DNA of 64,000 nt from Ectothiorhodospiraceae bacterium (lineage in GTDB: Bacteria > Pseudomonadota > Gammaproteobacteria > Nitrococcales > Aquisalimonadaceae), in NCBI GenBank assembly GCA_007125985.1, contig SLCE01000005.1, forward strand, positions 1 to 64,000, written 5' to 3'. Of this stretch, positions 1 through 64,000 are shown in pieces. Within the stretch, counting starts at the first letter, position 1, and each line of letters starts with the position of its first letter. The notes beneath the pieces are model-generated. The model was not told the DNA's origin, did no database searches, and saw only the letters and a program-made list of their open reading frames with translations. The translations under genes and the position numbers were made by a program.

Positions 1-1240
1 ATACGCAAACACCGGGGATAGCCGCCACCACATCTGCGCGACGCAGTATGGGCCAGCTGTCGTGCAGCCACGGAGGAATGCCGGCCTCCTGCAGCAGCTT
101 TTTGACACTGCGCTCGCCACGCCCCTCGGGGTGGCAGTGCTCGCCAGGGCGCCGGGAACCAAGTGCCAGCCCCTCCGCTGCAAGGGCCGGATCAAGGCCT
201 TGCGGGGCCGGATCCGCATGCAGGATGCCACCTGGCAGCAGCAGCCGCGGCTCACCAGCCCACCGGATTGATCCCACCAAGGGTTCCGGATCGACGCTGT
301 CGTCCGCGTACAGCCTATCGCGATAACGACGCAGGCGCCCACCAAGCCACTCGATACAGGGTTGCCGGTCCTCCGCGGCGTACAGCAGATCATGCAAGCC
401 CTGCCGCAGCCGGTTGCGGGGCGGCATGGGCAGGCCTTGGCGACGCAGCCAGGCCCGGATCAGATTGCGCCGGCGGGCCTCAGGCAATTCACGCAGCACG
501 CCACACGGCACCGTGGCCTCCTCATCGAGCCCGTCCCACTGCGCCAGCGAATCCAGGAGTTCGCGGTGTTCCGCTGCCTGGTTTGCCAAGCCGGCCAGGG
601 TCTGGTCCACGGACGGCCAGCGTTCCCGCACCAATGGAAGCACGCGTTGGCGGACAAAGTTGCGGTCATGCCGCAGATCACGGTTTGAAGAATCGTCGAT
701 CCAGCGCAGGCCCTGATCCGTGGCGTAGGCCAGGATTGCCGCGCGGCTGATATCCAGCATCGGCCGGAGCAGTTGCCCCTGCCCAAAGGAACGGCGGGGC
801 TGAATGGACGCCAGACCCTCAACGCCGGCGCCGCGCAACGCCCGCAGCAGCACGGTTTCCACCTGGTCATCGCGGTGGTGGGCGGTGAGCAACACCTCAC
901 CCGACGCCAGATGCTCTTCCAGTACGGCGTAGCGGGCGTGTCGGGCCTGAGCTTCCAGACTGGGGCCGGGAGGTACGGTGACCCGGAACACCTGCAACGG
1001 AACCTCCAGATCCTGACAGACATCGCTGCAATGCTCGGCCCATTGCTCTGCATCCGGGTGTAGGCCGTGGTTCACGTGCATGGCGCGCAGGGGAACGGCG
1101 AGCCCATCATTGACCCGGGATAGTCCGTGCAGCAGCACATGGGAGTCCACGCCGCCGCTGTACGCCACCACCAGGCCGCTGCATGCCGGTATGCGCAAGA
1201 CCCGGTCAAGCAGCTTGTCCGGGGTCAGCGCATCAGTCAT
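1..1240 (-). CDS. tilS: tRNA(Ile)-lysidine synthase TilS (C-terminus runs off the window edge)
   Basis: Minus-strand translation from CAT at 1238-1240 reads MTDALTPDKLLDRVLRIPACSGLVVAYSGGVDSHVLLHGL.. with the PP-loop SGGVDS motif; sits next to accA as in many gammaproteobacteria. The supplied ORF 460..1053 is a different frame. Confidence 0.9.
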   Translation of the reverse strand, partial: MTDALTPDKLLDRVLRIPACSGLVVAYSGGVDSHVLLHGLSRVNDGLAVPLRAMHVNHGLHPDAEQWAEHCSDVCQDLEVPLQVFRVTVPPGPSLEAQARHARYAVLEEHLASGEVLLTAHHRDDQVETVLLRALRGAGVEGLASIQPRRSFGQGQLLRPMLDISRAAILAYATDQGLRWIDDSSNRDLRHDRNFVRQRVLPLVRERWPSVDQTLAGLANQAAEHRELLDSLAQWDGLDEEATVPCGVLRELPEARRRNLIRAWLRRQGLPMPPRNRLRQGLHDLLYAAEDRQPCIEWLGGRLRRYRDRLYADDSVDPEPLVGSIRWAGEPRLLLPGGILHADPAPQGLDPALAAEGLALGSRRPGEHCHPEGRGERSVKKLLQEAGIPPWLHDSWPILRRADVVAAIPGVCV

Positions 1241-1248
1241 GTTGGGCC

Positions 1249-2205
1249 TCAGGCTTTGAAGTTGCCGAACCGCATGAGTTTCTCGTGACGCTGTGCCAAC
1301 AGCGCCTCCGTGTCGAGCGCTTCCAGTTCCGGAAGCTGTGTCAGGAACTGGTCCCGAAGGCTTGCCGCCATGGCCTTAAGGTCGCGATGGGCGCCACCCA
1401 GGGGCTCGTCCACCACGGTGTCGATCAGGTTCAGCTCCTTCAGCCGGCCGGCCGTGATGCCCATGGCTTCAGCAGCGTCCTGGGCGCGGTCCGCGCTTTT
1501 CCAGAGGATCGAGGCACAACCTTCCGGTGAGATGACGGCATACGTGCTGTAACTCAGCATCATCACGCGATCACCCACACCAATGGCCAGCGCGCCGCCG
1601 GAGCCCCCCTCCCCGACCACGGTGCAGATCATCGGCGTGCGCAGCCCGGCCATTTCCTGCAGGTTACGGGCGATGGCCTCGCTCTGGCCCCGCTCCTCGG
1701 CGCCCACCCCGGGGTAGGCACCCGGAGTATCGATGAAGGTGAAGATGGGCAGCTTGAAACGCTCCGCCATCTGCATCAGGCGCAGCGCCTTCCGATAACC
1801 TTCCGGCCGCGGCATGCCGAAGTTGCGACGGATTTTCTCTTTGGTGTCGCGCCCTTTCTGGTGACCGATGATCATGACCGGCCGATCATCCAGACGGGCC
1901 ACACCGCCAACGATGGCGGGATCGTCACCATAGGCACGGTCACCGTGCAATTCCTCGAACTCGGTGAAGATTTCGCCGATGTAGTCCAGCGTGTAGGGTC
2001 GCTGGGGATGCCGCGCCAGCTGCGCGATCTGCCAGGAGTTGAGGTTGGAGAAGATCTGCTCCGTGAGGCTGACGCTCTTGGCCTGGAGTCGGCGAATCTC
2101 TTCGCTGATGTTCAGATCGTTATCATCGCCGACATAGCGGAGCTCTTCGATTTTCGCTTCCAGCTCGGCGATCGGGCGTTCAAATTCGAGGAAATTCAGA
2201 TTCAT
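1249..2205 (-). CDS. accA: acetyl-CoA carboxylase carboxyltransferase subunit alpha
   Basis: 318 aa, [23 protein letters not shown]...[28 protein letters not shown]; canonical AccA. Confidence 0.97.
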
Positions 2206-2343
2206 AGTTCTGCCAGTTGCGTGGCCAGTCGATGCCGTGCCCGGCCGCTATCCGGGGAGACGCAGTACACTAACGAGCCCTCCGCCCGATGACAAGCACC
2301 CATTCGGGACCGGAGCGTGCACCCACACCATTCTAGTCTTTGA

Positions 2344-5300
2344 TTAGTACTCGATGCGCACCGCGTCCTGCCCGGACAACGCGCCCAGGCGACGGATCAG
2401 TTCGTCCGTGGGGCGGACCCGCCAGGCGTCGCCGAGGCGCAACACGGCGCGCGCACTCTCGCCCTGGTATTCCATCCACACCGGACAGCGGCCGTCACGG
2501 AACGTGGATAAGGTCTGCTTCAAATGGTCCATGGCGCCGTTGCCGAGCCGGCCATGGTCCAGCGACACCACCAGGCGGCGCGCATAGGCTTCCCGGACTT
2601 CACCGATATCCAGCACCTTGTCGGCGTTGATGCGCCAGCCATCGGAGAAGTCGTCATACCCCAGAGAGCCCTCCACCACCACGAGCTGATCCTGATTGAC
2701 CAGATGGCCGAAACGCTTGTAGGCCTCGGTGAACAGGGTGACCTCGATACGCCCGGTGCGGTCATCCAGCACCAGAAAGGCAATGCGCCCCCCGGACTGG
2801 GTGTTGCGGGTGCGCATGGCCATGACCAGGCCCGCGACAACGACCCGCCGATCCTTCTGCCGCCCGCCAAAGCCTTCACCTCCGGACGGGCCACCGGTGA
2901 TCAGCGTGTTGATGCGGCCGGTCACCACCCGTGACAGTTCGTCCTCGTACCGGGCAATGGGGTGGCCGGTGAGGAACAGCCCGAGGGTCTCCTTTTCCGC
3001 CTGCAGGCGCTCTTCATCATCCCATTCCGGCAGCACTGGATCCGACGCGCCATCTTCCGCGTCATCCCGGGAAGCCCCCATGGTCAGCCCGAACATATCG
3101 TCCTGCCCCATGGCCGCGTTGCGGGAATGCTGCTCCGCCGCCTTCACGGCGAGAGGAATCTGGCTCATCAGGGTGGCGCGGTTGGCGCCCAGGCTGTCCA
3201 GGCAACCGGCGCGAACCAGCGCCTCCAGTGTCCGCCGGTTCACCTTTCGCAGATCCACCCGGCGGCACAGGTCGTAGATATCCCGGTACGCTCCGTTGGA
3301 TTCCCTCTCCTCCACCAGAGCTTCGATGGCGCCCTGCCCCACGCCTTTGACCGCACCGATGCCGTAGATGATGGTGGTTTCGTCCGCCGCGCGGAACTTG
3401 TAGCCGGAGCGGTTGATGTCCGGCGGCACCACGCGGAGCTTCATATCCCGGCATTCCTCGATCAGGGTCACCACCTTGTCGGTGTGATCCATGTCCGAGG
3501 ACAGCACGGCCGCCATGAACGGAGCCGGATAATGGGCCTTGAGCCAGGCGGTTTGGTAGGAAAGCAGCGCGTAGGCGGCGGAATGGGATTTGTTGAAGCC
3601 GTATCCGGCAAACTTCTCCATCAGGTCGAAGATGCCGGTGGCGTGCTCCTCACTGAGCCCATGGGTAGTGGCACCCTGGAGGAAGATCTCCCGCTGCTTG
3701 GCCATCTCCTCAGGCTTCTTCTTCCCCATGGCCCGCCGCAGCAGGTCGGCGCCACCCAGGGAATAACCGGCCAACACCTGGGCGATACGCTGTACCTGTT
3801 CCTGATACAGGATCACGCCATAGGTGGGCTTCAGCACCGGCTCCAGGTCCGCGTGGTGGAGTTCCGGAGTGGGGTACGCCACCTTGGCATGGCCGTGTTT
3901 ACGGGCGATGAAGTCATCCACCATGCCGGATTGCAGCGGGCCCGGCCGGAACAGGGCCACCAGCGCGATGATGTCCTCGAAGCTGTCAGGCTGCAGGCGC
4001 TTGATCAGGTCCTTCATCCCGCGGGATTCCAGCTGGAACACCGCCGTGGTGGCGCAGCGCTTGAGCAGATCGAACGTGGACCGGTCATCCAGCGCGATGG
4101 CATTGATGTCCAGCGGATCATCGCCCTGCTCGGCGCGGATGGCGTTCACCGCCTTCACGGTCCAGTCGATGATGGTCAGTGTGCGCAGGCCCAGGAAGTC
4201 GAACTTCACCAGGCCCACCGCTTCCACATCGTCCTTGTCGTACTGCGTGGCCAGCGAGGCACCACCCGGTTCGCAGTACAGCGGTGAGAAATCGGTGAGC
4301 TCCGAGGGTGCGATCACCACGCCGCCGGCATGCTTGCCCACATTGCGGGCAACGCCTTCCAGCTTCATGGCCAGATCCAGCAGCGGACCCACTTCCTCGT
4401 CGTTCTCATACTGGTCACGCAGATCCGGCTCCTGCTCCAGGGCCTTCTCCAGCGTCATGCCGATCTCGAACGGGATCAGCTTGGCAATACGATCCACCAT
4501 GCCGTAGGGATGACCAAGCACGCGGCCTACATCCCGCACCACGGCCCGGGCTGCCATCGTGCCGTGGGTCGCGATCTGCGAGACCTTCTCACGGCCGTAC
4601 TTGCGGGCCACATAATCGATAACCCGGTCACGCCCTTCCATGCAGAAATCCACATCGAAATCGGGCATGGAGACCCGTTCCGGATTAAGAAAACGCTCGA
4701 ACAAAAGGTCGTAACGCAATGGATCCAGGTCAGTTATCTTGAGAGAGTAGGCGACCAGCGAGCCGGCGCCCGACCCCCGCCCCGGCCCCACGGGAATGTC
4801 GTTGTCCTTCGCCCACTGGATGAAATCGGCGACGATCAGGAAGTATCCGGGAAAGCCCATCTGGATGATCACATCCAGTTCGCGCTGCAGGCGCTCCTCG
4901 TAAACCTTCCGCCGCTCCGGGTAATCCGGCGCAGCGTTGTCCAGCAGTGCCTCCAGCCTTTCCTCCAGGCCGCGCCAGGATTCCTGCTCCAGGAACTGCT
5001 CGATGGTCAGTCCTTCCGGAATGGGGAAATCCGGAAGGAAGTTCTCGCCCAGGGTGATATCCAGATTGCAGCGTCGGGCAATGGCCACCGTGTTGTCGAT
5101 GGCCTCGGGAATGTCCGAGAACAGCTCCGCCATCTCTTCGGGCGTGCGCAGATACTGCTGCTCGGAATAGTTTCGCGGACGCCGCGGGTCATCCAGGGTA
5201 CGCCCCTGGTTGATGCATACGCGTGCCTCATGGGCGTCAAAATCATCCGCCTTGATAAAGCGTACGGCATTGGTGGCCACCACCGGCACGTCGGTCGTGG

Positions 5301-5868
5301 CCGCCAGGGCCACAGCAGCGTGCAGCTGCTCCTCATCCCCCGGTCGCCCGCAACGATGCAATTCCAGGTAGTAGCTGTCCGGGAACAGACGCAGCCACCA
5401 GTCCAGTCGTTCCTGCGCCCGCTTTTCGTCACCGTTCAGCAATGCCTTGCCGACGTCACCGTCCTTGCCGCCGGACAGCACAATCAGTCCTTCGTGATCG
5501 CCCGCAATCCAGGCGCGGTCCACCACCGGGTGATCATCCGCCTGCTGACCTTGCAGGTAGCTGCGGGAAATAAGCCGTGTCAGCGTGGTGTAGCCCTGGG
5601 TGGTGGCCACCAGTGCGGTGATGCGTGACCGGCCTTCAGGGGCCTCCGGGTCTTCAACCCACAGGTCGGCCCCCACCAGGGGCTTGACCCCGGCGGCCAG
5701 GCAAGCGCCGTAAAACTTCACCATACCGAACAGGTTGCCTTGATCGGTGATTGCCACAGCGGGCATGCCGGTGTCGGCCACGGTTTTCACCAGTGGCTTG
5801 ATACGGACGATGCCGTCCACCAGCGAATATTCGGTATGCAGATTGAGGTGTACGAATGCTTTGGACAT
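2344..5868 (-). CDS. dnaE: DNA polymerase III subunit alpha
   Basis: 1174 aa, FVHLNLHTEYSLVDGIVRI PHP start, GPGRGSGAGSLVAY, PDFDVDFCMEGRDRVIDYV; canonical DnaE1. Confidence 0.98.
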   Translation of the reverse strand: MSKAFVHLNLHTEYSLVDGIVRIKPLVKTVADTGMPAVAITDQGNLFGMVKFYGACLAAGVKPLVGADLWVEDPEAPEGRSRITALVATTQGYTTLTRLISRSYLQGQQADDHPVVDRAWIAGDHEGLIVLSGGKDGDVGKALLNGDEKRAQERLDWWLRLFPDSYYLELHRCGRPGDEEQLHAAVALAATTDVPVVATNAVRFIKADDFDAHEARVCINQGRTLDDPRRPRNYSEQQYLRTPEEMAELFSDIPEAIDNTVAIARRCNLDITLGENFLPDFPIPEGLTIEQFLEQESWRGLEERLEALLDNAAPDYPERRKVYEERLQRELDVIIQMGFPGYFLIVADFIQWAKDNDIPVGPGRGSGAGSLVAYSLKITDLDPLRYDLLFERFLNPERVSMPDFDVDFCMEGRDRVIDYVARKYGREKVSQIATHGTMAARAVVRDVGRVLGHPYGMVDRIAKLIPFEIGMTLEKALEQEPDLRDQYENDEEVGPLLDLAMKLEGVARNVGKHAGGVVIAPSELTDFSPLYCEPGGASLATQYDKDDVEAVGLVKFDFLGLRTLTIIDWTVKAVNAIRAEQGDDPLDINAIALDDRSTFDLLKRCATTAVFQLESRGMKDLIKRLQPDSFEDIIALVALFRPGPLQSGMVDDFIARKHGHAKVAYPTPELHHADLEPVLKPTYGVILYQEQVQRIAQVLAGYSLGGADLLRRAMGKKKPEEMAKQREIFLQGATTHGLSEEHATGIFDLMEKFAGYGFNKSHSAAYALLSYQTAWLKAHYPAPFMAAVLSSDMDHTDKVVTLIEECRDMKLRVVPPDINRSGYKFRAADETTIIYGIGAVKGVGQGAIEALVEERESNGAYRDIYDLCRRVDLRKVNRRTLEALVRAGCLDSLGANRATLMSQIPLAVKAAEQHSRNAAMGQDDMFGLTMGASRDDAEDGASDPVLPEWDDEERLQAEKETLGLFLTGHPIARYEDELSRVVTGRINTLITGGPSGGEGFGGRQKDRRVVVAGLVMAMRTRNTQSGGRIAFLVLDDRTGRIEVTLFTEAYKRFGHLVNQDQLVVVEGSLGYDDFSDGWRINADKVLDIGEVREAYARRLVVSLDHGRLGNGAMDHLKQTLSTFRDGRCPVWMEYQGESARAVLRLGDAWRVRPTDELIRRLGALSGQDAVRIEY

Positions 5869-6031
5869 GCTCGACTTCGGCTCGGGCTTGCTTCATCCTT
5901 GCCGGCGGCAACAGACCTGCTGCGCCTGAACCGGGCGAAACTGCCGTGTATTATGGACAAGCCAGACCCTTACAGGAACCACGAATGCGGCTTTCGCCCG
6001 CTCTGAATCGCGCAAGTATCGAGAAACCCGG

Positions 6032-6805
6032 ATGATTCACGCAAGCGCAAGCATCGATCCCAATGCCCGGCTGGGGGAAGGCGTCCACGTGGGCGCATTC
6101 GTCTACATCGGGCCGGATGTGGAGATCGGCGACGGCACCGTCATCGGCCCCCACGCGGTCATTGAGGGGCCGACGCGGCTGGGCCGTGACAACCGCATCG
6201 GGCCGCATGCGGTGCTGGGGCAACCCCCCCAGGACACCAGCTACGCGGGTGAGCCCACGCGGCTGGAGATCGGCAATCGTAACGATATCCGCGAATTCGT
6301 CACCATCCACCGGGCCAGCACCAAGGAAGACCAGGTGACCCGCGTGGGCAGCGACAACATGTTCATGGCCTACAGCCATATCGGGCACGACTGCATTGTG
6401 GGCGACCATGTGACCATGGCAAACGGTGCCACCCTGGCTGGTCATGTGACCGTCGAAGATCACGTGATCATCGCCGGTCTTTGCGCAATCCACCAGTTCG
6501 CGCGCATCGGCATGTTCGCCATGTTGGGCGGCGGCACCATGGCACCGAAAGACATTCCGCCCTACGCCATGGCCTCGGGGAATCACGCGAAGCTGTACGG
6601 TCTCAATCGACGGGGCCTGCAGCGCAACGGCTTCAGCGGCGAGGAGATCCGTCAGGTGCGGCAGGCCTACCGTATTCTGTTCCAGTCAGCCTTGCGTCTT
6701 GAGCAGGCGCTCGAGCGCATTGAAGACGACACCAGCCTGGACAGCGCGCGCGTTGCTCATCTGGTGCGGTTTATACGAGACAGCAAACGGGGAGTCACCC
6801 GATGA
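6032..6805 (+). CDS. LpxA-family acyl-ACP--UDP-(amino)sugar O/N-acyltransferase, second paralog in the window
   Basis: 257 aa left-handed beta-helix hexapeptide repeats followed by an LpxA C-terminal helical domain (GLNRRGLQRNGFSGEEIRQVRQAYRILF); SHIGHDC catalytic His region conserved; stop overlaps the next gene by 4 bp. Confidence 0.9.
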   Translation: MIHASASIDPNARLGEGVHVGAFVYIGPDVEIGDGTVIGPHAVIEGPTRLGRDNRIGPHAVLGQPPQDTSYAGEPTRLEIGNRNDIREFVTIHRASTKEDQVTRVGSDNMFMAYSHIGHDCIVGDHVTMANGATLAGHVTVEDHVIIAGLCAIHQFARIGMFAMLGGGTMAPKDIPPYAMASGNHAKLYGLNRRGLQRNGFSGEEIRQVRQAYRILFQSALRLEQALERIEDDTSLDSARVAHLVRFIRDSKRGVTR

Positions 6806-7773
6806 AGCCCTTGCGTGCCGCTGTGATTGGTACCGGCTATCTGGGCCGGTTTCATGCGCAGAAATATGCTGCGTTACCTGAGGCGGAGTTGGTGGCGGTG
6901 GTCGACAGCAACCCCGAACGGGCAAAGGCGGTGGCTGAGGAAGTGGGTTGCCGGGCGCTTACCGATTATCGTGAACTGGCCGGTCAGGTGGATGTGGCGA
7001 GTATCGTGGTGCCCACCCAATTGCATCACCAGGTGGCAACGGATTTGCTGCTGCAGAACACCCATGTACTGGTGGAAAAACCCATCACGGTGACGCTGGA
7101 CGAAGCGGACTCCCTGGTCCGGCTGGCCGCGGAGCGCGACCTGCGTTTGCAGGTAGGGCATCTGGAGCGCTTCAACCCCGCGGTTCAGGCCATGGTGGAT
7201 ATGGTGGTCACCCCCATGTTCATCGAATCCCACAGGCTGGCACCCTACAATCCGCGCGGCGCGGATGTGAGCGTGGTGCTGGACCTGATGATTCACGATA
7301 TCGACATTATCCTGAATCTGGTGGGTCAGCCCCTGACCCGCATCGACGCCAATGGCGTGGCGGTGATCTCCAACGATATCGATATCGCCAATGCCCGGTT
7401 GCAGTTCGGGAACGGTTGCGTGGCCAACGTGACCGCCAGCCGCGTCAGCCAGAAGAGCGAGCGCAAGATGCGCCTGTTCCAGCCCAGCGGTTACATTGCG
7501 CTGGATTTCCAGAGCCGCAGCCTGGACATCCGCCGCACAGGTTCCGGCGAACAGGCGCCCGGTATTCCGGAAATTATCAGTGAGCAGCGCGAGTTCGAGG
7601 GTGGGGACGCGATTCTTAGTGAGATCCGGGCCTTTCTGCGTAGCGTGCATACCGGCAGCCGACCGATCGTGAGCGGCGAGGACGGGCGGCAGGCGCTTGC
7701 TACTGCCATCGAGATCACGCGCCAGCTGAAGGCCAATCCATTACCCGGTCAACCGGTGAACAACCCGGCCTGA
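6802..7773 (+). CDS. Gfo/Idh/MocA-family NAD-dependent oxidoreductase, GnnA-like (UDP-GlcNAc 3-dehydrogenase candidate)
   Basis: 323 aa, AAVIGTGYLGRFHAQKYA Rossmann motif, VEKPIT, HLERFNPA, MIHDIDIIL; ATGA overlap with the upstream lpxA paralog. Confidence 0.85.
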   Translation: MKPLRAAVIGTGYLGRFHAQKYAALPEAELVAVVDSNPERAKAVAEEVGCRALTDYRELAGQVDVASIVVPTQLHHQVATDLLLQNTHVLVEKPITVTLDEADSLVRLAAERDLRLQVGHLERFNPAVQAMVDMVVTPMFIESHRLAPYNPRGADVSVVLDLMIHDIDIILNLVGQPLTRIDANGVAVISNDIDIANARLQFGNGCVANVTASRVSQKSERKMRLFQPSGYIALDFQSRSLDIRRTGSGEQAPGIPEIISEQREFEGGDAILSEIRAFLRSVHTGSRPIVSGEDGRQALATAIEITRQLKANPLPGQPVNNPA

Positions 7774-7787
7774 CCCACGGAGGACGT

Positions 7788-8891
7788 TTGATGATTCCCA
7801 TGGTGGACCTAAAGGCCCAGTACGCCGACATCCGCTCGGAGATTGAGAGCGGATTCAGCGAGGTGCTGGATTCCGCCCAGTTCATCCTCGGGCCGAACGT
7901 GCAAGCCCTGGAAGCGGAAATCGCGGAGTACCTCTGCGTGCCGCATGCCGTTTCCTGCGCTTCGGGCACCGATGCCCTGCATCTGGCGCTGGCCGCAGCG
8001 GGCATCGGGCCGGGCGACGAGGTGATCACCACGGCGTTCACGTTCATCGCCACCGCCGAGGCGATCCGCTATGTGGGTGCCACCCCGGTTTTCGTGGACA
8101 TTGAGGCGCACAGCTTCAACATGGATCTCGCCCAGATCGAGGCCGCGATCACGGAACGGACGCGCGCCATTATGCCGGTGCACCTGTTCGGGCAGCCGGT
8201 GGACATGCGCGAGCTGCAACGCATCGCCAGCAAACATCAATTGCTGCTGATTGAGGACTGCGCCCAGTCGTTCGGCGCGCATCGGGATGGCTTGATGACC
8301 GGCGGCTTCGGCCTGGCCGGCTGTTTCAGCTTCTTTCCCAGCAAGAATCTCGGTGGCTATGGAGACGGTGGCCTGGTGGTCACCGGATCCGAGGGCATGG
8401 CCGAGGAGCTGCGCGTGCTGCGCAACCACGGCAGCCGCGAGCGCTACCACCATCATGTGATCGGCTACAACAGTCGCCTGGATGAGATTCAGGCGATGAT
8501 CCTGCGGGCCAAGCTCAAGCGCATTTCCGGCTACAACGAGCGGCGCCGGCATGTGGCCTGGGCGTACAATGCGCGCCTCAAAGACCTGCCCGGTCTGCGC
8601 ACCCCCTGGGAAGACAGCGAGGGTTACCATGTCTACCACCAGTACACGGTGCTGGTGGACAAGCGCGATCAGGTGATGGCCAGCCTACGGGATTCCGGGG
8701 TGGCAAGCGCCATCTATTATCCGGTGCCGCTACACCGTCAGGACGTGTTCCGCGACCAGTACGCCGCCGTGGAGCTTCCGGTAACGGAGCAGGTCGCTGC
8801 CCAGTGCCTCTCCCTGCCCATGTTCCCCGAACTTTCGGATGACCAGATCCGCCAGGTGACCGATGCGGTGATTCAGGCGGTGAGCACCTGA
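7788..8891 (+). CDS. DegT/DnrJ/EryC1/StrS-family PLP aminotransferase, GnnB-like
   Basis: 367 aa, MIPMVDLKAQYADI..., SGTDALHLAL, GDEVITTAFTFIATAEAI, EDCAQSFGA, FSFFPSKNLGGYGDGG (PLP-lysine motif). Confidence 0.88.
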   Translation: MMIPMVDLKAQYADIRSEIESGFSEVLDSAQFILGPNVQALEAEIAEYLCVPHAVSCASGTDALHLALAAAGIGPGDEVITTAFTFIATAEAIRYVGATPVFVDIEAHSFNMDLAQIEAAITERTRAIMPVHLFGQPVDMRELQRIASKHQLLLIEDCAQSFGAHRDGLMTGGFGLAGCFSFFPSKNLGGYGDGGLVVTGSEGMAEELRVLRNHGSRERYHHHVIGYNSRLDEIQAMILRAKLKRISGYNERRRHVAWAYNARLKDLPGLRTPWEDSEGYHVYHQYTVLVDKRDQVMASLRDSGVASAIYYPVPLHRQDVFRDQYAAVELPVTEQVAAQCLSLPMFPELSDDQIRQVTDAVIQAVST

Positions 8892-8905
8892 GGGGCCGGC
8901 CCGGC

Positions 8906-9529
8906 CTAGAACGGTAGTTCCTGTATCGACAGGGCGTCCCTGACCGGGGCGAAGGACCGACGGTGCTCCTCGCAGGGGCCATGACGGCGCAAGGCCTGCA
9001 AATGATTCCGTGTGGGGTATCCCTTGTGGCGGCCGAAGCCGTAGTGGGGAAAGCGTTCGTCCAGCGCCTGCATCCGTTCATCGCGCCAGACCTTGGCCAG
9101 AATGGAGGCCGCGCCGATCGCGGGTTCCAGGCCGTCGCCACCAACCAGAGCCTGCGCATCGCAGGCCAAACCCTCAGGTAGCCGATTGCCATCCACCAGC
9201 ACTTTCCCGGGCATCAGCGGCAGGCCGTGCACCGCCAATCGCATGGCCTGCATGGTGGCCTGAAAGATATTCAGGCGATCAATGTCCGCGGCGGCGCAGG
9301 GAACGATACACCAAGCCAGTGAACGCTCCCGTATCATTTCCGCCAACGCCGTGCGGCGCCGCGGCGTCAGTTTTTTCGAGTCATCCAGACCGGGGATGGG
9401 GTCCTGCGGATCGAGAATCACCGCGGCAGCCACCACCGGGCCCGCCAGTGGCCCGCGACCGGCCTCATCCACGCCAGCCAACAGCTCGCCGGCTGCCCGA
9501 TTCCCGCTGCCGCCGGATTCCGGTGTCAT
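8906..9529 (-). CDS. rnhB: ribonuclease HII
   Basis: 207 aa, [38 protein letters not shown] overlap with lpxB. Confidence 0.96.
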
Positions 9530-10677
9530 ACCGTTTCTCCCTGACGCTCACGGTACAGCCGATCCACCGCCGCCGCCGCCTGACGGCTGGCATCGCGCTT
9601 GAGCAAGCCATGGAGTTCGTGAAAACGCGCAATCACTTCCCGGCGCTGCTCCGGCGCATCAAGGAGTTCCAACATTGCGGGCCCCAAACACTCTGGCACA
9701 GCCTGCTCCTGGGCGAATTCCGGAATCAGCTGCTCGCCGGCAATGAGATTGGGCATGGCGAAGTACGGCACTTTGATCAGACGTCGGGCGAGCCAGCCCG
9801 TGACTGGCGAGACCTTGTAAGCCACCACCATGGGCCGCTTGTGCAGCATGGTCTCCAGCGTCGCCGTGCCGGAGGCCAGCAACACGGCATCCGCGGCCGC
9901 CATGCATTCCCGCGATCGCCCCCGGACCAGCGTCACATCCAGTTCGGGCCTGGCGGCCAGTTGCCTGCGCAGTTCCGCTTCAATGCGCTGCGTGGCGCAG
10001 GGAATGATAAACCTGCACTCGGGCTGGCGCTCCCGGAGCCATGCCGCCGTACCTATAAACTCCGGCCCCAGTGCGCCCACCTCGCTAAGCCGGCTTCCCG
10101 GTAGCAGCGCGACCCATGGACCGCTGTCCACCGGAAGCCCCAGGGATTGACGGGCCGCGCCCCGGTCGGGATCAAGCGGAATCTCGTCCGCCAACGGGTG
10201 GCCGACAAAGATCACCGGCACGCCGTGGGCACGGAAGAAATCCACTTCAAAGGGGAAAATACTCAACATGAGGTCCACAGCGCGGCGGATGGTTTTCACC
10301 CGCCCCTGGCGCCAGGCCCAGACAGTGGGGCTGACATAGTGCACAGTTGGGATTCCGGCGCGCTTCAGGCGGCGCTCCACGCCCAGGTTGAAATCCGGTG
10401 CGTCGACGCCGATGAACAGATCCGGTGGCTGATCCAGGAAGCGCCGACAGACGTCTGAGCGGATACGGAGCAGACCAGGAAGGTGCTTCAGCACTTCCAC
10501 CAGCCCCATCACCGAAAGCGCCTCCATGGGGTACCACGACGACAGCCCTTCCGCTTGCATGCCCTCGCCGCCAATGCCGACGAATTCCGCCTGCGGATGA
10601 AGCTGGCGAAGCTCGCGCATGAGCCCCGCGCCGAGATAATCACCCGAGAGCTCGCCGGCAATGATCCCGATACGCAT
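9526..10677 (-). CDS. lpxB: lipid-A-disaccharide synthase
   Basis: 383 aa, [47 protein letters not shown]. Confidence 0.96.
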
Positions 10678-10693
10678 CAGCAGTCAGCCTTAT

Positions 10694-10956
10694 GGAAGCG
10701 CTGATCTATTCCCATAGTGCTCTGGCTTTGCAGCGTGTTCGGGGGCAAGGCGCGGCTCGCCGACAATGGCAAGCCCTTGGCAAGAGCCGCAACGCGGCAA
10801 CCGGACACGCTGCAAAGCCCCGCAGGGCGGGCCCTTCGCGCACGCTGAACGGCGTTGGCGTTCTTGCCAAGGGCGACGGCCATTGCCTGCGAACGCCGCC
10901 TGGTCAGCGCAGGCGAATGGCACCGCACAGCATCATCGGAATAGATCAGCGCTTCC
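10694..10956. repeat. Long copy (263 bp) of a dispersed palindromic repeat, between lpxA and lpxB
   Basis: Termini GGAAGCGCTGATCTATTCC ... GGAATAGATCAGCGCTTCC are exact inverted repeats; inner inverted repeat GGCTTTGCAGCGTGTTCG / CGGACACGCTGCAAAGCC; similar to copies at 38565-38757 and 51890-51958. Confidence 0.92.
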
Positions 10957-11727
10957 TTAACGGACAATGCCGCGGCCCTCTTCGGCCAGGAATTCCACCA
11001 ATGGCAACAACTCGACATGTTCGCCCGCCATGGGCCGCAGTGCTTCCAGGGCCTGCTCCAGACGCAGACCCTGCTTGTAGAGCACGCGATAGGCGCGACG
11101 TACAGCCTGCACGGCCTCCCGGCTGTACCCCCGACGCCGCAACCCTTCGCTGTTCACGCCGTGAGGCTCTGCGGGATTGCCTGCCACAGTGACAAATGGA
11201 GGCACATCCTGCTTCACCGCGCTGCCCATGGACGAAAAGCTGTGCGCGCCGACGCGGCAGAACTGATGCACCAGCGTGAACCCGCCGAGAATCACGTCAT
11301 CCGCAACACGCACATGCCCGGCGAGGGATGCACCGTTGGCGAACACCGTCCGGCACCCCACCTGACAGTCATGGGCGATATGGACGTAGGCCATGATCCA
11401 GTTGTCGTCACCAATGCGCGTCACGCCATTGTCCTGCACAGTGCCGCGATTGATGGTGACAAACTCCCGGAACGTATTCCGTTCGCCGATCTCCAGCAAG
11501 GTCTCCTCCCCTGCATACTTCTTGTCCTGCGGGTCGGCGCCGATGGACGCGTACTGGTAAACGCGATTACCCGCTGCCATCCGGGTAGGCCCTTCGATGG
11601 TCACATGGGGCCCGATTACGCAATCATCGCCGATGTGCACATCCGGCCCGATTACGCTGAAAGCCCCGATATGGACGTTGCGCCCGATGCGGGCGCTTGG
11701 GTCAATGACTGCTGTCTCGTGTATCAA
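10957..11727 (-). CDS. lpxA: acyl-ACP--UDP-N-acetylglucosamine O-acyltransferase (canonical-position copy)
   Basis: [30 protein letters not shown]..., [52 protein letters not shown] start at 11727 overlaps the fabZ stop. The 284-aa ORF is over-extended. Confidence 0.94.
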
Positions 11728-12164
11728 GAGGATAGATCCCGCATCGTACACATGATCTCGGCCTCGGCAACGGCCTGGCCATCCACCGTGGCAAGCCCCT
11801 CGAACACCCAAATTCCGCGCTTACGGCGCAGGATGCGGACTTCCAGCCGTACCTGATCACCCGGTTCCACAGGACGCTTGAAACGGGCCTTGTCGAAACC
11901 CACCAGGTAAAAAATCAGATTACCCTCAGGCGCCTGCCCTTCCGTTTCGAATGCCAACAGGCCGCCCGCCTGAGCCATGGCCTCCAGCAGCAGCACGCCC
12001 GGCATCACAGGGCGCTGCGGGAAGTGACCCTGAAAAAAGGGCTCGTTGGCGGTGACATTCTTTATGGCGACGATCGAGTCGCCGGAATTCAATTCCAACA
12101 CACGGTCCACCAGCAGGAACGGATACCGGTGGGGAAGCTGTGTTCTGATGCCGTGTATATCCAT
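11724..12164 (-). CDS. fabZ: 3-hydroxyacyl-[acyl-carrier-protein] dehydratase FabZ
   Basis: [26 protein letters not shown]...[20 protein letters not shown]; start trimmed from the 187-aa ORF. Confidence 0.95.
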
Positions 12165-12274
12165 GCTCGGTCTGATTCTCCCGTACGCGGTCCGGTACGG
12201 GCTGGATATAACCGGCCCCCGTCCGCCGCTGCGTCGCACCCTTACTGGCGCGACCTGTTCGCTGAAAACCGAAA

Positions 12275-12315
12275 CGGGCCGGGACATGACGCTTACACGT
12301 CATCTCCACGGCCCG
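12275..12315. other. Two-stem intergenic hairpin between skp and fabZ
   Basis: CGGGCCG-ggac-ATGACG-cttaca-CGTCAT-ctcca-CGGCCCG: outer 7-bp and inner 6-bp perfect stems. Confidence 0.7.
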
Positions 12316-12345
12316 ACTGGGCTACCGAAGCAGCCGACTGGATGT

Positions 12346-12873
12346 TCAGTCGCCGGTTTCGAAGTCCTGGCGCATCCATTCCAGCACCAGGTCAGTGATA
12401 TCTACCTGGTCACTGGCGTAAACCACGCCATCGCTGACGACGAGGTCATAATCACGCTGTTCCGCAACCGCACTGATGGTGTCAAAAATCTGCCGCTGCA
12501 GGCGGCCGAGTTCTTCGTTCCGGCGCATGTTGAAATCTTCCCGGAACTCGTCCTGTGCCCGACGCAGTTCCCGTTTGCGGGAGACCACATCGCGTTGCAG
12601 ACGCCGCTGCTCTTCCTCACTCATCACGGCGCCGTCGCGGTTGAGCCGTTCTTCCAAGTCGCGGATATCCGACTGTTCCGCGGCCATTTCGCGGTCGCGG
12701 GGAGCGAACTCCTCCTCCAGCTTTGCGCGGGCCGCTTCTGCCTGCGGCGCCTCCGCCGAAACCCGACCGAGATTGACGAACCCGATCCGTGTCTCCGCCT
12801 GCGCCGATCCGGCCACCAATAGAGCCGTAACCAGCAGTGCGGTCATTCCCATCCTGATGAGCGCTTTCGTCAC
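12346..12873 (-). CDS. skp: periplasmic chaperone Skp/OmpH family
   Basis: Signal peptide (MTALLVTALLVAGSAQA) then ETRIGFVNLGRVSAEAPQAEAARAKLEEEFAPRDREM...; between bamA and fabZ; GTG start inferred. Confidence 0.88.
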   Translation of the reverse strand: MTKALIRMGMTALLVTALLVAGSAQAETRIGFVNLGRVSAEAPQAEAARAKLEEEFAPRDREMAAEQSDIRDLEERLNRDGAVMSEEEQRRLQRDVVSRKRELRRAQDEFREDFNMRRNEELGRLQRQIFDTISAVAEQRDYDLVVSDGVVYASDQVDITDLVLEWMRQDFETGD

Positions 12874-12947
12874 GTCTCCACTCTGCCGTCTGCCCCGCGT
12901 CGGACGCGGCCCGGGCCGGCGTACCTGCAAGCCCTGGCCGGGATCCT

Positions 12948-15224
12948 CTAGAAGAAGGAGCCCAGAGAGAACTGGAAGGTGTCCGTCTCGTCTCCTCGCT
13001 CGTCATTTAACGGCTTGGCAAGGCTCATTGTCAATGCGCCCAGCGGAGACATCCACGTGAATGCCAGACCTGTGGAATAGCGCACTTCATCCAGATCCAC
13101 GTCGTCCTTTGTATTGTAAACCTGGCCTGCGTCCAGGAATGTGGACAACCGCACAGCGTCGGATTCCACGAACGGGACCGGGAACATCACTTCGGCGCTG
13201 GCGTTCAAGCGCAGGTTACCCCCGGTCGGCCGGTTGTCTTCCGGGTCACGCGGACCCAGGGAGCTGGTTCTGAAGCCACGCACCGAGCTGATACCGCCGG
13301 TGAAGAAATTCTCGAAGAACGGCAGTTCCGTGGTGTCACCATAGCCTTCCCCGTATCCGACACGCCCTTCCAGGGCCATGGTCCAGCGCTCGGAGAGCGG
13401 AAAGTAGCGCTTGTTGTTGTAAAACGTCTTGTAATACCGGAGATCACTACCGGGAACCGCGATTTCACCGCCGAATTGCTGGGTGCCGCCCTGGCTCGGG
13501 AAAATACGCCGATCCGTGGTATTGCGGCTCCAGCGGGCGGAAACCTTGTAGTTGAAGTAGTCCTCACCGAACTCGTCGACAAAATCCTGCAGCCTCTGGG
13601 TGGAATCACGCACATCCAGCTTGATGTCCTCCACCCCGAAATCGAACCGGATCTGGTCTTCCTCATTCAGCGGAACACCAAAACCCACCTGCGCGACAAT
13701 CTGCCGCAAGCCGTAATCGGACAAGCGCTGACGACGTGCATCGGTATCCCGGTACTGGGCATTGAAGTAGCGGGTAACGCCGTCCACGGTGTAGTAGCGA
13801 TCGGTATAGGTGGCCTGGTATAGCCGGCTGAAGCGGTTATTATCGGCGGACAGCATGATGCGGTCACCGGTACCCAACACGTTGTCCTGGGCCACCGAGA
13901 AGTTCAACAGTACGCCCGTCCCGGTGCCGTAGCCCACGCCGGCCTGCAGGCTACCGGACAGCCCCTCGGCCACGTCGACGTTCACGTCCACCTGGTCCTG
14001 CTCGCCCGGCACCTGTTCCGTGTCGATATTCACCGAATCGAAAAAGCCAAGCCGGTTCAGGCGCGTCCGGGACAGACGGATCTTGCTGGCATCGAACCAG
14101 CCTCCTTCCATCTGTCGCAGTTCGCGCCGGATCACCTCGTCATCTGTGCGGTAATTGCCGGAAATATTGATCCGCCGCACATAGGCCCGCGCTCCCGGGT
14201 CAACAAAGTACGTGAGGGCCACTTCCTGCGTGTCGCGATCCACTTCAGGGACGGCGTTGACGTTGGCAAAGGCGTAGCCCTCTTCCCCCAGGCGCTCGCG
14301 GATGGCATCGGTGCCCTCCTGCACGCGCCGCTGGGAAAACAACTCGCCCGGCTCCAGCTCGATCAGTTCCAGCAGGGCCTCTTCACCCACGATCAACTGA
14401 CCCGCCAAGCGCACCTCGCTGATGGTGTGCTGCTCACCTTCGGAGACATTGATCGTGAGGTACAGGCCCTTACGATCCGGGGTCATGGACACCTGGGTCG
14501 AGAGCACGGTGAAGTTCACATAGCCCCGGTTCAGGTAATAGGAACGAATGGATTCCAGATCGCCGCTGAGTTGCTCGCGGGAGTACTGGTCACGCCGGGA
14601 GAACGGCAGATACCAGGGGCGCGGCCCCAAGCCCACGAGCCGGCGCAGCTGGCGATCGGAAAACGCTTCATTGCCAATGAAATGCACTTCCCGGATCCGC
14701 GCCCGCTCGCCTTCGTCGATATCGATGCGAATGCCCACTCGGTTACGGGGCAACGGCGACACCGTACTGGAAATGGACACGTCATAACGGCCCTGGGCGA
14801 AATACTGACGCCGGAGTTCGTTCTCCACGCCCTCCAACAGCGAGCGGTTGAAGGTCTCACCTTCGGACAATCCCACATCCCGCAGCGCATCCATCAACGG
14901 CTCCGAATCCATGGATTCATTGCCGAAGATCTCGATGCGGGAAATGGACGGGCGCTCCACCACGTTCACCACCAGCACATCGCCATCCCGCTCCAGGGCG
15001 ATGTCCTGGAAGAACCCGGTGCCATAGAGGGCACGGATGGCCTCCGCGGCGCGCTGACTGTCAACCTGGTCGTCAATGCTGATGGGCAAATAGTTAAACA
15101 CTGTGCCCGGCGCAATGCGCCGCAGGCCCTCAACACGGATGTCGTCCACCATAAAAGGTTCAAATGCCTTGGCCTGAGCCGACCAGGCAAGGCACAGGAC
15201 CAACGGAGCGATCAGTTTTCGCAT
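12948..15224 (-). CDS. bamA: outer membrane protein assembly factor BamA
   Basis: 758 aa, POTRA repeats, SSVRGFRTSSLGPRD (VRGF motif), C-terminal FQFSLGSFF. Confidence 0.97.
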   Translation of the reverse strand: MRKLIAPLVLCLAWSAQAKAFEPFMVDDIRVEGLRRIAPGTVFNYLPISIDDQVDSQRAAEAIRALYGTGFFQDIALERDGDVLVVNVVERPSISRIEIFGNESMDSEPLMDALRDVGLSEGETFNRSLLEGVENELRRQYFAQGRYDVSISSTVSPLPRNRVGIRIDIDEGERARIREVHFIGNEAFSDRQLRRLVGLGPRPWYLPFSRRDQYSREQLSGDLESIRSYYLNRGYVNFTVLSTQVSMTPDRKGLYLTINVSEGEQHTISEVRLAGQLIVGEEALLELIELEPGELFSQRRVQEGTDAIRERLGEEGYAFANVNAVPEVDRDTQEVALTYFVDPGARAYVRRINISGNYRTDDEVIRRELRQMEGGWFDASKIRLSRTRLNRLGFFDSVNIDTEQVPGEQDQVDVNVDVAEGLSGSLQAGVGYGTGTGVLLNFSVAQDNVLGTGDRIMLSADNNRFSRLYQATYTDRYYTVDGVTRYFNAQYRDTDARRQRLSDYGLRQIVAQVGFGVPLNEEDQIRFDFGVEDIKLDVRDSTQRLQDFVDEFGEDYFNYKVSARWSRNTTDRRIFPSQGGTQQFGGEIAVPGSDLRYYKTFYNNKRYFPLSERWTMALEGRVGYGEGYGDTTELPFFENFFTGGISSVRGFRTSSLGPRDPEDNRPTGGNLRLNASAEVMFPVPFVESDAVRLSTFLDAGQVYNTKDDVDLDEVRYSTGLAFTWMSPLGALTMSLAKPLNDERGDETDTFQFSLGSFF

Positions 15225-15247
15225 AAATGCCGAAATCTTCCGAAGAG

Positions 15248-16603
15248 TCAGCTCGCCAGGCGAGCGATGTCGTTATAAAAGGCGAGCGTCATGAGCAACA
15301 ACAGCAGCAATATGCCCACGTATTGGGCGTAGATCTGCACCTGTTCAGACACCGGGCTGCCCTTCACCGCCTCGATGAGGTAGTACATCAGGTGGCCTCC
15401 ATCCAACACCGGGATGGGCAGCAGGTTCAGCACGCCCAGGCTGATACTGACAATCGCCAGGAATTTCAGGAAGGGCACCAGCCCGGATGAGGCGGTATCC
15501 CCTGCATACTGGCCGATGCTGATAGGGCCGCTCAGATTATTCAATGACGCCTGACCCGTAATCATGCCCCACAGCACCTGCAGGGTGAGCACACTGGTGC
15601 GCCAGGTATCGGCCGCCGCCTCGCCAAGGGCGGTCAGCGGCCCATAGCGTACGGTATGACGCATGCTGTCGAACAGGTCTGCAGGCACATCCGGGCGGAC
15701 GCCGAGAACCCCCCGAGGGCTGTCCACCTCACCAAGCGCCACCTGATAGGTACGGGACCCGCCTGCACGGTCGACCTCCACTTCCACGGTTTCTCCGGCC
15801 CGGGCCTGCACCGCCTGGACCAGGCTGCGCCAATCGTCCACCGGTTCACCGGCAACGGCAAGCACCTGATCCCCCGCCTGTAGCCCGGCCGCCGCTGCAG
15901 ACCCGCCATCGATCAGTTCACCGACCCGTGCCTCCAGTTGTGGCTGCCAGGGACGGAATCCGATGGTTCGCAGCAAATCCGGTTCATCACCGAGGCGACC
16001 CAACCCGCTCAGGTCCAGTTGCCGTTGCAGATCGGTGCCGCGCTCGCTCGCCACGGTGATCGTGGTTTCGCCGCGACTCAGGCTGGCGTCGAGCAGGGAA
16101 ATCAGCACCTTTTCCCAGGTCGGCGTGCTGCGGCCACCAATGGCCACGATCTCCTGCCCCGGCTCAATGCCGGCGGCGGCAGCCGGGGTTTCCGGCAGCA
16201 CTTCCCCCACCACGGGACGCACTTCGGTGGTTCCGGCGACGAAAATCAGCCAGTAAACCACCAGGGCGAACAGAAAGTTGAACAAAGGGCCCGCGGAAAC
16301 AATGGCGGTACGGCGCCAGAGGTGCTGGCGGTTGAACGCGCGATGCTGCTCCGCTTCGGGAACAGGGCTCTCCCGCTCATCCAGCATTTTCACGTAGCCG
16401 CCCAAGGGAATGGCGGAGATACAGTATTCCGTGTTGTCGGGGCCGGCACGCCAGGTGAACAGCGGCTTGCCGAAGCCGATGGAATACCGCAGCACCTTCA
16501 CGCCCAGGCGGCGGGCCACCCAGTAGTGGCCGAACTCGTGGAACGCCACCAGAATACCAATGGCTACCAGAAAGGCGATTACGCTCGTCAGAAAACCGCT
16601 CAA
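15248..16603 (-). CDS. rseP: RIP metalloprotease RseP
   Basis: 451 aa, HEFGHYWVARRLGVKVLRYSIGFGKPL zinc protease motif, PDZ regions, LNLLPIPVLDGGHLMYY. Confidence 0.96.
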   Translation of the reverse strand: MSGFLTSVIAFLVAIGILVAFHEFGHYWVARRLGVKVLRYSIGFGKPLFTWRAGPDNTEYCISAIPLGGYVKMLDERESPVPEAEQHRAFNRQHLWRRTAIVSAGPLFNFLFALVVYWLIFVAGTTEVRPVVGEVLPETPAAAAGIEPGQEIVAIGGRSTPTWEKVLISLLDASLSRGETTITVASERGTDLQRQLDLSGLGRLGDEPDLLRTIGFRPWQPQLEARVGELIDGGSAAAAGLQAGDQVLAVAGEPVDDWRSLVQAVQARAGETVEVEVDRAGGSRTYQVALGEVDSPRGVLGVRPDVPADLFDSMRHTVRYGPLTALGEAAADTWRTSVLTLQVLWGMITGQASLNNLSGPISIGQYAGDTASSGLVPFLKFLAIVSISLGVLNLLPIPVLDGGHLMYYLIEAVKGSPVSEQVQIYAQYVGILLLLLLMTLAFYNDIARLAS

Positions 16604-16643
16604 AGTTCAAGTCCCGCTTCAGTGCGACACATGGTGGCGGGCA

Positions 16644-17837
16644 CTACCACCGGCCCGCCACTTCTTGCGCCACCAGTCTCGCCCGCCGATCCCTGGAAAC
16701 CACATCATCCAAGTCTACGACCGACTCAACGCCGAGACGTTCCAGCGCCTCGGCAATCAGCCGTGGTATATCGGTGAAGCGCAGTCCGCCGGCCAGGAAG
16801 GCGTCCACCGCCACCTCATTGGCAGCGTTCAGACTGATGCAGGCGTCACCTCCAGCGGCATGCGCCTGATACGCCAGCGCCAGGCACGGGAAGCGTTCGG
16901 TATCCGGGCGTTCGAACTGCAGGGCGCCGCTGGCCACCAGGTCCAGTCCGTTCACCCCGGAGTCAATGCGCTCCGGATACGCAAGCGCATGGGCGATGGG
17001 GGTGCGCATATCTGGATTCCCCAGTTGCGCGAGCAGCGAGCCGTCCACGTATTCCACCAGGGAATGGATAATGCTCTGGGGGTGCACCACCACGTCCACC
17101 GCCTCGCCGGGCAGGCCGAACAGCCAGCACGCCTCGATCAGCTCCAGCCCCTTGTTCATCAAGGTGGCCGAGTCCACGGAAATCTTCCGGCCCATGCTCC
17201 AGTTGGGATGAGCGCAGGCCTCGGCGGGCGTCACTGCGGCGAGAGCTTCGGCGCTAGTCTGCCGGAACGGCCCACCGGATGCGGTCAACAATACCCGGCG
17301 GATCCCCGTCGCGAAGGGGTGTGCCGGGGAAAAAGCCGGGGGCAGGCACTGGAACACCGCGTTGTGCTCGCTATCCAGTGGCAGCAGCGTCGCCCCGTAT
17401 TCCCGAACCGCCTGCATGAACAGGCTGCCCGCCATCACCAGCGACTCCTTGTTGGCCAGCAGTATGCGTTTCCCTGACCTGACTGCCGCCAGCGTGGGCT
17501 CCAGTCCGGCCGCACCCACAATGGCCGCAACCACCGTGTCACTTCCGGCATCACCCGCAACGGCTGTCAGGGCATCCGGCCCGGCGAGCACTTCAGTGTT
17601 CAGCCCACGCGCCCGCAGGCGCCGCTGCAGATCCGCAGCGGCGGACGCCTGCCGCACGACGGCCTGTTCCGGATGAAACGCCAGGCATTGCTGCTCCAGG
17701 CGGTCCACATTGCCATGGGCGGTGAGTGCTGCAATGCGATAGCGATCGGGGTGGCGCGCGATCACGTCCAGGGTGCTGACGCCAATGGAGCCGGTGGCGC
17801 CGAGGATCGTGACGCGCTTGCGGTCATCAGCCCCCAT
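16644..17837 (-). CDS. dxr: 1-deoxy-D-xylulose-5-phosphate reductoisomerase
   Basis: 397 aa, [46 protein letters not shown]. Confidence 0.97.
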
Positions 17838-18673
17838 CAGGCAGACGCTCCGGGCAACATCAGATAGACCCCGAGGGCAAAAACGGTGCCGGTGGCGGTG
17901 AGGCTGTCGATGCGGTCCAGGACACCACCGTGCCCCGGTAGCAGCGTACCGCTATCCTTCACACCCCGGCGGCGTTTGATCAGGCTTTCATACAGATCGC
18001 CAAACACCGAAAAAACCACGGTGACGGCCGCAATCGAGAGCATGGCGACCAGGGGCAAGGACGGCAGCGGAAACAGAAAGTACATCAGCAAAGCCGCCAG
18101 CAGGGCGAGCAACACTCCCCCCACGGCCCCCTCCCAGGTTTTACCGGGGCTGACGCGGGGGGCCAGTTTGTGCCTCCCCAGCCCACGTCCGGCGAAGTAG
18201 GCACCCACATCGGCGGCCCAGGTGATGACAAGCACCATAAGCACGAACCAGGGCCCGCCCTCCAGGCCATGAAGCCAGACCAGTCCGGCCCAAGCCGGAA
18301 TCAGTACCAGCAGGCCCACCATCAGCGCCCAAGGGCCGCGGAACGCCCCATCGCCCACCGACTCCCCCGGGAAACGCACGACCTGCCAGGATGCCACCAC
18401 CCACCAGACGGCGCCGAGCACGAGCAAGGGGAACAGCAGCGGGCTCGGTTCGGCCCATCCCCCGCCCAGCAGGCCCATCAGCACCACGGCGACGCCCAGC
18501 CACGCCCAGCGGGAGGACTCACGCTCCACGTTTACCAGGCGCGCCCATTCCCAGGCGCCCAGCAAGACCACGGCGCCCAACGTCAGGGAGAACGCCCAGG
18601 TGGGCAGCAGGAAAATCGCCCCGAGAACCAGGGGCAGCAGAAGTAACGCGGTGATAATTCGGGCCTTAAGCAC
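17837..18673 (-). CDS. cdsA: phosphatidate cytidylyltransferase
   Basis: 278 aa multi-[53 protein letters not shown]. Confidence 0.96.
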
Positions 18674-19427
18674 GATTCAGCCGCTCCACCTGGTCCCCCG
18701 TGCGGCCGAATCGCCGTTGGCGTCCTGCATACCAGGAAAGCGCCTCATCAAGATGGGATTCCCGGAAATCCGGCCAGAGCACCGGCGAGAAGTAGAGCTC
18801 CGCATAGGCCAGCTGCCACAACAGGAAATTACTGATCCGACTCTCACCCCCTGTGCGGATCAGAAGATCCGGATCGGGCAGTTCCGCCGTGCTTAGCATG
18901 CCGCCCACCAGTTCCTCATCCACCTGCTCCGGGGCAAGGGTGCCCTCCCGCACGGCCTCTGCAATACGACGTGCAGCCTGGGCCATGTCCCAGCGCCCTC
19001 CGTAGCTGATGGCAATCACCAGGTCCAGTCCATCATTGTCCGCGGTGAGTTGCTCCACCGAGGCGATCTGGCGCAGCAGGCGGTCGCTGAACCGGCTGCG
19101 ATCACCGATGGTCCGGATGCGGACGTTGTTCTCGTGAAGTTTTCCCGCTTCCTTCTCCATGGTCCGCAACAGCAGATCCATGAGCACCGAGACCTCCTCT
19201 TCGGGACGGGTCCAGTTCTCGCTGCTGAAGGCGAACAGCGTCAGCACTTCGACACCACGATGACCACAGGCCTCCACAATGCGGCGCACTGCATCCACCC
19301 CGGCGCGGTGGCCGGCGGGCCGCGGCATGAAGCGGGCCTGGGCCCAGCGGCCATTGCCGTCCATGACCACAGCGACATGTCGCGGCACTGCGGAGGCCTC
19401 TTTTGCCTGCTCCTGCTTCCTGTTCAT
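18666..19427 (-). CDS. uppS: isoprenyl (undecaprenyl) diphosphate synthase
   Basis: PRHVAVVMDGNGRWAQARFMPRPAGHRAG, FAFSSENWTRP; start MNRKQEQ chosen within the longer ORF. Confidence 0.96.
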   Translation of the reverse strand: MNRKQEQAKEASAVPRHVAVVMDGNGRWAQARFMPRPAGHRAGVDAVRRIVEACGHRGVEVLTLFAFSSENWTRPEEEVSVLMDLLLRTMEKEAGKLHENNVRIRTIGDRSRFSDRLLRQIASVEQLTADNDGLDLVIAISYGGRWDMAQAARRIAEAVREGTLAPEQVDEELVGGMLSTAELPDPDLLIRTGGESRISNFLLWQLAYAELYFSPVLWPDFRESHLDEALSWYAGRQRRFGRTGDQVERLNRA

Positions 19428-19550
19428 GCGTTCGGCTTGCCCATCATGGAACTCGGCCCTGTGCCACAAAAAACAAGACTCGACAGTCCACAAACACGTT
19501 GTGAATTGTCGAGCCCGCGGAATCCGCTGCCACCCCGACAGGGGCCGACC

Positions 19551-20108
19551 TCAGATCTCCATGAGTTCCTTTTCCTTCTTCTCCAGCAGGGCGTCAACTT
19601 CGGCCACGTACCGATCCGTGATTTTCTGTATCTGCTCTTCCGCCCGGCGCTGGTCATCCTCGGAAATCTCCTTTTCCTTGAGCAGAGCCTTGAGATCATT
19701 GTTGGCGTCACGCCGGATATTCCGCACTGCCACACGGGCCTGCTCCGCTTCACCCCGCACCACGCGCACGAGATCCTTGCGGCGCTCCTCGGTCAACGGT
19801 GGCATGGGCACGCGGATGGCATTGCCGGCAGTGGCCGGATTCAGGCCGAGGTCGGAATTCAGGATGACCTTCTCGACCTTCGCCACCATCGGCTTTTCGT
19901 AAGGGGTCACCAGCAGCGTGCGGGCATCCGATGCCACCACGTTGGCCACCTGATTGAGTGGCACTTCGCTGCCATAGTACTCCACCGTCAGGTGATCCAG
20001 CAGGCTGGCATGCGCACGACCGGTGCGAATTTTCACGAAGTCGCCCTGCAAGGCCTCCACCGATTTCTTCATCCGGCTTTCGGCATCTTTCTTGATGTCT
20101 TCAATCAC
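19551..20108 (-). CDS. frr: ribosome recycling factor
   Basis: 185 aa, [38 protein letters not shown]. Confidence 0.98.
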
Positions 20109-20111
20109 GCC

Positions 20112-20831
20112 TTATCCCCTCTCGACGACGGTACCAACGTCCTCGCCGCAGACCACGTCCATCAATGCGCTGGGGCGCATCATATCGAACACCTGAATGG
20201 GCAGGTTGTGGTCCCGGCACAGCACGATGGCCGTGGCGTCCATCACCATCAATTTCCGCTCCAGCACTTCATCGTACGTCAGGCGCCGATAACGCTGAGC
20301 CTCCGGATTGGTCTTGGGGTCAGCAGTGTACACGCCATCCACTTTCGTTGCCTTCAACATGATGTCGGCATCCACTTCGATGGCACGCAGGCTGGCCGCG
20401 GAATCGGTGGTGAAGAACGGGTTGCCGGTACCGGCTGCAAAAATGACCACACGCCCCTTTTCCAGGTGCCGCATGGCACGGCGGCGAATGTAGTCTTCGC
20501 ACACCTGGTTGATCTTGATGGCCGACATGACCCGGGTGAACACGCCAGCGTGTTCCAGGGCGTCCTGCAGGGCCAGGGCATTCATCACCGTGGCCAACAT
20601 GCCCATATGATCGGCCGTTACCCGGTCCATGCCGGCGGCGGCAAGCCCCGCACCGCGGAAAATGTTGCCGCCGCCGATCACCATCGCCACCTCAACGCCG
20701 AGTTCCCTGACTTCCCGCACTTCCACCGCCAGGCGGCGGATCACGGCAGGGTCAATACCGTAATCGCCATCGCCCAGCAGACCTTCCCCGCTGACCTTGA
20801 GGAGAATGCGGCGGTATACCGGCGTCTTCAT
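20112..20831 (-). CDS. pyrH: UMP kinase
   Basis: [53 protein letters not shown]. Confidence 0.97.
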
Positions 20832-20853
20832 CGATGGCTCTCCTTGCTGGGGC

Positions 20854-21732
20854 TCAGGAACCACGCACCTGGGCCATGACTTCTTCAGCGAAGTTGCCTT
20901 CTTCCTTTTCGATGCCCTCACCCACTTCCAGGCGTTCGAACGACACCACTTTGGCACCAGCGGATTTCAGCAGCTGCTCCACCGACTGGTCCGGATCCTT
21001 GACGAAAGGCTGCCCCACCAGGGTGGTTTCCTTGAGGAATTTCTTGATCCGGCCTTCGATCATCTTCTCGACGATCTCTGCCGGCTTGCCGCTTTCCTGA
21101 GCCTGCGCACGCAGAATCTCGCGCTCCTTCTCCAGCGTTTCGGCCGGCATGTCCGCGTCGCTGACGCAGACGGGCTGGGATGCCGCCACGTGCATGGCGA
21201 TATCACGGCCGAGCTGCTCGTCACCGCCCTCGACTTCCACCATCACGCCGATGCGCACGCCGTGCAGATAGGTGTGCAGCTGACCATTGGCGCTGTTGAA
21301 CAGCCGGAAGCGGCGCACCTGAATGTTTTCGCCGATTTTCGCCACCAGCTCCTGGCGCAGCGTGTTGATATCCTTGCCATTCACATCCAGCGCCAGCAGG
21401 GCATCCACATCTGCCGGCTGATGCTCCAGCGCGGCAGCCGCCACCTGGTTGGCGAACTCGCCGAAGTCGTCGCCACCGGCGACAAAGTCGGTCTCGCTGT
21501 TCACTTCCAGCAGGACACCACGCTTGCCGTCATCGGACACCAGCGCAACGATCTTGCCTTCGGCGGCCACGCGGTCGGCTTTCTTGTCAGCCTTCGCCAG
21601 GCCCTTCTTGCGCATCAGTTCCACAGCCTGTTCGATGTCGCCATCAACCTCGACCAGTGCCTTCTTGCATTCCATCATGCCGGAGCCGGTCCGCTCCCGC
21701 AGCTCCTTGACCATTGCAGCAGTAATCGCCAT
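20854..21732 (-). CDS. tsf: translation elongation factor Ts
   Basis: [54 protein letters not shown]. Confidence 0.98.
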
Positions 21733-21809
21733 CTCTGCGTACCTCTGAATTCGGTATTCAAGCAGCGGGGAGCCTGGCTCCCCGCCTGTGTCACTCACTC
21801 GGGGCTGCT

Positions 21810-22574
21810 TTAGTTGGCAGCCTTATCCCCGCCCTCGGCGGCATCTTCGGCGACTTCAACGAAGTCGTCCTTGTCACTGCCGGGGCGTACCGAGGACGCG
21901 CGCGCATCAAGAACGGCATCGGCCACGCCGCGCAGGTACAGACGAATGGCGCGAATCGCGTCGTCATTACCGGGAATCACGTAGTCCACGCCACGCAGGT
22001 CGTTGTTGGTGTCCACGACACCGACCACGGGGATACCCAGCTTTTGCGCTTCCTTGATCGCGATATCCTCGAAACCGACATCGATCACGAACATGGCGTC
22101 GGGCAGGCGCTCCATGTTCTTAATGCCGCCCAGGGAGCGGTTAAGCTTGTCCAGTTCCCGCGTGAGCATCAGAGCTTCCTTCTTGGAGAGCTTCTGGAAG
22201 GTGCCGTCTTCGGACTGGGTTTCGAGATCCTTCAGCCGGCGAATGGACTGCTTCACGGTCCGGAAGTTGGTGAGCATGCCGCCCAGCCAGCGATGATCGA
22301 CATAGGGCATGCCACAGCGGTTCGCCTCTTCTTGTACCGCTTCACGCGCGGCACGCTTGGTGCCGACGAACAGCACGCGGCCGCCATCGGCAATCACCTT
22401 GCCGATGTAGTTCAGCGCATCCTGGTAAAGCGGCAGGGTCTTTTCCAGGTTGATGATGTGGATCTTGTTGCGCTCGCCAAAGATGAACGGCGCCATCTTC
22501 GGGTTCCAGTAGCGGGTCTGGTGGCCGAAGTGGACACCGGCCTCCAGCATTTCACGCATGGATACGTTAGCCAT
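21810..22574 (-). CDS. rpsB: 30S ribosomal protein S2
   Basis: [47 protein letters not shown]. Confidence 0.98.
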
Positions 22575-22726
22575 GATTTTCTCCAGTAGGGTTTGGGCCT
22601 CCATACACCCGCATGCAAAAACCCTCAGGGGGCAACCCATTGCATGTGACGGTGCATGTGTGGATTGTATCCGTCGCTCGTGCGACGGTTGTGAACCCGA
22701 CGGGCATTTGCCTGAAGGGCGCGCGA

Positions 22727-22755
22727 TTTATACCATACTCGTCTGGCCGCGACAA
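22727..22755 (-). promoter_or_regulatory. Predicted sigma70 promoter for rpsB
   Basis: On the minus strand: TTGTCG - 17 nt - TATAAA, followed by a ~150-nt leader containing hairpin CCGTCGC-acga-GCGACGG (22671-22688). Confidence 0.6.
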
Positions 22756-22915
22756 TTTGCGCCCCGTCCCAAGCCGTTGCCCGAAAGCCTTGCCCGACAC
22801 TTTCAGGTAGCGAACATCCGCCTGTTTCCTGCCACCCCAACTCCCGGACAACGGCCTCGGGCTGACAGGAAAGGTGGCCCATCCGTGATGCATTGAACAG
22901 AAGGTTTGCGACCGA

Positions 22916-23698
22916 ATGGCAGCAACCATCAAAACAGCTGAAGAGATCGAAAAGATGCGCGTGGCCGGCCGCTTGGCCGCCGATGTGCTGACGATGATCG
23001 CACCGCATGTGAAGCCCGGTATCACCACCGAGGAACTGGACCGCATCTGCCACGCCTACATTGTGGATGAACAGCAGGCGATCCCGGCACCGCTGAACTA
23101 CCGGGGGTTTCCCAAGTCCATCTGCACCTCGGTGAACCACGTCATCTGTCACGGTATCCCCGGGCCGAAGAAGCTCAAGAAAGGCGATATCATCAATATC
23201 GACATCACCGTGATCAAGGACGGCTACCACGGGGACACCAGTCGCATGTTCTTCGTCGGCGAGCCCACGATACTGGGCCGGCGGTTATCGGAAGTCGCTC
23301 ATGCCTGCATGTGGGAAGGCATTCAGCTGGTCCGCCCCGGCGCCCGTCTTGGGGATATCGGCCATGCCATCCAGCGCCTCGCCGAGAGCCATAACTATTC
23401 CGTGGTGCGCGAGTACTGCGGGCACGGGATTGGTCGCGAGTTTCATGAGGACCCGCAGGTGCTGCATTACGGCAAGCCCGATACCGGCATGAAACTGGAG
23501 GAAGGCATGACCTTCACCATCGAGCCCATGATCAATGCCGGCCGCAAGGAAACGCGGCTGCTCAAGGATGACTGGACGGTGGTCACCCGGGATCACAGCC
23601 TGTCCGCGCAGTGGGAGCATACGATCCTGGTCACTTCCGATGGCTACGAGGTGCTCACGCTGCGTGCCGATGAGACGCCCGGCGTGATGCCGGAATGA
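22916..23698 (+). CDS. map: type I methionyl aminopeptidase
   Basis: 260 aa, KTAEEIEKMRVAGRLAADVLTMI, GFPKSICTSVNHVICHGIP, EYCGHGIGREFHEDPQVLHYG. Confidence 0.97.
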   Translation: MAATIKTAEEIEKMRVAGRLAADVLTMIAPHVKPGITTEELDRICHAYIVDEQQAIPAPLNYRGFPKSICTSVNHVICHGIPGPKKLKKGDIINIDITVIKDGYHGDTSRMFFVGEPTILGRRLSEVAHACMWEGIQLVRPGARLGDIGHAIQRLAESHNYSVVREYCGHGIGREFHEDPQVLHYGKPDTGMKLEEGMTFTIEPMINAGRKETRLLKDDWTVVTRDHSLSAQWEHTILVTSDGYEVLTLRADETPGVMPE

Positions 23699-26400
23699 AC
23701 ATGGCAGACTCACGCCCCAGCTACCATCATCTGTTGTTGGATACAGATGAACTCGAGCGCCGGCTTTCCAGCGGCGAGCCGACCATTCGGGTGTTTCGTG
23801 AAGCCCGTGAACATGGCGATGCCCTGATTCAGAGTCTTTTCCGGGAAGGAACGCCCGCGCGCGTGCTGGTTCCGGAACGCGCCTGGTTCATCGACCAGCT
23901 CCTTATCCGTGCATGGCAGCGCCTCATCACTGACCCGGGATGCGACGGGGATGTTGCACTGGTTGCCGTGGGTGGTTACGGGCGCGGCGAACTGCACCCC
24001 GGCTCCGACATCGACATCATGGTTCTGCTGGAGCAACCCTGCCAGGGAGACCTGGCCGGAGCGGTGGAACAGTTTCTCATGTTCCTCTGGGATATCGGCC
24101 TGGAAGTGGGCCACAGCGTGCGCACACTCGATGAGTGCGTTGCCGAGGCCGAGGGCGATATCACCGTCGCCACCAATCTCATGGAGGCGCGGCTGCTCGC
24201 GGGGCCCCGGGACCTGTTCCGGCGGATGTGCGAGGCCACCGGACCGGCCCATGTTTGGCCTACCCGTCGATTCTTCGAGGCCAAGCTGGCGGAGCAGGAA
24301 GCGCGCCACCTGAAATACCATGACACCGCCTACAACCTGGAGCCCAACATCAAGGAAAGCCCCGGTGGTCTGCGCGACATCCACATGGTGGGCTGGGTGG
24401 CCAAGCGGCATTTCGGCGCACATACCCTGGACGACCTGGTGAGCCACGGTTTCCTGACCGAGGACGAATATCAGGATCTTATCAGCGGCGAGAGCTTTCT
24501 CTGGGATATTCGTTTCGCATTGCATATCCAGGCGGGGCGCCGCGAGGATCGCCTGATTTTCGACCACCAGACCGACCTGGCCCGCCAATTCGGCTACGCG
24601 GACCAGAACAACCGGCTGGGGGTGGAAACCCTCATGCAGCGTTATTTTCGCACCGTGATGAGGCTCAGTCGGCTGAACGAGATGCTGCTGCAGCTTTTTC
24701 AGGAGGCGATTCTCTACGCCGATGATCACGAGCCGCCGCAACTCATCAACAAGCGCTTCCAGTCACGGAAGGGGTTTCTGGAAGTCACCCATGCCAATGT
24801 CTTCCGCCGTTACCCCTTTGCGCTTCTTGAAGTGTTCCTGCTGATGCAGCAGCACCCCGAACTCAAGGGTGTGCGCGCATCCACCATCCGCCTGATCCGG
24901 GCCAACCGGGAAAGAATCGACGAGCGTTTCCGCCAGGACCTCCGCGCCCGCAGCCTGTTCATGGAGATCCTGCGCCAGCCCCAGGGCATCACCCATGAAT
25001 TGCGGCGCATGCACCGGTATGGGGTGCTGGGACGCTACATTCCGGCCTTCGGTGATGTCAGCGGCCTGATGCAACACGATCTGTTCCACGTCTACACGGT
25101 GGATTCCCACATCCTGTTCGTGGTGCGCAACCTGCGTCGCTTCGCCCTGGCCCGGCATGCGGACGAATTGCCCTTCTGCCATACGCTGATGCAACGCCTG
25201 CCCAAGCCGGAACTGTTGTACCTGGCCGGCCTGTTCCACGACATTGCGAAGGGCCGGGGCGGCGACCACTCCGAACTGGGCGCGGAGGACGCGCTGCGCT
25301 TCTGCCGAGAACATGGCTTGAGCCATTACGACAGCCGGCTGGTCTCCTGGCTGGTGGAGAAGCACCTGCTCATGTCCATGACGGCACAGCGCAAGGATAT
25401 ATCCGACCCGGAGGTCATCAACGCCTTCGCCGAGCAGGTGGGTGATCGCGTGCGCCTGGATTATCTGTACCTGCTCACCGTTGCCGACATCCGCGCCACA
25501 AACCCAAGCATGTGGAATTCGTGGAAGGATTCCCTGCTCCTGGAACTCTATGCGGCAACCAAGCGCGCCCTGCGCCGCGGGCTGGAACACCCCATGGACG
25601 TGGACGAGCTGGTGGCAGAAACGCAGCAACAGGCCCGTCGCCGCCTGAAGGTAAAAGGGCTGCACCATATGACGGTGAAGTCCATATGGCAGCACTTCAG
25701 CAACGACTACTTCCTGCGCTATTCGGCGGAAGAGATCGCCTGGCATACGGAGGCCATCGCACGAAGCAAGCCGGCAGACCTGCCGTTGGTTCTGCTGGAA
25801 TCCCACAGTGCCCGGGGCGGCACCGAGGTTTTTGTCTACGCGCGAGACCGCGAAAACCTGTTTGCGCTGACCGTGCAGGCTCTGGACCAACTGAACCTGG
25901 ACATCCAGGATGCCCGCATCATCACCACCGAGAACGGCCACACGCTGGACAGCTATCTGGTGCTGGAGGACAACGGTGAGCCGGTGCAGGACCCGTGGCG
26001 CAAGAACGAGATCATCCGCCTGGTCCGGGGATCCCTGGGCCGCAGCGACCCCCAGGCGCCCACTAAACGCCCCGTTCCCCGCCAGGTGCGGCACTTTGCC
26101 GTGGATACGGAGATCAGCTTCAGCCAAGACGAGACCAATCAGCGTACGGTGATGGAATTGCTCACCAGCGACCGGCCCGGCCTGCTGGCCCGTGTGGGTT
26201 ATGCCTTCGCCCTGTGCGGCGTCCGTTTGCAGAATGCCAAGATTGCCACAATCGGCGCCCGCGCGGAGGACGTGTTCTTCATAACCGATAACCAGAACCG
26301 GCCGATCACTGACCCGGCCCGCTTCGATGCGATCCGGAACACCATTCGTTCACTCATCGAGGAAACCGAGGATCTGGTGGAGCAGGCAAACGGGCTTTAG
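23695..26400 (+). CDS. glnD: bifunctional uridylyltransferase/uridylyl-removing enzyme GlnD
   Basis: 901 aa, VAVGGYGRGELHPGSDIDIM nucleotidyltransferase motif, HD domain (LFHDIAKGRGGDHSELG), C-terminal ACT domains. Confidence 0.97.
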   Translation: MNMADSRPSYHHLLLDTDELERRLSSGEPTIRVFREAREHGDALIQSLFREGTPARVLVPERAWFIDQLLIRAWQRLITDPGCDGDVALVAVGGYGRGELHPGSDIDIMVLLEQPCQGDLAGAVEQFLMFLWDIGLEVGHSVRTLDECVAEAEGDITVATNLMEARLLAGPRDLFRRMCEATGPAHVWPTRRFFEAKLAEQEARHLKYHDTAYNLEPNIKESPGGLRDIHMVGWVAKRHFGAHTLDDLVSHGFLTEDEYQDLISGESFLWDIRFALHIQAGRREDRLIFDHQTDLARQFGYADQNNRLGVETLMQRYFRTVMRLSRLNEMLLQLFQEAILYADDHEPPQLINKRFQSRKGFLEVTHANVFRRYPFALLEVFLLMQQHPELKGVRASTIRLIRANRERIDERFRQDLRARSLFMEILRQPQGITHELRRMHRYGVLGRYIPAFGDVSGLMQHDLFHVYTVDSHILFVVRNLRRFALARHADELPFCHTLMQRLPKPELLYLAGLFHDIAKGRGGDHSELGAEDALRFCREHGLSHYDSRLVSWLVEKHLLMSMTAQRKDISDPEVINAFAEQVGDRVRLDYLYLLTVADIRATNPSMWNSWKDSLLLELYAATKRALRRGLEHPMDVDELVAETQQQARRRLKVKGLHHMTVKSIWQHFSNDYFLRYSAEEIAWHTEAIARSKPADLPLVLLESHSARGGTEVFVYARDRENLFALTVQALDQLNLDIQDARIITTENGHTLDSYLVLEDNGEPVQDPWRKNEIIRLVRGSLGRSDPQAPTKRPVPRQVRHFAVDTEISFSQDETNQRTVMELLTSDRPGLLARVGYAFALCGVRLQNAKIATIGARAEDVFFITDNQNRPITDPARFDAIRNTIRSLIEETEDLVEQANGL

Positions 26401-26519
26401 GCAAGCGCTGATCTATTCCCATCCGCGTCGCGGCGCCGCCCTGCCCGGGCTGGCGCGGCGGTTCCCCGTAAGCCTTCATTTACCTATACTGGGCGCCCGC
26501 TCCTCAGACCACGGTACCC

Positions 26520-27722
26520 ATGAATTCCAATCTGGCGCGTCTGCAACCGTATCCGTTCCAGCGACTGGCGCAATTGCTGGCTGATTCCCGGCCACCGTCA
26601 GAACTGGCGCATATCGATCTGGGCATCGGTGAGCCCAAACACCCCACTCCCACCCTGGTCCGTCAGACGCTGGTGGAACACCTGAACGGTCTCGGCAACT
26701 ATCCGCCCACCAAAGGCAGCCCGGCCTTGCGCTCAGCTATCTGCCAGTGGCTGTCCCGGCGCTTCCAGGTGCCCGCAGCCTGGCTGGACCCGGACCAACA
26801 CTGCCTGCCGGTGTCCGGCACCCGGGAGGCCCTGTTTGCCGTGGCGCAGGCCGTGGTGGACCCGGCCGGGTCCCCACTGGTCGTCATGCCGAACCCGTTT
26901 TACCAGATCTACGAAGGCGCGGCGCTGCTGGCCGGTGCCGAGCCGTATTTCCTGAACTGCACAGCCGCCAACGGCTATCTACCGGATCTCGACGCGGTCC
27001 CTGCATCGGTCTGGGACGGCTGCCAGTTGCTCTACATCTGCTCGCCGGGCAACCCGTCCGGCGCTGTGGCGCCCCGGGCCTGGTACGAGAAGCTGATCAC
27101 GCTGGCCGACCGGCACGATTTCGTCATCGCGGCCGATGAATGTTATTCGGAGATCTATCCGGAGCAGGCGACGCCGCCCATCGGTTTACTTCAGGTTTGC
27201 GCCGAGCTGGACCGCAGGGATTTCCGCCGTTGCCTGGTGTTTCACAGTCTTTCGAAGCGGTCCAACGCCCCCGGCCTGCGCTCCGGCTTCGTTGCCGGCG
27301 ACCCGGAGGTACTGAAACAATTTCTGCTTTACCGGACGTATCAGGGTTGCGCCTTGTCGGCGCCAGTGCAGGCGGCCAGCACAGCGGCCTGGGGTGATGA
27401 GGCCCACGTCGCCGAGAACCGGAAGGTCTATCAGCGTAAATTTGATGCCGTGTTGAAGGTGCTGGAGCCGGTAATGGAGGTACAGCGCCCGGCGGCCGGC
27501 TTTTACCTCTGGCCACGTACCCCGATCGCCGACACCCGTTTCGCCCGACTGCTGCATGAACAGCAGAACGTCCGCGTACTGCCCGGGAGCTACCTGTCAC
27601 GCAAGGCCCACGGTGAAAACCCGGGCGCGGATCATGTCCGCCTGGCCCTGGTGGCACCCGAGGCGGATTGCGTGGAGGCCGCATGGCGCATCCGCCGCCT
27701 GCTGGAGCAGCTGCAGGACTAA
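26520..27722 (+). CDS. dapC: succinyldiaminopimelate transaminase
   Basis: 400 aa class I aminotransferase, MNSNLARLQPYPFQRLAQLLAD, HSLSKRSNAPGLRSGFVAGD; adjacent to dapD. Confidence 0.93.
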   Translation: MNSNLARLQPYPFQRLAQLLADSRPPSELAHIDLGIGEPKHPTPTLVRQTLVEHLNGLGNYPPTKGSPALRSAICQWLSRRFQVPAAWLDPDQHCLPVSGTREALFAVAQAVVDPAGSPLVVMPNPFYQIYEGAALLAGAEPYFLNCTAANGYLPDLDAVPASVWDGCQLLYICSPGNPSGAVAPRAWYEKLITLADRHDFVIAADECYSEIYPEQATPPIGLLQVCAELDRRDFRRCLVFHSLSKRSNAPGLRSGFVAGDPEVLKQFLLYRTYQGCALSAPVQAASTAAWGDEAHVAENRKVYQRKFDAVLKVLEPVMEVQRPAAGFYLWPRTPIADTRFARLLHEQQNVRVLPGSYLSRKAHGENPGADHVRLALVAPEADCVEAAWRIRRLLEQLQD

Positions 27723-27770
27723 TCGCCCGTTTTTTTGACTTACGCTTGGGAATCAATCAGGGAGTCCGCA

Positions 27771-28589
27771 ATGGATCAATTGCAATCCGTTATCGAAACC
27801 GCCTTTGAGCAACGCGCAGACCTCAGCCCCGCCACCGCGAGCCCCGAGGTTCGTGACGCGGTGGAATCCGCCATCATGATGCTGGACCGGGGGGATGCCC
27901 GCGTTGCCGAAAAGCAGGGCGGCGACTGGGTGGTCAACCAGTGGCTCAAGAAGGCGGTGCTGCTCTCGTTCCGGCTGCACGACAATGCGGTGATGCGCAC
28001 CGGCGCTATCAACTATTTTGACAAGGTGCCGCTGAAGTACACCGACTACAACAGCCAGCAGTTCCAGGACGGCGGCGTGCGTGTGGTGCCACCGGCCGTA
28101 GCCCGCCGTGGCGCCTACGTCGCGCCTGGCGCCGTGCTGATGCCTTCCTACGTGAACATCGGAGCCTACGTGGATGCCGGTACCATGGTGGACACCTGGG
28201 CCACCGTGGGCTCCTGTGCCCAGATCGGCAAGAACGTCCACCTTTCCGGCGGCGTGGGCATTGGCGGCGTGCTGGAACCGCTGCAGGCCAACCCCGTAAT
28301 CATCGAGGATAACTGCTTCATTGGCGCCCGTTCCGAAATTGTGGAAGGCGTGATCATCGAGGAAGGCGCAGTAATCTCCATGGGCGTATACCTGGGTCAG
28401 AGCACCAAGATCTATAACCGGGAAACCGGTGAAGTCAGTTACGGTCGCGTGCCCAAGGGTGCCGTCGTGGTGCCGGGCAACCTGCCCGCGGAGGACGGTA
28501 GCCACAGCCTGTATTGCGCCGTCATCATCAAGCAGGTGGATGAGAAAACCCGTTCCAAGGTGGGCCTGAACGAACTGCTGCGGCCGTAA
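27771..28589 (+). CDS. dapD: 2,3,4,5-tetrahydropyridine-2,6-dicarboxylate N-succinyltransferase
   Basis: [16 protein letters not shown]...[46 protein letters not shown]. Confidence 0.97.
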
Positions 28590-28651
28590 GCGCAGACGAA
28601 GCCACTCCGTTGCATCGATTAGGAGTGGATGTCTGGCGAGCGCGGCAACCG

Positions 28652-28683
28652 GGCTGTCGGCGGGACAGATGCCGCCGACAGCC
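28652..28683. other. Perfect 12-bp-stem intergenic hairpin between dapD and the ArsC/Spx-like gene
   Basis: GGCTGTCGGCGG-gacagatg-CCGCCGACAGCC; no strong T-tract follows. Confidence 0.7.
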
Positions 28684-28769
28684 TTGCGGGACCGGATCCA
28701 CAGCGTGCCCGGTCATCGTGCTTGCCAAGCCGACCCCAACCAAAGCAATGATGCAATTGGACGAAGCCC

Positions 28770-32366
<3,597 letters not shown>

Positions 32367-32370
<4 letters not shown>

Positions 32371-33113
32371 GCCGAGCCCATTGCGTCGATGTCCACCACA
32401 TGGGCGATACCTTCATGGCAAAACCATCGGACCTCGTATCCGCCCAACCGGGTGCCGTAGCGCCGGCCCTCAACCCCGTACTGGTAGGCAGGGCGAGGGT
32501 CCAACGCCAATGTTTCCCGCACCAGTTTCTCCAAGGCCTGGGCTTCCGCGCGCGGCAATACCGCCAGCACCCGACGTGCCGTTTGGTCGAACGTCACCTC
32601 CAATGCATCCGCGGGGCGATCAGCGAACTCTGGCGGCGCTACGGCCAGCCCGGGGCTATCTGAGTACGGAAGGTAGGGTTTGATATCCAACACCGGTGTG
32701 CCGTCCACCAGGTCGTGGTTGCCAATGAGAATCCCGCGCGCGTGTTCACCCGCCAACAGCCCCAGGTTCTCCACCACCGACAGGCCGATCGGGTTGGGCC
32801 TGAACGGTGAGCGCGTGGCAAACACCCCCATCCGCGCATTACCGCCCAGGCGCGGCGGCCGCACGGTGGGTCTCCAGCCCTGAGCGGCAGAGTGATGAAA
32901 CCAGAACAGAACCCATAGGTGCGAGTAGTCTTCGATACCCTGCAGCGCCTCCGCCTGATCAAACCCTGGCTGTAACACCAGCTCCGCTCGCGCACTGGGC
33001 GCCAGCCCCGGCTGGCGTGGTGTGCCGAACTTCTGGCCGAAACAGCTTCGCACACGGGCGATGACAGGCAGTGGAGGCCCGTCGGCCCACGCGCCATGGG
33101 CGTCTTTAGTCAT
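32367..33113 (-). CDS. trmO: tRNA (N6-threonylcarbamoyladenosine(37)-N6)-methyltransferase TrmO
   Basis: TsaA/UPF0066 family: RVRSCFGQKFGTPRQPGL, DYSHLWVLFWFH, GVFATRSPFRPNPIGLSVV. Confidence 0.92.
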
Positions 33114-33413
33114 AATTCGTTCCAACTCCGATTTACAGGGAAAGGAAGCACTGACCGATAGTTTACCAGCAGCGAATCAGCGCCATGCCCGCTCCGCATG
33201 CAGCGCGCAGCAACATCGGTTCACGGAGTGGAAACGTGTTCCGGCGGCGACCCGCGCCGTGCAAGCCGAAACCAACATTCCGGCGCACCCTGTCATTGGC
33301 TTTCCACGGTATGGAAACCGTTTCCGAATATTGCTGAACGTGGCTGCTGACTGGGCTACAATTGCGACGGATTTTTACTCTCTATGCCAACATTCCGGAA
33401 GGAGGCAGCGGCC

Positions 33414-35588
33414 ATGACGGACCGTGTTGAAGTTGCTGGATTAAAGGTTGCGAAGCCCCTGTATGACCTGGTGGCCAATGACATCGCGCCGGGCACCGGC
33501 GTTGAGGCTGACCACGTCTGGCAGGCACTCAGTGACCTGGTACGGGACCTGGGCCCGAAGAACCGCGAACTGCTGGAAAAGCGCGATGCGATCCAGGCGA
33601 AAATCGATGCCTGGCATTTGGAGCGCAAGGGCCAGCCCCATGACGCCGCAGCCTACAAGGCGTTTCTTGAGGAGCTGGGTTATCTCCTGCCCGAGGGTGA
33701 TGATTTCCAGGTCACCACCCGTAACGTGGACGCGGAAATCGGCCAGATCGCCGGCCCGCAGTTAGTGGTCCCGGTGATGAATGCGCGCTTCGCACTGAAC
33801 GCGGCAAACGCACGCTGGGGCAGCCTTTACGATGCGCTCTACGGCACCGACGCCATTGCCGAAGAACCGGGGCTGGAGAAAGGCAGCAGCTACAACCCCA
33901 AGCGCGGCGCCGTGGTCGTGGATGAAGCAGCCAAGATCCTGGACCTGGCCGCTCCTCTGGCCCAGGGCAGCCATCGTGATGCCACCGCTTATGTCGTGCG
34001 TGACGGCAAGCTGGTGGTCAGTCTGGCTGGCGGCGAGACCCAACTGCAGCAACCGGAAAAATTCGTCGGCTTCAATGGCGATGCCGGCGCGCCCAGCGCA
34101 GTGCTGCTGAAGAACAACGGCCTGCATCTGGAAATCCAGATCGACAAGAACCACCCCATCGGCAAGGATCACGCCGCAGGCGTGAAAGACGTGCTGATGG
34201 AATCCGCGGTGACGGCTATTCAGGACTGCGAGGACTCCGTGGCCGCGGTGGATGCCGCCGACAAGGTGGTGGTCTACCGCAACTGGCTGGGCCTGATGAA
34301 GGGCGACCTGGAAGAGACCGTGGAAAAAGGCGGCTCCAGCTTCGTTCGCCGGCTCAACCCCGACCGGGAGTATGTGACACCGGACGGCGGCTCCCTCACC
34401 CTGCATGGTCGTTCGCTGCTGCTGGTCCGCAACGTGGGCCATCTGATGACGACCCCCGCGGTGCTGGACGCAGAGGGCAACGAGATTCCCGAGGGCATGC
34501 TGGACGGCATGATCACCTCCCTGTGCGCCATGCATGACCTCAAGGGGACTGGTGCGCTGCGCAACTCCCGCGCCGGCAGTGTCTACATCGTGAAACCGAA
34601 GATGCACGGCCCTGAGGAAGTGGCCTTCGGCTGCGAAATCCTGAACCGGGTGGAAGACGCACTGGGTCTTGAGCGCCATACCCTGAAAATCGGTGTCATG
34701 GACGAGGAACGCCGCACCACGGTGAACCTCAAGGCCTGCCTGCGCGAAGCCCGCGAGCGGGTGATCTTCATCAACACGGGCTTCCTTGACCGCACCGGCG
34801 ACGAAATCCACACCTCCATGGAACTCGGCCCGTTCAAGCGCAAGGAGGCCATCAAAAGCGAGCCCTGGATCCAGGCTTACGAGAACTGGAACGTGGACAT
34901 CGGCCTGGAATGCGGTCTGCCGGGTCACGCCCAGATCGGCAAGGGCATGTGGCCCAAGCCGGACATGATGCGTGAGATGCTGGACACCAAGCTGGGTCAC
35001 CCGAAGGCTGGCGCCAACACGGCCTGGGTGCCCTCGCCCACGGCGGCCACGCTGCATGCCACCCACTACCATCAGGTGGATGTGCACGCCGTGCAGGAAG
35101 AACTGCGCAGCCGCCCGCGGGCCAGTCTGGATGACATCCTGACCATTCCCGTGGAACAGAACCCGTCCTGGTCCGCCGAGGATATCCAGCAGGAGCTGGA
35201 CAACAATGCCCAGGGTATTCTCGGGTATGTGGTGCGCTGGATCGACCAGGGTGTGGGCTGTTCCAAGGTCCCGGATATCAACGATGTGGGCCTGATGGAA
35301 GATCGCGCCACCCTGCGTATCTCCAGTCAGCACATCGCCAACTGGTTGCATCACGGCATCGTCACCGAGGACCAGGTGATGCAGACCATGAAGCGGATGG
35401 CCGAGGTGGTGGATCGCCAGAACGCTGGCGACGCCGACTACCGCAACATGGCTCCGGACTTCGATGGCAGCGTTGCCTTTGCCGCTGCCTGTGATCTGGT
35501 ATTCAAGGGACGTGAACAGCCGAGCGGCTATACCGAGCCGGTGCTGCATCGCCGGCGCCAGGAGGCCAAGGCGAAGTTCGGCGGCTGA
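33414..35588 (+). CDS. glcB: malate synthase G
   Basis: [31 protein letters not shown]...; [15 protein letters not shown]; long GlcB-type. Confidence 0.97.
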
Positions 35589-35605
35589 GACCGCCACCCA
35601 GCCTA

Positions 35606-35637
35606 AACAACACCCCGCCCCATGGCGGGGTGTTGTT
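35606..35637. terminator. Bidirectional rho-independent terminator between convergent glcB and yjbQ-like gene
   Basis: AACAACACCCCGCC-ccat-GGCGGGGTGTTGTT: perfect 14-bp stem with A/T-flanked ends. Confidence 0.85.
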
Positions 35638-35651
35638 CTATTGGAGCGCGC

Positions 35652-36065
35652 TCAAGCGCCCTGCACAGTAACCGTGATCTGACGATCATGGCCACGGGTG
35701 CGATGTTCCCAGAGCCAGATACCCTGCCAGGTACCCAGGGCCAACCGCCCCGCGGCCACCGGTACAGTCAGATCGCTGCGTGTGAGTACGGACCGTACAT
35801 GTGCGGCCATGTCATCCGGCCCTTCCGCGTCATGCTCGAACAAGGGGTCACCGTCCGGCACCAGGCGGTTCATAAAGCGTTCCAGATCGCGGCAAACCGA
35901 GGGGTCCGCATTCTCCGAGATAGTCAGTGATGCACTTGTGTGGTGTACGAAAATGTGACACAACCCGGCCTGCACGTTGGCGGCATCCACCGCATCCATC
36001 ACCGCAGCGGTGATTTCCTTTAATCCCCGCCCTTGCGTCCGCATACGTAATATCCGCTGATACAT
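35652..36065 (-). CDS. YjbQ/UPF0047-family protein (secondary thiamine-phosphate synthase family)
   Basis: MYQRILRMRTQGRGLKEITAAVMDAVDAANVQAGLCHIFVHHTSASLTISENADP... HRTRGHDRQITVTV. Confidence 0.92.
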   Translation of the reverse strand: MYQRILRMRTQGRGLKEITAAVMDAVDAANVQAGLCHIFVHHTSASLTISENADPSVCRDLERFMNRLVPDGDPLFEHDAEGPDDMAAHVRSVLTRSDLTVPVAAGRLALGTWQGIWLWEHRTRGHDRQITVTVQGA

Positions 36066-36156
36066 GCACTTACCCTTTGTTTGTTTGCTCCATTGCATGG
36101 AAAGGCGTCGCCACGGGCCTCAACGAGACCCACACAGTGTATCCAATGCATATTTC

Positions 36157-36186
36157 CTGACAGCCAACGCGGAATTCCGCTATATT
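36157..36186 (+). promoter_or_regulatory. Predicted promoter with a palindromic spacer upstream of the DUF3141 gene
   Basis: CTGACA - 18 nt - TATATT; spacer ends in perfect palindrome GCGGAATTCCGC (36169-36180). Confidence 0.45.
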
Positions 36187-36254
36187 GCATTGCAACATCC
36201 CGGACTGTTACCGTCATGTCCCGGGCACTTCCCAGACACTAACGGAGCATTTGC

Positions 36255-38450
36255 ATGATTCCGATGCCGGCCGCAACACACCCCCTGTTCGACCCGTTCG
36301 GGCTGGTACGCGCCAGCCAGGAGTACTGGCGTGACAGTCTGGAGCGCAGCGTTCTGTATCTGGATGTGATGCATCAGCGCGGCAATCAGTACCTGGAGCA
36401 CATGGCGCAGACCAAGCCCAATGTGCTGGGCTTTGAAGCTGAAGTGCTGATGGATGGCCGTGAGCTACCGCACCCGGTGAACTACGAGTTGCTCCGTATT
36501 CTGCCGCCGGACGGCGTGGAGGTGGACTTCGAGAAACGCCCGTTCGTGGTCGTTGACCCGCGCGCCGGCCACGGCCCGGGCATCGGCGGCTTCAAGCCGG
36601 ACAGCGAGGTGGGTGTGGCCCTGCGGGCCGGCCATCCATGTTATTTCATCGGCTTTCTCCCGCACCCGGAACCGGGTCAGACCGTTGAGGACGTCATCGA
36701 GGCGGAAATCCAGTTCCTTCGCCACGTGATTGAGCGGCACCCGGACGTCTCCGAGAAGCCCATGGTGGTGGGTAACTGCCAGGCCGGATGGCAGATGATG
36801 ATGGCTGCAGCCCTAGAACCCGACTGCTTCGGCCCCATCCTGATCGCCGGGGCCCCCCTGTCCTATTGGGCCGGGGACCGGGCCGGCGCGCCCATGCGTT
36901 ACACCGGCGGCATGTCAGGGGGCAGCTGGATGACCGCGTTGGCCAGCGACTTGGGCAACGGCCTGTTCGACGGCGCATGGCTGGTGGACAACTTCGAGCG
37001 CCTTAACCCGGCCAATACGCTGTGGAAAAAGCAATACTATCTGTATACCCACGTGGACGACGAAGCCCAACGCTACCTGGAATTCGAGCGCTGGTGGGGC
37101 GGGCACGTTTACCTGGGCGCGGAAGAGATCCAGTACATCGTCGACAATCTGTTCGTCGGCAATCGTCTGTCCACGGCCCAGTTGGTGACCCGGGATGGTC
37201 GCCGTATTGACCTGCGCAACATCCGCTCGCCGGTGGTGGTGTTCTGCTCCCAGGGTGACAACATCACGCCTCCTCCGCAGGCGCTGGGCTGGATCCGCGA
37301 CCTTTACGAGGGCGTGGAAGACATCACCGCGCATGACCAGACCATCGTCTATTGTGTGCATGACAGCACCGGGCATCTGGGCATTTTTGTATCCGGCAGT
37401 GTGTCCCGGAAGGAACACACTGAATTCACGGCCAACATGGACTATATCGACGTCCTGCCCCCGGGACTGTACGAAACCACCGTGACGCCGTCGGCAGAGC
37501 GCACCGAAGGCGAGACGCCGGAGCGGGACTATCTGCTGGAGTTCACGCCGCGCACCATTGAGGAACTCGACCGCGACCACATCCACCATCGGGTGGATGA
37601 TGACACCCGGTTCGCCACCGTGGCGCGTATCTCCGAGATCAACCTGGGGCTCTACCGCTTGTTCCTCCAGCCCTGGGTTCGCGCCGGGGTCAACGAGCAA
37701 TTCGCGGACTGGACCCGCCTGATGCATCCCGCGCGCCTGCGCTATCGGCTTTACAGTGATCGCAACCCGCTGATGTCGGTCATTCCGGCATTGGCCGCGC
37801 GTGTCCGGTCCGACCGCCAGGCCGCACCCGCCGATAATCTGTTCCGTACACTGGAGAATGCGGCCTCCGACCAGATCGTCAACGGTCTCAATCTGTTCCG
37901 GGATCTGCGCGATCAGGCAGTCGAGCACCTGTTCCTGGACATATACGGACAGCCGGTGCTTCAGGCGCTTGTCGGCCTCTACGGCGATGCCCACGTCCAC
38001 CGCCGCCGGCCAGGGGCGGAACCGGAGCACCGCCGTTTCGTACAGCGACGCAAGAATGAACTGAGCGAACACATCGCCCAGGGCGGCAGTCATGAGGCAC
38101 TGATGCGCGCCGTGATCTATGTGTTGGGTGGTTCGCCGGCAACGGATGAACGCAACTTCAAGCGCTTGCGTGCATCACGTGCCGAACTGGAACCGAGTGC
38201 TGATCTCGCCTCCTACAAGGACCTGGTACGGGACCAGTTCGCGATTCTCAAACTGGACCGTAATGCGGCCCTGGAAGCGATCCCGACCATGCTGGCCGGC
38301 GAATCCATAAAGGCCATCGACACCCACCTGGAGCACCTGGATCAGGTTGTGGCTGCCAGCGGAGAGCTATCCGAGCGGGCCGCCAGTCGCTACGAGCGGA
38401 TCAAGGAGCTATTCGAACAGGCCAAGAAACGCCGGCGTCGCAAGGCCTGA
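36255..38450 (+). CDS. DUF3141 / PhaC-like alpha/beta-hydrolase family protein
   Basis: 731 aa, PFVVVDPRAGHGPGIGGFKPDSEVGVALRAGHPCYFIGFLPHPEPGQTVEDVI, MVVGNCQAGWQMMMAAA nucleophile-elbow-like GNCQAG, long helical C-terminus. Confidence 0.85.
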   Translation: MIPMPAATHPLFDPFGLVRASQEYWRDSLERSVLYLDVMHQRGNQYLEHMAQTKPNVLGFEAEVLMDGRELPHPVNYELLRILPPDGVEVDFEKRPFVVVDPRAGHGPGIGGFKPDSEVGVALRAGHPCYFIGFLPHPEPGQTVEDVIEAEIQFLRHVIERHPDVSEKPMVVGNCQAGWQMMMAAALEPDCFGPILIAGAPLSYWAGDRAGAPMRYTGGMSGGSWMTALASDLGNGLFDGAWLVDNFERLNPANTLWKKQYYLYTHVDDEAQRYLEFERWWGGHVYLGAEEIQYIVDNLFVGNRLSTAQLVTRDGRRIDLRNIRSPVVVFCSQGDNITPPPQALGWIRDLYEGVEDITAHDQTIVYCVHDSTGHLGIFVSGSVSRKEHTEFTANMDYIDVLPPGLYETTVTPSAERTEGETPERDYLLEFTPRTIEELDRDHIHHRVDDDTRFATVARISEINLGLYRLFLQPWVRAGVNEQFADWTRLMHPARLRYRLYSDRNPLMSVIPALAARVRSDRQAAPADNLFRTLENAASDQIVNGLNLFRDLRDQAVEHLFLDIYGQPVLQALVGLYGDAHVHRRRPGAEPEHRRFVQRRKNELSEHIAQGGSHEALMRAVIYVLGGSPATDERNFKRLRASRAELEPSADLASYKDLVRDQFAILKLDRNAALEAIPTMLAGESIKAIDTHLEHLDQVVAASGELSERAASRYERIKELFEQAKKRRRRKA

Positions 38451-38564
38451 ACCCTATCAGGGGCATGTTGCCGACATGCCCCTTTCCCTCCCCCCTTCTC
38501 CGACGCCCTCCCGAGTCCGGTAAACACGCCGCAGCCCCATGGCCCTGGTTGTTGAAAGCTTGGC

Positions 38565-38757
38565 GAAACACTGATTTATTCCCGTGGTGCTCTGGCTTTG
38601 CAGCGGGTTCGGAGGCAAGGCGCGGCTCGCAGGCAATGGCCGTCGCCCTTGGCCAGAGCCGCAACGCGGCAACCGGATACGCTGCAAGGCTCCGTAGGGC
38701 GGACCATTCGCATGCGAATGGCTCCGCAGAGCATCATGGGAATAGATCAGTGTTTCC
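38565..38757. repeat. Intermediate copy (~193 bp) of the dispersed palindromic repeat
   Basis: GAAACACTGATTTATTCCCGTGGTGCTCTGGCTTTGCAGCG ... CGCAGAGCATCATGGGAATAGATCAGTGTTTCC; lacks ~70 bp of the 10694-10956 copy. Confidence 0.92.
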
Positions 38758-38797
38758 CTAGTAAGCTTGTGCAACACCGGTTTCACTGGAGGGACGC

Positions 38798-40060
38798 ATG
38801 CAGCATACGCAGGAGCCTCGGGCAGCCGCTCCGCTGCACTACGGATGGATCATTGTCATAGTTGGTGTGCTGGCCGTGGTGGCAGCACTGGGTCTGGGGC
38901 GTTTCGCCCTCGGCATGCTGCTTCCCTCCATGAGCGAATCCCTGCCGCTGAGCTACGCGGAAATGGGCTTTATCAGCACCGGGAACTTCGTCGGGTACCT
39001 GATCGCTGTCCTAGGCGTTGGCCCGCTGGAAAGACGCTTTGGCGCCCGCACCATTGTCTCGGGCGGGCTGCTACTGGTGGGTGGCTCCATGGTCCTGGTG
39101 GCTTTCGCCCAATCGTTTCCGCAGGTTCTGTTCCTCTATTTCATCACCGGCCTGGGTAGCGGCTGCGCCAACGTGCAGATGATGGGCCTGGTCTCCCACT
39201 GGTTTGCACGGGACCGCCGTGGCCGTGCGGCCGGCTTCATGGTCAGCGGCAGCGGCTTCGGTATCATGCTCGCCGGCCTGATGGTTCCCTGGATCAACCA
39301 GGCCGCCGGCATGGAGGGATGGCGGACCAGCTGGCTGGTTCTGGGGTTGATTGCCCTGGTTTTAGCTGCCCTGGCGCTGGTGCTGGTCCGGAACCGGCCC
39401 GAAGACAAGGGGCTGCAACCGGTGACGTCACTTCCCGCCATGGCACCCAATGGCAATCAGACCACCCCCGGCGAACCGCCATCGCTTCCCGGCGGGCAAA
39501 AGACCCGGTTACTGCTCAACCTCGGCGGCATTTATCTGCTGTTCGGCTACACCTATGCCATCTATGCCACCTTCGTTGTGACCACGTTGGTACAGGAGTA
39601 CGGGCTCCCTGAGGCCAATGCCGGGGTGTACTGGGCCTGGATCGGTTTCTTCAGCCTGTTCTCCGGCCCTGTGTTCGGTCTGCTGTCCGATCGCTGGGGG
39701 CGCCGCGAGGCGCTGATGCTGGCCTTCGCCGTTCAAGCCACATCCTATTCGCTGATTGCATTGGGAAGCGGCGTGACAACGGTCTATCTGTCCGTGTTCC
39801 TGTTCGGCATCGCTGCATGGGCCATTCCCGGCATCATGGCGGCGGCCACCGGCGACTACATGGGACCAAAACATGCGGCCAGCGCCTTCGGCCTCATCAC
39901 CTTCCTGTTCGGCATCGGCCAAGTGGCCGGGCCGGCGATTGCCGGCATGCTCACCGAGTGGCAACGCAGCTTTGCAGGCAGTTACCTCATGGCGGCCGCG
40001 CTGGCGCTTGTGGCTCTGCTCTGGTGTCTGGTGCTGCGCCGCCCGCCCGAGACCCCGTGA
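38798..40060 (+). CDS. MFS transporter, YbfB/YjiJ-like
   Basis: 420 aa, 12-TM pattern, YGWIIVIVGVLAVVAALGLGRFALGMLLPSMSESLPLSYAEMGFISTGNFVGYLI. Confidence 0.88.
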   Translation: MQHTQEPRAAAPLHYGWIIVIVGVLAVVAALGLGRFALGMLLPSMSESLPLSYAEMGFISTGNFVGYLIAVLGVGPLERRFGARTIVSGGLLLVGGSMVLVAFAQSFPQVLFLYFITGLGSGCANVQMMGLVSHWFARDRRGRAAGFMVSGSGFGIMLAGLMVPWINQAAGMEGWRTSWLVLGLIALVLAALALVLVRNRPEDKGLQPVTSLPAMAPNGNQTTPGEPPSLPGGQKTRLLLNLGGIYLLFGYTYAIYATFVVTTLVQEYGLPEANAGVYWAWIGFFSLFSGPVFGLLSDRWGRREALMLAFAVQATSYSLIALGSGVTTVYLSVFLFGIAAWAIPGIMAAATGDYMGPKHAASAFGLITFLFGIGQVAGPAIAGMLTEWQRSFAGSYLMAAALALVALLWCLVLRRPPETP

Positions 40061-40130
40061 ATCAGCGGTAAGGCCCGCCGATCTGCTAGCCTTGCGGGAC
40101 ATGATCATCTCTTCAGGAGGACTCTCTCCC

Positions 40131-41276
40131 ATGAACAGGCTGACTCGAACCCTCGCGGTGCCGACCGCCGCTCTGGCCTTGCTGCTGACCGGCACGGCCC
40201 AGGCCGACAACGTGGTGGACGAGACGGATACCGAGTACGAGCGAATCCGGCTGGTGCAGGTCGTCGGCAACCTGGAACATCCCTGGGCCGTCGCATTCCT
40301 GCCTGACGGCCGCAAGTTGATCACGGAACGCGCCCGGGGACTCTATTTGGTTGACGGCGGGGAGAAGACGCGCATCGAAGGCGTTCCGGATTTTCAGGCC
40401 CGTGGCCAAGGGGGGCTGCTGGACGTGGTGCTGCACCCGGACTATGACGACAACGGCTGGATTTACCTGACCTACTCCAAGGCCGATGGCAACCGCTCCA
40501 CCCCCGCGCTGGCCCGCGCTCGCCTGGACGGCCACCGTCTTGCGGACGTGGAGGAGTTGTTTGAATCCAACGAGTACACCAGTCCAGGCCGGCACTATGG
40601 TTCCCGCGTCCTGTTCCTGGACGACGGCAGCCTGCTGATGACCATTGGCGACCGGGGCGCTGAGCCGCCGCGTGCCCAGGACACCCTGGACCATTCCGGC
40701 ACCGTGGTGCGCCTGAATGAGGACGGCTCCGTGCCCGAGGACAACCCCTTTGTGGGTAACGATGCCTATGCACCGGAAATCTACAGCTACGGGCATCGCA
40801 ACATCCAGGGCATCATCCAGCACCCCGAGACGGGGGAGGTCTGGGCCACGGAACACGGGCCACGGGGCGGCGACGAGTTGAATCTGATCGAACCGGGGAA
40901 AAACTACGGTTGGCCGACCGCGACCCTGGGGCGGGATTACCGTACCGAAGGGGAGTTCCCGGACGCCGAGACGCGGCGGCACGAGGATATGACGGATCCC
41001 GTGTTCGAGTTCCTGCCCACCCTGGCCCCCTCCGGTCTTGCGGTGGTCAGCGGCGACCGTTTTCCCGCCTGGGAAGGCAATCTGCTTGCCGGGGGGCTGC
41101 GTGCCGAGCGCGTTCTGCGGCTGGTGATCGAGGACCAGACCGTGGTTCATGCCGAAGAGCTGTTACACGGCGTAATGGGCCGCATCCGTGACGTCCGGCA
41201 GGGCCCGGATGGCCATATCTATGTGCTGAATGATGCGTCGGATGCCGGCCTGTACCGTCTCGAGCCAGCGGAGTAA
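40131..41276 (+). CDS. PQQ-dependent soluble aldose/sugar dehydrogenase family (YliI/Asd-like)
   Basis: Signal peptide; VGNLEHPWAVAFLPDGRKLITER, LLDVVLHPDYDDNGWIYLTYS, YSYGHRNIQGI, EHGPRGGDELNLIEPGKNYGWP; start trimmed from ORF 39873. Confidence 0.92.
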   Translation: MNRLTRTLAVPTAALALLLTGTAQADNVVDETDTEYERIRLVQVVGNLEHPWAVAFLPDGRKLITERARGLYLVDGGEKTRIEGVPDFQARGQGGLLDVVLHPDYDDNGWIYLTYSKADGNRSTPALARARLDGHRLADVEELFESNEYTSPGRHYGSRVLFLDDGSLLMTIGDRGAEPPRAQDTLDHSGTVVRLNEDGSVPEDNPFVGNDAYAPEIYSYGHRNIQGIIQHPETGEVWATEHGPRGGDELNLIEPGKNYGWPTATLGRDYRTEGEFPDAETRRHEDMTDPVFEFLPTLAPSGLAVVSGDRFPAWEGNLLAGGLRAERVLRLVIEDQTVVHAEELLHGVMGRIRDVRQGPDGHIYVLNDASDAGLYRLEPAE

Positions 41277-41312
41277 TCCCTTTCCGGCTGGAGTCCACAG
41301 CCCTGGAAGGAT

Positions 41313-42278
41313 TCACTGGCGCGAGGCAGCCTGCCGATCCAACCACACCATCAGGCCCTGGGTGTTGAGCTGGACATCCAGGGCCAAAGCCTTCCGGATG
41401 GCGCGCTCCGGCCAATCCACGCCGTGCATGCGGAGTGCCCCGATAAACCAATCCTGCAGGTCCCCGGCGATACGCTGTGGGCGGGCATCACCTGCATCCG
41501 CATGGCGCCGCGCTATCTCCACATGCGCCTCCAGACCGGCATGCAGGTCGTCCGCCAGTCGCGGAATACCGGTGACCTCCCCGAAATGGGTCAGGTAGAT
41601 GGCGGCAGGGTCCAGTGCGCAGAGCCGGTCAATGGACCGGTGGGCTGCATCCGGGTCGAAATGCACCGGGGAGGTGGTGGGCATGATAAACGGCCCGCGC
41701 TCGGTGTCGAAGTCGCGATATGACACACCAAAGGTGTCCCCCGAGAACACCACATCGGCTGCCTCGTCCAACATGCAGTAATGGTGGTTCGCATGTCCGG
41801 GAGTATCCAGGAATTGCAGCATACGCTGTCCCAGTGGCAGGCGGTCGCCATCCCGCACCACATGCACGCGCTCCTCCGGCACCGGAATCAACTCGCCGTA
41901 ATGCCGGGCCATGGTCTCGGCGCCGTACACGGCCCGCGCCCCTTCGTACAGCGCGGAAGGGTCGATCATGTGGCGAGCCCCCCGGGGATGAACCACGAGA
42001 GTGGCATCCGGCAGCTGCCGCATCATCTCCCCGGCACCGCCGGCGTGATCCAGGTGCACATGGGTGACGCAGACGTACCGTACCTGGCTGCGGGCTAAGC
42101 CCTTCTGCGCCAGCGCCGACAGAATCACCGGCACCGAAAAGTTACTGCCCACATCCACCAGCGCCGCCTCGTTCCCATCCCGCAACAGATGGCACGCCGC
42201 CAGCATGCGGGTACCTGCGAAACGTGTGTCGATGGCGGTCACGCCGGAGGCATAGTCGATCATGGTCACATCAGACAT
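41313..42278 (-). CDS. MBL-fold metallohydrolase
   Basis: 321 aa, VTHVHLDHAGGAGEMMRQLP, DTPGHANHHYCMLDEAADVVFSGDTFGVSY. Confidence 0.92.
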   Translation of the reverse strand: MSDVTMIDYASGVTAIDTRFAGTRMLAACHLLRDGNEAALVDVGSNFSVPVILSALAQKGLARSQVRYVCVTHVHLDHAGGAGEMMRQLPDATLVVHPRGARHMIDPSALYEGARAVYGAETMARHYGELIPVPEERVHVVRDGDRLPLGQRMLQFLDTPGHANHHYCMLDEAADVVFSGDTFGVSYRDFDTERGPFIMPTTSPVHFDPDAAHRSIDRLCALDPAAIYLTHFGEVTGIPRLADDLHAGLEAHVEIARRHADAGDARPQRIAGDLQDWFIGALRMHGVDWPERAIRKALALDVQLNTQGLMVWLDRQAASRQ

Positions 42279-42484
42279 ACCTGAATCCTTGCTGATTGAT
42301 GTTACGCATAACGAATACGTGCATCGCTGGAAGTTTCAAGCGTACACGACATTGCATAGGTCATGCCTCGTCACGATTTCCGCCAGCCTGCTTGATGATA
42401 ACTGGATCACGGCGGCCGCCGCGGTTACTCTCAAGGGAAACACGGATCTGTTCCCAAGAGCCCATTCCAAGAACAAGAGATTGA

Positions 42485-43171
42485 ATGACCATGACGTTCA
42501 CTAACGCCCTCTCCCTGCGCACGGCCGTGACGGGTCTGGCCTGCGCCGCCCTGATGCTGGCCGCCCCTGTCCAAGCCGCAGACCAGGACGAGCAACGGGC
42601 CCTCTACAGCATCGGTTACCTGTTTGCAGAGCAACTCGGCGAGTTGGAACTGGATGAACAGGAGGCCGAAGCGCTGCTCGAGGGTTTTCGGGCGCGCCTG
42701 ACCGGGGAAGCTCCCGATCATGACCCGCGGCAGGATATGGAGCTGATCAACCGCTTCATCACCGACCGCCAGGGCCAGGCCGCCGCCCGCATGCGGGACC
42801 GGGAACAAGCCTTTATCCAGGAATTCGTGGAATCCGGCGGGACGCTGACCGAATCGGGGCTCGCCTACACCATCATCAAGGAAGGCAGCGGCGACAAGCC
42901 GGCCGCCACGGACACGGTGGAAGTGCATTACGAAGGCCGGCTCACCACGGGTGAGGTTTTCGATTCCTCCCACGAGCGGGGGCAACCGGCCACGTTCCCG
43001 CTGAACCGGGTAATCGACGGCTGGACGGAAGGCCTGCAATTGATCGCTCCCGGCGGGAAAATCCGCCTGGTCATTCCTTCCGAGCTCGCCTATGGGGATC
43101 AGGGCTCTCCGCCCTCCATCCCGGGTGGCGCCACGCTGATCTTTGACATCGAACTGCTGGACGTCCACTAG
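42485..43171 (+). CDS. FKBP-type peptidyl-prolyl cis-trans isomerase (Mip/FkpA-like)
   Basis: Signal peptide, N-terminal dimerisation-like helices, VEVHYEGRLTTGEVFDSSHERGQPATFPLNRVIDGWTEGLQLI..IPSELAYGDQG. Confidence 0.94.
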   Translation: MTMTFTNALSLRTAVTGLACAALMLAAPVQAADQDEQRALYSIGYLFAEQLGELELDEQEAEALLEGFRARLTGEAPDHDPRQDMELINRFITDRQGQAAARMRDREQAFIQEFVESGGTLTESGLAYTIIKEGSGDKPAATDTVEVHYEGRLTTGEVFDSSHERGQPATFPLNRVIDGWTEGLQLIAPGGKIRLVIPSELAYGDQGSPPSIPGGATLIFDIELLDVH

Positions 43172-43250
43172 GGAAGCGCTGAACCATTCCCTTGGCCCCG
43201 GAGAGGGCATCGCCCTCCCCGGACGCGCCGCCAGCGGGGGATCCCGACTG

Positions 43251-44456
43251 ATGGTACTGAATGCGGCGGATCAGGGCGTCCGCCGGCCGCCTTTTCTGCT
43301 GTTGATCATTGTGCTGTGCGGCTTCGCGGGCACTTCCCTGTGGTTTGCCAGCAATGCGGTGATGGACGCCTTGCAGGCAGACCTCGGCCTGTCCAATGCG
43401 GATCTGGGGCACACCACTTCGGCAGTCCAGCTGGGTTTTATCAGCGGCACGCTGCTGTTCGCCTTTTTCGCCATTTCCGACCGCGTTTCGCCCCGGCTGC
43501 TGTTTCTGATCTGCGCCCTGGCCGGAGCTGTTGCCAATCTGGGCCTGGCCCTGTTGGCCCGGGACGCCGCCTCGGTCCTGTTGCTGCGGTTTCTCACCGG
43601 ATTATTTCTGGCGGGAATCTACCCCGTGGGGATGAAAATCGCGGCGGGCTGGTTTCAGCATGACCTGGGCAAGGCCATCGGATTTCTTGTGGGGTCGCTG
43701 ATGATCGGTACGGCGTTTCCGCACCTGTTACGAGGTCTGGGGCAGGATGTGCCCTGGGAGGTGGTGATCCTGTCCGTATCGGTGCTCGCCGCTCTGGGTG
43801 GTCTGTTGATGTACTTCGCCGTACCTGATGGCCCCCATCTCGCCCGCGGCGGGCGGTTTGACCCCAGGGCGCTGGGTGTGATTTTCGGTTCGCGTCGCTT
43901 CCGGGCATCCGCGTTCGGCTATTTCGGCCACATGTGGGAGTTGTATGCGTTCTGGGTTTTCGTGCCGGTGGTGCTCGCCGCCTATTTTGCGGGATCCCCC
44001 CTGAGCAACGGCGCCATCTCACTATGGTCATTCGCCATCATCGCCGCCGGCAGTATCGGCTGCATCGGGGGAGGCCTGCTGTCACTGCGCACGGGCAGTG
44101 CACCAGTGGCATTCTGGCAGCTGCTGGCCTCGGGTGTGTGCTGCGCCCTGTCGCCATTGCTGTTCCTGGCTCCTCCACCGGTATTCCTGGCCTTTCTGCT
44201 GTTCTGGGGCATTGTGGTGGCCGGGGATTCACCCCAGTTCTCCACACTCAACGCCCGCAATGCGCCCCCGCAACTGGTGGGCTCCGCGCTCACCATTGCC
44301 AACTGCATCGGCTTCACCATCAGCATCGTCAGCATTCAGCTGTTGAACGTGCTGGCAACAGGCCTGGACGCCCGTTACCTGTTCCTGCCCCTGGTGGTGG
44401 GCCCAATCGTTGGCCTAGCGGCCATGTTTACCCTGCTGCACCAGGAAACTGACTGA
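43251..44456 (+). CDS. MFS transporter
   Basis: MVLNAADQGVRRPPFLLLIIVLCGFAGTSLWFASNAVMDALQADLGLS; 12-TM pattern, GLFLAGIYPVGMKIAAGW. Confidence 0.88.
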   Translation: MVLNAADQGVRRPPFLLLIIVLCGFAGTSLWFASNAVMDALQADLGLSNADLGHTTSAVQLGFISGTLLFAFFAISDRVSPRLLFLICALAGAVANLGLALLARDAASVLLLRFLTGLFLAGIYPVGMKIAAGWFQHDLGKAIGFLVGSLMIGTAFPHLLRGLGQDVPWEVVILSVSVLAALGGLLMYFAVPDGPHLARGGRFDPRALGVIFGSRRFRASAFGYFGHMWELYAFWVFVPVVLAAYFAGSPLSNGAISLWSFAIIAAGSIGCIGGGLLSLRTGSAPVAFWQLLASGVCCALSPLLFLAPPPVFLAFLLFWGIVVAGDSPQFSTLNARNAPPQLVGSALTIANCIGFTISIVSIQLLNVLATGLDARYLFLPLVVGPIVGLAAMFTLLHQETD

Positions 44457-44473
44457 CTCAGACTGGGCTGAAT

Positions 44474-44971
44474 TCACCGCCCCACACTGAGAAACCAGGC
44501 AGCCAGGAGTCCCGCCAACGGTGCCAGAACCAGACTCACGGCGAGCCGGCGCCATACAAAAGCCCAGCCGATCATGGGTATCTCGAACGCCATCACCCGG
44601 TGCAGTGCAAGCACCGACCACGCTGTCAGCAGTGCGACCAGCTGCGGGGTTCCGACTCCCGCGCTGGCCAGCGCCATGGCCAGGGGAAACGTCACGATGG
44701 GTCCGCCGGGCAGCACCGCGCCCAGCAGCGACGCCAGCAGGATGCCCACGATACCGGAGGCGTCCCCGAGCAGCATGAGCATCCAGCGCTCGGGGATCAG
44801 TGCTGCGAGGAATCCCGCCGCCAGAAGGGCCACAGGCAGACGCACCAGCAACGGCCGCAGTTCCCGCCAACCCCCGGACAGCACCTCGCCATGGCGCACA
44901 TCCTCCCGCCGGGACGCGACATAGATCACCAGCACCGTCAGTACGGCAACAGAGACGTAGGCAAGCAGCAT
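44474..44971 (-). CDS. half-size permease-like membrane protein (B subunit of a tandem pair)
   Basis: ~165 aa, multi-TM; GAVLPGGPIVTFPLAMALASAG...TAWSVLALHRVMAFEIPMIG; ATG overlaps stop of the upstream paralog. Confidence 0.75.
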   Translation of the reverse strand: MLLAYVSVAVLTVLVIYVASRREDVRHGEVLSGGWRELRPLLVRLPVALLAAGFLAALIPERWMLMLLGDASGIVGILLASLLGAVLPGGPIVTFPLAMALASAGVGTPQLVALLTAWSVLALHRVMAFEIPMIGWAFVWRRLAVSLVLAPLAGLLAAWFLSVGR

Positions 44972-45543
44972 CAGCGCCGATCCCGCCGGCGGAACAGCAG
45001 CAGCGTCAGATAGCCGGCAATAAAAGGCAGGGGCAGCGAGACCAGCAAACGCAGGAGCACAAACTCCACCCCGAAGAACGCGATTTCCCAGACGAATACA
45101 CGCTGCAGACCCAGGACGCCCCAGGCCGTTACGTAGGTCACGCACACGGCAAGGCTGGCACCTGCGTGATACAAGCCAACCACCAGTGGGAAGGCGGCAA
45201 AGGGCCCTCCCGGCGTCAGTGTTCCCGCCACCGTGGCCAGCAGCAGGCCTCGGAATCCGCTCTCGGTTCCCACCCAGCGACGGGCCAGCGCCGGCGTCAC
45301 CAGGCGCTGTACGTACGCCCCCATCAGCACAGCCATGACTACAATGGGCAGCACCAACAACAGGAGCAGCCCCGCATCACCCACGGCGGAGGCGAACCGG
45401 TCAGGCCCGTGCAGCACCCACAACGCGATGCCGGAAACCACGGCAACGATCACGAACAGGATGGTCATGCCGTCGATAAGCGGGATAGTGCGGCGCGGCT
45501 GATTCATCAACTTGACCATGTCATGAACTTCGCGCCGCATCAT
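44971..45543 (-). CDS. half-size permease-like membrane protein (A subunit of a tandem pair)
   Basis: ~190 aa; GTLTPGGPFAAFPLVVGLYHAG...TAWGVLGLQRVFVWEIAFFGVEF; homologous to the 44474-44971 product; start uncertain among M codons at 45543/45519/45507. Confidence 0.72.
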   Translation of the reverse strand: MMRREVHDMVKLMNQPRRTIPLIDGMTILFVIVAVVSGIALWVLHGPDRFASAVGDAGLLLLLVLPIVVMAVLMGAYVQRLVTPALARRWVGTESGFRGLLLATVAGTLTPGGPFAAFPLVVGLYHAGASLAVCVTYVTAWGVLGLQRVFVWEIAFFGVEFVLLRLLVSLPLPFIAGYLTLLLFRRRDRR

Positions 45544-45670
45544 ACACCCCTTGCTGCCCGGCTGCAGGCCACCGCCGCTCTGGCAGCCCGGGCTTGCACC
45601 TGACCGGCATCGGGCGGATGCTGGGGCCACGAGAACCGGCCAGCAGGGCGGCCATGAAGGAGGAAGCGAC

Positions 45671-46123
45671 GTGGGCATCGCACTGGCATTGCACGTACTG
45701 GCATCCACCATTTGGGTGGGTGGGATGTTCTTCGCGTATATGGCCCTGCGACCAGTGGCGGCGGATTTGCTGGAACCACCGTTGCGTTTACGGCTGTGGT
45801 CCCGCGTGTTCCGGCGCTTCTTCCCGTGGGTCTGGTTGTCGGTGCTCCTGCTGCTGGCCTCGGGCTTCTGGATGCTGTTCGCCGTTTATAGGGGCATGGG
45901 CGGAGTCGGGGGCCACGTGCACCTCATGCTATTGTTGGGCCTGGTGATGAGCGCCATCTTCGCGTACATCTGGTTCTGGCCCTACACAGGCCTGCGTGCC
46001 GCGGTGGCCGCCGAAGACTGGCCCACCGGCGCGGCGCGACTCGCCACCATCCGCCGGTTGATCGCCACCAATCTGACCCTGGGGCTGCTGGTCATCGCCA
46101 TCGCCATCCTGGGGAAGTACTGA
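45671..46123 (+). CDS. CopD-like integral membrane protein
   Basis: VGIALALHVLASTIWVGGMFFAYMALRP...VHLMLLLGLVMSAIFAYIWFWPYTGLR; GTG start after AGGAAG. Confidence 0.8.
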   Translation: MGIALALHVLASTIWVGGMFFAYMALRPVAADLLEPPLRLRLWSRVFRRFFPWVWLSVLLLLASGFWMLFAVYRGMGGVGGHVHLMLLLGLVMSAIFAYIWFWPYTGLRAAVAAEDWPTGAARLATIRRLIATNLTLGLLVIAIAILGKY

Positions 46124-46164
46124 TCAATTGCCATAAATGACTGAGGAAGCGCTTCCCTAAGCGT

Positions 46165-46878
46165 TTATCGGCGGGTTGCTTGAATGGAGTGCCCCTGCCC
46201 GGCGTGGAGAATCAATACACCGGCCTCGTCGAAATCAAAACGCACGACATCTTGCAGCAGTTCAAGAAAACGTGACTCCTGTGCCATGACCTCGGGGGCA
46301 CAGGCCATCCGGGTAGAGGCAAGGCCTGATACCGTTAACCCCTCACCACTCAGGGCATAACTGCCCATATAGCTGTTGCAAGACGACCGCCCGCCAATAT
46401 GCCCGGACTCGGAAAACACGATGGTGGCGGTGCTGCCCTCCAGCGGCTTGCTGCCATCGATCTCCACCACCCCCCAGCTGTTACCCAGCAGGAGGCTCGC
46501 GGGCTCCCCGGCACAACCAGGCAACGGGGTCCCATCCAGCACCAACTCCGCCTCCATCGGATAAGGCATGCCGGTCATGCTGTCCCGGCACAGGGACTCA
46601 CGGACCCACAAGGCAACCGAGACCCCATCCCGTTGCCCCGAAAACCGCCAACCACCGTGGTCCGCCCGCGGATCCGGTGGTGGCATGCTGAGCCGGGTTG
46701 CACCGTAATCGGCTGTAAGTTCGAGCTTTTCCCTACCCAAATCCACCCGCCAGCCCGGCTCATTACCCACCGCCCGGAACTCCTCAGGTGGCGGATCTTC
46801 TGGGTTGACCGGCAAGGCGCACGCGCTCACCAGTAACGTCAGGGCAGCCGCCAAAATCCCGTAACGACCGCGCTTCAT
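46165..46878 (-). CDS. META-domain (HslJ-like) lipoprotein with N-terminal COG3650-like region
   Basis: Lipobox (LLVSACALP), FRAVGNEPGWRVDLG, LLGNSWGVVEIDGSKPLEGSTATIVFSESGHIGGRSSCNSYMGSYALSGEGLTVSGLASTRMACAPEVM; the 17 aa upstream in the ORF derive from the dispersed repeat. Confidence 0.85.
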   Translation of the reverse strand: MKRGRYGILAAALTLLVSACALPVNPEDPPPEEFRAVGNEPGWRVDLGREKLELTADYGATRLSMPPPDPRADHGGWRFSGQRDGVSVALWVRESLCRDSMTGMPYPMEAELVLDGTPLPGCAGEPASLLLGNSWGVVEIDGSKPLEGSTATIVFSESGHIGGRSSCNSYMGSYALSGEGLTVSGLASTRMACAPEVMAQESRFLELLQDVVRFDFDEAGVLILHAGQGHSIQATRR

Positions 46879-46929
46879 CCAGGCTTCAAGAAAGCGCTGA
46901 TCCATTCGCATGGTGCTCTGCGGAATCAT

Positions 46930-47691
46930 TTAGTACGCCTCGTCCAGTACCAGCAGCATAGGGCCCATGGGGCGCAGCGCGTCCAACCGGCCGGTTTCCG
47001 GTAGAAACAGGCTGGACATGCTCCCATCGAGAAACAGCGCATTGTCGCAGGCAAGCTCATCACGGAACAGGCGCGCGAAGGTGTGGAAGTTCACCGGCTG
47101 CTCGGTAATGGCAAGGACGACCGTGTGCGGATCCCGGACTCCGACCCCGTTACGACGCTTCAGGGACAGGCTTTCCGGTAACAGGCCGGGATGCAGTTCC
47201 CCGTCGATCACCAGCATCGGGCCGGATTGCGTCGCGTAATCCGGCGTTACCTCCTGTTGACGGAAAGCCTCGCTCTCGGTGACCGCCGCACGACCTTCCG
47301 TGAGATGGAACACGCCGTTCGGTTTCAGGTGGAAGTTGCCGGGGCCGTCCGTGGTGATAAGCCTCTGATACTCCTCCCCGTTCTCGATATACAGGCCGAT
47401 CGGGGCGAGGTTGGCGTTGAACATGCCAGCATTCATGCCAAGCCGAATGGTCTGACCATTCAGTTCCCTGGGCAGATTGCGGAAGCTGGCATACGGCCGC
47501 CCATCATCATCCTGCCAGACCAGCCGCATGTCATGCTGACGGAGATCCACGGTACAGACGGTAAACGGCGCGCCCTCGAACACCAGGCGTTCGCACAACT
47601 CCCCTGCAAAAGCCCTTGGCCCCACCATGAGCAAAAGCAGGGTAAAGAAAGCCAAAGTTCTCCTGCTCACCCTGCCGGGAAACATATCCAT
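46930..47691 (-). CDS. phosphodiester glycosidase/DUF2233-family exported protein
   Basis: Signal peptide; RLGMNAGMFNANLAPIGLYIENGEEYQRLITTDGPGNFHLKPNGVF...CDNALFLDGSMSSLFLPETG. Confidence 0.88.
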   Translation of the reverse strand: MDMFPGRVSRRTLAFFTLLLLMVGPRAFAGELCERLVFEGAPFTVCTVDLRQHDMRLVWQDDDGRPYASFRNLPRELNGQTIRLGMNAGMFNANLAPIGLYIENGEEYQRLITTDGPGNFHLKPNGVFHLTEGRAAVTESEAFRQQEVTPDYATQSGPMLVIDGELHPGLLPESLSLKRRNGVGVRDPHTVVLAITEQPVNFHTFARLFRDELACDNALFLDGSMSSLFLPETGRLDALRPMGPMLLVLDEAY

Positions 47692-47955
47692 CCTTCCAAA
47701 AGCATCACCATGTCTCAGCGCCGATACGCGACCGGTCAGCCAGGCGCGCACGCGCAGGCACGGTGGTTGCCCAGGCCGGGGACTACAACACCTCATCCCA
47801 TGGAGGATGGTACGGCGCCGGGTCAGCGGTCAAGATATCCCTCATGCGAGGGAAACAGGGATCTATTCCCATGACGACCAGAGTGCTGAAAGCTGCGAAA
47901 GCCACGGGTTATACTCTTGCGTCTTCCGGGTTGTCCACAGGGAGATGCAAAGCAA

Positions 47956-48654
47956 ATGAACACGGTTGGTCACCGGGTCACGCCCGAGTACATCAGCCGC
48001 GGACAGCAGATCATCACCACTGTCCGTTCGAAGTATCAGGATATCCTCGTTGCCCACGATCCGGAGTACGGCCATGTGCTGTATCTGGATGATGATCTCC
48101 AGGTTGCCGAGTCGGACGACGCCTACAACAAGGCCATGGTCGACCCCATTGCGGAGGCCGGCCTGCTGGATCATGTCCTGATTCTCGGCGGTGGCGACGG
48201 CGGCGTACTGCACCGGGCGCTGAACCGGGGTGCCGGTCGGGCGACCCTTGTGGATATCGATGGGGAAGTGATCAGCCTGTCGCGTCGCTATCTTCCACGT
48301 TTATGCCAGGATGCCTTCGATGACCCCAGGGCGCAGGTCATTGTCGGTGACGCCTTCACGTGGTTGGACGAAGGCCGGGAGGCCCCCTATTCCGCGATTA
48401 TCTATGATCTGACCATGGAGCCGGTACGCGCTGGTCAGACCCGGCTGGAATTCATCGATGAAATCATCCGCCGCATGCGCGATCGATTGAAGCCGGATGG
48501 CATGATCACCATGCAGTGCTGCAGCGGCCACGACCCCCAACTCGCCACGGAGATACGGGATGCCTTGGAGCGAACATTCCGCCAAGCCGAACAGCGTTCG
48601 GTGACCGTGCCATCCTATTGGGAACCGTGGCTGTTCGCCTCGGCCCAACTGTGA
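47956..48654 (+). CDS. SpeE-like polyamine aminopropyltransferase-fold protein
   Basis: 232 aa, HVLILGGGDGGVLHRALNRGAGRATLVDIDGEVISLSRRYLP; catalytic-region motif YDLTMEP departs from canonical DxTDP. Confidence 0.85.
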   Translation: MNTVGHRVTPEYISRGQQIITTVRSKYQDILVAHDPEYGHVLYLDDDLQVAESDDAYNKAMVDPIAEAGLLDHVLILGGGDGGVLHRALNRGAGRATLVDIDGEVISLSRRYLPRLCQDAFDDPRAQVIVGDAFTWLDEGREAPYSAIIYDLTMEPVRAGQTRLEFIDEIIRRMRDRLKPDGMITMQCCSGHDPQLATEIRDALERTFRQAEQRSVTVPSYWEPWLFASAQL

Positions 48655-48672
48655 GCGGGCCTGAGCCGCCGC

Positions 48673-49449
48673 TCAGGCCCGCCCCGGCTCGAACGCGGTA
48701 TCCAGAAGCAGACCCCAACGCCGGTCGTAGAAGGGATCCGGGGCGTCCGCCACCAGATAGCGGATATCCCGACCGTCATACTGCAGGAAACTGCATTCCT
48801 GCCAGCGCCCTTCCAACTGGCCCAGCACGAAGGCGGCCTCCCGTTCCGCCGGCCCGTAGCAACCCGGATCACAGTCCAGTACCAGCACAGGTGCGGCGGA
48901 TTTCTCGGAATACCGGGTCTCCAACAGCCACGCCTTGCGCACGCCGGGCAAGCCCGCAAACAGCGTGGTCAGCGCCGACACGGGCTCGGCTGGAAGCGGG
49001 TCCGGCGAGCCCAGATCCAGTTCCGGATCCCCCGTTTCCACTTCACCGGGCCGACGTGGCTCCCGCGGCAATTCACCGGTGAGCAGGTTGGTCACCTCGT
49101 CTGGGCTGAACGGCTGCCCGTCCTCGGAACGCGGGTTCAAGTACAGAGACATGTTCTTGGCCAGACCAAACAGTTCTCTTCCGGACAGACCCAGCACCTG
49201 TTCATCCGCATCAATGGACTCCCGCAGCACCTCCAATGAGGTGAAAAACGGGATCACCGCCTCACCATCCGGTGTTTCCCATTGCTGCAGGGCGACCCGC
49301 TGTTCTCCATGATCCCCGGAGGCGGGACCGGAGCCGATCACATAGACGCGGGATTCCAGCAACACCCGGTAAAACGCCGGACGATGCCCCGGGTCGCGCC
49401 GCGCCAGGCGCAGCAAGGTTTCCAGGCGGTTATGCTCATTCGGTGTCAT
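48673..49449 (-). CDS. SseB-family protein (enhanced serine sensitivity-like)
   Basis: 258 aa, PFFTSLEVLRESIDADEQVLGLSGRELFGLAKNMSLYLNPRSEDGQPFSPDEV. Confidence 0.85.
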   Translation of the reverse strand: MTPNEHNRLETLLRLARRDPGHRPAFYRVLLESRVYVIGSGPASGDHGEQRVALQQWETPDGEAVIPFFTSLEVLRESIDADEQVLGLSGRELFGLAKNMSLYLNPRSEDGQPFSPDEVTNLLTGELPREPRRPGEVETGDPELDLGSPDPLPAEPVSALTTLFAGLPGVRKAWLLETRYSEKSAAPVLVLDCDPGCYGPAEREAAFVLGQLEGRWQECSFLQYDGRDIRYLVADAPDPFYDRRWGLLLDTAFEPGRA

Positions 49450-49533
49450 GCCGCATCCTCCTTGCCGTCTCTCTCACAGTATGCAGCCGCAACAGTGTTG
49501 GAAACCAGCCCGGAAGCAATATTGCGGGCATCG

Positions 49534-50787
49534 TCATTCCGCATTGGCGCTGCGCCACTCGCCGCCGCCCGGCAGAAGCAGGTTGAGCAGGATGGCCACG
49601 AGGCTGCAAAGCGCAATGCCTTCCAGACCAAGCGTGCCGCTGCCGAAGCTCATGCCGCCGATACCGAAGACCAGAGTGACCGCCAGAATCACCAGATTCC
49701 GGGCTTCGGACAAGTCCACCTGATGGCGCACCAGCACGTTCAGACCGACCACGGCGATGGACCCGAACAGCAGGCACAGGATGCCACCCATAACGGGACC
49801 GGGAATCGCCAGCAGCACCGCACCGAACTTGCCCACGAAGGCGAGCACGATTGCGGTGACGGCAGCCCAGAGCATCACATTGGGGTTGAAGTTACGGGTG
49901 AGCATCACCGCGCCGGTAACCTCGGAGTACGTCGTGTTGGGCGGCCCGCCCAACGATGCAGCCGCCGACGTGGCCAGGCCGTCGCCAAGCAGCGTGCGGT
50001 GCAGCCCCGGCTTTTTCAGGTAATTCTTGCGCGTGATATTGCCAATGGCCAGCACATCGCCCACGTGCTCGATGGCGGGCGCGATCGCCACCGGCACCAG
50101 AAACAAGATTGCCCCCCAGTGAAGTTCCGGCGCCGTGAACGCGGGCATGGAGATCCATGCGGCCTGACCGACTGTGCTGAAATCCACCACACCGAAGAAC
50201 AGCGCCACAACAAACCCGGCCAGCACGCCGAACAGAATCGGGATCAGCCGGAAGATGCCCTGCCCCAGCACCGCAACCAGAATCGTGACAGCCAGCGAAA
50301 TCATCGAGATGGTGATAGCGACCCCGTAAGGTATCAGCTGTTCGGCGCCATCACCGGTGCGCCCCATGGCCATGTTGACCCCCACCGGAGCCAGCGATAA
50401 CCCGATGACCATGATCACCGGAGCAATCACCACCGGCGGCAGCAGTCGGTCGATAAAGCCTGTTCCCTTCAGCTTGACCAGACCGGATAACAGAATGTAA
50501 ACCAGACCCGCGGCCATCAATCCGCCCATGGTGGCCGGAATCCCGTAGGCGGCCGTGGATGCCATGATCGGTGCGATGAAGGCAAACGACGAAGCGAGGA
50601 AGATCGGAATCTGCCGCCCCGTCACCAGATGAAAGATCAACGTACCGATGCCTGCGGTGAACAAGGCCACACTGGGATCAAGACCCGTGATCAAGGGCAT
50701 CAGCACCAGGGCACCGAACGCCACAAGCAGCATCTGAGAGCCGGTCAACGCCTCGCGCCAGATAGCTTCCCGCGAACTGTCCTGCAT
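49534..50787 (-). CDS. uracil/xanthine permease (NCS2/UraA family)
   Basis: 417 aa from MQDSSREAIW; LASSFAFIAPIMAS, AIEHVGDVLAIGNITRKNYLKKPGLHRTLLGDGLATSAAASLGGPPNTTYSEVTGAVMLT. Confidence 0.94.
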   Translation of the reverse strand: MQDSSREAIWREALTGSQMLLVAFGALVLMPLITGLDPSVALFTAGIGTLIFHLVTGRQIPIFLASSFAFIAPIMASTAAYGIPATMGGLMAAGLVYILLSGLVKLKGTGFIDRLLPPVVIAPVIMVIGLSLAPVGVNMAMGRTGDGAEQLIPYGVAITISMISLAVTILVAVLGQGIFRLIPILFGVLAGFVVALFFGVVDFSTVGQAAWISMPAFTAPELHWGAILFLVPVAIAPAIEHVGDVLAIGNITRKNYLKKPGLHRTLLGDGLATSAAASLGGPPNTTYSEVTGAVMLTRNFNPNVMLWAAVTAIVLAFVGKFGAVLLAIPGPVMGGILCLLFGSIAVVGLNVLVRHQVDLSEARNLVILAVTLVFGIGGMSFGSGTLGLEGIALCSLVAILLNLLLPGGGEWRSANAE

Positions 50788-50890
50788 GATTGCTCTTCCT
50801 TCTTTTGAGTGCGCGCGTAACCTTATTGACGCAACCGGCACACGTCCAGTCCAAGTCATGGCCGGTCATTGGCATTCAATGCAAAAAAAC

Positions 50891-50920
50891 TTGGCAATTC
50901 GCTCCAAGGCGCGCTACAGT
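50891..50920 (+). promoter_or_regulatory. Predicted promoter of cspA-like gene with long leader
   Basis: TTGGCA - 18 nt - TACAGT, giving a ~120-nt 5' UTR before 51051. Confidence 0.45.
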
Positions 50921-51050
50921 AGCCCTCGCAGTGTTCCTCCTGTAGTTGCCCGGCAGTACCGACCCTTCATGGCAGTCACTCCCGAGTAAGTTCTTCAGGT
51001 TTACCTGCACAACCCGTGATTCAGTCACTTTACTTAGGAGTAGATAATCC

Positions 51051-51254
51051 ATGATGACTGGTACCGTTAAGTGGTTCGACGACGCCAAGGGCTTCGGTTT
51101 CATTTCCCCGGAAGACGGCAGCAAGGACGTGTTTGTCCATCACTCCGCCATTACGGGCTCCGGTTTCAAGAGCCTGGCCGAAGGCCAGCGTGTTGAGTTT
51201 GAAACCCAGAACACCCCGAAGGGTCTGGCCGCTGCCAACGTGAGCCCGCTCTAA
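51051..51254 (+). CDS. cold-shock (CspA-family) protein
   Basis: 67 aa, [53 protein letters not shown]1/RNP2 motifs. Confidence 0.98.
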
Positions 51255-51277
51255 AGAGCCGCGTTCGCGAGTAGCGT

Positions 51278-51317
51278 AAAAAACACCCCGCCACGGCGGG
51301 GTGTTTTTGTTTTCGGC
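51278..51317 (+). terminator. Rho-independent terminator after the cspA-like gene
   Basis: AAAAAACACCCCGCC-ac-GGCGGGGTGTTTTTGTTTT. Confidence 0.9.
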
Positions 51318-51374
51318 CCCGTTCCCGGCCTATCATGGGGCGAGTGATGGCAACACCACCGGGAACCATCCGCC

Positions 51375-51845
51375 ATGACCACGCGTAAAACCCTCCTCGT
51401 CGTCGCCCATGCCCCCTCTCCAAACACTCAAAAGCTGGTTGGCGCGGTGCTGCGGGGTGCCCGTCATCCGGACATTGAAAACGTGGACGTCCATCATAAG
51501 CCCCCATTGGAAGCCGGTCCGGACGACGTACTAGCGGCCGACGCCATCATCCTCGGCACCACCGAGAACCTTGGTTACATGAGTGGTGCACTGAAAGATT
51601 TCTTTGACCGCAGTTACTACCCTTGCCTGGAAGAAACCCAGGGGCTGCCCTATGCGCTGTTCATCCGTGCGGGGCACGACGGCACAGGCACCCGCCGGGC
51701 AGTGGAGACCATCGTCACCGGCTTGCGCTGGCGGGCCACACAGGACCCACTGATCTGCCGCGGGGAATTTTCCGAGGATTTTGTCTCTCAGTGCGAAGAA
51801 CTGGGCATGACTATGGCGGCCAGTCTGGATGCCGGCATCATCTAA
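51375..51845 (+). CDS. flavodoxin-fold NAD(P)H-dependent oxidoreductase family protein
   Basis: 156 aa, KTLLVVAHAPSPNTQKLVGAVLRGA...ADAIILGTTENLGYMSGALKDFFDR. Confidence 0.88.
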   Translation: MTTRKTLLVVAHAPSPNTQKLVGAVLRGARHPDIENVDVHHKPPLEAGPDDVLAADAIILGTTENLGYMSGALKDFFDRSYYPCLEETQGLPYALFIRAGHDGTGTRRAVETIVTGLRWRATQDPLICRGEFSEDFVSQCEELGMTMAASLDAGII

Positions 51846-51889
51846 AAGCTAAAGCCCCTGATCTCGGGCAGCGGGCGGTTGCTCGGCCT

Positions 51890-51958
51890 AAGGAAGCACT
51901 GATCTATTCCCATGGTGCTCTGGCTTTGCAGCGCGGGAATAGATCAGTGTTTCCTTAA
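51890..51958. repeat. Minimal (69 bp) hairpin copy of the dispersed palindromic repeat
   Basis: TAAGGAAGCACTGATCTATTCCC-atggtgctctggctttgcagcgc-GGGAATAGATCAGTGTTTCCTTA; 23-bp arms with one mismatch. Confidence 0.95.
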
Positions 51959-52021
51959 GGGTACACGGGGGCGCGCAAGGTTCATGTTAGACTGCGCGCC
52001 TGTTCCGCACTGTGTACCAAC

Positions 52022-53374
52022 ATGACCACCGAGGATCTGACCCGCGACAGCCTGGGACGCACCCTGTTCCGCATGACCTGGCCGATGCTGTTCGGGGTCT
52101 TGTCTCTGCTCGGGTTCCAGCTGGTGGACAGCGCCTTCATCGGTCAACTCGGGGTTGAGCCGCTGGCTGCACTGGGATTCACCATCCCCGTTCAGCAACT
52201 GATTATCGGGACGCAGGTCGGCCTTGGCATCGCCACCACCGCCATTATCGCCCGGGCGTTGGGCGCCGGGGATCAGGCGAGAGCGCGTCGACTGGCCGGT
52301 CTGGTCCTGTTGTGTGGCGCATCCGGTATTCTGCTTCTCTGCCTGACGCTGTGGGTGCTGCGCGCACCCCTCGTTCTTACCCTTGGGGCCGAATCATCCC
52401 TCCTCCCGCAAATCTCCCGGTACTGGGCCCCTTGGCTCCTGAGCGCCTGGATCGGCGCCCTGCTCTATTTCTGCTACAGCGTATCCCGCGCGAATGGTGA
52501 CACGCGCACCCCGGGTCTGCTGATGGTGACCACAAGCCTGATCAACCTGGCGCTCGACCCTTTGTTCATTTTCACCTTCGGCTGGGGCATGGCAGGAGCG
52601 GCCTGGGCCACTGTTGCGGCGTTCTCCACAGGCCTGGTGTTGATTTTGCCCCAGTTACTGAAACGCGACTGGATCTCCTTTGACCTCGCCGGCGCTGACC
52701 CTCGTGCAGCGCTGAAACAGTTGGCAACCACCGCGGGACCTGCCACCGTGAGCCAGTTGCTACCCCCGCTTTCGGCCATGTTGGCCACCACCCTGGTTGC
52801 AGGGTTTGGTTCCACGGCGGTGGCGGCCTGGGGGCTTGGCACCCGGCTGGAATTCTTTTCCATCGTGGTGGTCCTGGCCCTGACCATGTCGGTACCACCG
52901 ATGGTCAGCCGTCTGCAGGGTGCCGGCGAGTTACAACGCATCCGTGAACTTGTGCGCCTGGCCGTTCGCTTTGTCATCGTCTGGCAACTGGCCGTCGCCA
53001 TCGTCTGGCTGCTGCTGTCCGACCCGTTAAGCCGCCTGCTGAGCGAGGACGCCGGTGTTGCCGGGCTGCTGCAGGACTATCTGCTCCGCGTGCCGCTTAG
53101 CTACAGCGGTCTAGGCGTGTGCATGCTCATGGTGTCCGTCTGTAACGCGTTGGGGCTGCCGTTAAAGGCATTGATAGCGGCCACTGGCCGCCTGTTCGTC
53201 TGTTATTTGCCCGCCCTGTGGCTAGGATCACAACTGGCAGGGCTCAATGGTCTGTTCACCGGGGCAATGTTGGCGAACCTGGCGGCGGGCCTGCTGGCCT
53301 GGACCATTTATCGACACGCGACAGCCGACTTCGACCATGCACCAAGCCCGGAGACACGGGATGCGCGTTCATAA
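52022..53374 (+). CDS. MATE-family efflux transporter
   Basis: 450 aa, WPMLFGVLSLLGFQLVDSAFIGQLGVEPLAALGFTIPVQQL...ARALGAGDQARARRLAG. Confidence 0.94.
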   Translation: MTTEDLTRDSLGRTLFRMTWPMLFGVLSLLGFQLVDSAFIGQLGVEPLAALGFTIPVQQLIIGTQVGLGIATTAIIARALGAGDQARARRLAGLVLLCGASGILLLCLTLWVLRAPLVLTLGAESSLLPQISRYWAPWLLSAWIGALLYFCYSVSRANGDTRTPGLLMVTTSLINLALDPLFIFTFGWGMAGAAWATVAAFSTGLVLILPQLLKRDWISFDLAGADPRAALKQLATTAGPATVSQLLPPLSAMLATTLVAGFGSTAVAAWGLGTRLEFFSIVVVLALTMSVPPMVSRLQGAGELQRIRELVRLAVRFVIVWQLAVAIVWLLLSDPLSRLLSEDAGVAGLLQDYLLRVPLSYSGLGVCMLMVSVCNALGLPLKALIAATGRLFVCYLPALWLGSQLAGLNGLFTGAMLANLAAGLLAWTIYRHATADFDHAPSPETRDARS

Positions 53375-53399
53375 GGGCCGGTGATCAGGCGCATGTCCG

Positions 53400-54839
53400 T
53401 TACTGACGGTATGCCCAGCGCAGAACCGCATCCTGAACGGCTTCACCGCGGCCACGATGCGCCTCGGGCCCGTTGACCAACACCACAACAATCAGATCCC
53501 GGCCGCTGGCGGTGCGCACGTAGCCCGCAATCGCGGACACATCATCCAGCCGCCCGGTCTTCAGCCGCATGCGACCGGTCTCCTCCGCATCCTGAAACCG
53601 CCGCCGCACGGTGCCGTCCAGACCGGCCAAGGGAAATGAGGCCAGGTATTCCGGCGCGAACGGACTGCGATGGGCCTGCTGCAACAGGGCAGCCACCTGG
53701 TTTGCGGTGGCCCGATTGGTACGGGACAGGCCTGCCGCGTTATCCAGTATCAGGCCATCCGTATCCAGGCCCTGCTGTTCCAGCACATCAAACAGTGCCC
53801 GCTCCCCCTTGCCCTGGGTGGCCGGCTCGCCAAAGGCTTCCACACCAAGCGCCAGTTTGAAGTGACGCGTCATCACGTTGTTGCTGTATTTGTTGACCAC
53901 GCGGAGCAGGTCTCCCAGAGGGCGGGACTTGTGGACCAGCAGGGGCTCCGCCTGGTCATCGCGCCAGACGTCCTCGCGCCACCCTCCGGAGAAGCGCCCA
54001 CCCAGTTGCTCCCAGTAGAGCTGGAACAGCCCGTGCGCATAGTCGGGGGGCGGCACAGCAACCCGCAGCAGGCGAAACCGGTCACAGGTCCGCGCGTAGT
54101 GCCCCTCCAGGACAACCTGCCCTTCCCGGGGGACGGCATAGCTCACACCGCGCTGGAAACCACCGCAGGCGCCGGAGGCCGGCCGCAAACGGTTTTCCAC
54201 TGACAGGCCGGGCAGCGGCGGCTCGGGTTGCACCCGCACCGCATCACGCTCCGCATCCGGTTCAATGAAAAACTGCAGCGCATTGAAATTGACCAGCAGC
54301 GGATGCGGCGGCTGGTTGTATGCCCGATGCGGCTGATTATCGAAGGCTCCCGGATCTTCAGGCGCCAGGGCGTAGTGACTGTTGTCGAACACCAGGTCGC
54401 CGCGGATCTCGTGAATGCCCAGGCGGCGAATCTCGCCCACCAGTTTCCAGAACTCCTCGTTGACCAGGAAGGGGTCGCCGTAGCCTTTGATCCACAGGTC
54501 GCCATCCAATACACCATCCCGCGGCGCCTGCCGGGTATATACCTCCGTTTTCCAGCGATAAGCAGGCCCCAGCGCTTCCAGGGCCGCGAAGGTGGTGAAC
54601 AGTTTGCTGATCGAGGCCGGATTGCGCGATCTGTCCGCCGCATGCGCAAGCAGTGGCTCGCCGCCATCCACCGGTTGCACCAACAGACTGACCTCATCGG
54701 TGGAGAGTTGCTGCCACTCCAGCACCTGGGCAATGGGCGCGGGAAGTGAGGCGCTACCGAGCGACGGCATCAGAAGCATGCAGACAACAACAGCAGTGAT
54801 ACGCAGGGAGACGGCCATGTAGGGCTCCGAAAAATTCAT
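53400..54839 (-). CDS. dacB: D-alanyl-D-alanine carboxypeptidase/endopeptidase (PBP4)
   Basis: MNFSEPYMAVSLR...; NPASISKLFTTFAALEALGPAYRWKTEVY (SxxK), KYSNNV (SxN), LKTGRL (KTG). Confidence 0.93.
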   Translation of the reverse strand: MNFSEPYMAVSLRITAVVVCMLLMPSLGSASLPAPIAQVLEWQQLSTDEVSLLVQPVDGGEPLLAHAADRSRNPASISKLFTTFAALEALGPAYRWKTEVYTRQAPRDGVLDGDLWIKGYGDPFLVNEEFWKLVGEIRRLGIHEIRGDLVFDNSHYALAPEDPGAFDNQPHRAYNQPPHPLLVNFNALQFFIEPDAERDAVRVQPEPPLPGLSVENRLRPASGACGGFQRGVSYAVPREGQVVLEGHYARTCDRFRLLRVAVPPPDYAHGLFQLYWEQLGGRFSGGWREDVWRDDQAEPLLVHKSRPLGDLLRVVNKYSNNVMTRHFKLALGVEAFGEPATQGKGERALFDVLEQQGLDTDGLILDNAAGLSRTNRATANQVAALLQQAHRSPFAPEYLASFPLAGLDGTVRRRFQDAEETGRMRLKTGRLDDVSAIAGYVRTASGRDLIVVVLVNGPEAHRGRGEAVQDAVLRWAYRQ

Positions 54840-54876
54840 ACCAATACAGTCACACTGATTGCTGCATCCTGCGCCT

Positions 54877-57348
54877 TCAGCGCCCTGTGGTGCGCCGGCG
54901 CACACCACGCACGGGCTCGGCCCGAAGTGGATCATCTGGCCAGGCGTGTTTGGGGTAACGCCCCCGGAGTTCCTTCCGGACGTCATGGTAACCGGCTTTC
55001 CAGAAACCGGGGAGATCCTGTGTGATCTGGACGGGCCTCCCTGCTGGTGACAGCAGGTGCAGCAAGAGCGGAACCCGGCCCCGGGCCACCGTCGGCGACT
55101 CCGTACAACCGAACAACTCCTGGAGACGGACCGCCAGCACTGGCACATCTCCAGCGCCGTAGTCGATGCGGATCCGGGAACCCGTGGACAACTCCCAATG
55201 CGTGGGCGCTTCCTGACGCAGCCTGCGTCGCTGCGGGAAATCCAGCAAGGACTCCAGCGCCGCCCTTAACGGAAATGCCTGCAACCCGTCCAGGCTGCGG
55301 ATGCCGGACAGGAATGGAGCGCACCAGGTTTCCAGATCCTCCAGCAAACCCGCGTCATCCAGGTCCGGCCACTTTTCCGGCTCCAGCTCCCGGAGCAACG
55401 CCACCCGCGCCTGCAATTGCCGCGTCTCCCGGCACCAGGGCAACAGATGCAGGCCGCGCTCCCGCATGGCTTCCAGCATCAGCATCTGCACGGCTTCCGG
55501 CCCAGGTGTGGGCAGCGCCTTCTCCTCCAGCACCAGGGCCCCAAGCCGCAGTCGCCGCCGGGCCTGGACGCGCCCGGATGCAGGCACAAGCTGAACCTCG
55601 TCCTCCGTCCGCAGTTGATCCGCGAACGCCTTTCGGATGCATGTTTCGTCCACCGGGGCTGCCAGCCGGATCCGTGCTTCCTCGCCGCTGCCCTCCAGAT
55701 GGGCCGCCACCAGCATGGGGGCAAATCCCAGCGGATCTTCCGGTGGCAACCAGGCCCCGCGCCCGTTCCTCAGCAAAAAACGACCGTCCTGTCCGGATCG
55801 TCTGCTCGCCACCCGGTCGGGATAGGCCATGGCCAACAGCTGCCCCACCGGCCCCTCGCGGCTTGGGCGGCCGGGTTCACAGCCGAGGCGTTGCGCGAAC
55901 CGGCGTGCCAGTTCCAAGACGTACCGTGCCCGCCCCTGGCCACCTTCCAACGCCCGCAGCCGTGCCGTCATATCGCTGCCCGCATCGGGCTCGGCCGCCA
56001 GCAGATCCCGCTCACTGAGCAGGGCCGCCAGACAGCAGGCAAGCCAGCCCTGGCCAAGCGCCCTTCCTTCCAGGAGCAGATGAGCGAGACGGGGATGCAC
56101 ACCGAGCCGACCTGCCTCCGAACCTTGCGGCGTCAGCCTGCCGTCGCCATCCAGGAAACCGAGCCATCCCAGCAGATCGGTCGCCTGATTCCAGCTGGCC
56201 CGCGGGGGAGGATCCAGCCAACACAGGCTCTCCGGCTCGTGAACACCCCAGCAGGCCAGTTCCAGCACAAGCGGTGCCAGGTCAGCACGGGTGATCTCAG
56301 GCGCGGCAAACGGTTGCAGACGAGCCTGTTCCTCAGCCGACCATAGGCGGTAACACACTCCCGGCCCCTGTCTCCCTGCCCGCCCGGCGCGCTGTTCCGT
56401 GGACGAACGCGCAATGCGCTGGGTGATCAGTCGACTCATGCCACTGGCGGTATCGAAACGACTGCTCCGTTCCAGCCCCGCATCCACGACTACCCGGATG
56501 CCGTCGATGGTCAGGCTGGTTTCCGCGATATTGGTTGCGAGAACCACCTTTCGCTGCCCCGGTGGTGATGGCGTCAACGCCTGGTCCTGGGCCGCAAACG
56601 GCAGATTCCCGTAAAGGGGCAGAAGCGAGACATCATCCCCGACACGGCCAGTCAGCAACTGCATCACCTGGGAGATCTCCCGCTGGCCTGGCAGGAACAC
56701 CAGTGCCGATCCGGTTTCTTCGGCCAAGGCTTCCTGCACCACGGCGGCAACCCGCCCCGGCAGGCCCGTGCCACGCCCTCCCGGACGGTAGCGCACGTCC
56801 ACCGGATGGCTGCGCCCTCGGCTGGTAATGACCGGCGCCTGCTCCAGCAATTCGGCCACCCGCTGCCCGTCCAGAGTGGCTGACATGACCAGCACCCGCA
56901 GATCCGTACGCAAGCTCTGCTGGCTGTCCAGCGTCAATGCCAGACCGAGATCCCCCTGCAGGCTTCGCTCATGGAATTCATCGAAGATCACCGCCCCGTA
57001 AGCGGCCAGTTCCGGGTCATCCTGCAGCAGCCGCGTCAGCACACCCTCGGTGACCACCTCGATACGCGTCTCCGTGCTCACGCGTGAATCCAGCTTTACA
57101 CGGTACCCAACTGTTTTTCCTATATTTTCTCCGAGCTTTTCACTCATGAATCGGGCTGCTGCACGGGCAGCCAGGCGACGTGGCTCCAGCATGACCACGC
57201 GGCGGCCGCCGAGCCACGGCTGGTCCAGGAGCGCGAGGGGCACACGCGTGGTTTTACCGGCCCCCGGTGGCGCCTGCAGCACCGCCCGGTTTCCGTCGGT
57301 GAGCGCACAGAGTAGTTCCGGAATCACACGTTCAACTGGAAGCGACAT
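54877..57348 (-). CDS. hrpB: ATP-dependent helicase HrpB
   Basis: MSLPVERVIPELLCALTDGNRAVLQAPPGAGKTTRVPLALL, DEFHERSLQGDLGLAL, QRAGRAGRQGPGVCYRLW. Confidence 0.95.
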   Translation of the reverse strand: MSLPVERVIPELLCALTDGNRAVLQAPPGAGKTTRVPLALLDQPWLGGRRVVMLEPRRLAARAAARFMSEKLGENIGKTVGYRVKLDSRVSTETRIEVVTEGVLTRLLQDDPELAAYGAVIFDEFHERSLQGDLGLALTLDSQQSLRTDLRVLVMSATLDGQRVAELLEQAPVITSRGRSHPVDVRYRPGGRGTGLPGRVAAVVQEALAEETGSALVFLPGQREISQVMQLLTGRVGDDVSLLPLYGNLPFAAQDQALTPSPPGQRKVVLATNIAETSLTIDGIRVVVDAGLERSSRFDTASGMSRLITQRIARSSTEQRAGRAGRQGPGVCYRLWSAEEQARLQPFAAPEITRADLAPLVLELACWGVHEPESLCWLDPPPRASWNQATDLLGWLGFLDGDGRLTPQGSEAGRLGVHPRLAHLLLEGRALGQGWLACCLAALLSERDLLAAEPDAGSDMTARLRALEGGQGRARYVLELARRFAQRLGCEPGRPSREGPVGQLLAMAYPDRVASRRSGQDGRFLLRNGRGAWLPPEDPLGFAPMLVAAHLEGSGEEARIRLAAPVDETCIRKAFADQLRTEDEVQLVPASGRVQARRRLRLGALVLEEKALPTPGPEAVQMLMLEAMRERGLHLLPWCRETRQLQARVALLRELEPEKWPDLDDAGLLEDLETWCAPFLSGIRSLDGLQAFPLRAALESLLDFPQRRRLRQEAPTHWELSTGSRIRIDYGAGDVPVLAVRLQELFGCTESPTVARGRVPLLLHLLSPAGRPVQITQDLPGFWKAGYHDVRKELRGRYPKHAWPDDPLRAEPVRGVRRRTTGR

Positions 57349-57509
57349 GCGCGACATGGCCCTCTTAACTCTGCCTTGCCCGGGTGGAACGTCAGGGGAG
57401 TCAGCATACCCGGGATCTCCGTTTTTCGTGACAGACACCTCACCGACGGGGCACACTGGGCAAAAAAGATGACACATCAACTTGAACAACAACCCGCAGG
57501 AGATCTTCG

Positions 57510-58373
57510 GTGGACTTCGAAACCCTTGATTACAGCGTCTCGGATCAGATTCTGACCCTCACACTCAACCGGCCGGACCGCATGAACGCGTTCAACACCG
57601 TCATGCGGCGCGAATTGATCGCCGCCTTCGATGCCGCCGACGCCGACGACTCGGTGCGCGTCATCGTCATCACCGGCGCTGGCGAACGGGCATTCTGTGC
57701 CGGCGCTGACCTGGAGAAAGGAGGAGACACGTTCAATCGCGACAAGCGTGCGCAGGAGGAAGATCTGGAGGGCGAGCGCGACGGTGGCGGCACCGTGAGC
57801 TTGCGTATCTATGACAGCAAGAAACCGGTTATCGCGGCCGTGAACGGCGCTGCCGTGGGCGTGGGGGTCACCATGACCCTGCCCATGGATATCCGCATGG
57901 CCTCGACCAAGGCCCGCTTCGGCTTCGTGTTCGCCCGGCGTGGCATCACCATGGAAGCCTGCTCCAGTTGGTTCCTACCCCGCCTCGTAGGCATCCAGCA
58001 GGCGACGGACTGGGTGTACACCGGGCGCGTGTTCAATGCGGAAGAGGCGTTGAAGGGCGGCTTGGTCCACAGCCTGCATGAACCTGATGAACTGCTTCCC
58101 GCCGCCTATCGCCTGGCACGGGAAATCGCGGATAACACGTCCGCTGTCGCCACCACTCTGAATCGCCAGATGATGTGGCGTATGCTCGGCGCCGATCATC
58201 CAATGGAGGCACACAAGATTGATTCACGGGGCATCGCCTACATGGGGCGGTCTGATGACGTCAAGGAAGGGGTCTCCGCCTTCCTCGAGAAACGCCCCGC
58301 TGAGTTCCGGATGCGGCCGAGTGAGGATCTTCCTGATTTTTATCCCTGGTGGGACGACCGGCCCTTCGAATGA
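57510..58373 (+). CDS. enoyl-CoA hydratase/isomerase (crotonase) family protein
   Basis: 287 aa, LTLNRPDRMNAFNTVMRREL, GERAFCAGADLEKGG, AVNGAAVGVGVTMTLPMDIRMAS. Confidence 0.94.
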   Translation: MDFETLDYSVSDQILTLTLNRPDRMNAFNTVMRRELIAAFDAADADDSVRVIVITGAGERAFCAGADLEKGGDTFNRDKRAQEEDLEGERDGGGTVSLRIYDSKKPVIAAVNGAAVGVGVTMTLPMDIRMASTKARFGFVFARRGITMEACSSWFLPRLVGIQQATDWVYTGRVFNAEEALKGGLVHSLHEPDELLPAAYRLAREIADNTSAVATTLNRQMMWRMLGADHPMEAHKIDSRGIAYMGRSDDVKEGVSAFLEKRPAEFRMRPSEDLPDFYPWWDDRPFE

Positions 58374-58400
58374 CCGCTCGCTGAATCAGCAACTTCATTG

Positions 58401-58429
58401 ATACGGTCTATTAGAACGATAGGCCGTAT
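58401..58429. other. Intergenic hairpin between crotonase and cfa-like genes
   Basis: ATACGGTCTAT-tagaacg-ATAGGCCGTAT; 11-bp arms, one non-Watson-Crick position. Confidence 0.6.
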
Positions 58430-58540
58430 AGGGTTTCGCTTCGGCTTATGACGGTCTAAGGTTGAAAAGAAGTTTCTGGGGTCTGCACCCTAGGCCCTGA
58501 ATAACAAGCACAAAATGGATGACAGCGCCTGGAGGTTGTA

Positions 58541-59698
58541 ATGAGTGATCGTTCAATGACGAAGTCCGGCGTGGAGAGTGGCGGCGTCGAACCAAGTGGC
58601 ATCATTCATGAACTGCTGAGCAAGGCGGATATTCAGGTTGGCGGCGACCGTCCCTGGGACATGCAGATCCATGACCCCAGTGTCGCCGAACGCGCCATGG
58701 CGTATGGCAACCTGGGCCTGGGCGAAGCCTACATGGACAGGCAGTGGGATGTGGAGCGGCTGGACGAGTTCTTCTACCGGCTCATACGATACCGGGTCCA
58801 CGAACAGGTCCAGCCCTTCCGCCTCATCTTTCACTCCCTCCGCGCCCGCCTCCTCAACCTGCAGACCGCCCGCCGCTCCTGGCAAGTAGGCGAAGCCCAT
58901 TACGATCTTGGCAACGACTTCTACCGGGCCATGCTCGACCGCCGGATGACCTACACCTGCGGCTACTGGAAAGAAGCGGAAACACTGGAGCAGGCGCAGG
59001 AACACAAACTCGACCTGATCTGCCAGAAGCTGCAGCTGGAACCTGGCATGCGGGTCCTGGACATCGGCTGCGGCTGGGGCAGCTTCATGGGCTATGCCGC
59101 GGAGCATTACGGCGTTGAATGCGTTGGGGTGACGATCTCCCGGGAGCAGGCGGCGCTGGGTGAATCCCTGTGCGCCGGGCTACCGGTTGAATTCCGTTTA
59201 CAGGATTACCGCGAGTTGAATGAGCAGTTCGATCGTGTCGTCAGCGTGGGCATGTTCGAGCACGTGGGGCGGAAGAATCACCGCGCATTCATGGAGACGG
59301 CAAAACGCTGCCTCAAGGAGGACGGGCTGTTCCTACTGCACACCATTGGTAAGAACGTACGGAACAGCACCCCTGACCCCTGGATCGACAAGTACATCTT
59401 CCCCAACGGGGATTTGCCGGCCATGGGCCAGATCAGCGACGTATGTGAGGATCTGTTCGTCATTGAAGACGTACACAATTTCGGTGCTGATTACGACCGC
59501 ACGCTGATGGCCTGGCATGCGAACTTTGAGGAGGCCTGGCCGCGCTTCCGCGACCAGTACGGCGAACGCTTTCAGCGCATGTGGCGCTATTACCTGCTGA
59601 GCTGCGCGGCGGCCTTCCGCGCCCGCTCGATTCAACTGTGGCAGTATGTCCTGGCGCCGCAGGGCCTGGTTGGTGGTTATCGGCGCCCCGCTATGTGA
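58541..59698 (+). CDS. cfa: cyclopropane-fatty-acyl-phospholipid synthase
   Basis: 385 aa, QVGEAHYDLGNDFYRAMLDRRMTYTCGYWKEAETLEQAQEHKLDLICQKLQLEPGMRVLDIGCGWGSF. Confidence 0.95.
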   Translation: MSDRSMTKSGVESGGVEPSGIIHELLSKADIQVGGDRPWDMQIHDPSVAERAMAYGNLGLGEAYMDRQWDVERLDEFFYRLIRYRVHEQVQPFRLIFHSLRARLLNLQTARRSWQVGEAHYDLGNDFYRAMLDRRMTYTCGYWKEAETLEQAQEHKLDLICQKLQLEPGMRVLDIGCGWGSFMGYAAEHYGVECVGVTISREQAALGESLCAGLPVEFRLQDYRELNEQFDRVVSVGMFEHVGRKNHRAFMETAKRCLKEDGLFLLHTIGKNVRNSTPDPWIDKYIFPNGDLPAMGQISDVCEDLFVIEDVHNFGADYDRTLMAWHANFEEAWPRFRDQYGERFQRMWRYYLLSCAAAFRARSIQLWQYVLAPQGLVGGYRRPAM

Positions 59699-59732
59699 TG
59701 GGCGCCGATACAGCCTCCCGATGGTCTGCCCG

Positions 59733-60173
59733 CTACCAGGTACCGGTATTCTCCATCGATGCCCAGGGTTCTTGCGGTGGTAGCGGCTCGCCCTGCTGCA
59801 GCAATTCGATGGAAATGCCATCAGGAGAGCGAACAAAGGCCATGTAGCCGTCCCGGGGCGGGCGATTGATCGTGACGCCAGCATCAGTGAGGCGCTGACA
59901 CAGGGCATAAATATCGTCGACGCGGTACGCCAGGTGGCCGAAGTTGCGGCCCCCTGTATAGACCTCGGGATCCCAGTTCCAGGTCAGTTCCACCATTGGG
60001 GCCTTGTCCTGGCGTGCGCGATCGGCATCAGCGGGGGCCGCCAGGAATACCAGGGTGAAACGCCCCTTTTCGCTGTCCTTGCGGCTGATTTCCACCAGCC
60101 CCAGCTTGTTACAGAAGAAATCCAGCGAAGCATCAAGGTCGCTGACCCGAAGCATGGTATGCAGGTACTGCAT
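59733..60173 (-). CDS. VOC-family lactoylglutathione lyase (glyoxalase I)-like
   Basis: [44 protein letters not shown]...[22 protein letters not shown]. Confidence 0.9.
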
Positions 60174-60244
60174 GGGCGAACCTCCCAAAAGTGGACATGC
60201 AGGTGCATGCCATCAAAACCACAACCATTGGAGAACCTAACATC

Positions 60245-61000
60245 ATGGACAAGCCTGTCTACATTGTCACCGGCTCATCCGCCGGCATCGGTCGTGCGTG
60301 CGCGGAGCAGCTTGCTGCCCAAGGCAATCGCGTGGTCATCAACTACGCCAGCCGGGAGGCTGAAGCACAGCAGGTAGCGGAGCAGTGCCGGGCCGAGGGC
60401 GGTGAGGCTGTCGTGGTCAAGGCCAACGTGGCGCAGGACGCCGATTGCCGCCGCCTTGCCGACACGGCCCTTGAGACCTGGGGACGCATCGATGGCCTGG
60501 TGAACAACGCGGGTACCACGCGATTTGCCGCGCACCACGACCTGGATGCCCTTCAGGCCGATGATTTTGCCGACATCTTCGGCGTCAACGTGACCGGCGC
60601 CTACCAGATGATCCGCGCGGTTGCCCCCACCATGCGGCAACAGGGGAAAGGCGCCGTAGTCAATATGTCGTCCATCGCCGGGGTCAAAGGTGTGGGCTCC
60701 TCGGTGGCCTACGCCGCATCCAAAGGCGCGCTGAACACGTTAACCCTGTCTCTGGCGCGGGCATTGGGTCCGGAGATCCGCGTCAACGCGGTCTGCCCGG
60801 GCTTTGTGGAAACAGGCTGGCTCAAGGCCGGCCTCGGGGAAAATTACGAACGCCGTCGCGCTGCCTACGCGGAGTCCACTCCGCTCAAGGACACGGTGAC
60901 ACCTGCCGACGTCGCCGAAACCGTGCTCTGGCTGCTGCAGGGGGCCACGAAGACCACCGGACAACTGGTCCTGGTGGACGGCGGCAAGCACCTGGGCTGA
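60245..61000 (+). CDS. short-chain dehydrogenase/reductase (FabG-like)
   Basis: MDKPVYIVTGSSAGIGRACAEQLA, GLVNNAGTTRF, VNMSSIAGVKGVGSSVAYAASKGAL. Confidence 0.94.
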   Translation: MDKPVYIVTGSSAGIGRACAEQLAAQGNRVVINYASREAEAQQVAEQCRAEGGEAVVVKANVAQDADCRRLADTALETWGRIDGLVNNAGTTRFAAHHDLDALQADDFADIFGVNVTGAYQMIRAVAPTMRQQGKGAVVNMSSIAGVKGVGSSVAYAASKGALNTLTLSLARALGPEIRVNAVCPGFVETGWLKAGLGENYERRRAAYAESTPLKDTVTPADVAETVLWLLQGATKTTGQLVLVDGGKHLG

Positions 61001-61040
61001 ACCGCACCCCTACACCCCTCCCCCGGCCTCGGGTCGGGGG

Positions 61041-61685
61041 TCAGGGTTCCAGCAGCGTCCCACCGCCGCGGCGGTGCCAGTCCAGCACCAGATTCCCCAG
61101 CATCGTCTCGATGCGCTGCATGGCCGGGGATTTCTCGGCCGGCCCCGTCATCACCAGCTGCGCACCCATAGTGGCCACATACAGCAGCAGTGACAGATCA
61201 TCCGCCCCACGGGGATCGTCGGCGATCTGCTCCAGAATCCGCTGATTCTGGGCAATGCGCGCCTGATCGATCTCGGCAACGATACGCGCTGCCAACGCAT
61301 CCTTGCGCGCAAAATCCCTCACCGCCAGTTCGATCCGCATCCGGCGCACGTTATGGGTGCCCTCGCTCAACAAGCGGTGCAATATGCGGCGTGTTTCCGA
61401 CTCCACATCCGTGTCACTCGGTAACCAGGCCGTGAGGTCGGCAAGGCGGCGTTCCCGCCAACGCTCCAGGAAGCTGACGAGCAGATCCTGGTGATCGCGG
61501 AAGTGCCAGTAGAAACTCCCCCGTGTTACCCCCAGGGTCTTCGCCAGGTTCAAAACCCGCACATTGTCAAAGCCACCCTCCTCGATGGCCGACGCGGCAG
61601 CATCCAGCCAGGCATCGCGGCTGAGCTGTTCTTTTTCCCTGCTCCCGCGGCGGGCGCCCCGGGGCGTATCACTGGACCTAGCCAA
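61041..61685 (-). CDS. TetR-family transcriptional regulator
   Basis: SRDAWLDAAASAIEEGGFDNVRVLNLAKTLGVTRGSFYWHFRDHQDLL HTH; start uncertain (TTG proposed). Confidence 0.88.
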   Translation of the reverse strand: MARSSDTPRGARRGSREKEQLSRDAWLDAAASAIEEGGFDNVRVLNLAKTLGVTRGSFYWHFRDHQDLLVSFLERWRERRLADLTAWLPSDTDVESETRRILHRLLSEGTHNVRRMRIELAVRDFARKDALAARIVAEIDQARIAQNQRILEQIADDPRGADDLSLLLYVATMGAQLVMTGPAEKSPAMQRIETMLGNLVLDWHRRGGGTLLEP

Positions 61686-61737
61686 AAGCGGTCTCCCATG
61701 TGTTGACGACAGCGCAGAAAATGCACTAGTGTTTGGA

Positions 61738-61762
61738 GCAACATACACGTGTGTATTGTTGC
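61738..61762. promoter_or_regulatory. Candidate TetR-type operator between the divergent tetR and fadB-like genes
   Basis: GCAAC-ATACAC-GT-GTGTAT-TGTTGC inverted repeat in the divergent intergenic region. Confidence 0.6.
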
Positions 61763-61893
61763 AGGCCTGCCGGATGGAACTCAAACCGCCCACCGGTTGC
61801 CGACCACAGACAAACAACAACAAGAATTCGCCGCGTAGGCAAGCGTCCTGCGCGGCACATGCTGCAGTTTCAGACAGTCAGTTAGGAGACAAC

Positions 61894-63987
61894 ATGAGCA
61901 AAGCCCATTACGAGTTGCACGGCCGGGTAGCCGTCATCCGCCTCGACAACCCCCCGGTCAACGGCCTGGGCCATGCCCTGCGCCAAGGTATCGTCGATGG
62001 TATCCGGCAAGCCGAGGAAAATGACGCGGTATCCGCCGTGGTGATCACCGGCTCCGACTCCGCCTTCTCCGGTGGCGCCGACATCACCGAGTTCGGTACC
62101 CCGAAGATGATCGCCGAGCCGAACCTCCCCACCGTCATCAATTTCATCGAATCCAGCACCAAGCCCGTGGTCGCCGCCGTCGCCGGCACCTGTATGGGCG
62201 GGGGCCTGGAACTGGCCATGGGCTGCCACTTCCGGATAGCGGATCCCAAGGCAAAAATTGCTCTGCCCGAGGTGAAGCTGGGCCTGTTGCCGGGAGCGGG
62301 CGGCACCCAGCGCTTGCCGCGCGTGGTGGGCATTGAGGCTGCTCTGAACCTGATCGTCTCCGGACAAACCGTGCCCGCGGGCATGTTCATGGGCAGCCAG
62401 TTGTTCGACGAGTTCGTTCAGGACGGTGACCTGCAGTTCGCCGCCATCGCCTTTGCCGAAAAGGTAGCGAAGGAAGGCAAGCCGCTCAAGCGAATCCGCG
62501 ACATGAAAGTGGAACACGCCAAACCGGAAGCCTTTTTCATGTTCGCCCGCAACATGGTGGGCGCCATCGCGAAGAACTATCCGGCGCCACTAAAGTGCCT
62601 GGAGGCAGTCAAGGCGTCCACGGAGAAATCCTTCGACGAAGGGATCCGCGTGGAGCGCCAGCTGTTTGCAGAACTCATGCAGACTCCGGAATCCGCCGCC
62701 TTGCGTCATGCCTTCTTCGCGGACCGCGCCACTTCCAAGATCGCCGATGTGCCTGCTGACACCCCCACCCGGGACATCAACAAGGTGGGCGTGATCGGTG
62801 CCGGCACCATGGGCACTGGCATCAGCATCAACTTCCTCAATGCGGACATCCCCGTGGTGCTGCTGGAAATGAAGCAGGAAGCACTGGATCGTGGCCTGGA
62901 CAATATCCGAAAAGCCTACGAGGGCCGCGTCAAGAAAGGGAAAATGACCGAGGACGAGGCGCGGAAGCGTGTCGAACTCGTGCAGCCCTCGCTGAGCTAT
63001 GGCGACTTTGCTGACGTGGACCTGGTGATTGAGGCCGTGTTCGAGGACATGGGCGTCAAGGAGCAGGTGTTCAGCAAGCTCGATGACGTCTGCAAGCCCG
63101 GCGCCATACTCGCCAGCAACACCTCCACCCTGGACCTGAACCACATTGCCGCTGTCACCAAGCGGCCGGAAGACGTGATCGGGCTGCACTTCTTCAGCCC
63201 GGCCAATGTCATGAGGCTGCTGGAAGTGGTCCGTGGCGAAAAAACCGCCAAGGACGTTCTGGCCACAGCCATGAAACTGGCCAAGAAGATCAAGAAAACA
63301 GCCGTTGTTTCCGGTGTTTGCGACGGTTTCATCGGAAACCGCATGATCGGCCGTTACCAGACTCAGGCCCTGCTCATGTTGGAAGAAGGCGCGAGCCCGC
63401 AGCAGATCGACAAGGCCATCGAGAAGTTCGGTTTCGTCATGGGCCCGCTGCGCATGGCCGACCTCGCCGGTGGCGACATCGGCTGGGCCATCCGGAAACG
63501 GCATTACGAAGAGAAGCCTGACATGAAGCGTCTGGTGATCGCTGACCGCCTGTGCGAGATGGGCCGGTACGGCCAGAAGACCGGCGCAGGTTTCTACCGC
63601 TATGAACCGGGTCGGCGCGATCCGCTGCATGACCCGGAAGTGGGCAAGGTCATTGAGGAATGTCGCAAGGAGGCTGGAATCACTCCGCGCAAGATCAGCG
63701 ACAAGGAGATCGTCGAGCGCTGCGTGTACGCCCTAGTGAATGAAGGCGCTCGCATCCTTGAGGAAGGCATCGCCCAGCGTGCGTCCGACATCGACATGGT
63801 CTACCTCACCGGGTACGGCTTTCCGGTATTTCGTGGCGGCCCCATGTTCTATGCCGACCAGGTGGGCCTGCTCAACGTCATGCGTGCCATGGAGCAGTTC
63901 GCGAACAACCCCATGGCCGACCCCGGCTTCTGGGAGCCCGCGCCGTTGCTGGCAAAACTGGCCGCCGAAGGCAAGACCTTCAACTGA
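61894..63987 (+). CDS. bifunctional enoyl-CoA hydratase / 3-hydroxyacyl-CoA dehydrogenase (FadB/FadJ-like)
   Basis: 697 aa; crotonase half ([40 protein letters not shown]) and HAD half ([29 protein letters not shown]); RBS GGAG before ATG. Confidence 0.95.
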
Positions 63988-64000
63988 TCGCGGATCCGCG

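Follow-up and report, generated by a model that had tools for sequence, protein, structure and literature searches.

In most genomes of this order, including others of the same family, a locus comparison places lpxD between skp and fabZ, the order that the first-pass annotation had taken as usual. The locus described here raises the question of what has become of lpxD in Ectothiorhodospiraceae bacterium (G000), where skp and fabZ lie side by side. The window, i.e., the whole stretch of DNA analysed, comprises 64,000 nucleotides (contig SLCE01000005.1, positions 1 to 64,000). Within it, skp, the open reading frame for a periplasmic chaperone (12346..12930, minus strand), lies upstream of the missing gene and ends with a TGA at 12348-12346, and fabZ, the gene downstream (11724..12164, minus strand; TIGR01750 above cut-off), begins with an ATG at 12164, so that the junction corresponding to the lpxD site of relatives (12165..12345) measures 181 bp. 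The Skp model PRK10780 (NCBIfam) gives 85.5 bits for the skp product, under its curated cut-off of 237, and canonical lpxA follows fabZ (10957..11721, minus strand; TIGR01852 above cut-off). The absence of lpxD from this position, which had been noticed in the first pass, is borne out, in that profile, BLAST and six-frame searches of the junction revealed no remnant. A profile built from canonical LpxDs of the family, used with all filters off, found nothing in the junctions of G000 and its congener G002 (best E 0.8); in a positive control for this search, 40-residue pieces of LpxD scored about 1e-11 to 1e-26. DNA homology between G000 and the other congener, G001, ends at the skp stop codon and restarts at the fabZ ATG. 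The junction is equally empty in G002, which excludes an assembly gap, and the clean removal of lpxD from its place between skp and fabZ is confirmed.

The window holds no other LpxD-like open reading frame, as had also been claimed; LpxD-like matches in it are limited to two LpxA hexapeptide proteins. A six-frame search of the whole genome with PF04613, a check proposed along with the first-pass annotation, finds exactly one LpxD, which lies outside the window on contig C242 (4,939 bp; 3228-4463, minus strand). Its N-terminal uridine-binding domain matches PF04613 with E = 9.6e-22 (78.5 bits; cut-off 30.8), the equivalog model TIGR01853 scores 374.8 bits (cut-off 242.5), and the protein matches solved LpxDs over its whole length with E values down to 1e-92. 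The catalytic residues are present as H241, G259 and H278, corresponding to E. coli His239, Gly257 and His276. On C242, lpxD has a gene for an MscS-type channel downstream and a divergent gene upstream, the G002 counterpart of which encodes a sugar transferase. The contig is syntenic with contig C115 of G002 (same gene order, 72-80% identity), and while an mscS homolog occurs in 13 of the 14 genomes of the family, lpxD lies beside it only in these two.

This sole LpxD belongs to a separate, off-operon lineage that we call LpxD-B. It is 72% identical to the LpxD on C115 of G002, 61% identical to a second copy in G001 (contig C123), and equally 61% identical to a second copy in G020, a genome of another family, but shares only 46% identity with the canonical LpxD that G001 still carries between skp and fabZ. 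In a maximum-likelihood tree of 68 rows, the off-operon LpxDs fall into a single clade (98/97), away from the canonical LpxDs of the family; LpxD-B is again one group (98/99) in a reduced tree of 49 rows to which a fragment from G011 was added. The canonical LpxDs of family f3 (f1 to f5 are families of the order) stand nearest to it. A scan of named genomes gave, among the matches listed, almost only canonical LpxDs, which were used as an outgroup only. Genomic position divides the proteins in the same way: LpxD-B adjoins neither skp nor fabZ in any LpxD-B row, and all other rows adjoin one or both. By these comparisons, the LpxD that remains is a xenolog or an ancient paralog, divergent and sited at a different locus. 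As to G001, its second lpxD is that genome's own, since the only rpsA of G001 lies on the same contig, C123, with 94% identity to the G000 gene; contamination was ruled out on this ground.

We consider it most likely that a divergent lpxD at a different place in the genome, spread horizontally, provides the LpxD step in G000. Specifically, we propose, with a probability of roughly 0.8, that the canonical gene was lost in the ancestor of G000 and G002, and that this was tolerable because the genome already held LpxD-B. A second, divergent LpxD would have been gained at another locus, most likely by a horizontal transfer, the direction of which is read, as is the transfer itself, from comparison of sequences. 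Its product would catalyse the reaction of canonical LpxD, in which UDP-3-acyl-glucosamine is N-acylated from acyl-ACP, with an unchanged catalytic base and with a remodelled acyl-donor pocket that probably confers a different or looser acyl preference. A clean deletion would later have removed the ancestral lpxD from the skp-fabZ interval in the ancestor shared by the two species, and G001, in which both genes are present, would represent the intermediate state. Weak points of this proposal are that LpxD-B of G000 lies on a contig of 4.9 kb and that deep nodes within LpxD-B have poor resolution.

The loss is not an arrangement of the whole family, a case that the first-pass annotation had itself raised: canonical lpxD is found in 12 of its 14 genomes (G001 and 11 others), and only two species, both of one genus, have lost it. 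Across the 54 genomes of the order that were searched, several of which are fragmented draft MAGs, the canonical gene is gone from G000, G002, most of family f5, and G042. Taking the families as given, this amounts to at least three separate losses. In the f5 genomes without lpxD, fabZ directly follows bamA (gap of about 100-290 bp), or skp in the case of G022, and two members of this family (G031 and G039) retain lpxD before fabZ. In Halorhodospira-type loci (L251, L253-L256 and L258-L260), skp is also missing from its usual place between bamA and fabZ; in G031 (L261), lpxD follows bamA and there is no space for skp. The canonical gene is likewise gone from Halorhodospira halophila SL1 (G019), where LpxD-B is the sole LpxD, and from its relatives, and G042 has two tandem LpxD-B genes beside znuA (L187:6967-9301), with no canonical lpxD found in that genome. 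Both types occur together in G001 and G020, and probably in G011, where the C-terminal part of an LpxD-B lies at a contig end (L190:4811-5239) and a canonical lpxD is also present. A second skp-lpxD-fabZ-lpxA set with a very divergent LpxD, on a short contig of G010 (C82; L066), is likely contamination.

An old duplication in the order's common ancestor, with LpxD-B inherited vertically as a paralog and either copy lost differentially, would fit the near confinement of LpxD-B to this order, its single origin on the tree and the closeness of the f3 canonical LpxDs. We nevertheless judge this history improbable, as it requires many independent losses of LpxD-B. LpxD-B may depart from the host phylogeny: it stands apart from the LpxD of the host family, and in the LpxD tree, the inner LpxD-B nodes of which are weak, the G011 fragment (f1) groups across families with G022 of f5 (99/91) rather than with LpxD-B of f1. 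The genomic setting also varies between genera, and even inside one genus. The neighbours include mscS and the sugar transferase gene in G000 and G002, adenosine deaminase and a lapB-like gene in G001, an RND efflux operon in G020, znuA in G042 and an HNH endonuclease gene in G029. Because G011 groups with G022 and the neighbours differ between genera, horizontal spread is favoured; no conserved LpxD-B neighbourhood, such as an exopolysaccharide or lipid A island, was found. In addition, at least one carrier of LpxD-B belongs to another order of the class. Among the 369 genomes of a class-wide sample, three of them from this order, G398 (L263) is the one genome outside the order with the full marks of LpxD-B (H236, A290 and V310), and neither skp nor fabZ is adjacent to the gene; the other best matches outside the order (L264 to L290) all adjoin skp and/or fabZ. 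A contig from a Marinimicrobium MAG (L102) likewise encodes an LpxD-B-type protein outside the order, with His at 236 and Ala at 290. These two proteins may reflect either transfer or mis-binning.

The first-pass annotation had left it open whether lpxD was relocated or replaced, and of these, replacement stands. A simple relocation, by which the ancestral gene moved and then diverged at its new place, would leave what is seen in G000, namely one lpxD only, at a new position. An AU test rejects it: forcing the G000 and G002 proteins into the family's canonical clade is 101 log units worse (p = 7.3e-7). Furthermore, G001, of the same genus, holds the canonical gene along with LpxD-B, and the residues typical of LpxD-B are common to the LpxD-B proteins of other families. 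We therefore regard relocation as very improbable and retain replacement by LpxD-B.

The first pass had further tied the loss to an extra lpxA linked to gnn genes. The window does contain a second lpxA (6032..6805, plus strand; TIGR01852 above cut-off), followed by a gnnA-like oxidoreductase gene (6802..7773, plus strand), the best NCBIfam match of which is UDP-GlcNAc 3-dehydrogenase, under cut-off, and by a gnnB-like aminotransferase gene (7788..8891, plus strand), for which matches to PseC-type aminotransferases fall under cut-offs and which is called gnnB by its linkage to gnnA and lpxA. These three genes are family-wide and are shared by several further families, but gnnA is missing from Halorhodospira. 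A switch to diamino-sugar lipid A might have driven the replacement, with LpxD-B specialised for UDP-3-N-acyl-GlcN3N, and both features are indeed present in G000. This link does not survive the comparison, however, as orthologs of gnnA and the second lpxA are found in all 14 genomes of the family, 12 of which have canonical lpxD, and 10 of the 15 informative LpxD-B genomes, including most of those outside the family, lack a gnnA ortholog. With gnnA in 5/15 LpxD-B genomes and 23/36 of those without LpxD-B (Fisher p = 0.07; 51 informative genomes, raw counts of related genomes), the association is, if anything, negative, opposite to the one proposed. The second lpxA is unrelated to the loss of lpxD, and we give co-remodelling of the two systems hardly any credence. 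Least credible of all is an artefact of assembly or binning, in which the assembly dropped canonical lpxD and took in C242 as a contaminant: C242 is short and the genome a draft, but the junction lies inside the contiguous window and is common to G002, C242 matches C115 of that genome in gene order and at 72-80% identity, and composition agrees (GC 61% vs 63%).

Returning to replacement by LpxD-B, we surveyed acyl-donor pocket residues in the 16 full-length LpxD-B proteins of the main set, using E. coli numbering and a mapping checked on the Escherichia row. In E. coli LpxD, H239 acts as the catalytic base and G257 forms the oxyanion site. The donor is bound at its beta-hydroxyl by Q236 and D232 and at its phosphopantetheine by N310 and R314, and the acyl pocket is closed off at its end by M290 (PMC6286764). 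All 16 LpxD-B proteins keep H239, G257 and D232, and 15 keep H276. At the donor side, Q236 is replaced by His and M290 by Gly or Ala in 16/16, and each of the 15 rows covering position 310 has Val, Leu, Ala or Ile in place of N310. Most members also end in an S-P-x-P-A-Q-P motif instead of S-S-G. The family's canonical LpxDs have Q236 in 10 of 11 cases and Gln at 290 in all 11; those of f3 already have Gly at 290 and retain Q236. The donor side of LpxD-B is thus remodelled and its catalytic side kept, and from this combination a different or looser acyl-donor preference is predicted. In the f4 genomes of genus g9, which we take to be the genus of Spiribacter salinus, the LpxD is canonical, mostly with Met at 290. 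The E. coli M290A mutant admits C16 and C18, and the Chlamydia enzyme, which uses a C20 donor, has Gly at this position (PMC6286764). Amide-bound 3-oxo-C14 is reported for H. halophila and likewise for S. salinus (PMC5923411). Since the former has LpxD-B only and the latter the canonical enzyme, a simple rule is unlikely, and a longer chain following from M290 to Gly in LpxD-B is a weak prediction only. A broader possibility, which we think would sooner fail than hold, is that LpxD-B constitutes a mobile LpxD of distinct function, the donor of which has changed (in chain length or 3-position chemistry), and that its spread among halophilic gammaproteobacteria repeatedly rewires the N-acyl chains of lipid A, the operon copy being discarded later.

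LpxD-B resembles the solved LpxDs of E. coli, P. aeruginosa and C. trachomatis in its whole-length homology and, for the G000 protein, in catalytic H239, G257 and H276, and differs from them in lying outside the skp-lpxD-fabZ operon and in the changes Q236 to H, M290 to G/A and N310 to V/L. In gene content, G001 and G020 resemble Francisella, with its two paralogs LpxD1 and LpxD2. F. novicida retains both and uses one or the other according to temperature (C16 at 18 C, C18 at 37 C; PMC4688374), whereas in the present case one of the two is eventually lost and the other would spread between families. The duplications of lpxD in Gloeobacter and of lpxA in Geobacter are similar as lineage-specific extra copies of an early lipid A acyltransferase; the parts of that account considered here describe no displacement of an operon copy (PMC3087551). 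The closest general description is xenologous gene displacement, in which a native gene is lost and a homolog of foreign origin serves in its place, and this is most likely what has befallen lpxD as a core gene. Compared with the general case, the gene is essential and belongs to a very stable operon, the new copy lies at a new locus, and the event is recurrent with an intermediate visible. A divergent homolog, sited at unrelated loci, would have displaced an essential gene on more than one occasion. Because there are species that carry either copy alone and species that carry both, displacement of a core gene can be tested in close relatives, and the coordinated changes at donor-reading residues suggest that lipid A acylation may change along with it. 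Operon position alone is a poor ground for scoring lpxD as absent.

The junction itself encodes a putative RNA hairpin of 16 pairs (12275..12315, minus strand), directly followed by a T-rich tail, TTTCGGTTTTC (12264..12274, minus strand), which is identical in G000 and G002 and absent from G001. Hairpin and tail together have a fold z of -7.4. Compared with G002, there are three compensatory pair changes, a count reached by 51 of 500 shuffles in this comparison of two sequences, and so the changes are no more than suggestive. A terminator scan of the junction called no site, and the hairpin with its TTTCGGTTTTC tail is terminator- or attenuator-like without being a textbook terminator. A repeat element or Rfam family was ruled out, as the exact match occurs once per genome and there is no Rfam match. 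Most likely, the hairpin is a transcript-end or processing structure after skp.
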